Shown here in pieces: positions 1 through 48,392 of a stretch of DNA of 48,392 nucleotides (positions are counted from its first letter, which is position 1; each line of letters begins with the position of its first letter). Below the pieces are notes generated by a model that worked only from the letters and a program-made list of their open reading frames with translations, was not told the origin of the DNA and did not search any database. The stretch covers positions 1 to 48,392 of the forward strand of contig DASWRM010000049.1 of NCBI GenBank assembly GCA_036403155.1, written 5' to 3'. The stretch is from Gaiellales bacterium (GTDB taxonomy: Bacteria > Actinomycetota > Thermoleophilia > Gaiellales > JAICJC01). Position numbers and translations under genes: made by a program.

Positions 1-62
1 CCACCCCGGTTACCACCCACCCGCTCCGGGTAAGACGCCGCCTTCGCACCGAGGAGGCACCG

Positions 63-1247
63 ATGAAGGCAGTCACCTGGCACGGGCGCCGCGATGTCCG
101 CGTGGACAACGTCGACGACCCCGCCATACTCGAACCGACCGACGCGATCGTGCGCATCACATCGAGCGGAATCTGCGGCTCTGACCTGCACCTCTACGAG
201 GTGCTCGGCATGTTCATGGACGAGGGCGACATCCTGGGCCACGAGCCGATGGGCATCGTCGAGGAGGTCGGCTCCCAGGTCGAGCACATCGCCCCCGGCG
301 ACCGCGTCGTCGTGCCCTTCAACATCTCCTGCGGCCACTGCTACATGTGCGACCAGCAGCTGTTCTCCCAGTGTGAGAGCACCCAGGTGCACGAGCATCA
401 CAAGGGCGCCGCGCTGTTCGGCTACACGCGCCTCTACGGCAGCGTCCCCGGCGGCCAGGCCGAATACCTGCGCGTCCCCCAGGCGCACTTCGGCCCCATC
501 AAGGTGCCAGAGGGCCCGCCCGACACGCGCTTCGTCCTGCTCTCCGACGTCCTGCCCACCGCGTGGCAGGCGGTCGAGTACGCCGCCATCCCCGATGGCG
601 GCTCGGTGACGGTGTTCGGGCTCGGCCCGATCGGCCAGATGTGCTGCCGGATCGCGAAGCGCCGCGGCGCCGCGCGGGTGATCGGCGTCGACCTCGTCGC
701 CGAGCGGCTCGCGATGGCCGAGCGGCACGGCATCGAGACGCTCGACGTGAACGTCGTCGGCGACATCCCGGCAGCCGTGCAGGAGCGCACGGGCGGCCGC
801 GGCACCGACAGCGTGATCGACGCGGTCGGCATGGAGGCGCACGGAGCGCCGTTCGGCAAGCTCGCACAGCGCATGGCGGGGATGCTCCCCGACTCGGTCG
901 CGGCAGCGATGATCTCGAAGGCCGGGCTCGACCGGCTGAGCGTCCTGCACACGGCGATCGAGACCGTCCGGCGCGGGGGCACCGTCTCGCTCAGCGGCGT
1001 CTACGGCGGCCAGGCCGATCCGATGCCGATGATGACCCTCTTCGACAAGCAGGTGCAGCTGCGCATGGGGCAGGCAAACGTCCGCCGCTGGGTGGACGAC
1101 ATCATGCCGCTGCTGACCGCCGACGACGACCCCCTCGGCCTCGACGATTTGGTCACGCACCAGATGCCGCTCGAGGACGCGCCGCTCGCCTACGAGCTGT
1201 TCCAGAAGAAGCGCGACGGCGCGGTCAAGATCCTGCTCACCCCCTGA
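63..1247 (+). CDS. Zinc-dependent alcohol dehydrogenase, formaldehyde-dehydrogenase-like (MDR family)
   Basis: A 394-aa cytoplasmic medium-chain dehydrogenase that should oxidise an alcohol or aldehyde adduct with NAD(P). Visible motifs: catalytic zinc ligands C38 (GICGSDLH), H60 and E61 (GHEPMG). Structural-zinc cysteines are C90, C93, C96 and C104. The Rossmann motif GLGPIGQ lies near residue 190. The insert around residues 270-300 and the overall length resemble the glutathione-independent formaldehyde dehydrogenase-like branch. The ATG is preceded by a strong GAGGAGG ribosome site 5 bases upstream, which fixes the start. The 62 upstream bases are the window edge. Substrate is not deducible from sequence alone. 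Confidence 0.9.
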   Translation: MKAVTWHGRRDVRVDNVDDPAILEPTDAIVRITSSGICGSDLHLYEVLGMFMDEGDILGHEPMGIVEEVGSQVEHIAPGDRVVVPFNISCGHCYMCDQQLFSQCESTQVHEHHKGAALFGYTRLYGSVPGGQAEYLRVPQAHFGPIKVPEGPPDTRFVLLSDVLPTAWQAVEYAAIPDGGSVTVFGLGPIGQMCCRIAKRRGAARVIGVDLVAERLAMAERHGIETLDVNVVGDIPAAVQERTGGRGTDSVIDAVGMEAHGAPFGKLAQRMAGMLPDSVAAAMISKAGLDRLSVLHTAIETVRRGGTVSLSGVYGGQADPMPMMTLFDKQVQLRMGQANVRRWVDDIMPLLTADDDPLGLDDLVTHQMPLEDAPLAYELFQKKRDGAVKILLTP

Positions 1248-1286
1248 ACGTTTCCCCTGGAACGGATCCGGGGCATTGCGTGCCTC

Positions 1287-2288
1287 ATGCGCATCGTCGT
1301 GGTGGGAGCAAGCGGCAACGCCGGGACGAGCCTGCTCGAGGTGCTCGAGCGGCAGGGCTCGCACGACGTCGTCGGCCTCGTCCGGCGGCCGCCCCGTACC
1401 TCGTCCGCCGAGTGGATCGCCGCCGACATCCGGCACGGCGACCTGGAATCCGCGTTCCGTGGCGCCGACGCGGTGGTGCACCTGGCCTGGGCGATCCAGC
1501 CCTCGCACGAGCTGGCGGCCCTGCGGTCGGTCAACGTCGAGGGCAGCCGGCGGGTGTTCGCCGCGGTCGCACGTGCGGGAGTGCCGTCGCTCGTGTACGC
1601 GTCGTCCGTCGGCGCCTACGCGACCGGCCCGGTCAACCGGCGGGTCGACGAGAGGTGGCCGGCCACCGGCATTCCCAGCTCGTTCTACTCGCGCCACAAG
1701 GCGCAGGTCGAGGCCATGCTGGACATCTTCGAGGACGAGAACCCGTGGATCCGAGTCGTGCGGCTGCGCCCGGGGTTGATCTTCAAGCGGCAGGCCGGCG
1801 CCGAGGTGGCGGGCCTGTTCCTCGGCCGGCTGGTGCCGCGGCTGCTCGCCAACCCGCGGCTGATCCCCGTCGTGCCCGACCATCCCCGACTTCGCTTCCA
1901 GGCGGTGCACTCCCTGGACGTGGGGGAGGCATACCGGCTGGCGATCGAGAGCGACGAGCGCGGCCCGTTCAACATCGCCGCCGACCCCGTGCTGGACGGC
2001 CCGCTGCTCGCGCGCACGCTGCACGCCCGCACCCTTCCGGTGCCCGGAGCGGTGATGCACGGGGCCGCGTGGGCGACGTGGAAGCTGCGGCTGCAGCCCA
2101 CGCCGCCGGGGTGGGTCGACATGGCGCTCGGGGTGCCCTTGATGGACTGGTCGCGCGCTCGCGAGCGGTTGGGATGGACGCCGCAGACGACGTCGGTCGA
2201 CGCGCTGCTCGACGTGATGGAGGGGATGCGACGCGGGTCGACGGCGGAGACGCCGTCCACCGCCGGCCGCGGCGCCGCGCCCGTCTAG
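1287..2288 (+). CDS. NAD-dependent epimerase/dehydratase (extended SDR)
   Basis: A 333-aa extended short-chain dehydrogenase/reductase. It begins with the nucleotide-binding motif VVVGASGNAG (residues 4-13), has a conserved YASSVGAY segment near residue 107-114, and a YSRHK motif (YxxxK active site) near residue 134-138. The family typically modifies nucleotide sugars, but some act on other carbonyls, and the substrate cannot be told here. It lies 39 bases after the alcohol dehydrogenase and 3 bases before the next gene, so it probably heads a three-gene operon with the anchored protein and DUF421 gene. No good ribosome site precedes the ATG. Confidence 0.85.
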   Translation: MRIVVVGASGNAGTSLLEVLERQGSHDVVGLVRRPPRTSSAEWIAADIRHGDLESAFRGADAVVHLAWAIQPSHELAALRSVNVEGSRRVFAAVARAGVPSLVYASSVGAYATGPVNRRVDERWPATGIPSSFYSRHKAQVEAMLDIFEDENPWIRVVRLRPGLIFKRQAGAEVAGLFLGRLVPRLLANPRLIPVVPDHPRLRFQAVHSLDVGEAYRLAIESDERGPFNIAADPVLDGPLLARTLHARTLPVPGAVMHGAAWATWKLRLQPTPPGWVDMALGVPLMDWSRARERLGWTPQTTSVDALLDVMEGMRRGSTAETPSTAGRGAAPV

Positions 2289-2291
2289 GCC

Positions 2292-2822
2292 GTGAGCGAG
2301 ACAGCCCTCCCAGACGGGATGGACGCTGAGTCACGCGAACCGCGGATGCGGTCGGCGGGGGTGTGGGGGAGAAGGGTGTTCGTGACCGTGCTCGCGGTGC
2401 TGGTCGCGCTGGCGCTCGCGAACGTGTTCGGGCAGGCGATGACGGTGAGCGAGGCGTCGTCCAGAGAGGCGACGGTCAGGGTGGACGCGCCGGCGGCGGT
2501 GCGGGGCGGGCTGCTCTACCAGGTGGTGATCCGCGTGACGGCTCGCTCGGCGCTGTCGGAGCCGGAGCTGCAGCTGTCGAACGGATGGTTCTCCGGCCTG
2601 ACAACGAACGCCGAGGTACCGCAGCCGAGCAGCCAGAGCAGCAAGCTGGGCGGCCCGTCGTTCTCGCTCGGCTCGATGCAGCCTGGCGACCAGCGAACGG
2701 TCCGGATCTACTTCCAGGTCAACCCGACGACGGTGGCGTGGCACCGGTCGGTCGACGTCGAGCTGGACGACGGCGCGACCGAGGTGCTGACGGTGCATCG
2801 ATCGATGACGGTGTACCCCTGA
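2292..2822 (+). CDS. Hypothetical membrane-anchored protein
   Basis: A 176-aa protein I do not recognise. A basic N-terminus is followed by one hydrophobic segment (about residues 28-48, VFVTVLAVLVALALANVFG). A roughly 125-residue extracytoplasmic domain rich in beta-prone and polar residues ends in a hydroxyl-rich strand pattern, which would suit an immunoglobulin-like fold. The start is GTG, three bases after the upstream stop, and its own TGA overlaps the ATG of the DUF421 gene by one base, so translation is probably coupled. Co-occurrence with DUF421 suggests an envelope role; this is inference. Confidence 0.7.
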   Translation: MSETALPDGMDAESREPRMRSAGVWGRRVFVTVLAVLVALALANVFGQAMTVSEASSREATVRVDAPAAVRGGLLYQVVIRVTARSALSEPELQLSNGWFSGLTTNAEVPQPSSQSSKLGGPSFSLGSMQPGDQRTVRIYFQVNPTTVAWHRSVDVELDDGATEVLTVHRSMTVYP

Positions 2823-3262
2823 TGGACATCGTCCTCCGTGCCGCCGTCATCTTCTTCGCCGTCTACCTGGTGACGCGCATGATCGGCCGGCGGGAGCTCG
2901 GGATGAACGAGCCGTTCGACCTGATCCTGCTCGTGGTGATGGGCGACCTGATCCAGCAGGGTGTGACGCAGAGCGATTACTCGGTGACCGGCACGGTGCT
3001 CGCGCTGAGCACGTTCGTGCTGCTCACTGTCGCGCTCTCGTACCTCAGCTTCCGCGGCTCGCGCGTGCGCGCTGTGCTCGAGGGCCAGCCGCTGGTGCTG
3101 GTCGAGAACGGGACGCCGGTCGAGGAGAACCTGAGGAGCCAGCGGCTCGTGGTCGACGAGGTGCTCTCGGAGGCGCGGCTCCAGCAGGTGACCGCGCTCA
3201 AGGACATCCGCTGGGCGATCCTCGAGACGAACGGGTCGATCAGCATCATCCCGAAGGGGTGA
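2822..3262 (+). CDS. DUF421 (YetF-type) membrane protein
   Basis: A 146-aa protein. Two to three transmembrane helices fill residues 1-80 and include the family signature RMIGRRELGMNEPFDLILLV. A cytoplasmic DUF421 domain follows (EGQPLVLVENGTPVEENL and the C-terminal LKDIRWAILETNGSISIIPK). It is shorter than Bacillus YetF (about 230 aa) but matches the compact actinobacterial form. The ATG overlaps the preceding stop (TGATG). Biochemical function of DUF421 proteins is not established; in Bacillus they are membrane proteins, some sporulation-linked. Confidence 0.9.
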   Translation: MDIVLRAAVIFFAVYLVTRMIGRRELGMNEPFDLILLVVMGDLIQQGVTQSDYSVTGTVLALSTFVLLTVALSYLSFRGSRVRAVLEGQPLVLVENGTPVEENLRSQRLVVDEVLSEARLQQVTALKDIRWAILETNGSISIIPKG

Positions 3263-3274
3263 GCGGTACGCTGG

Positions 3275-3541
3275 GTGCGTGAGGCGGCTCGCCCCGTGAT
3301 CGCGGCAGCTGCGGCCCTTGTCCTTGGCGGGTGCGCGGGCGGCAGCGGGGCGCATGTGGAGGGCGCGCAGACGCGGAAGGATCTGGCGGCGACCGGCTGG
3401 CGGGTGACGTCGCTCGCGGTACCCGGGACGAGCCGGCTCTGCTCGGTGCGGGGCCATCATCCGCGCGTGTTCCTGTCGGCGGTTGCCGTCGGCCGGCTGG
3501 TCGCCCTGCTCCACCGCTGGCGCGTCCGCCAGGCCGGCTAG
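3275..3541 (+). CDS. Putative small lipoprotein, possible frame problem at the N-terminus
   Basis: An 88-aa frame with a hydrophobic stretch and a lipobox-like LGGC (Cys at residue 20), so probably an exported lipoprotein. The rest matches nothing I know. A TACGCT hexamer at 3267-3272 is placed to start transcription at the GTG at 3279, which is in a different frame and stops after six codons. Joining that start (reading MRRLAP) to the lipoprotein frame needs one extra C in the run near 3293. Either the start is the GTG at 3275 with a 2-base spacer, or one base is missing. The last codons overlap the convergent GFA gene by 4 bases. Confidence 0.45.
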   Translation: MREAARPVIAAAAALVLGGCAGGSGAHVEGAQTRKDLAATGWRVTSLAVPGTSRLCSVRGHHPRVFLSAVAVGRLVALLHRWRVRQAG

Positions 3542-3957
3542 GCGTGCCGGCTCTCGGGATACCGCGGCACGCCGTCGTCTGGAACGGCCTCCCACGGCGC
3601 GGAGTAGTTCAGGAACTGGCGCCACTCCATCGTGACGCCGGGGTCGCTGTCGAGGCCGCCCAGCCGCACGCTCATCATCCCGTGATCCTGCGGGTTGCGG
3701 CTGAACAGGGCCGAGCCGCAGAGCGAGCAGAACAGCTTCTCGAAGCCGCCTCCGCCCGGGTCGTACGCCCGGATCGCGTCCTCGCCGGAGGTGATGGTGA
3801 GGGCGCCCCGTGGGATGCGCGCCTGCGCCGAGGCCGCCGTTCCCGTCCGCCGCTGGCAGCGCGTGCAGTGGCAGTAGCCCGCGTTTTCGAGCGGCTCGCT
3901 GATCTCGTAGGCGACGGCGCCGCAGAGGCAGTGGCCGGTCAGCGGGAGTTCGGGCAT
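3538..3957 (-). CDS. GFA-family (glutathione-dependent formaldehyde-activating/CENP-V) protein
   Basis: A 139-aa zinc protein of the GFA (DUF636) fold. The zinc cysteines are all present: C10 and C12 (CLCG), C29, C31 and C34 (CHCTRC), and C77 and C80 (CSLC), followed by the usual GSALFSRN strand. Family members include glutathione-formaldehyde condensing enzymes, but most actinobacteria lack glutathione, so the substrate is open. It could relate to the formaldehyde-dehydrogenase-like enzyme at the start of the window, though this is inference. Its promoter overlaps that of the divergent FPASDP microprotein. Confidence 0.88.
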   Translation of the reverse strand: MPELPLTGHCLCGAVAYEISEPLENAGYCHCTRCQRRTGTAASAQARIPRGALTITSGEDAIRAYDPGGGGFEKLFCSLCGSALFSRNPQDHGMMSVRLGGLDSDPGVTMEWRQFLNYSAPWEAVPDDGVPRYPESRHA

Positions 3958-3969
3958 GGCGCGGAGGGT

Positions 3970-3979
3970 AGCCTATGAT
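3970..3979. promoter_or_regulatory. Overlapping divergent -10 boxes
   Basis: TATGAT on the + strand (3974-3979) ends 6 bases before the ATG of the microprotein gene. TAGGCT on the - strand (3975-3970) lies 12 bases upstream of the GFA start. The two hexamers share two base pairs, so the polymerase can probably serve only one direction at a time. Confidence 0.5.
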
Positions 3980-3985
3980 CCGGGT

Positions 3986-4123
3986 ATGGAAACCGAGCGC
4001 GACAGGCAGGACGAGGAGCGTCGGGAGGCAGAGCGGCAGGCCGACGACGACGCCCTCGACGAGGCGATCGAGGAGACCTTCCCGGCGTCGGATCCGATCG
4101 CGCCACAGGATCCCGAGCGATAG
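3986..4123 (+). CDS. FPASDP-motif microprotein (45 aa)
   Basis: A 45-aa, strongly charged protein. A Glu/Arg/Asp-rich likely helical N-terminus ([20 protein letters not shown]) is followed by the conserved ending with [17 protein letters not shown]. Short proteins ending in this (E)xFPASDPP/IA pattern recur in many bacteria, as far as I recall, without an assigned function. Transcription should start on or next to the ATG because TATGAT ends 6 bases upstream. It reads away from the GFA gene and towards the GNAT gene. Confidence 0.75.
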
Positions 4124-4170
4124 CAGAGCCGTCGATCGAGCACGCGCGCTGGCCGGATGACGGCGAGGTC

Positions 4171-4599
4171 GTGCGCGGGCTGTTTCGCGACTACGCGGCG
4201 TCGCTCGACTTCGATCTCTGCTTCCAGGGCTTCGACGAGGAGCTCGCGTCGTTGCCCGGGCGGTATGCCCGGCCGGGCGGGTGCGTGCTGTTGGCGCGGG
4301 TGGACGGTGAGGTCGAGGCCAGCGGATGCGTGGCGCTGCGGCCGCTCGAGGCGGGAGCATGTGAGATGAAGCGGCTGTACGTCCGCCCGGCCGGCAGGGG
4401 CCGCGGGGTCGGGCGCGCCCTGGCCGAGGCGGTGATCGCCGAGGCGCGTCGGGCGGGGTACGCGTGCATGCGCCTTGACACGATCGATCCGTTGATGGGC
4501 GAGGCGATCGCGCTCTACCGTGCGCTCGGCTTCGCCGACATCCCGCCCTACACGGCGAATCCGGTGCCCGGGGCGCGCTATCTCGAGTTGGCGCTGTGA
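4171..4599 (+). CDS. GNAT-family N-acetyltransferase
   Basis: A 142-aa acetyl-CoA-dependent acetyltransferase. The acetyl-CoA loop [17 protein letters not shown] is at about residues 74-90, preceded by the beta-4 strand MKRLYV, and followed by the typical [12 protein letters not shown] ending. The GTG at 4171 is the only standard start in frame. Codons just upstream (encoding [13 protein letters not shown]) also look like the beginning of this family, so the true N-terminus may be longer. Substrate unknown. The stop overlaps the next start (GTGA). Confidence 0.82.
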
Positions 4600-5105
4600 C
4601 GGAGGGCGTCCGGTTCGTGCCGGTGCGGGCCGCGGACGGTCGTCGGTCGATGCTGCTGCTGGCCACCCAGGTGCTGCCTGGGACGCCCGAGGAGGTGTTT
4701 CCGTTCTTCGCGGATGCGTTCAACCTGGAGCGGATCACGCCGCCGTGGCTGCGGTTCCGGGTGCTGACGGCGCGGCCGATCGCGGTGGGCGAGGGAACGC
4801 TGATCGACTACCGGCTGCGGCTGCATCGCGTGCCGCTTCGGTGGCACACCCGGATCACCGACTGGGATCCGCCGCACCGGTTCTCGGACGAGCAGCTGAG
4901 CGGGCCATACCGTGTCTGGCGGCACCTGCACACGTTCGAGCCGTTCGAGGGCGGCGGGACGATCGCGCGTGACCGCGTGGAGTACCGGATGCGCGGTGGG
5001 CCGGTGGTGCAGTCGCTCGCCCAGCGGGCGCTGGTCGAGCGCGACCTGCGCGCCATCTTCGAGTACCGCCGGCAGCGGCTGGCGGAGATCTTCCCCGGGG
5101 CCTGA
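4596..5105 (+). CDS. SRPBCC (START-like) ligand-binding protein
   Basis: A 169-aa single-domain protein with the helix-grip fold pattern of the SRPBCC superfamily. Near the N-terminus is a strand then [23 protein letters not shown]. Alternating beta strands follow ([27 protein letters not shown]), and a long C-terminal helix ends the protein. Proteins of this form bind hydrophobic ligands or act as cyclases; nothing here picks out a ligand. The GTG start overlaps the GNAT stop by four bases, so the two are translated together. Confidence 0.82.
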
Positions 5106-5121
5106 GCGCCGCGCCGAAAAC

Positions 5122-5137
5122 CCCCCCGTTCGGGGGG
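5122..5137. terminator. C6/G6 hairpin between convergent genes
   Basis: CCCCCC-gttc-GGGGGG forms a 6-bp pure G:C stem. On the - strand it is followed by GTTTTC, resembling an intrinsic terminator for leftward transcripts from pdxH. It sits 16 bases after the SRPBCC stop and may also end that transcript. Apart from this hairpin and the palindrome at 5349-5385, I see nothing in 5106-5394. Confidence 0.5.
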
Positions 5138-5348
5138 CTGCGTGGCGGGCCGCGCGACTGCACCATGTTGGAGGCCGCATACGGCGTGCTGGATCACCGC
5201 GACGCGACCGTACGAGTCGCGCGAGGCGGCGGCGGAAACAGGATCCGGCAGCGGGGTCGGGCGGGCGCCCTCGGGGTGCGCCCGCCCCACCTTCGCTCCG
5301 GGTCGTCATGGCGTGGTCGCCCTGAACACCGGTTGCTGCGCGGCGGTG

Positions 5349-5385
5349 GGGTGAAAAAAAAGTGCCGGGCACCTTTTTTTCACCC
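5349..5385 (+). repeat. RAYT-associated palindrome, copy 1
   Basis: A near-perfect inverted repeat with arms GGGTGAAAAAAAAGTGCC and GGCACCTTTTTTTCACCC around one central G. One A-C mismatch lies beside the GTGCC core. It is 10 bases beyond the pdxH stop in a convergent intergenic space. It matches the copies near the RAYT gene at 44-45 kb and the copy at 29.6 kb. Confidence 0.9.
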
Positions 5386-5394
5386 AGCCGTCGC

Positions 5395-5970
5395 TTACGG
5401 CGCCAGCAGCTCCTCGCGCCAGCCGTCCGCTGTCCGCGTGAACCGCCGCCTGTGGTGCAGCCGGTGCTCGCCATGCTCCCAGAACTCGATCGCCTCGGGC
5501 GCCAGCAGGTACCCGCCCCAGTGAGGCGGCCGCTCCACCGGCTTCCCGGCGAACCGCCGCTCGGTCCCGGCCATCCGCTCGAGCAGCTCCTGCCGCGAGC
5601 CCAGCGGACGGCTCTGATCGCTCGCCCACGCGCCGAGCTGGCTCTCACGCGGGCGTCCCGCGAAGTACGCGTCCGACTCCTCGTCGCCCAGCCGCCGCAC
5701 CGGCCCCTCCGCGCGGAGCTGCCGTCCCAGCAGATCCCAGTGGAAGACCAGGGCGCCGTGCCCGTTTGCCTCGATCTCGCCGGCCTTGCGGCTCTCGCGG
5801 TTGGTGTAGAACCGGAACCCCTCGTCGTCGAGGCCGCGCATCAGCACGATCCGCACCGACGGCCGGCCGTCCCCGTCGGCGGTCGCAATCGCCATCGCCT
5901 CGGGCTGGGGTATGCCCGCGCCGCGCGCCTGGTCGAGCCACTCGCGGGCCAGTTGAATTGGATCGGTCAC
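5395..5970 (-). CDS. pdxH: Pyridoxamine/pyridoxine 5'-phosphate oxidase
   Basis: A 191-aa FMN enzyme that oxidises pyridoxine or pyridoxamine phosphate to pyridoxal phosphate. Family landmarks: EAMAIATADGDGRPSVRIVLMRG, the FYTNRESRKAGEI FMN-binding stretch, FHWDLLGRQLRAEG, the SDQSRPL substrate segment, and the C-terminal HRLHHRRRFTR with the terminal W/ELLAP. I prefer the GTG at 5970 (protein starts MTDPIQLAREWL) over ATGs further upstream, because it gives the usual family N-terminus and lies 7 bases after a TAACAT -10 box (5983-5978). Confidence 0.93.
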   Translation of the reverse strand: MTDPIQLAREWLDQARGAGIPQPEAMAIATADGDGRPSVRIVLMRGLDDEGFRFYTNRESRKAGEIEANGHGALVFHWDLLGRQLRAEGPVRRLGDEESDAYFAGRPRESQLGAWASDQSRPLGSRQELLERMAGTERRFAGKPVERPPHWGGYLLAPEAIEFWEHGEHRLHHRRRFTRTADGWREELLAP

Positions 5971-5977
5971 GCGCGGC

Positions 5978-5983
5978 ATGTTA
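5978..5983 (-). promoter_or_regulatory. -10 box of pdxH
   Basis: On the - strand the hexamer reads TAACAT and ends 7 bases before the GTG chosen for pdxH, so the transcript would start at or next to the codon (leaderless). Confidence 0.5.
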
Positions 5984-6016
5984 CGCACCGGCCGCGCTCG
6001 GGAACGTCGTTGCGGG

Positions 6017-6541
6017 ATGAGCCAGCCGACATCTGCCCACGAGCAGCCGACGCTGCTGCACCCGGCGCGCGGCTACGCCGACCAGCCGATGCCGCTCGCC
6101 GGCCGCGCCGCGCTGTCGGCGGGCTTCGCGACGGCCATCGCGGGCGGTGCGCTGGCGGCCCGCCGTGCGGGGCTGCGGATTCCCGAGCGGCTCGACACGG
6201 GCGACGTCCTCGCCGCCGGGGTTGCCACCTACAAGCTCGCCCGCATCATCTCGAAGGACAAGGTGACCACGTTCGCGCGCGCCCCGTTCACCGAGTACCA
6301 GGAGCGCGCCGGCCGCGGCGAGGTGGAGGAGGCGCCGCGCGGCGGCACGTTCCGGAGGGCCGTCGGCGAGCTGCTCACCTGTCCGTACTGCCTGGGCGTG
6401 TGGATCGCGAGCGGGTTCGTGGGCGGCCTGGTGGCGGCGCCGCGCCAGACGCGCATGGTGATCGCCGCGGTCGACGTGGTCGCGCTGTCCGACGGTCTGC
6501 AGATGCTCGACCGCGCGGCGGCGCGGACGCTGATGGACTAG
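6017..6541 (+). CDS. DUF1360 membrane protein
   Basis: A 174-aa protein of the DUF1360 family. The signature is the segment DVLAAGVATYKLARIISKDK, then TTFARAPFTEYQE. The C-terminal GELLTCPYCLGVWIASGFV carries the conserved CPYC-LG motif. It is predicted to be membrane associated, with hydrophobic stretches around residues 35-55 and 125-150. Bacillus relatives include sporulation protein YjcZ/YkyA-type annotations, but the role is unknown. I chose the ATG at 6017; an upstream ATG at 5978 would place the N-terminus over the pdxH promoter. Confidence 0.8.
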   Translation: MSQPTSAHEQPTLLHPARGYADQPMPLAGRAALSAGFATAIAGGALAARRAGLRIPERLDTGDVLAAGVATYKLARIISKDKVTTFARAPFTEYQERAGRGEVEEAPRGGTFRRAVGELLTCPYCLGVWIASGFVGGLVAAPRQTRMVIAAVDVVALSDGLQMLDRAAARTLMD

Positions 6542-6551
6542 TGCTCGGCGG

Positions 6552-6557
6552 TACGAT
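6552..6557 (+). promoter_or_regulatory. -10 box of the GAF-PAS-PP2C gene
   Basis: TACGAT ends 6 bases before the ATG at 6564, the spacing expected for a leaderless transcript. It begins 10 bases after the DUF1360 stop. Confidence 0.6.
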
Positions 6558-6563
6558 CCGCGC

Positions 6564-8813
6564 ATGAGCATCGGAGATGCGACCAACGAGGGCGCGCAGC
6601 GGGCTGAGGCGCTGCACTCGGCGGTCGCGGCCGCCGTGGCAGGTGCCGGCGGCGGCATCGCGGATGCCGGCGAGCGGGTGCTCGCGGTCATCGGCGAGCA
6701 GATGGGGCTGCATGCCGGTGTGCTCTGGCGCTTCGACGGCGCCGGCGAGCAGCTGGTCCCGTCGACCACCTGGACGGCGAGGGACGGCCTCGACGACTTC
6801 TTCGCGGACAGCCGCTCGCGCGTCTTCTCCTCGAACGAGGGCCTGCCCGGCATCGTCTGGTCGACGCGCCGTGTCGCGTGGTACGCGGATCTGACCGACG
6901 AGCGGCGCTACTGGCGGGCCGCGGCCGCCGCCCGCGCCGGCCTCCACACGGCGATCGGCATCCCGCTGGTCGCTCGTGGTGAGATCGTCGGCGTCGCGGA
7001 GCTGCTGTCGGTCGATGTGCTCCAGCCGGATCCCGAGCTGGTCGCGGTCTACGAGACGCTCGGGCCACGGATCGGCGAGCTGCTCGAGCGCCTCTACGCA
7101 GACGCGGCGATCGCCGAGAGCGACGCCCGTAAGGCGGCCGTGCTCGAGGCGTCCCTGGACGCCGTGCTCACGGGCGACGCAGACGGGCGCATCCTCGAGA
7201 CCAACCGGGCGGCGACCGAGCTGCTTGGCTGGCTGCCCGACGAGATGGTCGGCCGTCGCGTCGGCGAGCTGCTCGTCCCGCCGGAGCTGCGCGACCGGCA
7301 CGAGGCCGGACTCCGTCGATTCGCCGAGACCGGTCAGTCGCACCTGATCGGCACGCGGTACGAGACCGAGGCGCTGCACCGGGACGGCTCGCGCATCCCC
7401 GTGGAGCTGACGATCAACCGCGTGCGCCTGCCGGGGCCGCCGGTGCTGACCGTCTTCGTCCGCGACCTGCGCGAACGGCGCCGCATCGAGCAGGAGCGCG
7501 CGCGGCTGCTCGCCTCCGAGACGGCGGCGCGCGTCTCGGCGCAGGCCGCATGGAGCAAGCTGCGGCTGGTCTCGGACGTCAGCGAGATGCTCGCTCGGAC
7601 ACTTACCTATCCCGAAGCGTTCGAACGGCTCGCCGAGCGCACCGTGCTCGACGTCGCCGACCTGTGCCTGGTCGACATCGTCGACGAGCGCGGCGACATC
7701 ACCCGCGTCGCCGCCCGTCACCGCGATCCGCTCCTGCAGCCGCTCGCGGACCGGCTCGCGGGTGAGTTCGTGCCGAGGCAGGCGGGCGCCCACCCGGCGC
7801 CGTACGTGATCCGCACCGGCGCCCCCCAGTTCTCGCCCGTCATGTCCGAGGAGTTCCTGCGTTCCACGTGTGTCAACGAGGAGCACTACCGGGTCGTGCG
7901 CCGGCTCGGCTTCCAGTCCTACATCACCGTGCCGCTGACCGTGCGCGACCGGGTGCTCGGCGCGCTCACGCTGATCTCGACCGACCCCAACCGCCGGTAC
8001 GACCGCGAGGACGTGGCCGTCGCGGAGGAGCTCGCGCGCCGGGCCGCTGTCCGCATCGACAACGCGCGCCTCTACCAGGAGCGCGACCGGGTCGCGCACG
8101 TGCTCCAGCAGGGGCTGCTTCCGCGCATGCTCCCGCAGGTGCCGCGGCTCGAGCTGGCGGCGCGCTACCTGCCGTCCGGCGAGGGGCTCGAGGCGGGCGG
8201 TGACTTCTACGACGTGTTCGCCTCCGGGCCCGACCGGTGGGCGCTGGTGATCGGCGACGTCTGCGGGAAGGGCCCGGAGGCGGCGGCCGGTATGGGCCTC
8301 GCGCGCCCCGCCCTGCGCGCGCTGGCCCGTGCGTACCGCAGCCCCTCGCGGCTGCTGCGCGCGCTGAACCAGGAGCTGCTCGACCAGATCGCGGCCAACC
8401 GCTTCGTCACCGTCGCCTACGTGCAGGCACAGCCGCGCAAGGAGTCGGGACTGACCCTGACCGCGTGCCTGGGCGGGCACGCGCCCGCGGTGCTCTGTAC
8501 TGCCACCGGCCACGTCCGCGACGTCGGCCTGACCGGGACGCTGCTCGGCGTCGTGCCCAAGGTAACGCTGCGTGAGCAGCGCACCGCCATGCGGCGGGGC
8601 GATCTCCTGCTGCTCCACACGGACGGGCTGGCCGACGACATCGACTCGCCCGCGCCCTTCTCGCACGACGACATCCGCCGCCTGCTCGCGCGGATGGCTG
8701 GCTCGTCTGCCGAGCAGGTGGCGGTCGAGATCGAGCGGGAGATGCGCACCCGCAGCGGGGGCGGTCGCCCGGCGGACGACGTGGCCTACCTGGTCGCGCG
8801 CTGTGTCGAGTAG
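6564..8813 (+). CDS. GAF-PAS-GAF sensor with C-terminal SpoIIE-type PP2C phosphatase
   Basis: A 749-aa soluble signalling protein. Domains in order: GAF (about 25-170), PAS (about 178-300, ILETNRAATELLGW and HRDGSRIPVELT), a second GAF (about 330-500), a linker QQGLLPRMLPQVP typical of RsbU/SpoIIE proteins, and a PP2C domain (about 520-749). Metal-binding acidic residues are in place: GGDFYD (545-550), IGDVCGKG (about 563-570), HTDGLAD (about 681-687) and PADDVAYL near the end. Such enzymes dephosphorylate a STAS-domain antagonist to release a sigma factor. STAS and HATPase genes lie in this window 29-31 kb away, but no direct partner is adjacent. Confidence 0.92.
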   Translation: MSIGDATNEGAQRAEALHSAVAAAVAGAGGGIADAGERVLAVIGEQMGLHAGVLWRFDGAGEQLVPSTTWTARDGLDDFFADSRSRVFSSNEGLPGIVWSTRRVAWYADLTDERRYWRAAAAARAGLHTAIGIPLVARGEIVGVAELLSVDVLQPDPELVAVYETLGPRIGELLERLYADAAIAESDARKAAVLEASLDAVLTGDADGRILETNRAATELLGWLPDEMVGRRVGELLVPPELRDRHEAGLRRFAETGQSHLIGTRYETEALHRDGSRIPVELTINRVRLPGPPVLTVFVRDLRERRRIEQERARLLASETAARVSAQAAWSKLRLVSDVSEMLARTLTYPEAFERLAERTVLDVADLCLVDIVDERGDITRVAARHRDPLLQPLADRLAGEFVPRQAGAHPAPYVIRTGAPQFSPVMSEEFLRSTCVNEEHYRVVRRLGFQSYITVPLTVRDRVLGALTLISTDPNRRYDREDVAVAEELARRAAVRIDNARLYQERDRVAHVLQQGLLPRMLPQVPRLELAARYLPSGEGLEAGGDFYDVFASGPDRWALVIGDVCGKGPEAAAGMGLARPALRALARAYRSPSRLLRALNQELLDQIAANRFVTVAYVQAQPRKESGLTLTACLGGHAPAVLCTATGHVRDVGLTGTLLGVVPKVTLREQRTAMRRGDLLLLHTDGLADDIDSPAPFSHDDIRRLLARMAGSSAEQVAVEIEREMRTRSGGGRPADDVAYLVARCVE

Positions 8814-8816
8814 CCG

Positions 8817-8833
8817 CCGCCGGTGATCGGCGG
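8817..8833 (+). terminator. Possible hairpin after the phosphatase gene
   Basis: CCGCCG-gtgat-CGGCGG begins 4 bases after the stop. There is no U-tract, so this is only a weak terminator candidate in the 47-base convergent gap. Confidence 0.3.
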
Positions 8834-8860
8834 TCAAGGTGGTGCTGTGCGGCGGTTGCT

Positions 8861-9469
8861 TCAACGATCTCGAAGTTTGGCCACCAGTGCCGGGACCAAG
8901 GCGAGGTCAGCGACTAGGCCATTCATTGCGTCCTCCCGGTCGGCAGGACGGCCGCGAAGGATCGAGGAGGGGTGCACGGTGGCGAGCGTGGTGACGCCGT
9001 TCGGGCCGGGCAGCGGCCGGCCGCGATCGCGGGTGACGCGAAAGCTCGGCCCGTGGATGCTCGAGCCGGCAACGGCGCCGAGCAGGACGAGGACGAGCGG
9101 GGCGATCGCCTCCAGCTCGGCGAGCAGCCACGGCTGGCAGGCGACGATCTCGGTGCGGCCGGGGCGCTGGTGGATGCGGCGCTTCCCGCGCGGCTGCCAC
9201 TTGAAGTGCTTCACGGCGTTGGTGACGTAGACGTCCTCGCGGACGAGCCCGGCGCGCTGGAGCGCCTCGTCGAGCACGTGGCCGGCGGGGCCGACGAACG
9301 GGCGCCCCGAGCGGTCCTCCTGATCGCCCGGCTGCTCGCCGGCTAGGACGACCCGGGCGTCCGCCCGGCCCTCCCCGAACACGGTCTGCGTGCCGACCTC
9401 CCAGAGGTGGCAGCGGCGGCATACCGCCGCCTCCGCGCGCAGCGCCTCGAGGTCGGATCCGGCCGCCAT
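8861..9469 (-). CDS. udgX: UdgX-type uracil-DNA-binding protein (family 4-like UDG)
   Basis: A 202-aa protein of the uracil-DNA glycosylase superfamily. It has GEQPG (44-48), the R-loop motif KRRIH (96-100) and HPSSIL (166-171). KRRIH is the hallmark of UdgX, whose loop histidine (here H100) attacks the sugar after uracil excision and leaves the protein covalently on the abasic site. Iron-sulphur ligands: C17, C20 and C111 are present. The fourth position, Cys in ordinary family-4 enzymes (VKC), is H88 here (VKH). It is monocistronic, diverging from the holin-X gene. A TACCCG hexamer 6 bases upstream is a weak leaderless-promoter match. Confidence 0.88.
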   Translation of the reverse strand: MAAGSDLEALRAEAAVCRRCHLWEVGTQTVFGEGRADARVVLAGEQPGDQEDRSGRPFVGPAGHVLDEALQRAGLVREDVYVTNAVKHFKWQPRGKRRIHQRPGRTEIVACQPWLLAELEAIAPLVLVLLGAVAGSSIHGPSFRVTRDRGRPLPGPNGVTTLATVHPSSILRGRPADREDAMNGLVADLALVPALVAKLRDR

Positions 9470-9540
9470 GGCTTGCGGGTACCCGGGGTTGACGGATCCG
9501 ACACGATTGGCGGGAAGCGCTTCCGGGTATCGGCTGGAGG

Positions 9541-9966
9541 ATGGCGGAGTCGATCAACCGCAACGGCAACGGAACGCACCGCTCGATCGGCGAGCTGACG
9601 AAGGCGGTGTCGCGCGACGCGGCAGCGCTCGTCCGCGCGGAAGTGCAGCTGGCGAAGCAGGAGATGTCGGCCAAGGCGCGGCAGTCGGCGGCCGGCGGCG
9701 CGTTGGCGGGCGTCGCGCTGGTGCTGCTGCTCGCGGCGCTGGGAGCGCTCACGGCGGCAGCCGTCGCCGGTCTGGCGACCGCGATGGCCAGGTGGCTCGC
9801 GGCGCTGATCGTGGCGGCGGTGCTGCTGGTGGTCGCCACGATGTTCGCGCTGGTTGCGGTCAGCCGGCTGCGGAAGGGCGCTCCGCCGGCGCCGACCGAG
9901 ACGATCGAGTCTGCGAAGGGGGATGTCCAGTGGCTGAAACGACACGCGACGTCAGAGCACAGATAG
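9541..9966 (+). CDS. Phage holin family (actinobacterial holin-X, DUF1469) membrane protein
   Basis: A 141-aa protein with an amphipathic N-terminal region SIGELTKAVSRDAAALVRAEVQLAKQE, typical of this family (residues 15-40). Two adjacent transmembrane helices follow (about 50-78 and 82-108), then a short charged tail. The name is a domain label only; these chromosomal proteins are not evidence for a prophage. ATG follows GGAGG directly, with TATCGG just before it. It overlaps the next gene by 37 bases, so the two form a membrane-stress type pair. Confidence 0.8.
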   Translation: MAESINRNGNGTHRSIGELTKAVSRDAAALVRAEVQLAKQEMSAKARQSAAGGALAGVALVLLLAALGALTAAAVAGLATAMARWLAALIVAAVLLVVATMFALVAVSRLRKGAPPAPTETIESAKGDVQWLKRHATSEHR

Positions 9967-10481
9967 AGGAGGCTCGCGAGCGGCTGGCCGAGGACGTCCA
10001 GGCGCTGGCGTACCAGGCGAACATCCCCAAGCGGATGCGCGAGCGCGTCTCGCGCAGGCTCGAGGTGGACAGTCGCAGGGCGCGGCTGCGCGAAGCGGTG
10101 TGGGACATCCGGCACGGCGATCGCGAGCAGGGCGTGCGTAAGCTCGCGGCGGCGGCGAAGGAGCCCGCGGTGCTGGCGGTCGCGGTGGTCGCGGTGGGCG
10201 TTGCGGTGGCGCGCCGGGGGTCCGGCTCGGGCGGCAGCCACGCGGCATCCGCGAACGGGTCCGCGTCGGGCGGGATGCGCGGCGGTGACGCGCTCGGGCT
10301 CGTGTCGCGGCCGGCGCTGACGGCGTTCATGCACCACCGCCAAGCGAAGAAGGCCGGCCGGGCTCCGGGCGCGAGGCAGTTCGTGGGCTACGTCGCGGTG
10401 GGTGCCGCGACGACGGTGCTGACCAAGTGGGCGAACGACCGCATCGACCGCACGGCGCCGTACCTCCCGCCCAGCCGCTGA
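9930..10481 (+). CDS. DUF3618-like membrane protein
   Basis: A 183-aa protein starting at a GTG inside the preceding gene. The N-terminal segment TRDVRAQIEEARERLAEDVQALAYQANIP resembles the DUF3618 motif (IExTRxxLxxTVdaL.xKa.vp). A hydrophobic stretch lies near residues 75-90 and a second around 150-165. A Gly/Ser-rich linker separates them. DUF3618 genes commonly follow holin-X genes in actinobacteria, often in sets with DUF4235-like proteins; their function is not known. An AAGGGGGA sequence precedes the GTG. Confidence 0.72.
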   Translation: MAETTRDVRAQIEEARERLAEDVQALAYQANIPKRMRERVSRRLEVDSRRARLREAVWDIRHGDREQGVRKLAAAAKEPAVLAVAVVAVGVAVARRGSGSGGSHAASANGSASGGMRGGDALGLVSRPALTAFMHHRQAKKAGRAPGARQFVGYVAVGAATTVLTKWANDRIDRTAPYLPPSR

Positions 10482-10482
10482 G

Positions 10483-10998
10483 TTAGGGAGCGAGCGCCCC
10501 CGCCGGGTCGTCGACGACCAGCGTCGAGGCCATCTTGTCCCAGAGCTCCTGGTTCTGCTCGTCCCAGAGTAGCCACAGGTAGAGCACGAGCCCGATCACG
10601 GTGATCGCCGCGGCGAGGCCGACGAGCTGCTTGCAGATCAGCTCGCGAAGCGCCATGCGGCCCCAGCTCGCCACGCGGTGGGTGTCGCTGCGCACGACCC
10701 GCATGCCGAGCAGCTGCTTTCCGGGAGATTGGCCCCGACCCCAGACGATCAGGCTCCAGATCAGCCAGCCGATCACGAGCGTGACGAGGACGAGCACCGA
10801 GTCGAGGGCGAAGGCGCCGAGGCGGCGCAGGGGAGAGGAGACGGTGACTGAGCCGGGTACGCCGCTCACTGCTGCGGCAGCGGGATGCGAATCGGACGAG
10901 CGCGCCGGTGCGGCAGCGAGTTCGATCGGCGCGCCGCAATTGCCACAGTAGCGGGCGTTGGGGGGCACATCCGAGCCACAGGTTGTGCAGTAGCGCAG
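10483..10998 (-). CDS. RDD-family membrane protein with N-terminal double zinc ribbon; start uncertain
   Basis: A protein of about 171 aa with two CxxC knuckles at the N-terminus (YCTTCG then YCGNCG), a low-complexity linker, and an RDD domain with three hydrophobic segments. The RDD signature is RRLGAFALDSVLVLV, then GQSPGKQLLGMRVV. The first knuckle lies upstream of the only standard start in frame (GTG 10968). To include it, translation must begin at the CTG at 10998, or one C is missing from the CCCC run near 11001, which would connect to a GTG and give MKAGPLRYCTTCG. Function of RDD proteins is mostly unknown; some are Na+/H+ antiporters. The stop is one base beyond the convergent DUF3618 stop. 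Confidence 0.78.
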   Translation of the reverse strand: MRYCTTCGSDVPPNARYCGNCGAPIELAAAPARSSDSHPAAAAVSGVPGSVTVSSPLRRLGAFALDSVLVLVTLVIGWLIWSLIVWGRGQSPGKQLLGMRVVRSDTHRVASWGRMALRELICKQLVGLAAAITVIGLVLYLWLLWDEQNQELWDKMASTLVVDDPAGALAP

Positions 10999-11008
10999 GG
11001 GCCCGCCT

Positions 11009-11269
11009 TCACTCCGGTATGGAATCAGACGCGACGAACTGCTCGTGAGCGCGGAATCCTGAGATTCCGTGTTCGACGACGAGCGGCGTGTGCGCAGCGC
11101 AATAGAAGACGTTGCGCTCGGCCTCCCAGTGGACGCCTAGTTCTTCTTCGATCAGCCGCAAGAACTCGAGGTTTCCCGGGCTCATGCATGATCCGCCACG
11201 CCAAGCGCAGGGTCCCACATCCGGGTCGCGATCCGCGATCCTACGGGCAATGAATAGTTCGCGTCGCAC
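11009..11269 (-). CDS. Hypothetical small protein (doubtful)
   Basis: An 86-codon frame whose second half (from the ATG at 11185) has a balanced composition: MSPGNLEFLRLIEEELGVHW, then a Cys/His segment. That is unlike the Arg/Ala-rich antisense shadows elsewhere. No ribosome site, promoter or family could be recognised. It lies in a less GC-rich stretch, just upstream of the RDD gene. Confidence 0.3.
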   Translation of the reverse strand: MRRELFIARRIADRDPDVGPCAWRGGSCMSPGNLEFLRLIEEELGVHWEAERNVFYCAAHTPLVVEHGISGFRAHEQFVASDSIPE

Positions 11270-11543
11270 CGGTCGAGTTTGCCTCCCCGGGGCATCGTCT
11301 CAAATGATCGTCCGGGCAGCAAGGGGGCGATCTCTCGGTTTCCTCAACGGCCATCAGCGCGTGAAGAGGTCTCGTTGGCGTGCCTCCATCGCCGCACGGT
11401 TAGTTACAAAGACAAGGCCATCAAGGCTGCCACGTGCCTCGTACACAAGCGTCACTAGTCGACCATATTCTCGGTTCTCGCTGCAACGCCCCGGGTGCGT
11501 CGGCGGGTAGGTCAGCGACTTCTCAGGAGCTGGCGCTGTTGAG

Positions 11544-11786
11544 TCATACGCCGGCTGCCGGCGGCAGCCGGTGAAGGTAGACGGCCTGAACTGTTTCATC
11601 GATGCGCTCGATGTCCGTGAATGGAACGGATACACGCCGGCGGCCGAACACACCTACCTTTATGATCAGGCCATGTGCGTCCAGCACATCGACGACGCCG
11701 ATCTTGCGTCCTCCAGCGAACACCGTGCACCCGGCGCACAAGCCCCGTAGAGTCTCGGGAGTTGCATGCGCGTCAGGGGTGCCCAT
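11544..11786 (-). CDS. PRC-barrel-like small protein
   Basis: An 80-aa protein with alternating strands that fit a PRC-barrel or DUF2171-like fold: CTVFAGGRKIGVVDVLDAHG, then IIKVGVFGRRRVSVPFTDIE and a final VQAVYLH strand. PRC-barrel domains occur in RNA-processing and photosynthetic-complex proteins and as small stand-alone proteins of unknown role. The last codons coincide with a 9-bp hairpin (11551-11571, CCGGCTGCC/GGCAGCCGG) that may double as a terminator. In 11270-11543 I see only a 35-codon frame near 11354-11461, which may be a gene remnant. Confidence 0.55.
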   Translation of the reverse strand: MGTPDAHATPETLRGLCAGCTVFAGGRKIGVVDVLDAHGLIIKVGVFGRRRVSVPFTDIERIDETVQAVYLHRLPPAAGV

Positions 11787-12330
11787 TTCGTAACCGCCTA
11801 CATCGGAGCTTCATCTGAGCTTACCAGGCCGGAGTAGTCGACAAACATTCTTTGCAGCGGTCCATAAGAAAAGCTGCACGCGTGCAAGGGCAACCTAGCG
11901 TGCACGGACGGGCGAGAGCTAGCACGGACAGGAGCGGAGCCGCGCTGGCGAACCTATGGCGCCGCCGTCGTGGTGCGGCTGTTGCGGCTGTCTTTGGAAC
12001 GGGTACCGTACTGGTGTGCCCGCCGGCACCCTCGTTGACGTACGAAGCCAAGTTCGATGAGCGGCCGGCGGGCACGCCGCCTGTTGACGAGCGAGCGTCT
12101 TGCCGTATCTTGAGAATGCGCTGCGGTATGGCTTCGCACCGTCCGGTGATCGCAGCGCGACCAGCTGGTGCGCCGTCGCGCGACCGCGGTGCGCGGCGGC
12201 GCTACCGGCTCTCCGACCCTCGGCATCGTCGCTGTGACCCACGGCGAAGGCCACGGTCTTGCGCGTCGGTCTGCTAGCGCGGCGGCCGTAGCCGGATCGG
12301 CACGGCCCCCTCGCAGCCGTGTCGAAGGTG
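11787..12330. other. Gene-poor 544-bp stretch of lower GC
   Basis: No reading frame here has convincing protein character on either strand, and no RNA gene was recognised. The only structure seen is a perfect 12-bp palindrome TGCACGCGTGCA at 11875-11886, with a partial second GCGTGCAC 13 bases on. The stretch lies between the PRC-barrel gene (upstream side) and the 3' end of topoisomerase IB. Together with 11.0-11.8 kb it looks compositionally foreign or decayed. Confidence 0.4.
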
Positions 12331-13413
12331 CTACGCCGCGGTTGCGGCCGCCGTCTGCAGGCGGGCGCCGAGCAGCCCCAGCACCGCGGCCTCCTCGCGG
12401 GTCAGCCCTGTCAGGTCGCTCGTCAGCTCCTCCGCCGCGTGCTCGGCGAGCAGCGAGATCAGCGTGCCGTCGAGGTGGGCCTCGAACACGTCCGGGTGCA
12501 CGTAGCACTTGCGGCACACCGCCGGCGTGTTGCCGAGCCGGCTCGCCACGGATTCGACCGCCGACACGATGTGCCTGTTCGCCTGCGTCTTCGAGGTGAA
12601 CGCGCCTAGGTCGTGCAGCGCCCAGGCCGCGAGCACCGTCCCCGTCCACGTACGGAAGTCCTTCGCCGTGAAGTCGGAGCCCGCGATCTCGCGGATGTAG
12701 TCGTTCACGTCGGCGGAGTCGACGTCGACCACCTCGCCCTCGTCGTTCACGTATGCAAACAGGTCCTGGCCCGGCAGATCCTGGCACCCGCGCACCACAC
12801 GGGCGACGCGTGCGTCCTCTATTGCGATGTCGTGCACCTTGCCGCTCTTGCCTTTGAACCGGAACGACAGCCTCGAACCCTCGACCTCGACGTGAGATTC
12901 ACGTATGGTGGTCAGGCCGTACGAATCGTTCTGCCTGGCGTACTCCTCGTTCCCCACCCGGATCGTGGTCTCGTCGAGCAGCCGCACGACCGCGGCCAGC
13001 ACGCGCTCCCGCGACAGGGTCGTTCGCGTCAGGTGCTTCGAGATCTCGCGGCGTATCTGCGGCAGCGCGCGGCCGAAGGCCAGCATCCGGTAGTACTTGG
13101 TCTCGTCGCGCACCTCCCGCCACCGCGGGTGGTAGCGGTACTGCTTGCGCCCGCGGGCGTCGCGCCCCGTCGCCTGCACGTGCCCGTTGGCCGAGGTGGA
13201 GATCCAGACGTCCGTCCAGGCGGGCGGGATCGCGAGCGCGCGGATCCGCTCCAGCTGCTCACGATCCACGATCGTCGCGCCGTCCGGCCCCGTGTACTGG
13301 AACCCCTTCCCGCGCTTTCGCCGCTGGATGCCGGGCCGGCGGTCGCTCACGTACCGCAGCCCGGCCGCCTTCGCAGACTCGCGCGGGTCGTCCGGGAGCC
13401 CCGCGTCCACCAT
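12331..13413 (-). CDS. DNA topoisomerase IB (poxvirus/eukaryotic type)
   Basis: A protein of about 360 aa that relaxes supercoils through a 3'-phosphotyrosyl intermediate. N-terminal domain: SDRRPGIQRRKRGKGFQYTGPDG. Core: ALAIPPAWTDVWIS, then YRYHPRWREVRDETKYYRM. Catalytic domain: RVGNEEYARQNDSYGLTTIR, FKGKSGK (Lys), FRTWTGT and the active-site tyrosine in CRKCYVHP. All are typical of bacterial type IB enzymes. Start choice is open: ATG 13413 (used here), GTG 13437 one base after the upstream stop, or 13464 overlapping it. The gene is 25 bases or less from the formate dehydrogenase operon and may be co-transcribed. Confidence 0.92.
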   Translation of the reverse strand: MVDAGLPDDPRESAKAAGLRYVSDRRPGIQRRKRGKGFQYTGPDGATIVDREQLERIRALAIPPAWTDVWISTSANGHVQATGRDARGRKQYRYHPRWREVRDETKYYRMLAFGRALPQIRREISKHLTRTTLSRERVLAAVVRLLDETTIRVGNEEYARQNDSYGLTTIRESHVEVEGSRLSFRFKGKSGKVHDIAIEDARVARVVRGCQDLPGQDLFAYVNDEGEVVDVDSADVNDYIREIAGSDFTAKDFRTWTGTVLAAWALHDLGAFTSKTQANRHIVSAVESVASRLGNTPAVCRKCYVHPDVFEAHLDGTLISLLAEHAAEELTSDLTGLTREEAAVLGLLGARLQTAAATAA

Positions 13414-13438
13414 GTCCTGCACCGCCACCGCGGCCACG

Positions 13439-14389
13439 CTAGACGCCGTTCCCGCGCTCCGCAAGCCGCCGGCGCTGCGGCTCCACCGTGTAGCGAGGAT
13501 CGCGCGCGCTCTCGAACCCGGCCTTGAAGATCGCGAACCGCTCGAACGCCGCGCCGGCGAGCATCATCCCCGCACCGGCCCGGCGCACCAGCCCCTTGCC
13601 GGCGGCCACCCCCACCAGCCCGAGGGCGGTCGACGCCTTCGCCGCCCGCATGTACCGGCCGGACGGCCCGCTGTGGTACGGCTCGCCGACCATCCCCAGC
13701 CGCTTCTCCATCGCGTGTGAGAGACCGAGCCCAGCAACGCCGCCCATCACCGCGAGCCGCCGTGCCGGGCCGGTCGAGCCCTCGTGGCCGAACAGCACCG
13801 CCGCGGCCCCCGCGGTTGCACACGACGACGCCGCGAACACCGCCGGCAAATCCTCGTGCGCGTCGTGCCACACGGGCACCGCGGTATTGCCGATCAGCGC
13901 CGCCGTGTAGGTCGAGAGCGCGGGGCCGAGCAGCCCGGCCGCCGTCTGCGCCGTCACCCGCACCCGCGGCATCACGCCGAACACCTCGCATGCCGTCGCG
14001 ACGCTCTGCGCCCCGCCGCTGCCGGCGAGGATCCAGGATCCCACGCTCATCGGCGATGTCGGCTTGAACATCCGCAGCATGTTCAGGAACCGTGCCGGCC
14101 GGCCGAGGTCCTTGATCAGCAGCACGGGGCTCACGTTGACCGCGGCGAAGGCGACCAGCGCCGACGTCCGCGCGAGCCGGCGGTTGCCCATGATCGTCGC
14201 GCCCAGCGCCAGCGTCGACGAGGCGCCCGCGAGCCCTCCCGTGAACAGGTACCAGCCGATCTCGGGCTTCCACGCCGGCGGCTTGATGATCGGATGCCCG
14301 TAGTACGAGTCGCGAGTGGGCTGCGTCGCCGACGACATGTCGACGGGCCCGTAGTAGGTCGGCTGCGATTCCTCCGGCGGCTTGCTCAT
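13439..14389 (-). CDS. NrfD/PsrC-type membrane subunit of formate dehydrogenase
   Basis: A 316-aa integral membrane protein with about eight hydrophobic helices. It is of the NrfD (polysulfide reductase membrane subunit) family and should pass electrons from the iron-sulphur subunit to menaquinone. Family features include IGWYLFTGGLAGASS near residue 43-57 and LLIKDLGRPARFLNMLRMFKPTSPMSVGSW. The ATG at 14389 overlaps the beta-subunit stop (ATGA) and is preceded by a strong GGGAGGTG. A longer upstream frame is just antisense-like Arg/Gly sequence. NrfD replaces the cytochrome b subunit (FdnI) of enterobacterial enzymes. Confidence 0.88.
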   Translation of the reverse strand: MSKPPEESQPTYYGPVDMSSATQPTRDSYYGHPIIKPPAWKPEIGWYLFTGGLAGASSTLALGATIMGNRRLARTSALVAFAAVNVSPVLLIKDLGRPARFLNMLRMFKPTSPMSVGSWILAGSGGAQSVATACEVFGVMPRVRVTAQTAAGLLGPALSTYTAALIGNTAVPVWHDAHEDLPAVFAASSCATAGAAAVLFGHEGSTGPARRLAVMGGVAGLGLSHAMEKRLGMVGEPYHSGPSGRYMRAAKASTALGLVGVAAGKGLVRRAGAGMMLAGAAFERFAIFKAGFESARDPRYTVEPQRRRLAERGNGV

Positions 14390-15219
14390 CGCCACCTCCC
14401 GACCAGCGACACCGTCACCGCGGCCGCGAGCCCCGCCGCCGCGACCCCGACCGCGCGCCACATGGCCGGCAGGTCGCGCGTCGTCACCACCGGGTCGGGC
14501 GGCAGGCCGTACACCTCCGGCTCGTCCAGCAGCAGGAAGAACGCCCCGAACCCACCGACGCCGTCCGAGCCGTCACGCCCGTACAGCCGCGCGCTCGTCT
14601 CGCCCTGCGCCTGGAGCTGGGCCACGCGCTCGTCCGCCCGCTCGTGCAGCTCGTCCAGCGGCCCGAACTGGATGGACTCGGTCGGGCACGCCTTCGCACA
14701 TGCCGGCGTCATCCCGTCCTGGAGCCGGTCGTAGCAGAGCGTGCACTTCCACACGCGGCCGTCGTCGTCCAGCTCCCGCTTGTCGAGCACGCCGAACGGG
14801 CACGCGGGCACGCAGTACCCGCAGCCGTTGCACACGTCCTCCTGCACGACCACCGTCCCGAACTCGGTGCGGATCAGCGCACCGGTGGGGCAGACGTCGA
14901 GGCAGGCCGCGTGGGTGCAGTGCTTGCACACGTCCGAGCTCATCAGCCAGCGGAACCCCTCGGTCGTCCCCGGCTCCTCGACCGCGACCTCCTGCTCGAC
15001 GAACGCGACGTGACGCCACGTGTTGGCGCCCAGCTCGCCGGTGTTGTCGTATGACTTGCCCGTCCAGACGAGCCCGTCCTCGGGCACCATGTTCCACTCC
15101 TTGCAGGCCACCTCGCAGGCCTTGCAGCCGATGCACACGCTGGTGTCGGTGAAGAACCCCATGCGCGGCTCGGTCTCGGAGCCGTAGCTGGCGTGGCCGT
15201 CGGCGTGCTCTTCGATCAC
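14386..15219 (-). CDS. Formate dehydrogenase beta (four-cluster ferredoxin) subunit
   Basis: A 277-aa electron-transfer subunit. Sixteen cysteines fall in four ferredoxin motifs (CIGCKACEVAC, CKHCTHAACLDVCP, CNGCGYCVPACP, and CTLC with CAKACP), so four [4Fe-4S] clusters. One C-terminal transmembrane helix (about residues 250-270) anchors it, as in FdnH. The start is GTG, overlapping the alpha-subunit TGA (GTGA); its own TGA overlaps the NrfD ATG. These overlaps show tight translational coupling of all three subunits. Confidence 0.93.
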   Translation of the reverse strand: MIEEHADGHASYGSETEPRMGFFTDTSVCIGCKACEVACKEWNMVPEDGLVWTGKSYDNTGELGANTWRHVAFVEQEVAVEEPGTTEGFRWLMSSDVCKHCTHAACLDVCPTGALIRTEFGTVVVQEDVCNGCGYCVPACPFGVLDKRELDDDGRVWKCTLCYDRLQDGMTPACAKACPTESIQFGPLDELHERADERVAQLQAQGETSARLYGRDGSDGVGGFGAFFLLLDEPEVYGLPPDPVVTTRDLPAMWRAVGVAAAGLAAAVTVSLVGRWR

Positions 15220-18200
15220 GACGGGATCTCCCCGTGGAATCCCGGGCCGATGCGTCCCGGCCTGATGTCGCAGGTGCCCGCCTTCACTTCCTGGATGTGG
15301 ACGTTGGGGTCAAGCGCGATCGACGTCACGTCGTTCGCTGCGCTGCCGGTCGACAGCCCGCGCCAGCCCCAGTGGTAGGGCAGGCCCACCTGGTGGAGCA
15401 CCGCGTCGCCGATCCGCAGCGGCCGCAGGCGCTCGGTCACCATGACGCGGGCCTCGATCTCGGCCCGCTCGGTCGCGATCGTCGCCCACCCGCCGTGCTC
15501 GAGGCCGCGCTCGCGGGCCAGGTCGGGGCTGACCTCGCAGAACATCTCGGGCTGCAGCTCGGAGAGGTACTCGAGCGTGCGGCTCATGCCCCCGGCCGTG
15601 TGGTGCTCGGTCAGGCGGTACGTCGTGAGGGCGTACGGGTAGCGGCTCGCGTCCGCCGCGCCGTTCGACGGGTTGTAGTGGTTGCCGTTGCGTGGGTACA
15701 CCTGGCGCACCGGGTTGGCGCGCTGGCCGTAGAGCGGGTTGCCGAACGGCGACTCCTCCGGCTCGTAGTGCGTCGGCAGCGGCCCATCGACCAGGCCGGC
15801 CGGCGCGAACAGCCAGCCGCGGCCGTCAGCCTGCATGATGAACGGCCGCTTGCCGCCGATCGCCGCCGGCCCCTTCGCCCCGTCCGGGGGCACGTAGTCC
15901 GGCGGCTTGGTCGGCTCGAAGTCGGGCACGTCCGGTCCCGTCCAGGCGCCCTGGTCGGCGTCCCACCAGACCAGCTTCTTGCGCTCCGACCAGGGCCGCC
16001 CCTGCGGATCGGCGGACGCGCGGTTGTAGAGGATGCGGCGGTTGGCAGGCCACGCCCAGCCCCATTCCGGCGCGAGCCAGTTCTGCTCGGTGTGCGGCTT
16101 GCGGCGCGCGGCCTGGTTGACGTCGTCCTTGAAGACGCCGCAGTAGATCCAGCACCCGCAGCTGGTCGTCCCGTCGGCCTTCAGCTCGGTGTAGGCGGGG
16201 AGTGCCTTGCCGTCGGGGCCGACGCCGTTGATCTCGCGCAGCACCGCCTCCGCGCTCGGGTCGCCGGTCTCGGCCGAGGTCGGGTAGTACCACTGCAGCT
16301 GCTGGATCGGCCGGTCGCGCTGCTCCTCCGAGCTCGCGAGCTTCTGCCGGATCCGGCGGCCCAGGTGGTAGTAGAACCACAGTTCCGACCGGCAGTCGCC
16401 CTTCGGCTCGATCGCCTTGTGGTGCCACTGCAGCAGCCGCTGGGTGTTCGTGAACGAGCCGTCCTTCTCGACGTGCGAGGCGGCCGGCATGAAGAACACC
16501 TCCGTGCCGATGTCCTCGGTGCGCAGCTCGCCGCGCTCGATCTCGGGGCCGTCCTTCCAGAACGACGCCGTCTCGATCTCGAACAGGTCGCGGACGACCA
16601 GCCACTTCAGGTTCGCCATCGCGAAACGGTGCAGGCGCCCGTTCGCGGACCCGACCGCCGGGTTCTCGCCGGCGACGATCATCCCCTCGACCTTGCCCTC
16701 CAGCATGTGCAGCGTCGCCTGGTAGATCGAGTGGTCGCCGGTGATCCGGGGCAGGTAGTCGAAGCAGAAGTCGTTGCCCTTGGTCGCGTTCGGCCCCCAG
16801 TACGCCTTCAGCAGGCTGACCGTATACGCCTCCATGTTGCCCCAGAAGCCGGAGGGCGACGTGTTCATCTCGACGAATTGCCGCAGGTCCTGGTGGGCCT
16901 GCGCGTGGGGCATGGGGATGTAGCCGGGCAGGATGTTGTAGAGGGTGGGGATGTCGGTCGAGCCCTGGATCGACGCGTGCCCGCGCAGCGCGACGATGCC
17001 GCCGCCCGTGCGGCCCATGTTGCCGAGCAGGAGCTGGATGATCGCGGCCGCCCGGATGTACTGGACGCCGACGGTGTGCTGCGTCCACCCGACCGAATAG
17101 ACGATCGCGGACGTCCGCTCGCGGCCCGAGTTGTCGCAGAGCGCCTTGGCGACGCGCAGGAAGTCCTCCCTCGGCACACCGCACGCCTGCTCGACCAGCT
17201 CGGGCGTGTAGCGCTGGTAGTGCTTGCGCAGGAGCTGGAACACGCAGCGCGGGTGCTGCAGCGTGCGGTCCTCTCGCGGCGGCTCGCCGTGGTGGAGCGA
17301 TGCCCCCTGGCCGCCGTGTCCCGACTGCTCGCCCTGGTTCGCGCCCTGCTCCCGCTGGCCGGCGCTCGAGTGCACCTCCATGCCCTCGTACTGCCAGCTG
17401 GTCGTGTCGTACGTGCCCTTCTCCGCATTCCAGCCCGAGAAGAACCCGTCCAGGTCCTCGGTGTCGGCGTAGCGCTCGTCGATGATCACCGGCGCGTTCG
17501 TGTACTCGACGACGTACTCGCGGAAGTCGCGGTTGTTCTCGAGTATGTAGTTGATGATGCCGCCCAGGAACGCGATGTCACTGCCGGCGCGCAGCGGGAC
17601 GTGCTTCGTCGCCACGGCACTCGTGCGCGTGTAGCGCGGGTCGACGTGGTAGACCTCCGCGCCCCGCAGCTTGGCCTCCATCACCCACTGGAACCCGACC
17701 GGGTGGTTCTCGGCCATGTTCGACCCCATGATCAGGATGCAGTCGGAGTGCTGCAGATCCTGCTGGAAGTCGGTGGCGCCTCCTCGTCCGAACGATGTCC
17801 CCAGACTGGGGACGGTGGAGGAGTGTCATATGCGTGCCTGGTTCTCGACCTGGACGAAGCCGAGCGCGGTCATCAGCTTCTTGATGCAGTAGTTCTCCTC
17901 GTTGTCGAGCGTGGCACCGCCAAGGTTGACCACGCCGAGCGAGCGCTTGAGCTTGCGCCCCTCGCTGTCGACGTCCTCCCAGGTGGCGGCGCGGCTGGCG
18001 ATCACCCGGTCGGCGATCATGTCCATCGCCTCGTCGAGGCCGAGGTCCTGCCAGTCGGCAGAATGCGGGGGACGGTACTTGACCCTGTACTCGCGGAGCC
18101 TGCTGGTGACGAGGTTCTTCGAGGCGGAGCCCTTGGGACAGAGCCGGCCGCGCGAGATCGGGCTGTCGGGGTCGCCCTCGATCTGGCTGACCTCGCCGTT

Positions 18201-18401
18201 CTGGACGTAGACGTGCTGGGCGCAGCCGACGGCGCAGTACGGGCAGATCGAGTCGACGACGTGGTCGGCGTGCTCGGTGCGTGGCCGGATGCCGGCCGTG
18301 TGTCGCGAGCGTGCCGCCGATCCGCGGCCGGTCGGGTCGTCGCCCTTGAGCTGCTGGAGCACGGGCCACCGCCGAATCGTTCCACGGATGTCGACGCTCA
18401 C
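15216..18401 (-). CDS. Selenocysteine-containing formate dehydrogenase alpha subunit (in-frame UGA)
   Basis: One 1061-aa molybdopterin enzyme interrupted by an in-frame TGA at 17828-17826 (codon 192). Before it: the [4Fe-4S] cysteines C53, C56, C60 and C88, ending ..ENQARI. After it: HSSTVPSLGTSFGRGGATD, then GSNMAENHPVGFQW, exactly the FdhA/FdnG sequence around the active-site Sec/Cys. No frame change is needed, and a SECIS-like hairpin follows. Reading TGA as selenocysteine gives a full-length enzyme; reading it as stop gives two useless halves. It oxidises formate to CO2 and hands electrons to the beta and NrfD subunits. A Gly/Gln/Glu-rich insert sits about 110 residues after the Sec. No classical Tat signal is visible (only IRRWPVL), so location is unclear. 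Confidence 0.93.
17797..17828 (-). promoter_or_regulatory. UGA(Sec) codon and SECIS-like hairpin
   Basis: Reading the - strand, TGA (17828-17826) is followed after 12 bases by GTCCCC-AGTCT-GGGGAC (17813-17797), a perfect 6-bp stem with a 5-base loop. The loop begins 18 bases after the TGA. In E. coli fdhF the apical loop AGGUCU begins 17 bases after its UGA, from memory. A possible lower stem pairs CTCCTC just after the TGA with GAGGAG beyond the hairpin. This is the layout SelB recognises in bacteria. Confidence 0.8.
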
Positions 18402-18462
18402 TATGGGCGGTGCGTACCCCCGGGCAGCGGGTGCAAAACGGCGCGCGAGCGCTTCGGCGCAA

Positions 18463-18468
18463 TAGGGT
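18463..18468 (+). promoter_or_regulatory. -10 box of the GNAT gene in the 74-bp divergent gap
   Basis: TAGGGT ends 7 bases before the ATG at 18476, with GGAGG directly before the codon. The gap 18402-18475 must also hold the formate dehydrogenase promoter; no clear -10 is visible for that side (TACGCA lies 9 bases from its GTG). Confidence 0.5.
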
Positions 18469-18475
18469 TTGGAGG

Positions 18476-19039
18476 ATGGTGATCCGCGTCGTGGATCGAA
18501 CGGATTCCGAGCGGCTCGCGGCGGCCTTCCCCGAGTCGCCGGGCACGCCGGAGAACCGGCATCTGGCGCGCTTCGCTCTCCAGGAGCGCGGCGTCCTGCC
18601 GGCGCTGGCCGCCTGGGACGATTCGCGGCCCGTGGGCTACTGCATCGTCCGTTGGCGAGTGCCTGGCGGGGGGGCCACCGACCACGCGAGGGCGCTCGGA
18701 TGTGCGGAGCTGGGCGACCTGTTCGTGGCCGAGGCTGCGCGAGGGCGAGGCATCGGCCGAGCGCTGGTCGAGGCGGCCGAACGCCACGCCATGGAGCAGG
18801 GGGAGGGGGCCATGGGCCTCGAGGTCACGGCCGCCAATCCCGAGAACGAAGCGGCACGGAGGCTCTACGAGAGGCTCGGCTACACGGACGCGGGGTTCGG
18901 CGAGTTCATCACCGGCTACAGCTACTTCCTCCCCGACGGCACCGAGTGCCGGGATGAGGAGGCACATCGCTACCTGATCAAGCGCCTGCCGCCGGCCGGA
19001 ACGGGTGCCGAGCGGGCCGGGGGCCGGTCGCCGGGCTGA
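18476..19039 (+). CDS. GNAT-family N-acetyltransferase
   Basis: A 187-aa acetyltransferase. After AELGDLFV comes the acetyl-CoA loop AEAARGRGIGRALVEAAERH (about residues 82-101), then LEVTAANPENEAARRLYERLGY, all standard GNAT motifs. The C-terminal 30 residues (GYSYFLPDG through the Arg-rich end) are less typical. Part of its 3' end (18943-18963) recurs exactly at 19403-19423 downstream. Substrate unknown. The ATG is supported by the promoter and GGAGG. Confidence 0.82.
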   Translation: MVIRVVDRTDSERLAAAFPESPGTPENRHLARFALQERGVLPALAAWDDSRPVGYCIVRWRVPGGGATDHARALGCAELGDLFVAEAARGRGIGRALVEAAERHAMEQGEGAMGLEVTAANPENEAARRLYERLGYTDAGFGEFITGYSYFLPDGTECRDEEAHRYLIKRLPPAGTGAERAGGRSPG

Positions 19040-19171
19040 CCTGGCGGTGGGTTGGATGCCACGTGGCGCCGCGTGCTCTGGTGAGCGGCCGCGACGAGAT
19101 CCGTGGCATCACGCCGCCCACACGCCCGCTGCTTCGAATCGTGTCGGGACAGGCACACAGCGACGGATCGA

Positions 19172-19190
19172 CTTGGTCTCCAATGATTGG
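19172..19190 (+). repeat. TTGGTCTCCAA element, first of two
   Basis: CTTGGTCTCCAATGATTGG here and CTTGGTCTCCAAGAATTGG at 19269-19287 agree at 17 of 19 positions, 97 bp apart. Each contains two small inverted repeats (TTGG/CCAA and CCAA/TTGG). They might be operator-like or remnants of a mobile element. Confidence 0.6.
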
Positions 19191-19402
19191 GTTGGGCCGG
19201 CTGTCCGCTCAACCATCCCGACGCCCGTCACGCCTGCGTCACGAGCGCGCGTCAGCCCCTTGGTACGGCTTGGTCTCCAAGAATTGGCGTGGTCGGCGTC
19301 GGGTCCGGTCGCGCCGGCCGGAACCGGCGTGCCGGCTGCGAGATTCGTAGAGTGTCCGGCATGGCGGAACCCGGCGCCTCGTCGTCTGCCCAACCAGTTC
19401 GT

Positions 19403-19423
19403 CGAGTGCCGGGATGAGGAGGC
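19403..19423 (+). repeat. 21-bp direct repeat of GNAT 3' coding sequence
   Basis: The bases CGAGTGCCGGGATGAGGAGG plus one C are identical at 18943-18963 (inside the GNAT gene) and 19403-19423, exactly 460 bp apart. Flanks do not match, so only a short piece is duplicated or retained. Confidence 0.8.
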
Positions 19424-19478
19424 CGCCGGGGGGTCGGAGTGCCACGTGGCCGCCTCGCACCCGCCCGCCTGCCGGCCC

Positions 19479-19835
19479 TCAGGTCACGGTCAAGTGCGCC
19501 AGCATCCCCGCCTGCCTGTGGCCGGGGATGTCGCAGAACACGTTGTAGACGCCCGGCTTCAGCCGCACCGTGAGCGTCGCCTCGCCGCCGCTTCTGATCC
19601 GCCCGGTGTGGGCGATCTGCACCCGGTGGCGCCGGATCCGCAGGTCGTGGTCGTCCTGTCCGAAGTTGCGGATGTAGAACGTGATCCGCCCGTGCGGCGC
19701 CTTCAGCCGTCCCAGCGCCACGCTCCACTCGCGCTCGGTCACGCCCACGGCCGTCGACGTGGTCGCGCCGCTGCCCGCAGGCCAGACCAGCACGGCGGCG
19801 CTGAGCGCCACGGCAAGACCCATCAGACCCCTCAT
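19479..19835 (-). CDS. Exported cupredoxin (plastocyanin-like) protein
   Basis: A 118-aa secreted protein: a signal peptide (RGLMGLAVALSAAVLVWPAG) followed by a cupredoxin domain. Type-1 copper ligands appear as His in FGQDDHDL, Cys in VFCDIPGH, and the His and Met of GHRQAGM, the usual H-C-H-M set. It should carry single electrons or store copper outside the membrane. I chose the ATG at 19835; a longer frame upstream adds a polar segment that spoils the signal peptide. It diverges from the propeller gene at 19927. Confidence 0.85.
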   Translation of the reverse strand: MRGLMGLAVALSAAVLVWPAGSGATTSTAVGVTEREWSVALGRLKAPHGRITFYIRNFGQDDHDLRIRRHRVQIAHTGRIRSGGEATLTVRLKPGVYNVFCDIPGHRQAGMLAHLTVT

Positions 19836-19914
19836 ACCGCTGGTATCGGCCCCACGACCCGTCTCTGCCATCCCCCGATCGGACCGATCGGCCGCTGCGG
19901 CCGGACCCTCGCCC

Positions 19915-19920
19915 TATGCT
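19915..19920 (+). promoter_or_regulatory. -10 box of the anchored propeller gene
   Basis: TATGCT ends 6 bases before the GTG at 19927, the leaderless spacing. This decides the start inside a longer open frame. Confidence 0.55.
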
Positions 19921-19926
19921 TGGGAC

Positions 19927-21021
19927 GTGGGTTCCTTCGGACTGGCCGCGCGCGCGGCGATCATGGGATGCCTCGTCGCGCTCGTGCTCGGCGTCGCCTA
20001 CGTGATCGTGCAGAACGGCGACTCGCGCCCGACGATCCGGCCGGTCGTCCGCACGCCGCCGGTCACCGCGACGGTCGCGTCGCCGACCGAACTCGGCACT
20101 GGGCGTGCCGCCATGGCCTCCGGGCGGGCCGGCCTGTGGGTCGTGCGCCAGCCGCCGAACCGTTCGCACGGACAGCTGATCCAGTTCCGCATGCCCGACG
20201 GCGAGGCGCAGCAGCCGATCGCGCTGGATCTCTCGCCCGTGTCCGTGGCCGTCGGCGCACGGGACGTCTGGGTGCTCGGCACGCGGCGCGCGAGCACTCT
20301 CGCCGTGCTCGAGCGAATCGACCCCTCGACCGGCCGGGTGCGCGCGCGGGCCGCCCTCGCCGAGGCGCCCGCCTGCCTGACCCGCGCGTTCGCGAGCTGT
20401 TACCCGGTGGTCACGCGGCACGGGGTCTGGGTGCCGCTGAGCGACACGGTCGTTCGCGTCGAGCCGTCGGGGAAGATGGCCGACCGCAACGTCCAGGTCG
20501 AAGGGCACCTGTGGGACGTGACGTCCGACGGCGGCCGCTGGGTCTGGGCGATCGCCGAGGTAGGCCTCTACCGGATCGACGAGCGCACGGGGCATATGCG
20601 GCGCTGGGCACTGCGGGATCTGCTGCACGACGGCCTCTTGCAGCCGAACCACATCGTCGCGAACGAGAAGGCCGTCTGGATCTCGTGCTTCCCGCGGCGC
20701 GGCAACCGTCCGCGCGGCCAGCTGATCCACGTCGTGCCGGGACGCGACCCGACGATCCCCCAGACCCCGAGGCTGTACCCCGGCGCCGGCTCGCTGGCGC
20801 TCGTGGGCGGCGGCCTGTGGCTCGACCGCTACGACGGCGAGGGGGAGCTCGACCGTCTCAGCCAGCTGACCGGCGACCTCACCGGCCCGTTCGTCAGCGT
20901 GCCGGATGACGTCGTCGCGATCGCCCCGCGGGCCGGCGACCTGTGGCTTCTGAGCTACCAGCCGGATGGCAACAAGCGCACCGTCACCAAGGTGGACTTG
21001 TCGCCGGCCTCATCTGGGTAG
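19927..21021 (+). CDS. Membrane-anchored beta-propeller-like protein
   Basis: A 364-aa protein. After a short N-terminus comes one transmembrane helix (about residues 8-30, AAIMGCLVALVLGVAYVIV). A long extracytoplasmic domain follows, with repeated strand blocks such as GLWVVRQPP, DVWVLGTRR, GVWVPLSDTVVRVEP, WVWAIAEVGLYRID, AVWISCF and GGLWLDRYD. This spacing suits a six- or seven-bladed propeller. No enzyme signature is visible. Its stop codon TAG is part of the -10 box of the glycosyltransferase gene immediately downstream. Confidence 0.72.
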   Translation: MGSFGLAARAAIMGCLVALVLGVAYVIVQNGDSRPTIRPVVRTPPVTATVASPTELGTGRAAMASGRAGLWVVRQPPNRSHGQLIQFRMPDGEAQQPIALDLSPVSVAVGARDVWVLGTRRASTLAVLERIDPSTGRVRARAALAEAPACLTRAFASCYPVVTRHGVWVPLSDTVVRVEPSGKMADRNVQVEGHLWDVTSDGGRWVWAIAEVGLYRIDERTGHMRRWALRDLLHDGLLQPNHIVANEKAVWISCFPRRGNRPRGQLIHVVPGRDPTIPQTPRLYPGAGSLALVGGGLWLDRYDGEGELDRLSQLTGDLTGPFVSVPDDVVAIAPRAGDLWLLSYQPDGNKRTVTKVDLSPASSG

Positions 21022-21024
21022 ATT
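21019..21024 (+). promoter_or_regulatory. -10 box of the GT4 gene, overlapping the previous stop
   Basis: TAGATT ends 6 bases before the GTG at 21031. Its first three bases are the stop codon of the propeller gene. Confidence 0.6.
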
Positions 21025-21030
21025 GCCGCT

Positions 21031-22059
21031 GTGAGGATCGCCATCATCGCTCCGGCCTGGTTCGCGGTGCCGCCGGTGCGGTACGGCGGGATCGAATGGG
21101 TCGTCTCGATCCTGGCCGACGGGCTCGTGGACGCGGGGCACGACGTCACGCTGTTCGCCGCCGGCGACTCCCAGACGAAGGCCCGTCTCGTCACCAGCTA
21201 TGACGAGCCGCCGAGCATGCGGATCGGGCTGTCGCTCCCCGACCTGCACCACGCCCTCACCTGCTACGCCCAGGCCGACCGGTTCGACCTGATCAACGAC
21301 CACTCCGGCCCGCTCGCGGCCGCGCTCGGCGGCGCGCTGGACACGCCGGTCTGCCACACGGCGCACGGGATGCTGGCGGGCGAGCCGGGTCAGGTGTACT
21401 CGCTGATCGGCCGCGTCAGCCCGTCGGTGGGCCTGATCTCGATCTCGGACTCGCAGCGCGCGCCGCTGCCGAATTTGAACTGGCTCGCCACCTGCCACAA
21501 CGCGATCGCGCTCGACGCGTACCCGTTCCACGCGGAGAACGACGGCTACCTGCTGTTCCTGGGGCGCATGTCGCCCGACAAGGGGGCCCACCATGCGGTG
21601 CGCGTCGCGCGCGAGCTGGGCCTGCCGCTGATCCTGGCCGGGAAGATGCACGATGTCGAGGAGCGCAGCCATTTCGAGGCCACGGTGCAGCCCTACCTCA
21701 GCGACACGATCCGGTACGTCGGCGAGGTCAGCCACGACGAGAAGGTGCGACTACTCCAGAACGCCAAGACCACCGTCTTCCCGATCCAGTGGCCGGAGCC
21801 GTTCGGGCTGGTGATGGTGGAGTCGATGGCGTGCGGGACGCCGGTCGTGGCGACACGGTTCGGAGCCGTGCCCGAGGTGATCGAGGACGGGCACAGCGGC
21901 GTCATCGTCGACGACTTCGAGGAGCTCGCAGGCGCGGTCGAGCGGGCGGCGGACCTCCGTCCCGAGGACTGCCGTGCCAGCGCGATGGAGCGCTTCTCGC
22001 CGGGGCGGATGGTGGCCGATTACGAGGCGGGGTACCACCGGATGGTGAAGCGGGGGTAG
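21031..22059 (+). CDS. Glycosyltransferase family 4 (GT-B)
   Basis: A 342-aa retaining glycosyltransferase. N-terminal Rossmann half: MRIAIIAPAWFAVPPVRYGG, the usual GT4 opening with the VPP-xYGG loop. C-terminal half: LLFLGRMSPDKGAHHAVRVA, FPIQWPEPFGLVMVESMACG with the EPFGL-E motif, and TPVVATRFGAVPEVI. It transfers a nucleotide sugar to an unknown acceptor at the inner face of the membrane. The GTG start is set by the leaderless promoter. Its neighbour, the anchored propeller, has no clear link. Confidence 0.9.
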   Translation: MRIAIIAPAWFAVPPVRYGGIEWVVSILADGLVDAGHDVTLFAAGDSQTKARLVTSYDEPPSMRIGLSLPDLHHALTCYAQADRFDLINDHSGPLAAALGGALDTPVCHTAHGMLAGEPGQVYSLIGRVSPSVGLISISDSQRAPLPNLNWLATCHNAIALDAYPFHAENDGYLLFLGRMSPDKGAHHAVRVARELGLPLILAGKMHDVEERSHFEATVQPYLSDTIRYVGEVSHDEKVRLLQNAKTTVFPIQWPEPFGLVMVESMACGTPVVATRFGAVPEVIEDGHSGVIVDDFEELAGAVERAADLRPEDCRASAMERFSPGRMVADYEAGYHRMVKRG

Positions 22060-22074
22060 AGTGGTGGTGTACCG

Positions 22075-22668
22075 ATGAGACGCGTGTTCCTGATCGTGCT
22101 GTGCCTGGCCGGCCTATGGCTGGTGGTCTGGGCGCTGCGGCGGCAGGCTGAGGAGTTCGAGCCGGAGCCGCTCGTCGAGGAGGCACCCCCCGAGCCGTCG
22201 TTCGAGCCGGAGCCGCCGCCGGCCGAGCGAGCGCTGGACGACCTGCGCGAGGCGGTCGTCGACGTGCGCGTCGAGCCGGTGCTGGACGACGCTCCGACCA
22301 GCGAGCTGCGGGCGGTGGAGAGCGAGCCGGAGGCGGCAGACGCCGCACCCGAGGCGCCCGCGACCGAGGAGCCCGATCCCGAGCAGCTGCTGGCCGAGCT
22401 GGCGCGTATCCGCGCCGAGGTGGTTGATCGGGTCGAGCGCCGGCCGCTGTTCGTGATGGCCGAGCAGCGGGGCGTGCCCTACTTCCGGCTCTTCTTCATG
22501 ACGAAGCCGGAGCTGTTCGAGGCCGTGCTCGAGGCCGAGGGCGTGCCGCCGGCGGATGTGCACCCGTCCACCGAGACGGCGGAGCGTGCGCGCGCCCTGG
22601 CGGCGGAGGCGTTCCGCAGGCACGAGGAGATCGCGGCCGAGGAAGCGGCCGAAGTCAAAGCCGGCTAG
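22075..22668 (+). CDS. Hypothetical protein: N-terminal helix, acidic Pro-rich linker, C-terminal conserved domain
   Basis: A 197-aa protein I do not recognise. Residues 4-21 form a transmembrane helix (VFLIVLCLAGLWLVVWAL). Residues 25-110 are a Glu/Pro-rich disordered linker. Residues 110-197 look folded: PLFVMAEQRGVPYFRLFFMTKPELFEAVLEAEGV, then helices ending in a Lys/Ala tail. The cytoplasmic or outside face cannot be fixed. TAGAGT at 22057-22062 overlaps the glycosyltransferase stop and could start transcription a few bases before the ATG. Confidence 0.65.
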   Translation: MRRVFLIVLCLAGLWLVVWALRRQAEEFEPEPLVEEAPPEPSFEPEPPPAERALDDLREAVVDVRVEPVLDDAPTSELRAVESEPEAADAAPEAPATEEPDPEQLLAELARIRAEVVDRVERRPLFVMAEQRGVPYFRLFFMTKPELFEAVLEAEGVPPADVHPSTETAERARALAAEAFRRHEEIAAEEAAEVKAG

Positions 22669-23109
22669 TCAGCTCCGCGTGACCAGCCAGGCGCCGGCCG
22701 CGACCAGCGCGATACCCGACAGCCGCGTCGCCGTGATCGTCGCCTGCTGGACGCCCAGCAGCCCGAACCGGTCGATGGCCACCGAGGCCGCCATCTGGCC
22801 CACCAGCGTGCCCGCGAGGATGCCGGACGCGCCGAGCGTCCGCACCGCGACCAGCAGCGTCGAGACGAACACGATGCCGAGCAGGCCGCCCGTCAGGTAG
22901 TACCACCGCACGTTGCCGACGTGCATGATGTCCCCGAACCTGCCGGTCACCGCCACCACGACCGTGAGCGCGGCCGTGCCGACCGCGAACGAGACGAGGG
23001 CGGCCTCGAACGTCCCGACCGCCTTGCCGAGCTGCGAGTTGATCGGGGCCTGCGCCGCCACGAGGGCGCTCGCGGCGACGGTCATCGCCAGTGCGGCGTT
23101 GCGATCCAT
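22669..23109 (-). CDS. DUF606/EamA-like small transporter (YdcZ type)
   Basis: A 146-aa protein with five hydrophobic helices. The DUF606 pattern is seen as AAQAPINSQLGKAVGTFEAALVSFAVG near the N-terminus, and GQMAASVAIDRFGLLGVQQ in the last third, where the conserved GQ-DrFGl-g motif lies. These half-size proteins of the drug/metabolite transporter superfamily usually work as dimers or pairs; only one copy is present. I chose ATG 23109; a GTG or ATG further upstream would add a Cys-rich, uncharacteristic stretch. Confidence 0.8.
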   Translation of the reverse strand: MDRNAALAMTVAASALVAAQAPINSQLGKAVGTFEAALVSFAVGTAALTVVVAVTGRFGDIMHVGNVRWYYLTGGLLGIVFVSTLLVAVRTLGASGILAGTLVGQMAASVAIDRFGLLGVQQATITATRLSGIALVAAGAWLVTRS

Positions 23110-23183
23110 GGCCGGACAGTTCGCGCCGCCGGCCGTGCACTCCTGCACTTGACGGAGCGGCAGCGTTCGCGGAGGCTATCGGC

Positions 23184-23540
23184 ATGAAAGTGCGCATTGC
23201 AGCGTTGATCGCGCTGCTCGCGGTGGTGGCGGCGGTGGTCGTGGTGGCCGGGTGGTGGTACGTCAAGGATCGCGAGCGGATCGGCCTGGGCGAGATCCAG
23301 AGCACGGTCGCGTCCAAGGCCGGCGGCACCAGGGCCACCTGCGACAAGAAGGACAGCAACGCGGCTCACTGGCTCTGCGTCGTCACCACCTCCGGCGCCC
23401 CGGCGCGCTGCATGCGCGCGCACGTGCGCCCGTGGGGCAGCGTCGAGCTCGTCAACGGCTACCGGAAGTGCTTTGGCGATCCGCGGCTTCGTCCGCTGGT
23501 CGCGAAGAAGGCGCCGAAGGCCACGAAGTCGAAGGCCTGA
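23184..23540 (+). CDS. Hypothetical anchored or secreted protein with four cysteines
   Basis: A 118-aa protein with an N-terminal hydrophobic helix (IAALIALLAVVAAVVVVAGWW). A small extracytoplasmic domain follows with four cysteines (TCDKK, WLCVV, RCMRA, KCFGD) that could form two disulphides. The C-terminal Lys/Ala tail overlaps the end of the convergent PAP2 gene. GGAGG lies 8 bases before the ATG. Function unknown. Confidence 0.65.
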   Translation: MKVRIAALIALLAVVAAVVVVAGWWYVKDRERIGLGEIQSTVASKAGGTRATCDKKDSNAAHWLCVVTTSGAPARCMRAHVRPWGSVELVNGYRKCFGDPRLRPLVAKKAPKATKSKA

Positions 23541-24132
23541 CCCGGGCGGCGTCCGCCGCCGTCGCCAGCGCCAGGCCGGCCAGGACGCCGCCCATGATGT
23601 CGGTGGGCAGGTGGAATCCGGTGATGAGCATGCAGACCGCGACGGCGGCGCACCATGCGCCGAGCACCGGGCGCAGCGGCGGCCACAGCGCCGTGATCGC
23701 GCCCGCCACCAGGATCGCCCGCAGCATGTGCCCGCTCGGAAACGAGGAGTCGAAGGTCAGCCCGAAGCCGTGCCAGACGCCGCTTCGGTGCTGGCCGATC
23801 AGGCTCTTGCACGCGATCTCGACGGGGATCGCGGCGGCCAGCGCGAGCGGCCACGCGAGCGCCTCGCGTGGGCGGCCGTGGACCCACAGCAGCAGGGCGG
23901 CCGCGGCGATCAGCGCGGCCGCGGTGACGGGCGCGCCCGGCGCGACGACCGCCTCGGCAAGATCGTTCAGCCGCGGATGGCCCTTGCCGGGCGCGATCGG
24001 CTGGAGGTGGCGCTCGGCGAACGAGTTGAGGCGGTCGAAGTCGGTCGCCTGCACGAGGACGGCCAGCGCCACGAACGCCGCTGCCCACAGGGCGGCGGCG
24101 CGTGGCACGCGGTAGGGAGTGCCGTCCTGCAC
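23452..24132 (-). CDS. PAP2-family membrane phosphatase
   Basis: A 226-aa protein with about five transmembrane helices. Phosphatase motifs: KSLIGQHRS (motif 1), SFPSGH (motif 2, catalytic His) and TGFHLPTDIMGG (motif 3, nucleophilic His in HLPTD). The usual SR of motif 3 is replaced by TGF. It probably hydrolyses a lipid pyrophosphate or phosphatidate. The GTG at 24132 is my start; the long upstream frame is Arg/Pro-rich and not protein-like. Its last 89 bases overlap the 3' end of the convergent gene, and the overlapping tail is low-complexity. Confidence 0.82.
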   Translation of the reverse strand: MQDGTPYRVPRAAALWAAAFVALAVLVQATDFDRLNSFAERHLQPIAPGKGHPRLNDLAEAVVAPGAPVTAAALIAAAALLLWVHGRPREALAWPLALAAAIPVEIACKSLIGQHRSGVWHGFGLTFDSSFPSGHMLRAILVAGAITALWPPLRPVLGAWCAAVAVCMLITGFHLPTDIMGGVLAGLALATAADAARVRPSTSWPSAPSSRPADEAADRQSTSGSR

Positions 24133-24196
24133 TCCCGGATGATGGCGGGCGGGGCGCCGCCCGGCGCCGGTCCGGCCCGGCGCCCGCCGCGGGGGG

Positions 24197-24202
24197 TACG
24201 CT
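24197..24202 (+). promoter_or_regulatory. -10 box of the 69-aa protein/cupin operon
   Basis: TACGCT ends 7 bases before the ATG at 24210. Confidence 0.6.
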
Positions 24203-24209
24203 GGATCAC

Positions 24210-24419
24210 ATGGATGCGTCTGACAGCATGGCGCGTGCCAGGGAGGAGGGCCTCGTCCGCCTCGACGCCGCACTGGCCGGCATGGGGTCGGATGCGTGCA
24301 TCGCCTCCCTGCCGCTCGTGGTGGACGAGATCGCCGACGAGGTGGCGGGCGATCCGGAGGAGGGGCGCGTGATCCGCCTCACCCTCCGCCGCCGGCTCGG
24401 CCTGCACCCCGACGCGTGA
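24210..24419 (+). CDS. Small hypothetical protein (69 aa)
   Basis: A 69-aa soluble, probably all-helical protein (MDASDSMARAREEGLVRLDA at the N-terminus, LTLRRRLGLHPDA at the end). I do not recognise a family. The start is fixed by the leaderless promoter, and its stop overlaps the start of the cupin gene (GTGA), so the two are made together. Confidence 0.6.
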   Translation: MDASDSMARAREEGLVRLDAALAGMGSDACIASLPLVVDEIADEVAGDPEEGRVIRLTLRRRLGLHPDA

Positions 24420-24766
24420 GCCGCCCGGTGCCGGACGAGCCGGTCGACCTGCGCGCCGGCGCGGGCACGGGCCCGCTCTGGGGCGTGGCCGGCGAGGATC
24501 TGAACGCCACGCTGCTGTCGTGGCCCGCCGGGCACGTGGTCGCCGAGCACGTCAACGAGGAGCGCGAGGTGCTCCTGGTCGTCGTGGAGGGGGAGGCGGT
24601 CGTGGCGGTGGACGGGGCCGAGCACCGGCTCGAGGCGCCGGCGGCGCTGCTGGTGGCCAGGGGAGCGCGCCGCTCGATCGTGGCCGGCCCGGGCGGCGTC
24701 CGCTACGTCTCGGCGCACCGTTTGCGTCCCGGGCTGCAGATTCGCGGGGGCGGCTCGTCGCGCTAG
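24416..24766 (+). CDS. Cupin-domain protein
   Basis: A 116-aa single cupin. The barrel is visible as AGHVVAEHVNEEREVLLVVVEGEAVVAVDGAEHRLEAP. It keeps one His (EHVNEERE) of cupin motif 1 and the turn G-E-A-V-V; motif 2 (GVRYVSAHR) keeps one His. Possible metal-binding sensor or isomerase; no substrate can be named. Translationally coupled to the 69-aa protein upstream, and its end abuts the convergent CDF gene by four bases. Confidence 0.72.
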   Translation: MSRPVPDEPVDLRAGAGTGPLWGVAGEDLNATLLSWPAGHVVAEHVNEEREVLLVVVEGEAVVAVDGAEHRLEAPAALLVARGARRSIVAGPGGVRYVSAHRLRPGLQIRGGGSSR

Positions 24767-25626
24767 GAGGTCGGGTCGAGGAAGAACTCGCGCACCTCGG
24801 GGATCGCCTGCTGCACGCGCCGCTCGATGTCGTCGGCGAGCCGTTCCAGCTCCGCGACGCTCATGGTGTCGCGCACGGCCACGCGGGATGCGACGACCAG
24901 CACCTCCGGGCCGACGTACATCGTCAACAGCTCACGTATCGCCTCGACGTCGTCGTTGCCGAGGATCGCGTCGCGGATCAGCCCTTGCCGGTAGGGGCCG
25001 GCCGACTCGCCGAGCAGCAGCCCGGCGCTGTCGAGGGCGAGCGCTACCGCGATGCCCGCGAGCAGCAGGCCGATGGCGAGCGAGGCGGCCCCGTCGTAGT
25101 CCGCGTCGCCGGTGATCTGGTGCAGCGCGACCCCGGCGGCCGCGATCGCCACGCCGACCAGCGCGCCTGCGTCGGACAGCAGCACAGTCTTCACCACCGG
25201 GTCCTTGCCGCGCTGCAGCACGCGCCGCCGCGTCGCGTGGACGCGGCGCGCGTCCTCGTCGAGCTGCGTCACCGCGCGCGCGAATGAGACCAGGCCGAAT
25301 CCCGCCGCGGCGGCGAGCACGATGTAGTTCAGCAGGTAGGAGCCGGCATCCGCACCGGCGGCATCTCCGCGGATCCGCTCGACCCCCTCGACCACCGAGA
25401 AGACGCCGCCCAGCGCGAAGATCAGCACCGAGACGACAAGCGTCCAGAGGTAGCGGGCCATGCCGTAACCGAACGGGTGCATCGCGTCGGGGCCGCGCCT
25501 TCCGCGCCGGATGCCGACGAGGAGCAGCACCTGGCTGGACATGTCGGCGAAGCTGTGCGCGGCCTCTGCCAGCATCGACGAGGATCCGCTGAGCAGGCCG
25601 GCGACGAGCTTCGCGACGGCCACCAA
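24763..25626 (-). CDS. Cation diffusion facilitator (CDF) transporter; N-terminus apparently out of frame
   Basis: At least 287 aa. Features: TM2 with AEAAHSFADMSSQ (metal-site His and Asp), HPFGYGMARYLW (conserved HPFG), TM5 with LLSDAGALVGVA, and a C-terminal ZT-dimer domain with the final EVREFFLDPTS. It should export Zn2+, Mn2+ or a similar cation in exchange for protons. The GTG at 25626 cuts TM1 in half. Codons upstream in the same frame encode EGKHAHGVVALASDALVAVA, a normal TM1 beginning, but have no start. An ATG at 25685 (MRDRL) is one base out of frame, joining near 25671. Either a base is missing or a non-standard start is used. Confidence 0.85.
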   Translation of the reverse strand: MVAVAKLVAGLLSGSSSMLAEAAHSFADMSSQVLLLVGIRRGRRGPDAMHPFGYGMARYLWTLVVSVLIFALGGVFSVVEGVERIRGDAAGADAGSYLLNYIVLAAAAGFGLVSFARAVTQLDEDARRVHATRRRVLQRGKDPVVKTVLLSDAGALVGVAIAAAGVALHQITGDADYDGAASLAIGLLLAGIAVALALDSAGLLLGESAGPYRQGLIRDAILGNDDVEAIRELLTMYVGPEVLVVASRVAVRDTMSVAELERLADDIERRVQQAIPEVREFFLDPTS

Positions 25627-25739
25627 GGCGTCGGATGCGAGCGCGACGACGCCGTGAGCGTGCTTCCCTTCAGGCGGTCTCGCATCCGCCGGGAGTACCC
25701 GGGCGCCTGGCCGTTCGAATCAGGGCGGCCGGCCGCCGG

Positions 25740-26522
25740 TCAGGCCAGGTGCCAGGTCTCGGTGTGCCCGTCCACGGCGATCGCCTGGCCCGAGATCATG
25801 CGGGCGGCGTCCGAGGCGAGGAACACGCAGAGGTCGGCGATCTCGGTCGGCTGCACCCACCGGGCGATCGACTGGCCGCCGACGTAGTCGCGCTCCACGT
25901 CCTCGATCGGGAGCCCGCGGCCGGCCGCCTCGCGCTCGATCACGCCCTGCATCCGCTCGCCGTGCACCGAGCCGGGGCAGATCGCGTTGACACGGATGTC
26001 GTGGGCGCCCAGCTCGATGGCGAGCGTCTTGGTGAGGCCGATCACGCCCCACTTGGCGGCGACGTAGGGCGCCCGCATGCCGAGGCCGTACTGCCCGGCG
26101 GTGGAGGAGAGGTTGATGATGCACCCGCGCCCGGCGCGCTTCATGGCCGGGATGACGCGGGCGGACGCGCGCCAGTGGCTGGTCAGATCGATGGCGATGC
26201 AGCGCTCCCAGTCGGCCGGGTCGATGTCCTCGACCAGCGCGGTCGAGCCGGCGATGCCGGCGTTGTTGACGAGCACGTCGAGCTCGCCGCCCCCGTCGTC
26301 GAGGACACCGTCCAGCCAGCGGTCGAGCGCATCGCCGTCCGAGACGTCGACGTGCGCGGCGAGCAGCCCCTCGGCGGCAGCATCGGCGACGGCGTCCGCG
26401 CTGGCGTCGCAGACGTGGACGCGAGCATCGCCCGAGGCAAAGGCGCGAGCGGTCGCGCGGCCGATGCCACCGGCGCCGGCGGTGATGGCGACGTGGCGGG
26501 GGCTGGGAGGTGTCGTCGACAT
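25740..26522 (-). CDS. SDR-family oxidoreductase
   Basis: A 260-aa classical short-chain dehydrogenase. The NAD(P) motif is TAGAGGIG near residue 14-21. Then come VNNAG, the catalytic Ser in NLSSTAGQYG, YVAAK (YxxxK) and ICPGSVHG. Substrate cannot be predicted. The ATG at 26522 follows a TATCGT -10 box by 9 bases. A longer upstream frame runs antisense to the DUF6328 gene and is rejected. It diverges from that gene over 48 bp. Confidence 0.88.
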   Translation of the reverse strand: MSTTPPSPRHVAITAGAGGIGRATARAFASGDARVHVCDASADAVADAAAEGLLAAHVDVSDGDALDRWLDGVLDDGGGELDVLVNNAGIAGSTALVEDIDPADWERCIAIDLTSHWRASARVIPAMKRAGRGCIINLSSTAGQYGLGMRAPYVAAKWGVIGLTKTLAIELGAHDIRVNAICPGSVHGERMQGVIEREAAGRGLPIEDVERDYVGGQSIARWVQPTEIADLCVFLASDAARMISGQAIAVDGHTETWHLA

Positions 26523-26531
26523 GAGGCGGGG

Positions 26532-26561
26532 ACGATACCTGGCGGTTCTCCGCACTACCAT
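26532..26561. promoter_or_regulatory. Divergent -10 boxes, SDR and DUF6328
   Basis: TATCGT on the - strand (26537-26532) is 9 bases from the SDR ATG. TACCAT on the + strand (26556-26561) is 9 bases from the DUF6328 ATG. The arrangement is symmetrical, so both transcripts should have almost no leader. Confidence 0.5.
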
Positions 26562-26570
26562 GGCCCCTCC

Positions 26571-27149
26571 ATGCCCGACACGCCGCCCAAGCCGAGCCTG
26601 CGCGACTCCATCCTGCAGGGCGGCCTGCTCCCCGAGGACACCCACGACGGCCGGCCCGGCGAGTCGCCCCACGAGCGCGTCGACCGCGAGCTGATCGAGC
26701 TCCTGAACGAGATGCGCGTCGTGCTGCCCGGCGTCCAGGTGCTGTTCGCGTTCCTGTTCGCCGCGCCCTTCGCGACCGGTTGGGAGAACGTGACCGACCT
26801 CCAGTCCCGCGTCTACATGGGCTCGATCGTCTGCGCGGCGCTCGCGAACGCGTTCCTGATCGCGCCGACCACCTACCACCGCCTGACGTTCCGAATGGGC
26901 TTCAAGGAGCGCCTGATCCGCACCGGAAACGTGTGCCTGCTCGCCGGCACGCTGATGCTCGCCGTCTCGATGACGCTGGCGCTGTTCGTCGTCACCTCCG
27001 TGGTGGTCGACGACACGTGGGCCCTGATCGTGGCGGTCGCGACGGGCGCGGTGCTGATCGGCCTCTGGTACGCATTCCCGCTCTCCCTGCGCGAGCGCGA
27101 CGCGGATCGCCACGCGCGCGAGATGGACAGCCACCCCAGCCACTCGTAA
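26571..27149 (+). CDS. DUF6328-family membrane protein
   Basis: A 192-aa protein with four transmembrane helices between residues 55 and 180. The cytoplasmic N-terminus ends in the family motif ELIELLNEMRVVLPGVQVLFAFL. Then come APTTYHRLTFRMGFKERLIRTGN and a final charged tail. The family is common in actinobacteria and its function is unknown. The downstream propeller gene starts 20 bases on and may be co-transcribed. Confidence 0.8.
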   Translation: MPDTPPKPSLRDSILQGGLLPEDTHDGRPGESPHERVDRELIELLNEMRVVLPGVQVLFAFLFAAPFATGWENVTDLQSRVYMGSIVCAALANAFLIAPTTYHRLTFRMGFKERLIRTGNVCLLAGTLMLAVSMTLALFVVTSVVVDDTWALIVAVATGAVLIGLWYAFPLSLRERDADRHAREMDSHPSHS

Positions 27150-27169
27150 GCTCGGAGCGGCTTCGCACC

Positions 27170-29245
27170 ATGCGCATTCCCCGTCACCGGCTCACCCCTG
27201 CCGTCCTCGCCGCGGCCGTCCTGCTCGCCGCGGCTCCCGCGGCCGGCGCCGACACGTGGCCGATGTTCCACCACGACGGCACGCACACCGGGCTCTCGTC
27301 CGAGACGGCGATCTCGAGCGCGAATGCCTCGACGCTGGGCGTGAACTGGCAGGTCAACACCGGCTCGCAGGCGCGCACCTCGCCGGTGGTCGCGCACTCC
27401 GCCGCGCTCGGGAAGGATCTCGTCTACGAGGGCTCCGACAACGGGATCGTGTCCGCCTACGACGCGGTCACCGGCGCGCGGGTGTGGTGGCACAAGGTGG
27501 GGGCGACGGTGAACTCGACGCCCGCCTACGCCGGCGGGCGGATCTGGTTCGGCTCGTCGGACAAGTTCCTGTACGCGCTGAACGCCGACACCGGCGCGCA
27601 GGTCTGCCGCTTCTCCACGGGCGGTGTCATCTCGACGTCGCCGACGGTGGTCGGCAACGTCGTGTACTTCGGGGACAACGGCCTGACCGGCGGCGATGAC
27701 GGCGGCCGCTTCTGGGCGGTGACGACCGGCTGTGTGAAGAAGTGGGTGTTCACGGGCTTCGGCGTCCCGGCGGGCAGCGCGTCCACCGTCGGGTCGTGGT
27801 CGCCGCCCGCGTACGCGACGGATGCGAACGGCCGCAACCTGATCGTGTTCGGCAGCTCGAGCCCCGAGGGCGCGGTCTACGCGCTGAACGCCGGCACCGG
27901 TGCGCTGGTCTGGCGCTTCGCGACGCAGCACTTCGGTCTTGACGAGGACGTGGGGGCGGGGCCGACGATCTCGGCGCCGGGCGTGAACGGGATCGCCGGC
28001 GGTGCGGTCTACGTGGCCGGCAAGGACAACATCATGTACGCGCTCGACCTGACCACCGGGGCGAAGCTGTGGGAGTACTCGACGCGCCTGCTCGACCCGG
28101 CCAACACGTGGATGCGCTCGACGGCCGCACTGGTCGGCCGCACCGTGTACGTCGGGTATGGGGCGGGGGTGCTGGCGCTCGACGCCGTCACCGGCGCGAA
28201 GGTCTGGACGACGCAGGACGGCGGGCTGACGACCGGCGAGGTGGTGTCCTCTCCGGCGCTGGCAGGCCCGCCGAGCGCGCGGGTGGTGATGGCGGGCGAC
28301 ATGAACGGCGTCGTCTACGCGTTCGCTCCGGCGACGGGGGCGCTGCTGTGGTCGTACGACACGCAGACGCTGATCTATGCGTCGCCGGTGTTCGCGGACG
28401 GCGCGGTCTACATCGCCAGCGCCAACGGCTACCTGTACTCGTTCCTCCCGGGCGGGCCGACCAGTGCGCGGCCTTCGACCCTGATCTCGTCGCCCGCGAA
28501 CAACGCCGCGGTGGCCAACCCGGGCAGCCAGCAGATCACGGGGTCGGCGTCCGACGAGACGGCCGTCGCGCGGGTCGACGTCGCGGTGAAAATGAACAAC
28601 CTCTGGTGGGACGCGTCGACGAAGACGTGGGGGCCCGCCTTCACGGCGAACCAGGCGACGCTCGCCGCGCCGGGGGCGCCGTCCACCACGTGGTCGTTCG
28701 CGTTCCCGGTGCCATCCGCGGGCGGGCCGGTGACGGTGCAGGCGGACGCCGTCGACGCGGACGGGCAGTACGACCCGACGCCGTCGCTAATCCGGTTCAC
28801 GGAGAGCCCGCTCGGCTCGCCGCCGGACACGGCGATCGGCCAGCCGGTCGCAAACCAGGTGTTCGCGTTCCCGAACGGCCGGCAGACCTTCCCGATCGCG
28901 ATCTCGGGGACGGCGGTCGACACGGCGGGCACGCACCCGGGAGTGCTGAAGGTGCAGGTGGCGGTGCTCAACGTCGAGCACGGCGAGTACTACTGCGGGC
29001 CGGCGGGTTGCCCGAGCCAGCCCGGGGTGTTCTGGCAGGCGCAGTACACGTCGTTCAAGGCCACGCTGGGGAACTCGAACGCGACCAGCACGTCGTGGCA
29101 GACGACGTTTCCGACGTACGACCACCCGCACAAGTACCGGATCACGGCATGGGCGACCGACCTGGATCATCAGATCGACACGAGCAAGGCCGTGGTGCAG
29201 CGGATCTGCGTGCGCGACCCGGGCGACGCCACGCCCTGCGTGTAG
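27170..29245 (+). CDS. Secreted PQQ-like beta-propeller protein with C-terminal Ig-like region
   Basis: A 691-aa exported protein: signal peptide (residues 1-27, ending AAGA), then an outer-surface propeller (about 30-430). Blade repeats of the PQQ/YWTD type read VYAL-xx-TGAxxW: YALNADTGAQVCRF, YALNAGTGALVWRF, YALDLTTGAKLWEY, LALDAVTGAKVWTT and YAFAPATGALLWSY. Residues 440-560 look like an Ig or fibronectin-like domain (SPANNAAVANPGSQQITGSA), followed by a second beta-rich region with a CGPAGC loop. No heme-binding motif is seen, so it need not be a dehydrogenase. The ATG has a modest GGAGCGG upstream. Confidence 0.88.
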   Translation: MRIPRHRLTPAVLAAAVLLAAAPAAGADTWPMFHHDGTHTGLSSETAISSANASTLGVNWQVNTGSQARTSPVVAHSAALGKDLVYEGSDNGIVSAYDAVTGARVWWHKVGATVNSTPAYAGGRIWFGSSDKFLYALNADTGAQVCRFSTGGVISTSPTVVGNVVYFGDNGLTGGDDGGRFWAVTTGCVKKWVFTGFGVPAGSASTVGSWSPPAYATDANGRNLIVFGSSSPEGAVYALNAGTGALVWRFATQHFGLDEDVGAGPTISAPGVNGIAGGAVYVAGKDNIMYALDLTTGAKLWEYSTRLLDPANTWMRSTAALVGRTVYVGYGAGVLALDAVTGAKVWTTQDGGLTTGEVVSSPALAGPPSARVVMAGDMNGVVYAFAPATGALLWSYDTQTLIYASPVFADGAVYIASANGYLYSFLPGGPTSARPSTLISSPANNAAVANPGSQQITGSASDETAVARVDVAVKMNNLWWDASTKTWGPAFTANQATLAAPGAPSTTWSFAFPVPSAGGPVTVQADAVDADGQYDPTPSLIRFTESPLGSPPDTAIGQPVANQVFAFPNGRQTFPIAISGTAVDTAGTHPGVLKVQVAVLNVEHGEYYCGPAGCPSQPGVFWQAQYTSFKATLGNSNATSTSWQTTFPTYDHPHKYRITAWATDLDHQIDTSKAVVQRICVRDPGDATPCV

Positions 29246-29248
29246 CGC

Positions 29249-29273
29249 GGGTCTGACCCCTTGGGGGTCTGAC
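29249..29273 (+). repeat. GGGTCTGACCC palindrome pair after a stop codon
   Basis: GGGTCTGACCC (29249-29259) and a partial second copy GGGTCTGAC (29265-29273) begin three bases after the propeller stop, followed by GGCCGGCC. The same layout occurs at 34904-34928. It could act as a terminator or be a small dispersed repeat. Confidence 0.65.
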
Positions 29274-29440
29274 GGGGCCGGCCGGCACCCCACGCCCCGC
29301 CTGCCCACTCGCCCGCATCACCACACACACCGCTGGGTACTACCCTGGCCCCGGCCGCTCGGCCGGAGTCGTTACTACCGAGGTCTGGACATGATCCCGT
29401 TCATCCTTGCGCTGATCGCAGGCGCCTCCCGCACTCGCCG

Positions 29441-29569
29441 ATGCGCCTGCTGCTGATCGGCGTGGCGGTGGCGATCATCGTGTTCGCGCTGACGAGCGGG
29501 CACGTGATCTTCCTGCCGCTGATCTTCGCGCTGCCGTTCGTCTGGCGGGGATCGAGCCGCCGTTCGTAG
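29441..29569 (+). CDS. Small membrane protein (42 aa)
   Basis: A 42-aa protein with two short hydrophobic segments (LLLIGVAVAIIVFALTSG and VIFLPLIFALPFVW) and a basic end. A hydrophobic MIPFILALIAGA peptide is encoded just upstream from an ATG at 29391, in another frame. The true protein may begin there and be split by a one-base shift before 29441. No family known. Confidence 0.5.
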   Translation: MRLLLIGVAVAIIVFALTSGHVIFLPLIFALPFVWRGSSRRS

Positions 29570-29583
29570 CGGTACGAGGCCCT

Positions 29584-29618
29584 GGTGAAAAAAAAGTGCC
29601 AGGCACCTTTTTCTCACC
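29584..29618 (+). repeat. RAYT-associated palindrome, copy 2
   Basis: Arms GGTGAAAAAAAAGTGCC and GGCACCTTTTTCTCACC around a central A. It lies between the 42-aa gene and the convergent DUF2071 gene. The core AGTGCCAGGCACC is identical to copy 3 read on the opposite strand. Confidence 0.9.
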
Positions 29619-29642
29619 CGAGCGTCCGCCGGCGGCCGGCCC

Positions 29643-30437
29643 TTACGTCTTCACCGGCCGCCAGACCAGCACGTCCTGCTGCTCGGCGACGTGCAGCAGT
29701 GGCTCCCCCTCGAGCGGCTCCAGCAGCTCCGGCGCCAGGCCCTCCACCTCCACATGCCCCGCCGCCGGCGCGATCGACCACGGGCGGTGGTGGATGTCCG
29801 TCCGAAGCAGTCCGCCCTGCGGCGACTGCGCGTACAGGCAGTACCGCTCGACCAGCCAGGCCTCGAGCGAGCCGGGCTCAGGGCGTGCTGCCGGGCGCCG
29901 GCCGGCATACCGCGCCCGCATCCCGGCCGCTCCGCGCCGCCCGGTATCGCACAGCCGGATCGCGTAGCGGGTCTCGTCGCCCTCGCACCGCATGGTGCCC
30001 TCCGCGCGGCGGTAGGGCAGCCGGTAGCCGAGCCGGGCCAGCGCCACCGCCCCGCGCGAGGTTGCGAGCAGCCGGAAGAAGTAGATGCCCGGCTTGCCGT
30101 CCCGCACGACGTACGTGCGCACGTTGGTCTCGAGGAACATCGAGATCCCGGGCACCGGCGGCGTCCACCGGGCCCGCAGCCCGCGCAGCCGAAACGGCGT
30201 GATCCCGAGCCACGCGCGGCCGTCGCGCACGTCCACCTCGAGCCCGGGCGGCACCAGCGTGCGCATCGCCTCCGGCCCGACGCTCCAGTGCGCGAAGAGC
30301 AGCCGCTCCCAGCTCTGGCCCATAATCCACGGCTCGTCCGGCAGCGGATATGGCCGGTGCGCCGTCTCGCGCAACGCCGCCCGCTGGCGCGCGGCGTCGG
30401 TGGGGTGGGAGACCGGTGGCAGCCACCGCCGTCCCAC
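29643..30437 (-). CDS. DUF2071 (YqjF-type) protein
   Basis: A 264-aa protein of the acetoacetate-decarboxylase-like DUF2071 family. Signature pieces: QSWERLLFAHWSVGPEAMRTLVPPGLEVD near the N-terminus, LGITPFRLRGLRAR, and FLETNVRTYVVRDGKPGIYFFRL. Function is unknown. GTG start with GAGGAG 11 bases upstream, 12 bases after the permease stop, so it is the second gene of an operon with the APC permease. The 3' end is 24 bases from palindrome copy 2. Confidence 0.85.
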   Translation of the reverse strand: MGRRWLPPVSHPTDAARQRAALRETAHRPYPLPDEPWIMGQSWERLLFAHWSVGPEAMRTLVPPGLEVDVRDGRAWLGITPFRLRGLRARWTPPVPGISMFLETNVRTYVVRDGKPGIYFFRLLATSRGAVALARLGYRLPYRRAEGTMRCEGDETRYAIRLCDTGRRGAAGMRARYAGRRPAARPEPGSLEAWLVERYCLYAQSPQGGLLRTDIHHRPWSIAPAAGHVEVEGLAPELLEPLEGEPLLHVAEQQDVLVWRPVKT

Positions 30438-30449
30438 CCCGTCCGCTCC

Positions 30450-32126
30450 TCAGGCGATCTGCTCGTCGGCCACGTCGAGATGCTCGCGGCTCGCCTGCTC
30501 CACGTGCTCCTCGACCCGGTGGGGCTCGAGCCGCGCCTGGATCGCGATCGCATACACGGCGATGCTGAACGCGGTCACCAGCGCCATGTCCCACCAGAAC
30601 GGGATGTCCCCGCGGCCGTCGAACTGCCCGAAGTACGAGATCAGGCCCATGCCGCCGAGCCACGGCACCAGCCACATCGCCGCCTCCCAGTCGAGCGGCG
30701 CGCGCCGCTCGCTGCGGTTCGTCACCTGCGCGATCAACAGCAGTGCGAACCCGGCCGCGATCGCGACCAGCAGCTTCCAGGTCACCGTCCAGCCCGTCCA
30801 GTAGACGATCAGGTTGGCGACGACGAAGCCGAGCGGCGAGAGCACGCCCGCCATGGGCAGGCGGTAGGGCCGCTCCTGCTCGGGCAGCTGGCGGCGCAGC
30901 GCGCCCAGCGCGAGCGGCGCGACGCCGTAGCCGACCACGGTCGCCTCGCTGATGAACCCGACCAGCTGCTGCCAGCCGGGGAACGGCAGGAACACGATCA
31001 TGCCGACGATGAACGAGAACACGATGCTCCACACGGGCACGTCGCGCATGCCGATCTTGCCGAGGATGCCGGGCACGTAGCCGTTGCGCGCGAGCGCGTA
31101 GGACACGCGCGAGCTGGACGCCGTGTAGATCAGCCCGGTGCCACCGGGCGAGATGATCGCGTCGGTGTAGAGCAGGGTCGCGAGCCAGCCCAGCCCGATC
31201 GCCGTCGCCAGGCCGGCGAACGGCCCGAACAGCACGTCACCCGAGCCGAGGCTGGCCCAGCCGTGCGTGAGGTCGGACGGGCGCAGCGCGCCCAGGAACG
31301 ACAGCTGCAGCACCAGGTAGAGCACGACGCCGATCAGCATCGCGCCGATCACCGCGATCGGCACGTTGCGGCCCGGGTTGGAGCTCTCGCCCGCCATCTG
31401 CACGGCCTGCTCGAACCCGAGCAGCGCGAAGATCACGCCGCCCACGGCGATCGCCGACAGCACGCCCTTGGCGCCGAACGGCGCGAACCCGCCGGCCGCG
31501 CTGAGGTTGCCGCCGTGGAAGTGGAACAGCAGCACGATCGCCGTCAGCACTGGGATTGCGATCTTCCAGATCATCACCACGTTGTTGGTGTGGCTGAGCC
31601 AGCGCACGCCGATCAGGTTGATCACGGTGAACGCGAGCATCAGCACCGCCGCCACCGCGTAGCCGAGGGCGGTCAGCACGACCGAGCCGTTCGCGGCGGT
31701 GTAGGTGAGGTTGCCGATGTTGCCGCTGTTGATGTAGTTGCTCGAGTACTGGAGCAGCGCCTCGACCTCGATCGGCGCGACCGTGACCGACCCGATCCAC
31801 ATCACCCACCCGGCCGTGAAGCCGGCGAGCCCGCCGAACGCATAGTGCGGGAACCGGGCCGTGCCACCCGCCACGGGGAACATCGCCCCGAGTTCGGCGT
31901 GGATCAGCGCGAGCAGCATCACGCCGCCGCCGGCCAGCACCCACGAGATCAGCGCCGCGGGCCCGGCCGCCTGCGCTGCGTAGAGCGCTCCGAACAGCCA
32001 CCCCGAGCCGATGATGGCGCCGAGCGACGAGAACATCAGCCCGACCATGCCGATGTCGCGGCGCAACCGGCCGGTGCGCGCGGCTCCGGCGCCGACTCCG
32101 ACCTGTCCAACGGCTTCCTGTGCCAT
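30450..32126 (-). CDS. APC-superfamily amino-acid permease
   Basis: A 558-aa transporter with about 12-14 transmembrane helices. The first helix has the APC motif LMFSSLGAIIGSGWLFG; helix 6 has GGVIFALLGFEQAVQMAGE. These are the segments that form the substrate and ion site. It probably imports an amino acid or amine. The ATG has AGGAGGG 8 bases upstream. Transcribed before the DUF2071 gene, in the same direction. The C-terminal cytoplasmic tail is rich in Glu and His. Confidence 0.9.
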   Translation of the reverse strand: MAQEAVGQVGVGAGAARTGRLRRDIGMVGLMFSSLGAIIGSGWLFGALYAAQAAGPAALISWVLAGGGVMLLALIHAELGAMFPVAGGTARFPHYAFGGLAGFTAGWVMWIGSVTVAPIEVEALLQYSSNYINSGNIGNLTYTAANGSVVLTALGYAVAAVLMLAFTVINLIGVRWLSHTNNVVMIWKIAIPVLTAIVLLFHFHGGNLSAAGGFAPFGAKGVLSAIAVGGVIFALLGFEQAVQMAGESSNPGRNVPIAVIGAMLIGVVLYLVLQLSFLGALRPSDLTHGWASLGSGDVLFGPFAGLATAIGLGWLATLLYTDAIISPGGTGLIYTASSSRVSYALARNGYVPGILGKIGMRDVPVWSIVFSFIVGMIVFLPFPGWQQLVGFISEATVVGYGVAPLALGALRRQLPEQERPYRLPMAGVLSPLGFVVANLIVYWTGWTVTWKLLVAIAAGFALLLIAQVTNRSERRAPLDWEAAMWLVPWLGGMGLISYFGQFDGRGDIPFWWDMALVTAFSIAVYAIAIQARLEPHRVEEHVEQASREHLDVADEQIA

Positions 32127-32232
32127 CTTCCGGCCCTCCTGTGCTGCGGTGTTCCCGGGCGTGCCGGCTAGGACCCCGGTTTCCCCGTCCCGCGTGCGGG
32201 AAAACGGTCTTGCGCGCCCGGCCGGCCGGGAC

Positions 32233-32238
32233 TAGAGT
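32233..32238 (+). promoter_or_regulatory. -10 box upstream of the CxCxSxxC protein
   Basis: TAGAGT lies 51 bases upstream of the ATG at 32290. If the transcript starts near 32244, it has a leader of about 45 bases with a GCAGGGGG ribosome site, unlike the leaderless neighbours. A 17-codon frame from ATG 32240 ends exactly over the main ATG (ATGA), but begins before the likely transcription start. Confidence 0.4.
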
Positions 32239-32289
32239 CATGTGTTCGCAGACGGCTCGAGCAGCGAGGCCACGAGCAGGGGGCACACC

Positions 32290-32604
32290 ATGACCGTTAC
32301 GGTGAGGGCGCCGTCGATCGTGGGCGATCGACGGAAGAACACCACCGTCTGGGCCGCGTACAACAGGCGCCGCTGGCGGTTCGAGAAGGACGTCGTCGAC
32401 CTGGACGAGCGCGCGCCGTTCGTCTGTGAGTGCGGGTCGGCGTCGTGCACGGCGGCGGTGACGCTGACGATGATGGAGTACGAGTCCGCGCACATGTGCC
32501 CGAGCTGGCGGGCCGTGCTGCCGGAGCACGTGATGCCGGACGACGCGTCCGAGGTGATCCTCCGGCATGACCACTTCTGGGTGGTCGAGCAGGGCCGCCT
32601 CTAG
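32290..32604 (+). CDS. Hypothetical Cys-rich protein (CECGSASC motif)
   Basis: A 104-aa soluble protein. The central motif FVCECGSASCTAAVTLTMMEYE, with three close cysteines, is followed by an HMCPSW segment with a fourth. The ending is VILRHDHFWVVEQ. Short actinobacterial proteins with this CxCGxxxC then LTxxEYE layout recur, as far as I recall, without known function; four cysteines suggest a zinc site. The stop shares its last base with the downstream hairpin. Confidence 0.72.
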   Translation: MTVTVRAPSIVGDRRKNTTVWAAYNRRRWRFEKDVVDLDERAPFVCECGSASCTAAVTLTMMEYESAHMCPSWRAVLPEHVMPDDASEVILRHDHFWVVEQGRL

Positions 32605-32625
32605 GGTCTGCCTTCAGGCAGACCC
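32604..32625. terminator. 10-bp perfect hairpin between convergent genes
   Basis: GGGTCTGCCT-tc-AGGCAGACCC starts on the last base of the stop codon. There is no U-tract, but a stem this strong between converging genes should end both transcripts. It shares GGGTCTG with the repeat at 29.25 and 34.9 kb. Confidence 0.65.
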
Positions 32626-32645
32626 CGGTTCTCCTCCCGCGCCGC

Positions 32646-32864
32646 CTACCAGTCCCGCTCGAGCAACCGAGCGTGCTGCTGCTCGAGCGTCAGCTGATCC
32701 CATGCCGGCTCGCGCCGCGCCTCGACGCGCACGCGTCCCAGGCGCGCCATCAGCCGCCGCCGGTGCCGGTCGTACCCCACACCCGGCGCAATTCGCACGC
32801 CGTCGCCGTACAGCAATGCCAACTCCGTGCCGCCCGCTCGGAACGACCGCTCTTTGATCGCCAT
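32646..32864 (-). CDS. Hypothetical small basic protein (72 aa)
   Basis: A 72-aa protein starting MAIKERSFRAGGTELALLYG, with an Arg-rich middle (DRHRRRLMARLGRVRVEARR) and an acidic end (EQQHARLLERDW). The ATG has GGGGAGA 6 bases upstream, which supports this start over the longer Arg-rich frame. No family recognised; composition suits nucleic-acid binding, but that is speculation. Confidence 0.5.
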   Translation of the reverse strand: MAIKERSFRAGGTELALLYGDGVRIAPGVGYDRHRRRLMARLGRVRVEARREPAWDQLTLEQQHARLLERDW

Positions 32865-32965
32865 CGTCGTCTCCCCATGTCCGGTGTCTCTCCGGTCGCG
32901 GGGACTGTACTCGTTCTCGCGGCGGATGTCACGTTCTCGGGCGTTGATCCGAGCGCTTCGCCGGG

Positions 32966-32971
32966 TATGCA
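32966..32971 (+). promoter_or_regulatory. -10 box of the His-rich lipoprotein/kinase operon
   Basis: TATGCA ends 6 bases before the GTG at 32978. The last base is A, not the usual T. Confidence 0.4.
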
Positions 32972-32977
32972 CAGCCC

Positions 32978-33418
32978 GTGCAGCTTCGGCCGCTGATCGT
33001 CGTTCCCCTGCTCGTCGCAACGGCATGCGGCGGCAGCGGCGCGTCGTCGAGCGGCGGCGCCACGGCACCGCGCATCCCGAACGCCGTCGCGGCCGCCCTC
33101 GCGTCGCGAGCCGACGGGGTGGCCGCCGCGCTCGACGCCGGCAACGGCTGCGCCGCGAAGGCCAAGGCCGCCCGGCTGCAGGTGGCCGCGACCCGCGCGA
33201 TCGATGCCGACCGCATCCCCGCAGCGCTGCAGCCGCAGCTCCAAACGGCGGTGACCGCCCTGGCGTCGCGCATCAGCTGCACGCCGCCCGCCCCGGCACC
33301 AAAGCCGAAGCCGGCTCCCAGGCACCAGCACGCCCCGAAGCCGCCGCACCACGAGCACGGCCACGAGAAGCACGGCAAGCACGGCGGCCACGGCGAGGGT
33401 GGGGGAGGCGAAGGGTGA
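32978..33418 (+). CDS. Lipoprotein with His-rich C-terminus
   Basis: A 146-aa exported lipoprotein. The signal peptide ends in the lipobox VATAC (Cys17), followed by a Gly/Ser linker. A helical domain (about 32-100) holds two cysteines that may pair. A Pro/Lys-rich stalk leads to a His/Gly/Glu/Lys tail (HHEHGHEKHGKHGGHG, about 124-139). The tail should bind Zn, Ni, Cu or Co outside the cell. The stop overlaps the kinase start (GTGA), so sensor-like lipoprotein and kinase are coupled. Confidence 0.8.
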   Translation: MQLRPLIVVPLLVATACGGSGASSSGGATAPRIPNAVAAALASRADGVAAALDAGNGCAAKAKAARLQVAATRAIDADRIPAALQPQLQTAVTALASRISCTPPAPAPKPKPAPRHQHAPKPPHHEHGHEKHGKHGGHGEGGGGEG

Positions 33419-34512
33419 GCACCGTGGGCACCGACCTTGGGCGCTACCGGCTGGGGGAGGCGCTTGGCAGCGGCGGCATGGCGAGCGTCTATCTGGCCGA
33501 CGACGGCGAGCTCGGCCGGCAGGTGGCGGTGAAGCTGCTCGCCGACAACCTGGCCGTCGACGAGAGCTTCCGCGCCCGCTTCCTGCGCGAGGCGCAGATG
33601 GCGGCCCGGCTCAGCCACCCGAACATCGTCCACGTCTACGACCTGGGCCGCGACCCGTCGGGGCGCCCGTTCATCGTCATGGAGTACATCGACGGCTGCT
33701 CGCTCGCCGAGCTGCTGGCGCGCCAGGGGCCGCTGGCGCTCGAACGCGTGCTCGAGATCGGCCGCGACACCTGCGCCGGGCTGGCCTACGCGCACGCCCA
33801 GGGCCTCGTGCACCGCGACCTGAAGCCCCATAACCTGCTGCTCGGCCGCGACGGCCGGGTGAAGATCGCCGACTTCGGCATCGCGCGGTCGCTGGACGGC
33901 GGCGACATCACGCTCGCGGGCAGCGTGCTGGGCACGATCGGCTACGTGGCGCCCGAGCAGGCGCGCGGCGAGACGGTCACCTCCGCCGCCGACATGTACG
34001 GCCTGGGCGTGACGCTGCACCAGCTGGCGGCGGGCCGCATGCCCACGCCGGGCGCGCCCGTCGACCTTGTGGAGCCGCTGCGCACGGCCGTGGCCCGCTG
34101 CATCGACGAGCAGCCTGCGAGCCGGCCGACCGCGGGCGAGGTGGAGCGGATGCTCGCGACGCCCGCGCTGGCGACGGGCGTCACCACGGTGCTGCGCAGC
34201 GGGTCGACGGCGCCGACGCGGCCGCTGCCGCGGACGACCTACACGGCTCGGCACCCGCTCGTCGCCGGCGGCCCGCGGCCGGCGCCGCTGACCCGAAGCG
34301 CGCGCCACCGGCTGATCGCGGCGCTGCTTGCGCTCGTGATCGTCGCGCTCGTCGTGATCCTGGCGGGCGCGGGCGGCAGCGGGGACGGCACGCCCGCGCA
34401 GGCGACCAAGCGGCACCACCGCGCGCACCCGGCGCGGACGATCCCGCGCGGGTCGACGGCCTCGGCCGAGGCGCGCGCGATCGCCCGCTACCTGCGAAAC
34501 CACGCCGGGTGA
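33415..34512 (+). CDS. Membrane Ser/Thr protein kinase (PknB type)
   Basis: A 365-aa kinase. Kinase domain at residues 11-265: glycine loop LGSGGMASVYLA, ATP lysine K40, helix-C Glu E59, HRDLKPHN (D135 catalytic), DFG 153-155, and activation-loop end GTIGYVAPEQ. A Pro/Thr-rich juxtamembrane linker and one transmembrane helix (about 305-325) precede a short, Lys/His/Ala-rich outside tail with no PASTA repeats. Hanks-type kinases phosphorylate proteins inside the cell. The coupled His-rich lipoprotein may act as its outer partner; this is inference. Confidence 0.92.
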   Translation: MSTVGTDLGRYRLGEALGSGGMASVYLADDGELGRQVAVKLLADNLAVDESFRARFLREAQMAARLSHPNIVHVYDLGRDPSGRPFIVMEYIDGCSLAELLARQGPLALERVLEIGRDTCAGLAYAHAQGLVHRDLKPHNLLLGRDGRVKIADFGIARSLDGGDITLAGSVLGTIGYVAPEQARGETVTSAADMYGLGVTLHQLAAGRMPTPGAPVDLVEPLRTAVARCIDEQPASRPTAGEVERMLATPALATGVTTVLRSGSTAPTRPLPRTTYTARHPLVAGGPRPAPLTRSARHRLIAALLALVIVALVVILAGAGGSGDGTPAQATKRHHRAHPARTIPRGSTASAEARAIARYLRNHAG

Positions 34513-34523
34513 GGGCGGCGCGG

Positions 34524-34529
34524 TACGCT
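34524..34529 (+). promoter_or_regulatory. -10 box of the cupin gene
   Basis: TACGCT lies 25 bases before the ATG at 34555, with GAGAGGAG at 34541-34548. So this transcript has a short leader and a ribosome site, in contrast to the leaderless genes. Confidence 0.5.
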
Positions 34530-34554
34530 CAGCGACCCCCGAGAGGAGCGCGCG

Positions 34555-34893
34555 ATGAGCAGCGAACAGCCGGCACCCGAGTCGAAGGGTGTCACGACGG
34601 AGGTGCTGGGCACGGTCGACCTGGGCCGCGAGATGGAGGGCATGGAAGGGCGCCAGCTTCGGATGCGGATGGTGACGATCGAGCCGGGAGGCGTCTTCGG
34701 TCCGTTGCACGACCACAAGGACCGGCCGGGACTCGTCTACATCCTGCAGGGGACGATCACCGACCATCGCGACGGCGTGGCCACGGACTACGGGCCGGGA
34801 GCCGGCTGGCCCGAGGATCGGGACACCCTGCACTGGCTCGAGAACAGGGGAACGGTGCCGGCGGTGGAGATCTCGGTCGACATCGTCAGATAG
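34555..34893 (+). CDS. Cupin-domain protein
   Basis: A 112-aa cupin. Motif 1 is GPLHDHKDRPGLVYILQGTITDH, with two His and the usual Gly turn; motif 2 is TLHWLENRGTVPAVEIS. The His set suggests a metal site. Members act as dioxygenases, isomerases or sensors; substrate unknown. It is monocistronic, followed by the GGGTCTGACCC repeat. Confidence 0.82.
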   Translation: MSSEQPAPESKGVTTEVLGTVDLGREMEGMEGRQLRMRMVTIEPGGVFGPLHDHKDRPGLVYILQGTITDHRDGVATDYGPGAGWPEDRDTLHWLENRGTVPAVEISVDIVR

Positions 34894-34903
34894 CAGGGGT
34901 CTC

Positions 34904-34928
34904 GGGTCTGACCCGCAGGGTCTGACCC
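34904..34928 (+). repeat. GGGTCTGACCC tandem palindrome
   Basis: Two exact copies of GGGTCTGACCC (34904-34914 and 34918-34928), 10 bases after the cupin stop and followed by GGCCGGCC. Each is a 5-bp inverted repeat around one T, and the outer arms of the pair can also fold together. Likely terminator or small dispersed repeat. Confidence 0.7.
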
Positions 34929-34968
34929 GGCCGGCCCACCACCGACCGCTCGACGGGCGGGACGCGCG

Positions 34969-35097
34969 TCAGCGAGGCGGCAGGATCCGCCCCTGCTTGC
35001 CGCGACAGACGGGGCAGGGCCGCACGCCCGGGCGGCGCCGAAGCCAGCGCCACCCCTTGTGCACCTCGCCGGCACCGCCACAGCGGGTGCATGTCAT
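34969..35097 (-). CDS. Small zinc-ribbon protein (42 aa)
   Basis: A 42-aa protein with two CxxC knuckles in a DnaJ-like zinc-ribbon pattern: CTRCGGAGEV and CPVCRGKQG, separated by a basic WRWLRRRPGVR. It starts at ATG 35097. No promoter or ribosome site is evident. The compact, well-formed zinc motif argues it is real; role unknown, perhaps RNA binding or a chaperone-type cofactor. Confidence 0.5.
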   Translation of the reverse strand: MTCTRCGGAGEVHKGWRWLRRRPGVRPCPVCRGKQGRILPPR

Positions 35098-35256
35098 CGT
35101 CTTGGCAGCGGTGGCGGGCACGCACCAGATATCGGCGCGGCCGCGGGGGAGGTTGAGAACTGGCGGCGCCGTGCCGGCCTGGGCTGACCAGCCGGCGATC
35201 TCCCTGTCCCGAGCAATCGACGGTTGCCCTTCCACCCGGCTGGGAAAGCGGGTTGG

Positions 35257-35664
35257 GTGGGCAGCTCCGAGCAAACACGCTGTTTGCGGCAGCGCGTCCC
35301 CGCCGTTCCAGCATCCGTGCGCGAGATCCGCGTCCTCGCGCTGGATTTCGCGCGGACCCGCTGCGGGGCTGACGAGCCGCTGCTGTCCGAAATCGCGCTG
35401 TGCGTCTCCGAGGCCGTGGGAAACGCCGTGGTGCACGCCTACGCGGAGCCGGGGGGCGAGATCAGCGTGGTGATCGAGGCCGTTCACGGGGGCCTGGTGG
35501 TGGAGGTCTGCGACGAGGGCGCCGGCACGAGCCTGCCGTCCGCCACGCCCGGGCTCGGACTCGGCATGAAGATCGTGTCCAAGCTCAGCGACGCCACGTT
35601 CCAGCCGACCTCGGATGCGACCGGGCTGCGCGTGACGATGCGGTTTCCCTGCGGCGTTGAGTAG
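35257..35664 (+). CDS. HATPase (RsbW/SpoIIAB-type) anti-sigma-like kinase
   Basis: A protein of about 135 aa with a GHKL ATPase fold: N-box SEIALCVSEAVGNAVVHAY, G1 box VCDEGAG and G2 box GLGLGMKIV. Such single-domain kinases bind and hold a sigma factor, or phosphorylate a STAS antagonist on Ser/Thr. No sigma gene is adjacent. The start is uncertain: GTG 35257 (MGSSEQTRCL) is chosen over TTG 35224. A strong hairpin follows the stop. Confidence 0.82.
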   Translation: MGSSEQTRCLRQRVPAVPASVREIRVLALDFARTRCGADEPLLSEIALCVSEAVGNAVVHAYAEPGGEISVVIEAVHGGLVVEVCDEGAGTSLPSATPGLGLGMKIVSKLSDATFQPTSDATGLRVTMRFPCGVE

Positions 35665-35666
35665 CT

Positions 35667-35701
35667 GAGCCGGCGGCCGCTTGGGGGTCGGCCGCCGGCT
35701 C
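35667..35701. terminator. 13-bp perfect hairpin between convergent genes
   Basis: GAGCCGGCGGCCG-cttgggggt-CGGCCGCCGGCTC is a perfect 13-bp stem with a 9-base loop, between the HATPase stop and the convergent TIGR03118-type gene stop. There is no U-tract, but the fold is very stable, and bidirectional termination is likely. Confidence 0.75.
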
Positions 35702-35709
35702 GATCCCGG

Positions 35710-36792
35710 CTATCTCACGTGCCGGATCTCTCCCAGCAGGCCGTGCGACTCGTCGTCGATGCCTGCGCTGAAGAGCAGGTCGTGCGGGGTGCCGGTGACG
35801 CCGTTACCGACCAGCAGGCCCCAGAGGCCGTCGATAGCCAGCACGCGGCCGTTCGGCCGGCGCAGGACGCCCTGCCACATGCCGGTCTGCATGTCATAGG
35901 CGTTGATCCGCCCGTTGCCGAAGTTGCCGACCAGCAGGTCGCCGCCGAAGCGGCCGAAGCCCATCGGCGCCCGGACGAGACCCCACGGCGCGTTCAGCGC
36001 GCCGTGGCTGATCAGGTGCTTGACCAGCCGGCCGTTCTGCGTGAACACGGCCACGAAGCCGAGGCCGGCGCCGTGCTGCTCGTCCTCGCTGCCCGCCTGC
36101 GTCTTGGCGTAGCTGACGACGATCCGGTTGCCGATCGCCTGGATCCCGAACGGGTGGTAGCTCATCGGCACCATCGGGTCGCGGAAGGCGCCCGGGGTGG
36201 ACAGCATGTGGAAGTGGCTGTCGACCACGTCGACGCTGCCACCGGCGAAGTCGGTCGCATAGACGGCCGGGTGGTGGTGGAAGAAACCGATCGCAAGCCC
36301 CTTGAACACGGCTCCCGGAACGACCAACTTCTGCCGGAAGGCCAGGTCTCCCGGCGTCCAGGCCGAGACGACGCCAGCCTCGGAGTCGACGATGAACCGG
36401 GCGGGTGCCCGCATGCCGCCGGCGACGCGCAGCTTGAACCCGTTCGACCCGTTGAACACCTGGCCGGTGGGGGCTCCGTGCGGCACGGCGAACGACGTCA
36501 GCTCGCTGATCGGCGTGCTCGGCGTGCCGCCCGCGTAGAGCGAGGCCATGTCGGTGCCGTTGTCCGACACCCAGAGCGGCGTCGTCGGCCCGAACGCCAG
36601 CCCCCACGGGTTGACGAGGTTGGAATCCGTGATGTGCGCCTTGCCCGGGATGTCCGAGACGAGGTTGATCTGACGGAAGCCGTGGTGCGTGGTGCCGGCC
36701 GCGGCGGTGCCCGCCGAGCCGAGCGCCGTGGCAGCGACCACGGCCAGCCCCACCACGGCCGCGAGCCGACTCCTGTACCGATGTCTGAGCAT
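35710..36792 (-). CDS. TIGR03118-family secreted protein (NHL-like propeller)
   Basis: A 360-aa secreted protein. Signal peptide (about residues 1-32, ending AGTAAAG), then the hallmark QINLVSDIPGKAHITDSNLVNPWGLAFGP and LWVSDNGT of the TIGR03118 family. Repeated strands follow, such as GGDLLVGNFGNGRINAYD. The fold is propeller-like; function is unknown. The promoter lies within 36793-37022, a 230-bp gap in which I see only an inverted repeat GCGCGC-(7)-GCGCGC near 36809. GGGGGT precedes the ATG. Confidence 0.88.
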   Translation of the reverse strand: MLRHRYRSRLAAVVGLAVVAATALGSAGTAAAGTTHHGFRQINLVSDIPGKAHITDSNLVNPWGLAFGPTTPLWVSDNGTDMASLYAGGTPSTPISELTSFAVPHGAPTGQVFNGSNGFKLRVAGGMRAPARFIVDSEAGVVSAWTPGDLAFRQKLVVPGAVFKGLAIGFFHHHPAVYATDFAGGSVDVVDSHFHMLSTPGAFRDPMVPMSYHPFGIQAIGNRIVVSYAKTQAGSEDEQHGAGLGFVAVFTQNGRLVKHLISHGALNAPWGLVRAPMGFGRFGGDLLVGNFGNGRINAYDMQTGMWQGVLRRPNGRVLAIDGLWGLLVGNGVTGTPHDLLFSAGIDDESHGLLGEIRHVR

Positions 36793-37022
36793 GGTGACCC
36801 CCTACCGTCGGCGCGCGAAGTGAGCGCGCGGTTGATGGTGGGGCGGTACGGCGGAGGTCGGCTAGCGGTTTGGCGGTTGGTGAGGCGGGTTACGTGAACT
36901 ACGGTCTTCGCGGACAACCACCAAAGTGTACGAGGCTCATCCCGGAGGGCCAGACCCGAAGTGGACTCTGGGGCTCGTCGCAGTCCGGCCGGGTCAGGCC
37001 CGGAGCGCCGAACCCCAGGTCT

Positions 37023-37337
37023 CTACAGCCGCCCGTGCACGATGTCCCGTACGCCGGCTATTTCGAGCATGCGCTCGACCCAATCGCTGGTCTCGAGCGT
37101 GAAGGGCAGGCCCAGGGCCTCGCACTGAGTAGCGCCCATGATCACGCGCTGAAGGCCGGTCGAGTCCAGGAACGACACCTCGGTCATGTCCACCACCAGC
37201 TCCGCTGCGTCGGACGACATGGCGTCGCCGAGCACTTGCGTCAGCGTGTCGGCGGTGGCCTGGTCGACCTCGCCGCTGCAGCGGACGATCGCGCGGAAAC
37301 CATCGCGTTCGCAGTCGATCTGAAATGGGGCGGGCAT
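37023..37337 (-). CDS. STAS-domain anti-sigma-factor antagonist
   Basis: A 104-aa STAS protein (SpoIIAA/RsbV type). Fold landmarks: FRAIVRCSGEVDQATADTLTQVL and VVDMTEVSFLDSTGLQRVI, in which the Ser of LDSTGL is the site for phosphorylation by a HATPase kinase and dephosphorylation by a PP2C enzyme. The ATG at 37337 follows a TACGAT -10 by 6 bases; longer upstream frames are not protein-like. The HATPase gene 1.4 kb away and the PP2C at 6.6 kb could be partners, by inference. Confidence 0.88.
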   Translation of the reverse strand: MPAPFQIDCERDGFRAIVRCSGEVDQATADTLTQVLGDAMSSDAAELVVDMTEVSFLDSTGLQRVIMGATQCEALGLPFTLETSDWVERMLEIAGVRDIVHGRL

Positions 37338-37343
37338 CCGGCG

Positions 37344-37349
37344 ATCGTA
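37344..37349 (-). promoter_or_regulatory. -10 box of the STAS gene
   Basis: On the - strand TACGAT ends 6 bases before the ATG at 37337. It decides the start within a longer frame. Confidence 0.6.
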
Positions 37350-37492
37350 ATTCCACATTCTGGCAGGCCGCGAAACCGGAGCTACCCCGGCTGCCACGGG
37401 CAGGCTGTTCACTGAGCGCCGCCGCGTACACACCCGCGCTGCGCGCAGTCCACCGCAGCGCACCGCTCCGGGCGTCGGGGGAACCCCTGCAG

Positions 37493-37498
37493 TAGAGT
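37493..37498 (+). promoter_or_regulatory. -10 box of the S9 peptidase gene
   Basis: TAGAGT ends 6 bases before the GTG at 37505, the leaderless spacing. Confidence 0.6.
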
Positions 37499-37504
37499 CG
37501 GCCG

Positions 37505-39424
37505 GTGCCACCGACTCCGCGCGCCTTCACCCCTCGCGATCTGCGGCTCGAGCGGCAGATCACCGACTTCGACCTGTCGCCCGACGGCGAGACCATCGTC
37601 TACGCGCGGCGCGACACGGAGCAGGCCCGCTACGTCTCGAACCTGTGGCGTGTGCCCGTGCGCGGCGGACGGCCGGAGCGGCTGACATCCGCCTCGGCGG
37701 TGGACGCCGGGCCGCGGGTATCGCCCGACGGCGCGTCGCTGCTGTTCGTGTCCACGCGCGCCGACGACACTCCGCGGTGCTTCGTGCTGCCGCTGTCGGG
37801 CGGGGAGCCGCGCATCCTGCCCGCGCCGGAGGGGCCGGTCGGCGGCGCCCAGTGGTCGCCGGATGGCCGGTCGGTGCTGTTCCAGGCCGGCGCGGGCGTG
37901 CAGCGCTTCATCGTCGGCTCGCCCGACGACCCGACCGCCCGCCGCATCGACGTGCGGCTCTGGCGGATGGACGGCATGGGCGTGCGTGACCAGCGGATGG
38001 CCGCGTGGACGGTCGATGCCGGCGGCCGCGGCCGGCCGCGCCGGGTGACGCCCGCCGACCTCGACGCCGGCGCGCCCCGCTGGGCGGGGGCGCGGCGGAT
38101 CGGCTTCCTGGCCGACCGCCGCGACGACCCCGGCGACGAGCGATCACGCGTCTACGCCGTCTCGGCGGGCGGCGGCGCCGTGCGCGAGGTGGCCGCGCTG
38201 CCCGGCACGGTCTGGGCGGCGGAGTGGTCGCCGCGTGGGCGGCTGGCGATGGTGGGTGTCGAGCACGAGGACAACCTGCCGTGGCGCGACCCGGTGCTGG
38301 TCGTCCGCGACGGCTCCGAGCTCGTCCGGCTGGGAGGCAGGCTCGACCGGCCGGTCGCCCTCATGTCCTACGGCGACCTGATCCCCGGAGAGGTCGGGCC
38401 GCACCTGTGCTGGGAGGACGAGGAGCACCTGATCGCGGTGGTCACCGACGGTGGCCGCGCGCACGCCGTGCGGTTCGGGCTGGACGGCAGCGAGGAGTGG
38501 CTGACCGAGGGCGACGTGGTCGTGTCGGACGTGCGCTGCGCCGGCGGCCGGGTGGTAGCGCTGGCCAACGTCGACGGCGGGCCGGCCGACCTGTTCGAGC
38601 TGGAGGGCGGCCGCGCCCGGCGCATCACTCGCGACGGGTCGCGGTGGTTCGGGCCGTTCCGGCGCGAGGTGGAGCAGGTGGGGGCATTCGGCGACGGCGC
38701 CGGGGCGATCGACGCCTGGATGCTCCGCGGCGGGCGCGGCAGGCGCCCGGTCGTGCTGCAGATCCACGGCGGCCCGCACGCCTCGCACGCGCCGCTGCCC
38801 TGGCTGGAGATGACCGCCCTGGCGTCGGCGGGCATCAGCGTCGTCTGGGCCAACCCGGCCGGCTCTCTGTCCTACGGCGCCCGTCATGCGTCGTCGCTGT
38901 ACGGGCGGTGGGGTGAGCCGGACTCGCGCCAGCTGCTTGCGCTGCTCGACCGCCTCGCCGGCCGCGGCCTGATCGACGCCGGCCGGGTGGGAGCGCTCGG
39001 CCTCTCCTACGGCGGCTTCGAGACGCTGTGGCTGGCGGGCCGCCACCCGCGGCGGTTCGCGGCGGCGGTCGCCGAGAACCCGGTGTCGAGCTACCTGGTC
39101 GAGGCGGCCACCTGGGACTACGGCGGCTACGACTTCGCCGGCATCGGCACGCTGCCCGACGACGCGCAGGCGTTCTGGGAGCGCTCGCCGGCGTCCCGCA
39201 TCACCCGCTTCCGCGGCCCGCTGCTGCTCCTGCAATGCGAGGACGACATGCGCTGCCCGCCGGCCAACAGCGAGCTGGTCTACGTCATGCGAAAGACGCA
39301 GGGGCTGCCGGTCGAGATGATCCGCTATCCCGGCGAGAGCCACGTCATGCTCGCCATCGGGCGGCCCGACCGCCGGCGCGACCGGCTCGAGCGGATCGTC
39401 GACTGGTTCTCGCGGTCGCTGTAG
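37505..39424 (+). CDS. S9-family prolyl oligopeptidase/acylaminoacyl peptidase
   Basis: A 639-aa cytoplasmic serine peptidase. N-terminal WD40-like propeller (about 20-380) with TolB-type repeats (DFDLSPDGETIVYARRD, AQWSPDGRSVLFQ, AEWSPRGRLAMV). The C-terminal alpha/beta hydrolase domain has oxyanion HGGPH, nucleophile S501 in GLSYGG, Asp580/581 in LLLQCEDDM, and His613 in PGESHVML. It removes blocked N-terminal residues or short peptides. The GTG start is backed by the promoter. Its end meets the convergent histidine kinase gene within 6 bases. Confidence 0.92.
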   Translation: MPPTPRAFTPRDLRLERQITDFDLSPDGETIVYARRDTEQARYVSNLWRVPVRGGRPERLTSASAVDAGPRVSPDGASLLFVSTRADDTPRCFVLPLSGGEPRILPAPEGPVGGAQWSPDGRSVLFQAGAGVQRFIVGSPDDPTARRIDVRLWRMDGMGVRDQRMAAWTVDAGGRGRPRRVTPADLDAGAPRWAGARRIGFLADRRDDPGDERSRVYAVSAGGGAVREVAALPGTVWAAEWSPRGRLAMVGVEHEDNLPWRDPVLVVRDGSELVRLGGRLDRPVALMSYGDLIPGEVGPHLCWEDEEHLIAVVTDGGRAHAVRFGLDGSEEWLTEGDVVVSDVRCAGGRVVALANVDGGPADLFELEGGRARRITRDGSRWFGPFRREVEQVGAFGDGAGAIDAWMLRGGRGRRPVVLQIHGGPHASHAPLPWLEMTALASAGISVVWANPAGSLSYGARHASSLYGRWGEPDSRQLLALLDRLAGRGLIDAGRVGALGLSYGGFETLWLAGRHPRRFAAAVAENPVSSYLVEAATWDYGGYDFAGIGTLPDDAQAFWERSPASRITRFRGPLLLLQCEDDMRCPPANSELVYVMRKTQGLPVEMIRYPGESHVMLAIGRPDRRRDRLERIVDWFSRSL

Positions 39425-39430
39425 CGGCGC

Positions 39431-40453
39431 TCAGAGCAGGATCGACAGGCGCACGGTGGTGCCGCAGCCGGGCGTGCTGTCCACCCACACGCGCCCGCCG
39501 GCGCTGCGCACCCGCTCGCTGACCGACGCCAGCCCCGCGTGCCGCGAGGCCTCGGGCCGCTGCATCACGGACTCGGTCTCGAACCCGACGCCGTCGTCGC
39601 TGACGGTGCCCGAGAGCCGGCCGCCGTCCTCCCGCAGCGTCACCCGCACCGTGTGCGCGCCGCTGTGGCGCACCGCGTTCATCAGCGCTTCGCGCAACGT
39701 CCGGTAGGCAAGCTCCTCGACCGGGCGCGGATAGCGGCCCGCCAGCACGTCCACCTGCACCTCGAACCCGGCCGTCTGGGCGGCGTCGGCGGCCAGCTCC
39801 TCGAGCGCGCGGCGCAGCCCGTGCTCGTCGAGCACCCGCGGGCGCAGCTCGAACATCAGCGTCCGCACCCGCTCCAGCGACCCCGCCAGCATCTCGCGCG
39901 CCCGCCGCACCTGCGCGGTGTCGCCCGACTCCATCGCCGCGTCCAGCATCAGCAGGGTGGCCGCCATCGCCTGGATGGTGTCGTCGTGCAGCGCCTCGGC
40001 CAGGCGCTGGCGCTCGTCCGCCTCGGCCGTGATGGCGATGCGCTCCCCGCGGATCTGCTCGGTCACGTCACGCGCGATCACCGACGCCGCCACCACCGTG
40101 CCGTTCGCGTCGATGACGGGCGAGACCGTCAGCGAGACGTTCACGAGCGACCCGTCCTTGCGCCTGCGGATGGTCGTGTACCGCTCGATCCGCTCGCCGG
40201 CGCCGATCCGCCGCAGGATCAGCCACACGTCGTCGGCGTGCTCGGCCGGCATGATCAGCGTGATCGGCCGCCCGCGCGCCTCGGCCGCCGTGTAGCCGTA
40301 GAGCCGCTCGGCACCACGGTTCCAGGTCAGGATGCGGCCGTCCAGCCCCTTCGTGATGACCGCATCGTCGGTCGAGTCGACCAGCGCAGCGTGGAGCGCT
40401 TCGGTTGTTGCCATTCCAGGCGCCACGTCGCCGACTGAGGAGCTGCCAGCCAT
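39431..40453 (-). CDS. PAS-domain histidine kinase (HisKA_3/NarX type)
   Basis: A 340-aa soluble sensor kinase. PAS domain about 17-135 (DAVITKGLDGRILTWNRGAE, RRRKDGSLVNVSLTVSPV). HisKA_3 helix with the phospho-acceptor H156 in ERQRLAEALHDDTIQ. HATPase at about 240-340 (ALMNAVRHSGA, DDGVGF, GLASVSERVRSAGG). Such kinases pair with LuxR/NarL-type regulators; none is next to it. ATG 40453 lies 10 bases after TATACT. It has no membrane helix, so the signal is sensed in the cytoplasm. Confidence 0.9.
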   Translation of the reverse strand: MAGSSSVGDVAPGMATTEALHAALVDSTDDAVITKGLDGRILTWNRGAERLYGYTAAEARGRPITLIMPAEHADDVWLILRRIGAGERIERYTTIRRRKDGSLVNVSLTVSPVIDANGTVVAASVIARDVTEQIRGERIAITAEADERQRLAEALHDDTIQAMAATLLMLDAAMESGDTAQVRRAREMLAGSLERVRTLMFELRPRVLDEHGLRRALEELAADAAQTAGFEVQVDVLAGRYPRPVEELAYRTLREALMNAVRHSGAHTVRVTLREDGGRLSGTVSDDGVGFETESVMQRPEASRHAGLASVSERVRSAGGRVWVDSTPGCGTTVRLSILL

Positions 40454-40463
40454 GCGGGGAGGC

Positions 40464-40469
40464 AGTATA
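40464..40469 (-). promoter_or_regulatory. -10 box of the PAS histidine kinase gene
   Basis: On the - strand TATACT, a strong -10 match, ends 10 bases before the ATG at 40453, leaving only a few bases of leader. Confidence 0.55.
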
Positions 40470-40526
40470 AACCCGCCGCAGCAGGCCCGACAACGGGGTT
40501 GCGCGGCGTTGCCTGGAGATGACTCC

Positions 40527-41507
40527 CTAGCGCGGCGCCTCGGCCGCCTGCGCCTCCAGGGACAGGTCGGCCGCTCGCTCGAACTGGCCGCGGAGGAAGT
40601 CGGCGGTGGTCTCCTCCTGGCGCATGATGTGCTCGGCCAGCTCGACCGTGTCCATGTCGCTGGCGCGCTCGGCCACGCCGCGCAGGTGCAGGTAGCCGGC
40701 GATCTCGAGGTGCTCGAACGCGTACATGAAGGCGACCAGCTTGCCCGGGGTGTCGGGGTGGGCGCCAAAGAAGCCCGACCAGCCGAGGCCGCCGAAGCGC
40801 AGCGCCGCGTCCTTGATCTTGGACGGCGAGGCGCCCAGCGCGTCCAGCCGCCGCTCGATGCGGGCGGCGTGGTCGCGGGTCTCCTCCAGGTGGCGGGTGA
40901 CCGCCTCGGCGATGGCGACGTCGTCGACCATGTCGACGGCGCGCTTCAGCAGCGCCTCGGCCTGGCCCTCGAGCCCGTGCGCGTCGGCGAGGTAGGAGGT
41001 GATCCGGTCCTGCAGGTCGCTCTTGCCGACGCCCTCGATCGACGCGGCGATCGACGCGTTGAAGCTGGCGCGCAGCCTCTCGGCCATGCCGTGCTCCTGC
41101 TCGCCGATGCGGCGGGCCAGATCGGAGGTGACGTTGTCGCCGATGCGCTCGGCCACGTGCTGCAGCATCGCGTAGCTCGCCTCCTCCAGCCGCTCGTAGG
41201 AGTAGGCGTGGGTGGCCAGCTTGCCCGGGGTATCGGGCTGGGAGCGCGCGAACAGGACGAAGCCCTTGCCGCCGACCGCCATCACCACGTCCTTGACGCG
41301 CGAGGGGCTCGCGCCCAGCTCGGCCATGCGGCTGCGCACCATCTCCTCGTGGGCCTCGGTCTCGCTCAGGTGCGCCGCCAGCAGCTTCGAGATCTGGTCG
41401 GAGCCGGCGAACTTCGGCGCCGAGCGGAGCTGGGCCAGCGCCTGCTCCTCGATCGAGTGGGCGTCTGCCAGGTACTTGACGAGCTGATCGCTGAGCGAGG
41501 TGGTCAC
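40527..41507 (-). CDS. Tandem ferritin-like (DUF892-type) protein
   Basis: A 326-aa protein made of two ferritin-like halves in exact register, offset by 160 residues. LADAH is at 13 and 173, LGASPS at 64 and 224, PDTPGKL at 91 and 251, and VAER at 118 and 278. Each half carries the helix-bundle Glu/His pairs (SIEEQ, HLSETEAHEE; GLEGQ, HLEETRDHAA) expected for a diiron or structural site. DUF892/YciF proteins are stress-linked. GTG start with GGAGG 6 bases upstream. Confidence 0.85.
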   Translation of the reverse strand: MTTSLSDQLVKYLADAHSIEEQALAQLRSAPKFAGSDQISKLLAAHLSETEAHEEMVRSRMAELGASPSRVKDVVMAVGGKGFVLFARSQPDTPGKLATHAYSYERLEEASYAMLQHVAERIGDNVTSDLARRIGEQEHGMAERLRASFNASIAASIEGVGKSDLQDRITSYLADAHGLEGQAEALLKRAVDMVDDVAIAEAVTRHLEETRDHAARIERRLDALGASPSKIKDAALRFGGLGWSGFFGAHPDTPGKLVAFMYAFEHLEIAGYLHLRGVAERASDMDTVELAEHIMRQEETTADFLRGQFERAADLSLEAQAAEAPR

Positions 41508-41654
41508 GGGATGCCTCCAGTCGGGTGGTGCAGGGGAGGGTTACCCTGGCCTGTCGAGGCGGCAAACGGCAGGAGGGCGGCCGATCGGCGCCGAACGGCT
41601 CAACGAAACGGGTTTGCGTGCCGACTACACCCTCGTAACGCCCGAGCCCCCGGC

Positions 41655-41660
41655 TACGTT
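41655..41660 (+). promoter_or_regulatory. -10 box of the wHTH-GAF-PAS gene
   Basis: TACGTT ends 9 bases before the ATG at 41670, in an A-rich spacer. Confidence 0.5.
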
Positions 41661-41669
41661 TGAAAAACG

Positions 41670-43223
41670 ATGAGCTCCACCGCCCACATCCCGTCATTCC
41701 TCCTGATCTCCAACCACGGGCAGGCGCTGATCGCGATCGCCGAGAACCCGGACGTGCGGCTGCGCGAGATCGCCGAGCGGCTCGGCATCACCGAGCGGGC
41801 GACGCAGTCGATCGTGAACGACCTGGTCGACGCGGGCTACGTGCAGCGCACGCGCGTGGGGCGCCGCAACATCTACACCGTCGACGTCGACCAGCCGTTC
41901 CCGCACCCGGCGCTGCGCGCGAATCCGGTGCGCTCGCTGCTGGACGGGCTGGTGGCCTGGACGGACGAGGAGACCGATCCGCTCGAGGAGCTGACCGGCC
42001 AGCACGTCGAGTCGCCCGCCGAGGAGCTGGCGCGCGCGCTCGAGCCCGACGATGGGCTCGACCGGCTGACCGGCCTCGCCGCCATGCTGCTGCACGCGCC
42101 GATCGCGTTCCTCAGCCTGATCGAGGGCGAGACCGAGGTGATCGTGAGCGGCACCGGCGTGCCGGAGGAGCTGCTGCGCCGCGAGCTGCCGCTCGAGCTG
42201 TCGCTCTGCCAGCACGTCGTGTCCGGGCGGGCGCCGATGGTGGTCGCCGACGCGGCCGAGCACGAGCTGCTGGCGGACAATCAGGCGGTCACCCGCCACG
42301 GCATGCGCGCCTACGTCGGGCTGCCGCTGCTGTCGGGCGACGGCACCGCGTTCGGCAGCCTGTGCGTCGCCGACACCAAGCCGCGGCGCTGGACGCAGAC
42401 CGAGGTGCGGATGCTCGCGAGCCTGTCGGCAGCGGCCGCCTCGCAGGTCGAGATGGGGCAGATCAGCCGCCGTCACGAGCGCGCCGCCGCCCGCTACCGG
42501 ATGCTCCTGAACTCGCTGCCCGAGGCGCTGGTGCTCGTGCTCGACCGCGACCTGCGGATCGAGGTGGCGTCGGGCAGCCTGCTCGAGCGGTTCGGGCGCG
42601 CGCAGGACAAGATGGTGGGCAAGCGGCTGGCGGACATCGTCGCTCGAGAGCGGGTGGAGGAGGTCGTCGGCCACTACCGGCGCGGGCTGGCCGGCGAGCG
42701 GCACGACTTCGTGACGTCGGCGGACGGCGAGACCTGGTTCACGCTCGACATCGTGCCGCTGCGCGACGCCGACGGGACGATCTCGGGCGTGATGTCGATC
42801 GCGCGCCAGCACCTCACCTACGGGCGCGCCGACCAGTGGGACGCCGACCGGCTGCGGGCGCTGATCGAGAACGTTCCGGGCGCGATCTACCGCGCGCTGC
42901 CCGACGAGAACTGGACGGTCGAGTTCGTGAGCGACCACATCGAGCTGCTGACCGGGTACCCGGCGTCGGACTTCCTGCGAAACGAGGTGCGCGCGTACAG
43001 CAGCCTGATCCACCCCGAGGACCTCGAGATGGTGAACGCCCGCATCCACAAGGCGCTCGAGGAGCGCACGCCGTTCGTGGTCGAGTACCGGCTCACCGCG
43101 CGCGACGGACGCACCCGCTGGGTGCGGGAGCGGGGGCAGGGCATCCACGGCGACGACGGCGCGGTGCTCTGGGTGGACGGCGCCATCTTCGCGATCGACG
43201 ACGGCGCGCGCCTGGCCGCGTAG
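41670..43223 (+). CDS. Winged-helix GAF-PAS-PAS regulator
   Basis: A 517-aa cytoplasmic protein. N-terminal winged helix (about 10-75, LREIAERLGITERATQSIVNDLVDAGYV, an ArsR/MarR-like DNA-binding fold with wing RVGRRNIYTV). A GAF domain (about 125-270, GMRAYVGLPLLSGDGTAFGSLCV) is followed by two PAS domains (about 285-395 and 410-515, the last with HPEDLEMVN and RLTARDGRTRWVRE). There is no kinase, cyclase or phosphatase output, so the wHTH itself is probably the output. Ligands unknown. Confidence 0.85.
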   Translation: MSSTAHIPSFLLISNHGQALIAIAENPDVRLREIAERLGITERATQSIVNDLVDAGYVQRTRVGRRNIYTVDVDQPFPHPALRANPVRSLLDGLVAWTDEETDPLEELTGQHVESPAEELARALEPDDGLDRLTGLAAMLLHAPIAFLSLIEGETEVIVSGTGVPEELLRRELPLELSLCQHVVSGRAPMVVADAAEHELLADNQAVTRHGMRAYVGLPLLSGDGTAFGSLCVADTKPRRWTQTEVRMLASLSAAAASQVEMGQISRRHERAAARYRMLLNSLPEALVLVLDRDLRIEVASGSLLERFGRAQDKMVGKRLADIVARERVEEVVGHYRRGLAGERHDFVTSADGETWFTLDIVPLRDADGTISGVMSIARQHLTYGRADQWDADRLRALIENVPGAIYRALPDENWTVEFVSDHIELLTGYPASDFLRNEVRAYSSLIHPEDLEMVNARIHKALEERTPFVVEYRLTARDGRTRWVRERGQGIHGDDGAVLWVDGAIFAIDDGARLAA

Positions 43224-43232
43224 GCCGCTGCG

Positions 43233-44411
43233 CTAGTTCGTGAGGACGGTGCCGCTGTGCGGCGCCAGCTGGATGGCGGTGACGGCGCGGCCGCTCACCG
43301 TCTGGTAGGTCGCGTGCAGGGCGATGGTGCGGGCGGTGCCGGTCGGGTTGACGGCGACCATGCCGCCCGAGAAGGGCCGCTCCCAGATCGAGCCGACCCG
43401 GGTGCGCGCGCCGGTGGCCCTGCCGATCGCGGGCCAGCGGGTGTTCCACGACGAGAGCGCACCCTGGTTGCGGCTGCCCATGAACATGTAGTAGCCGGCG
43501 CCGCCGCGCGCGAGCAGGTAGGACGCGAGCGTGAAGGCGCGCCAGCGGTGGCGCTGGGCGGTGGTCGCGGACGTCCACAGCTTGGTCATGCAGAGCGCGA
43601 GCTTGCCCTTCGCCTGGACGGCGGCGATCGCCTTCACCTGGCTCAGCCACGCGGTGGCCGTGGGCCATGCGCCGGCCGGGTCGGTGGCGTCGCGGAAGCA
43701 GCCCTCGAAGACGCCTCCGTCGAGGCCGGCCGCGAGCACGTGGGTGCGCGCGAAGTAGCGCGTGCCGTTGTTCAGGCCGTTGCCGATCACGGGGATCGAG
43801 ACGGCGCCGCGCACGGCGGCTGCCAGGCCGGTGGTGGCGGTCAGCCACTCGTCCACGGTGAACTCGGCGCCCGTCTGGGGGTTGACGGGGCGCGCCGGGA
43901 ACCCGTAGAAGGCCATCGTGCCGAGGCTGTCCAGGTAGACGGCCGTCCAGCCCTTCGCCTGCTGGCTCTTGGCGTAGTCGGCCTCCCAGGTGCGCACGGC
44001 GGGGAGCTGGGGGTCGATCAGGTAGGCGCCCCAGCTGCTCTTCAGGAGGTTGCCGCCGGCGTCGCGGAGCAGCCAGTCGGGGTGGTTGGCCTGTACCCAG
44101 GCGAAGTCGGCCTTGACGGTGGTGCCCTTGTGGTACTCGGCGATGAGGATGCCGGGTCTGGTCGCCTTCATGGCGTGCAGGTAGGTGCCGTAGCGCGAGA
44201 CGCCGACGACGATGTCATCGCGGCGCGCGACCGTGCGCGCCTCCGAGACGGTGGTGACGACGGTGTGGGTGCCGTCGAAGAGCCAGGCATGGACGCCCTT
44301 GCCGGTGGGGATGGCAGCGCCGGCGGGCGTGGGGGAGGCGCCTGCGGCGAGCAAGGCAGCGGCGGCCAGGGGCAGGCAGGCGCGCAGGAGCAATCGGGCG
44401 CGGGGGAGCAC
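43233..44411 (-). CDS. Secreted putative glycoside hydrolase (GHL15-like)
   Basis: A 392-aa exported protein. Signal peptide (residues 1-33, ending AGA), then a TIM-barrel-like chain with GILIAEYHKGTT, HPDWLLRDAGG, WTAVYLDSLGTM (strand with Asp), VIGNGLNNGT and VFEGCFRD (candidate acid residue). A C-terminal beta domain ends in LAPHSGTVLTN. This order resembles the putative glycosidase family GHL15 (PF14885). Substrate unknown. The GTG start follows TAGTGT by 5 bases. The upstream transposase coding end covers the promoter. Confidence 0.8.
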   Translation of the reverse strand: MLPRARLLLRACLPLAAAALLAAGASPTPAGAAIPTGKGVHAWLFDGTHTVVTTVSEARTVARRDDIVVGVSRYGTYLHAMKATRPGILIAEYHKGTTVKADFAWVQANHPDWLLRDAGGNLLKSSWGAYLIDPQLPAVRTWEADYAKSQQAKGWTAVYLDSLGTMAFYGFPARPVNPQTGAEFTVDEWLTATTGLAAAVRGAVSIPVIGNGLNNGTRYFARTHVLAAGLDGGVFEGCFRDATDPAGAWPTATAWLSQVKAIAAVQAKGKLALCMTKLWTSATTAQRHRWRAFTLASYLLARGGAGYYMFMGSRNQGALSSWNTRWPAIGRATGARTRVGSIWERPFSGGMVAVNPTGTARTIALHATYQTVSGRAVTAIQLAPHSGTVLTN

Positions 44412-44416
44412 TTGTC

Positions 44417-44422
44417 ACACTA
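44417..44422 (-). promoter_or_regulatory. -10 box of the glycosidase gene, partly inside the RAYT end
   Basis: On the - strand TAGTGT ends 5 bases before the GTG at 44411. The RAYT reading frame stops at 44420, so the two overlap by three bases. Confidence 0.45.
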
Positions 44423-45175
44423 TGTGGTGGAGGGAGGGGGCTTGTCTACGGCGTCGGTGGGTGAAAAAAAGGTGCCTGGCACTTTTTTTTCACCCTGCTC
44501 GGCGCGGCGGCGCACGGTGGCGAGGCTGAGGCCGAAGTGTGCGGCCAGCTCGGCGAGGGTCATGTCGTGGTACTCGCGCAGGTCGAGAAGGTTCTGCGGC
44601 GTGGGTTCCTTGAGCAGCCGCTCGCGTTCCGGGTTGTAGATCGCCTCGCGCAGGAGCGTGCGCGCTGTCCGGGGATCGCGGTGGATCAGCTCGAGCGCTC
44701 GCGACCGGTCGAGCACCGCGGCGGGCGCGCGGAGGCCGAGCAACGCCGGCGTGCTCGACCACGACCAGAGCTCGGGATGCCGGCAGAGCTTCGCCTTGAC
44801 GGGGTTCATCGCCACGTATCCGAAGGCGATCATCAGGTAGCGGTGGTCCTCGACGACCTTCGAGAAGTAGCGCTTCTGGAAGAGGTGGCTGCCGACCCAG
44901 CCGTGGCGTCGGTTGAACCGGCTCGCGAAGGTGCTGTTGAGTCGATGCATGCCCCAGGCGAGGTTGCCGTGGGGAACCTCCAGCATCAGGTGGTAGTGGT
45001 TGCCCATGAAGCAATACGACAGCACCCGCCACTCGGCCTCCAACACGACGCGCGAGAAGAGGGTCAGGAACTGCCAGCGATCACGGTCGTCCATGTAGAT
45101 CGGGTCGTGGCGGTCACCGCGGGTGCCGACGTGGCAGATCATCCCGGGGCGCTGAATTCGTCGTGGTCGTGGCAC
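44420..45175 (-). CDS. REP-associated tyrosine transposase (RAYT, Y1/HUH family)
   Basis: A 251-aa protein. The N-terminus MPRPRRIQRPGMICHVGTRG is the usual RAYT opening. The HUH metal motif is H60-Y61-H62 in FMGNHYHLML, and the likely nucleophile is Tyr120 in FGYVAMNP. A C-terminal helix-turn-helix (about 203-225, MTLAELAAHFGLSLATVRRR) follows. RAYTs are IS200/IS605-like single-strand nucleases that act on REP palindromes. Full length, no stop or frameshift. The last codons (GEKKVPGTFFSP) are themselves encoded by a palindrome, copy 3. GTG start. Confidence 0.9.
   Translation of the reverse strand: MPRPRRIQRPGMICHVGTRGDRHDPIYMDDRDRWQFLTLFSRVVLEAEWRVLSYCFMGNHYHLMLEVPHGNLAWGMHRLNSTFASRFNRRHGWVGSHLFQKRYFSKVVEDHRYLMIAFGYVAMNPVKAKLCRHPELWSWSSTPALLGLRAPAAVLDRSRALELIHRDPRTARTLLREAIYNPERERLLKEPTPQNLLDLREYHDMTLAELAAHFGLSLATVRRRAEQGEKKVPGTFFSPTDAVDKPPPSTT
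44459..44495 (-). repeat. RAYT-associated palindrome, copy 3, inside the transposase gene
   Basis: Arms GGGTGAAAAAAAGGTGCC and GGCACTTTTTTTTCACCC around T on the + strand. On the - strand it reads with core AGTGCCAGGCACC, identical to copy 2, and is translated in frame as GEKKVPGTFFSP. Confidence 0.9.
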
Positions 45176-45245
45176 GCGTCCACCGTCCCACGACCACGCG
45201 TCACCAGGGTGCTTCTAGCCGTAATGGATGTGCAACAAGAACGGG

Positions 45246-45279
45246 CGTGAAAAAAGGAGCCTGGCACCTTTTTCTCACC
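45246..45279 (+). repeat. RAYT-associated palindrome, copy 4
   Basis: GTGAAAAAAGGAGCC-T-GGCACCTTTTTCTCAC, with a T/A-type mismatch in the core arm (GGAGCC against GGCACC). Confidence 0.85.
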
Positions 45280-45320
45280 CCGGGCGTTGCGCGACGTAAC
45301 GGAGGTGCAACACGAGCGTC

Positions 45321-45355
45321 GGTGAAAAAAAGGAGCCTGGCACCTTTTTTTCACC
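45321..45355 (+). repeat. RAYT-associated palindrome, copy 5
   Basis: GGTGAAAAAAAGGAGCC-T-GGCACCTTTTTTTCACC, the same core variant as copy 4, with longer A and T runs. It ends 18 bases before the stop of the His-rich protein gene. Confidence 0.85.
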
Positions 45356-45373
45356 GGCCGGTGTCGTGGCTGG

Positions 45374-45895
45374 CTAGTGCTCGTGGTGCGGGCCGTGCTT
45401 GTCGCCGTGCGGCGGCCGGTGCTCGTGTGGCTTCTCGTGCTTTGGCGGATCTGAGTGGTGCTCGTGGTGCGGCGGCGGCTTTGGCCGGTCCTTCGGATGG
45501 TGCTTCCCGTGCGGGTGGTGCCCGCGCCCGTGGCTCGCGCTGTGGTGGGATGCGACAGGCGCCGGCGCGCTCCTGGCATGCGGCTTTCGCGTATGGCGCG
45601 TCGTCACGCGAACCTTTGCCTTCGCGGCCGACGGGGCCGGAGCCGTCGGCGCACGCTGAGTCGTCGTGCGCGCCGCCGTGACGGCACCGCGTGCGACCGC
45701 ATCACCCCCGTGCGTCGAGCTGGCCACCGCCGCGCCGAGGCTCAGGCCGGCGGCGATCACCGCGCCGACGACCGCCATCCGCGCGGCCGAGCTGGCCGGC
45801 TCCGCATGCCCGGACCCTGACGCGGCGCCGAACACCCCGACGCCGTCGTATCGCATGCCCGCCCGGCCGCGGCCGGAGTACACCCGCAAGGACAC
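45374..45895 (-). CDS. Anchored or secreted His-rich protein
   Basis: A 173-aa protein. A hydrophobic helix (about 38-60, AARMAVVGAVIAAGLSLGAAVAS) could be a signal anchor. It is followed by an Ala/Thr/Arg/Lys-rich linker and a C-terminal His/Pro/Lys tail of about 55 residues with repeated HH and HEH units (KHHPKDRPKPPPHHEHH; HGDKHGPHHEH at the end). It should bind divalent metal outside the membrane. The GTG at 45895 is preceded by GAGAGAGGG; an ATG 13 codons inside is an alternative. Unrelated in sequence to the lipoprotein at 33 kb except for the tail. Confidence 0.72.
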   Translation of the reverse strand: MSLRVYSGRGRAGMRYDGVGVFGAASGSGHAEPASSAARMAVVGAVIAAGLSLGAAVASSTHGGDAVARGAVTAARTTTQRAPTAPAPSAAKAKVRVTTRHTRKPHARSAPAPVASHHSASHGRGHHPHGKHHPKDRPKPPPHHEHHSDPPKHEKPHEHRPPHGDKHGPHHEH

Positions 45896-45958
45896 CCCTC
45901 TCTCCGTAGGCGTGTCCGGTACCCGGCGTGCCCGGGCGGAAAACCAGGCGGGCTGAGC

Positions 45959-45986
45959 GGGGCAGGCGCCGTCCGGCGCCTGCCCC
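45959..45986 (-). terminator. 12-bp perfect hairpin after the NHL operon
   Basis: GGGGCAGGCGCC-gtcc-GGCGCCTGCCCC, a perfect 12-bp stem with a 4-base loop, 18 bases beyond the stop of the leftward propeller gene and before the His-rich gene. There is no U-tract. Confidence 0.75.
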
Positions 45987-46004
45987 CGCTTGAGCGCCGC
46001 GTTC

Positions 46005-48182
46005 CTAGCCGGTGACGTTGAACGCGTAGATGTGGCGGCTGTTGTCGCTGATGTACATGCGGTGCACGCCAGCCGAGGGATCCGCCCCGAACTCGACGAA
46101 GTTCGCGCCCTGCATGCTCGGCGTCCCCGACGTGGAGCCCTGGAACACCACCTCGCACAGCCCGTTCGTCGTCCCGTTCGGCTGCCAGCGGACGATGCGG
46201 TTGTTCTTCACGTCGCCGATGTAGTACCAGCCGTCCTCATACGTGATGCCCCACGGCTGTGACAGGGCCTTGCCGCCGCAGCTCGGCTTGATGATCGTGG
46301 CCGTGCCGCCGCCGTTGAAGCTGCCCGGCGAGCCGAGGTTCAGCTGCCACTTCGTGATCTGGTTTCGGCCCGTGTTGATCACATACACCGTCGATGGGCT
46401 GGCCGGATCGACCGCGATCCCGCGCGGCGCCAGCATCTGCGACGCCGTCGAGGTGCCGCAGCTCCCGACCTGATCCTCCAGCGCGCTCGTGCCGCTCGGG
46501 ACGTTCAGCAACGTCGCCTCGTCGAACACCTGCAGCCGGCATCCGGCGACATCGGTCGCATACACGCGGCCGCCCTGGACGCGGATCCCCTGCACACCGC
46601 CGGAGAACTGGCCCGCCGTCTTGCCCTGCGAGCCGAACCGGTGCACGAATCCGCCGGTCTGCGTGAACGCCATCACGTCGTTGTTGTTGTCGCCCACCCA
46701 GATGTAGTGGTGGTTGTCCGGCTCGTAGGTGAGCGCGCGCGGGTAGCCGAAGCCCTCGTTGTTCGGGTTCGACGGCGCCCGGCCGCCCCACTGGCGGATC
46801 CACGCCGGACAGTTCGTTGAGGACGAGCACGCCTTCGACGTGTCGAACTTCTGCACGCGCTGCTCGAACGTGTCGACCACGTACAGCCCGTCGCCGGTCG
46901 CCTCCGAGTCGTTCGGAACCACCGCGATGCCGTTCTGCTGGTTGAACCCGCCGGCCGGCGGCGGCTCGCTCGCAAAGCTCCACCCGGAGGCCGGCGTTGC
47001 GCCCGCGCACGTGTTCTGCGCCGTCGCGTTCGCCGGGTTACAGCTCGGCTTCGCCTTCCAGTCGTTCGGTGTGAACTTCAGCACCCGGTACCCCGGATCC
47101 TGAGGCGGCGTGCTCGAGGTGCACTGCGACGCGTAGGTCGGGCAGCCCCACGTATCGCCCGTGTACACGTTGCCCGAGTTGTCAACTGCGACGAAGCGGA
47201 TCGAGTCGAACCCCTGGTGGTTCTGGGCATAGTTCGTGCCGTCGGTGTTGCGCCACTCGTTGACGAACTTCACCGCCTGGTTGCTCGCCCCGCCCCCGCC
47301 GTTCACCTGCGTCTGGTCAAAGCTGAACTCGTACACGCGGTTCAGCGCCGCGCCGGCCGCGTAGATCAGGTGGTTGGTCTGATCCAGCGCGATGCCGCGC
47401 ACGTCACGGAAGTCGCTCAGCGCCGCGCTCGACGCGATGATCTTCCGCGTCGACGCGCTGAAGACGAAGATGCGCCGCGAGTTGTACTCGGCGACGTAGA
47501 TGTTGCCCGTGGTGTCCTCGGCGATGCCACGCGGGATCGGCGTGCCGACACCCGAGTTGCTCCAGTCCAGCGCACCCTGGTAGGCACCCTGATGGTCGTA
47601 GATGTAGACGTTGCGGCACGACGGGTCGCCGACGTACAGCAGGTGCGTCGAGTTGATCGTGTCGACCATGATGTGTGTCGGGATGGTGGTCTTGCCCGCG
47701 CCGCAGCCCGCCGCATAGCTCGCGCCGGGATGAGCGGAGTCCGTGCCGGTCACAGACGACTGCTGCTTGCCGATCGTCTGCAGCCAGCCGCCATCGTGGG
47801 TGAACTGCACGAAGTTCGAGCTGCCCTGGTCGGCCGCCCAGTAGGTCGGCTTGCCACCGACCAGGTCGGTCGTGTCGACGGCGACGTCATACGGCGCGCT
47901 GCCAATGCCGCCGTTGAGCTTCGGCCCCGTGTTGTCGAGGTACGTGTCGACGTGCGCCCCGTTCGTGGTGAAGCGCTGCACGCGGTAGTTCCAGTAGTCG
48001 CCCACGAGGATCGTGCCGTCGCTCGCGTCGAAGTCGAGCCCGTAGGCGTACAGGCCGGCCGGGCCGCTGAAGCCGTACGACCCGACGTAGTTCACGGTCG
48101 CCGTCGCCTGCGCCGCGGTAACACCCACCGCCGACCCGGCGAGTGCCAGCCCAACTGCAAGCAGTCGTCGAAGATGCGTCAC
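46005..48182 (-). CDS. Secreted NHL-repeat beta-propeller protein
   Basis: A 725-aa exported protein. Signal peptide (about residues 1-27, ending AAQA), then NHL-type blades: DYWNYRVQRFTTNG, GNIYVAEYNSRRIFVFS, GLYVVDTFEQRVQKFD, YIWVGDNNNDVMAFTQ, VYVINTGRNQITKWQ and WYYIGDVKNNRIVRW. Ten or more cysteines lie in pairs in loop regions. It ends with a last blade YISDNSRHIYAFNVTG and has no anchor. GTG start with AGGGGG upstream. It follows the partial propeller gene by 11 bases, so they share a transcript. Confidence 0.88.
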   Translation of the reverse strand: MTHLRRLLAVGLALAGSAVGVTAAQATATVNYVGSYGFSGPAGLYAYGLDFDASDGTILVGDYWNYRVQRFTTNGAHVDTYLDNTGPKLNGGIGSAPYDVAVDTTDLVGGKPTYWAADQGSSNFVQFTHDGGWLQTIGKQQSSVTGTDSAHPGASYAAGCGAGKTTIPTHIMVDTINSTHLLYVGDPSCRNVYIYDHQGAYQGALDWSNSGVGTPIPRGIAEDTTGNIYVAEYNSRRIFVFSASTRKIIASSAALSDFRDVRGIALDQTNHLIYAAGAALNRVYEFSFDQTQVNGGGGASNQAVKFVNEWRNTDGTNYAQNHQGFDSIRFVAVDNSGNVYTGDTWGCPTYASQCTSSTPPQDPGYRVLKFTPNDWKAKPSCNPANATAQNTCAGATPASGWSFASEPPPAGGFNQQNGIAVVPNDSEATGDGLYVVDTFEQRVQKFDTSKACSSSTNCPAWIRQWGGRAPSNPNNEGFGYPRALTYEPDNHHYIWVGDNNNDVMAFTQTGGFVHRFGSQGKTAGQFSGGVQGIRVQGGRVYATDVAGCRLQVFDEATLLNVPSGTSALEDQVGSCGTSTASQMLAPRGIAVDPASPSTVYVINTGRNQITKWQLNLGSPGSFNGGGTATIIKPSCGGKALSQPWGITYEDGWYYIGDVKNNRIVRWQPNGTTNGLCEVVFQGSTSGTPSMQGANFVEFGADPSAGVHRMYISDNSRHIYAFNVTG

Positions 48183-48193
48183 GAGAAAGCCCC

Positions 48194-48392
48194 CTAGTTC
48201 TCGTTGAGATCCAGGATCTGGATCCGATCGTTGTACACGTCCGTGACGTACAGGTACGCGTGCCCGGTCGAGTCGACATGCACGTCGAGGTGCGCCGGGT
48301 GGTTGAACTGCAGGTTGCCCGATCCTGCCGCGCCCACCGTCTGGATGAACTGCCCGGTCGATGTGAACTCGACCAGCTTGTTGAAGCTCGTG
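48194..48392 (-). CDS. NHL-repeat protein, C-terminal part only (cut by window edge)
   Basis: The last 65 residues of a gene whose start lies beyond the window. Visible blades: KLVEFTSTGQFIQTVGAAGS and then HLDVHVDSTGHAYLYVTDVY, with YNDRIQILDLNEN before the stop. This matches the NHL/6-bladed pattern of the next gene, so the two are probably tandem secreted propellers. Frame assigned by translation from 48391 to the TAG at 48196-48194. Confidence 0.8.
   Translation of the reverse strand, partial: TSFNKLVEFTSTGQFIQTVGAAGSGNLQFNHPAHLDVHVDSTGHAYLYVTDVYNDRIQILDLNEN

Follow-up and report, generated by a model that had tools for sequence, protein, structure and literature searches.

A formate dehydrogenase operon of an uncultivated Gaiellales bacterium with an in-frame UGA very probably read as selenocysteine

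The formate dehydrogenases of sulfate reducers (PDB IDs 1h0h and 8cm4) and Escherichia coli FdnG are exported with a Tat signal, and the membrane subunit of E. coli formate dehydrogenase N is the cytochrome b556 subunit FdnI. Among bacterial selenoprotein families, formate dehydrogenase is the most widely distributed (PMC13188914). The same source describes the bacterial SECIS element (bSECIS) by a loop of 3-9 nt that has a G among its first two bases, a stem of 4-16 bp, a spacing of 16-37 nt from the UGA and a minimum free energy (MFE) at or below -7.5. According to PMC5330540, which cites Mukai et al. 2016, the Geodermatophilaceae have a tRNA-Sec with the anticodon CUA and a formate dehydrogenase in which Sec is encoded by UAG. 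Here we analysed a stretch of 48,392 nucleotides from a Gaiellales genome bin (hereafter the window), and we are almost certain that it encodes a three-subunit respiratory-type molybdenum/tungsten formate dehydrogenase (FdhA, FdhB and FdhC) in which UGA codon 192 of fdhA is translated as selenocysteine.

The fdhA gene (15216..18401, minus strand) starts with GTG at 18401 and stops with TGA at 15218-15216, encoding a formate dehydrogenase alpha subunit of 1061 residues with a predicted Sec at position 192. The frame contains only one internal TGA, at codon 192 (17826..17828, minus strand), preceded by 191 codons and followed by 869, and no other frame-breaking change was found in the 1061 codons. 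The residues spanning the TGA are ENQARI-U-HSSTVPSLGTSFGRGG. An earlier note on this DNA had read 15216-18401 as a single gene with an in-frame UGA at codon 192; re-reading the frame showed its coordinates and residues to be exact, and homology running through the TGA bears out the single gene. Naive ORF calling yields a product of 191 aa and another of 837 aa, counted from the next ATG. The note's prediction of a truncated 191-aa protein and a headless one is thus fair for naive calling, and NCBI already holds a model for the family (NF041513). The annotation is thereby corrected to one fdhA gene that naive calling would split in two. A frame of 1082 ATG/GTG/TTG-initiated codons also lies antisense to fdhA (15234-18482, plus strand); it probably results from G+C-rich codon bias and cautions against using ORF length as evidence. 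We therefore dropped frame length, which proves nothing in this G+C-rich DNA, and the evidence for one gene is the homology that continues across the TGA.

Residues 8-1051 of the 1061 in FdhA match the NCBIfam family NF041513 of actinobacterial formate dehydrogenases with 1886.9 bits (cut-off 1400), and TIGR01553 is matched with 959.5 bits (cut-off 814.2). Against the PDB, FdhA scored best with the formate dehydrogenases 1h0h, 9qm0, 8cm4 and 1kqf, the majority of which are annotated there as selenocysteine-containing. The alignment with 1h0h_A runs through the TGA and places the modified residue (X) of that structure in the TGA column, while 9qm0 has Cys in this column. The UGA-encoded position thus aligns with an active-site Sec or Cys followed by His, as the earlier note had expected for position 192. 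The N-terminal [4Fe-4S] motif C-x2-C-x3-C-x(n)-C can be read directly from the translation (CPYCAVGCAQ...LCPKG). The nearest of the aligned relatives is that of the same-family genome G193, with 76% identity.

The codon at the Sec site was then compared across homologues. A survey of the same class covered 299 genomes, 49 of them with a match above the family cut-off. At least one in-frame TGA lay inside such a match in 46 genomes (the window's own included); the exact codon position was read for the genomes whose loci were fetched. In the fetched loci, TGA stood in the codon-192 column in all but two, with 27 relatives besides the window's own gene, and the two exceptions had Cys (TGC in G280 and TGT in G160). 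Because the TGA occupies the same column in 27 independently assembled relatives, sequencing error is out as a general explanation. When 80 loci of named genomes, almost all from Actinomycetota, were added, the readable active sites came to 109, including the window's own gene (L037). These comprise 92 TGA, 11 TAG and 6 Cys codons (4 TGC and 2 TGT), and no other codon was seen. All 11 TAG copies (L082, L085, L089, L100, L108, L112, L118, L122, L123, L135 and L138) come from Blastococcus, Modestobacter and Geodermatophilus, genera of the Geodermatophilaceae, and keep a hairpin after the codon. The six Cys homologues (L033, L035, L102, L124, L132 and L134) have lost it.

In the window, this SECIS-like hairpin (17797..17813, minus strand) starts 12 nt after the UGA and has the form GUCCCC-AGUCU-GGGGAC, i.e., six base pairs and, within the loop, a closing A-U pair. 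Its MFE, with the A-U pair counted, is -10.7 kcal/mol, and its loop, G position, spacing and energy all lie within the bSECIS limits (PMC13188914). No SECIS family matched the hairpin at the Rfam gathering score; the sole Rfam match in the stretch was a weak one to SECIS_3 over 17773-17831, with 18.7 bits (E 0.038) where the gathering score is 63. Taken alone, the hairpin was not significant against shuffled sequences (z-score -0.61), and about 21% of synonymous recodings of the region would also form a 6-bp stem. We therefore dropped single-sequence folding as evidence and used comparison across homologues. The bSECIS rules alone do not discriminate either, since a relaxed version is also satisfied by 179 of 1040 fdhA codons and by the stop TGA of the gene (spacing 37, -8.7 kcal/mol). 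Among the homologues, all but one of the 103 stop-codon copies (102) have a hairpin within the limits (loop spacing 17-19), and none of the six Cys copies does. One stem pair joins the wobble base of a Val codon to that of a Gly codon; it takes the forms CG, TA, TG, GC and GT, and pairing is kept in 102 of the 103 Sec copies. The U of the loop likewise occupies a wobble position and does not vary in any of the 103. This U is kept regardless of the rarity of the codons in the aligned fdhA genes, where GGT makes up 6% of Gly codons and AGT 2.4% of Ser codons. Because the window's hairpin is unremarkable by itself and related sequences are not independent, the contrast between Sec and Cys copies is our main argument for the hairpin, an element absent from the earlier note that adds support to its selenoprotein reading. 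With UGA, UAG or Cys occupying this single site and the hairpin lost from Cys copies alone, the family provides a clean natural comparison supporting a SECIS element, although the principle is long established.

The earlier note had also inferred that the genome carries selA, selB, selC and selD, and the search of the bin (3.2 Mb, 79 contigs, 98% complete) bore this out. The tRNA-Sec, with the anticodon tca, scored 63.8 bits (cut-off 47), and family searches found selA (494 bits), selB (309 bits) and selD (389 bits), all over the curated cut-offs. Within the bin, none of the tRNA-Sec and sel genes shares a contig with fdhA, and the estimated contamination is 3.1%. Considered as co-occurrence with phylogeny ignored, selA was found in 43 and tRNA-Sec in 37 of the 46 genomes whose FdhA-family match holds a TGA (own included), versus 0 of 20 (selA over the cut-off) and 1 of 20 (tRNA-Sec) genomes without an FdhA-family match. 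No selA and no tRNA-Sec were detected in the two Cys genomes G280 and G160. Both were also absent from the assemblies of TGA-bearing G077 (97% complete), G091 and G291, most simply because of assembly gaps.

The fdhB gene (14386..15219, minus strand) encodes a four-cluster ferredoxin-like beta subunit (TIGR01582, 192 bits, below the cut-off of 334.7) with a hydrophobic stretch near its C-terminus; the gene begins with a GTG that shares bases with the stop codon of fdhA (GTGA). The fdhC gene (13439..14461, minus strand) encodes a membrane subunit of the NrfD/polysulphide-reductase type (PF14589 at 46.1 bits and PF03916 at 44.7 bits, each above its gathering score). Directly downstream of the operon lies a gene for a DNA topoisomerase IB with a eukaryotic-type catalytic core (12331-13464, minus strand). 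Inspection by eye found no RR motif leading into a hydrophobic segment at the N-termini of the window's FdhA or the aligned relatives, so FdhA lacks the mark of an FdnG-type periplasmic formate dehydrogenase N. Because no Tat signal is recognisable, we infer from the sequence that the enzyme is membrane-anchored, with FdhA facing the cytoplasm. A foreign origin was considered for the contig and rejected: positions 19.5-22.6 kb of the window are collinear with the same-genus genome G215 at 71%, and the operon matches the same-family genomes G193 and G283 at 79%, with no sign of contamination. G215 itself has no copy of this fdhA.

Contig C36 of the same bin encodes another formate dehydrogenase, in which a TGA occupies the corresponding site (CNRT-U-HAPSVVGL); its genes lie at L032:7676-9850 and L032:4875-6032 (both minus strand), and the in-frame TGA is at L032 9370-9368. 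This enzyme is apparently of the NAD type. Its catalytic subunit seems to be split, with the molybdopterin part and the Sec site in one gene and the [4Fe-4S] domain in a separate NuoG-like gene that sits beyond a NuoE/F fusion. After this TGA, too, comes a hairpin, with the loop GGUCU; its energy of -6.8 kcal/mol narrowly misses the -7.5 limit.

Could the TGA in fdhA be a nonsense mutation in a pseudogene, or a miscalled Cys codon? A single base separates it from the TGC and TGT codons of six homologues, but a stop codon stands at this site in 103 copies (92 TGA and 11 TAG), the hairpin after it is conserved at wobble positions, and the remaining codons show no other frame-breaking change. Conservation of the TGA refutes this explanation in practice, and we consider its chance negligible. 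We give no more credence to a UGA read in another way, whether by genome-wide reassignment to Trp or Gly or by ordinary near-cognate read-through, for which no support was found. The fdhA gene itself ends in a TGA that overlaps the start of the next gene, the aligned residue is Sec or Cys and never Trp or Gly, and the tRNA-Sec (tca) is present together with selA, selB and selD. Translation of codon 192 as selenocysteine is thus the reading that we retain.

A further alternative leaves FdhA a genuine selenoprotein but holds that the sel genes of the bin partly belong to another organism, so that the selA/selB pair serving FdhA would be ambiguous. The bin contains selA-selB twice, with a complete selA and a partial selB at the start of contig C61 (L022:1-1897) and a partial selA and a complete selB at the end of contig C74 (L023:7428-10001). 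The two copies have diverged, with SelA about 62% and DNA 75% identical. In relatives such as G193, a single selAB locus carries both flanks, one matching C61 and the other C74. The first 123 bases of C61 (L022:1-123) repeat a selB piece that is already present at 111-593; the sequence of this contig end suggests that it may be misassembled or chimeric. The double selA-selB may reflect either a tandem duplication that the assembly has broken up or a bin in which two related organisms are mixed. The contamination estimate, the divergence of the copies at the two contig ends and the single locus of the relatives speak for mixing. However, on both contigs the flanks are closest to same-genus G215 (C74 at 83/79%; C61 in a 7.4-kb collinear block at 76%), so neither contig is clearly foreign, and a tandem selAB duplication would give the same picture. 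Mixing thus has a substantial though minority chance, and it would qualify our explanation rather than replace it. That a tandem duplication (SelA identity ~62%) left each pair specialised for one Sec formate dehydrogenase, the membrane type described here or the NAD type on C36, is improbable.

For the selenocysteine-containing enzyme that we favour, SelD would produce selenophosphate and SelA would convert Ser-tRNA-Sec(UCA) into Sec-tRNA-Sec, while SelB would bind the hairpin that begins 12 nt past the UGA and then deliver Sec-tRNA-Sec to the ribosome. Insertion of Sec at position 192 is what the sequence evidence leads us to expect, and both selenium in the FdhA protein and formate dehydrogenase activity are predicted. 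At the bis-MGD site, the selenium would be a ligand of Mo or W, and oxidation of formate to CO2 (or reduction of CO2) would take place there. Electrons would pass from FdhA through FdhB and the membrane subunit, probably to the quinone pool. Very probably, then, this uncultivated actinobacterial lineage depends on selenium for its formate metabolism.

The comparison with described systems supports FdhA as an additional member of the known family of selenoprotein formate dehydrogenases, which is of low surprise. It matches NF041513 over its full length, the same Sec site occurs in nearly all relatives, and nothing essential differs. The catalytic subunit family is common to FdhA, 1h0h and 8cm4 of sulfate reducers, E. 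coli FdnG (1kqf) and TIGR01553; FdhA shares with 1h0h, 8cm4 and FdnG the Sec position followed by His and the [4Fe-4S] motif, but differs from them in a low-complexity insert near residues 340-372 and in having no recognisable Tat signal. In its operon, an NrfD-type subunit takes the place of the cytochrome b556 subunit FdnI of E. coli. The hairpin agrees with the bSECIS model (PMC13188914) in every limit, whereas its link to Rfam is the sub-threshold SECIS_3 match. The UAG-Sec formate dehydrogenases of the Geodermatophilaceae (Mukai et al. 2016, cited in PMC5330540) belong to the same enzyme family, with the same site and hairpin, but the window's fdhA uses UGA and a tRNA with the anticodon UCA where they use UAG.
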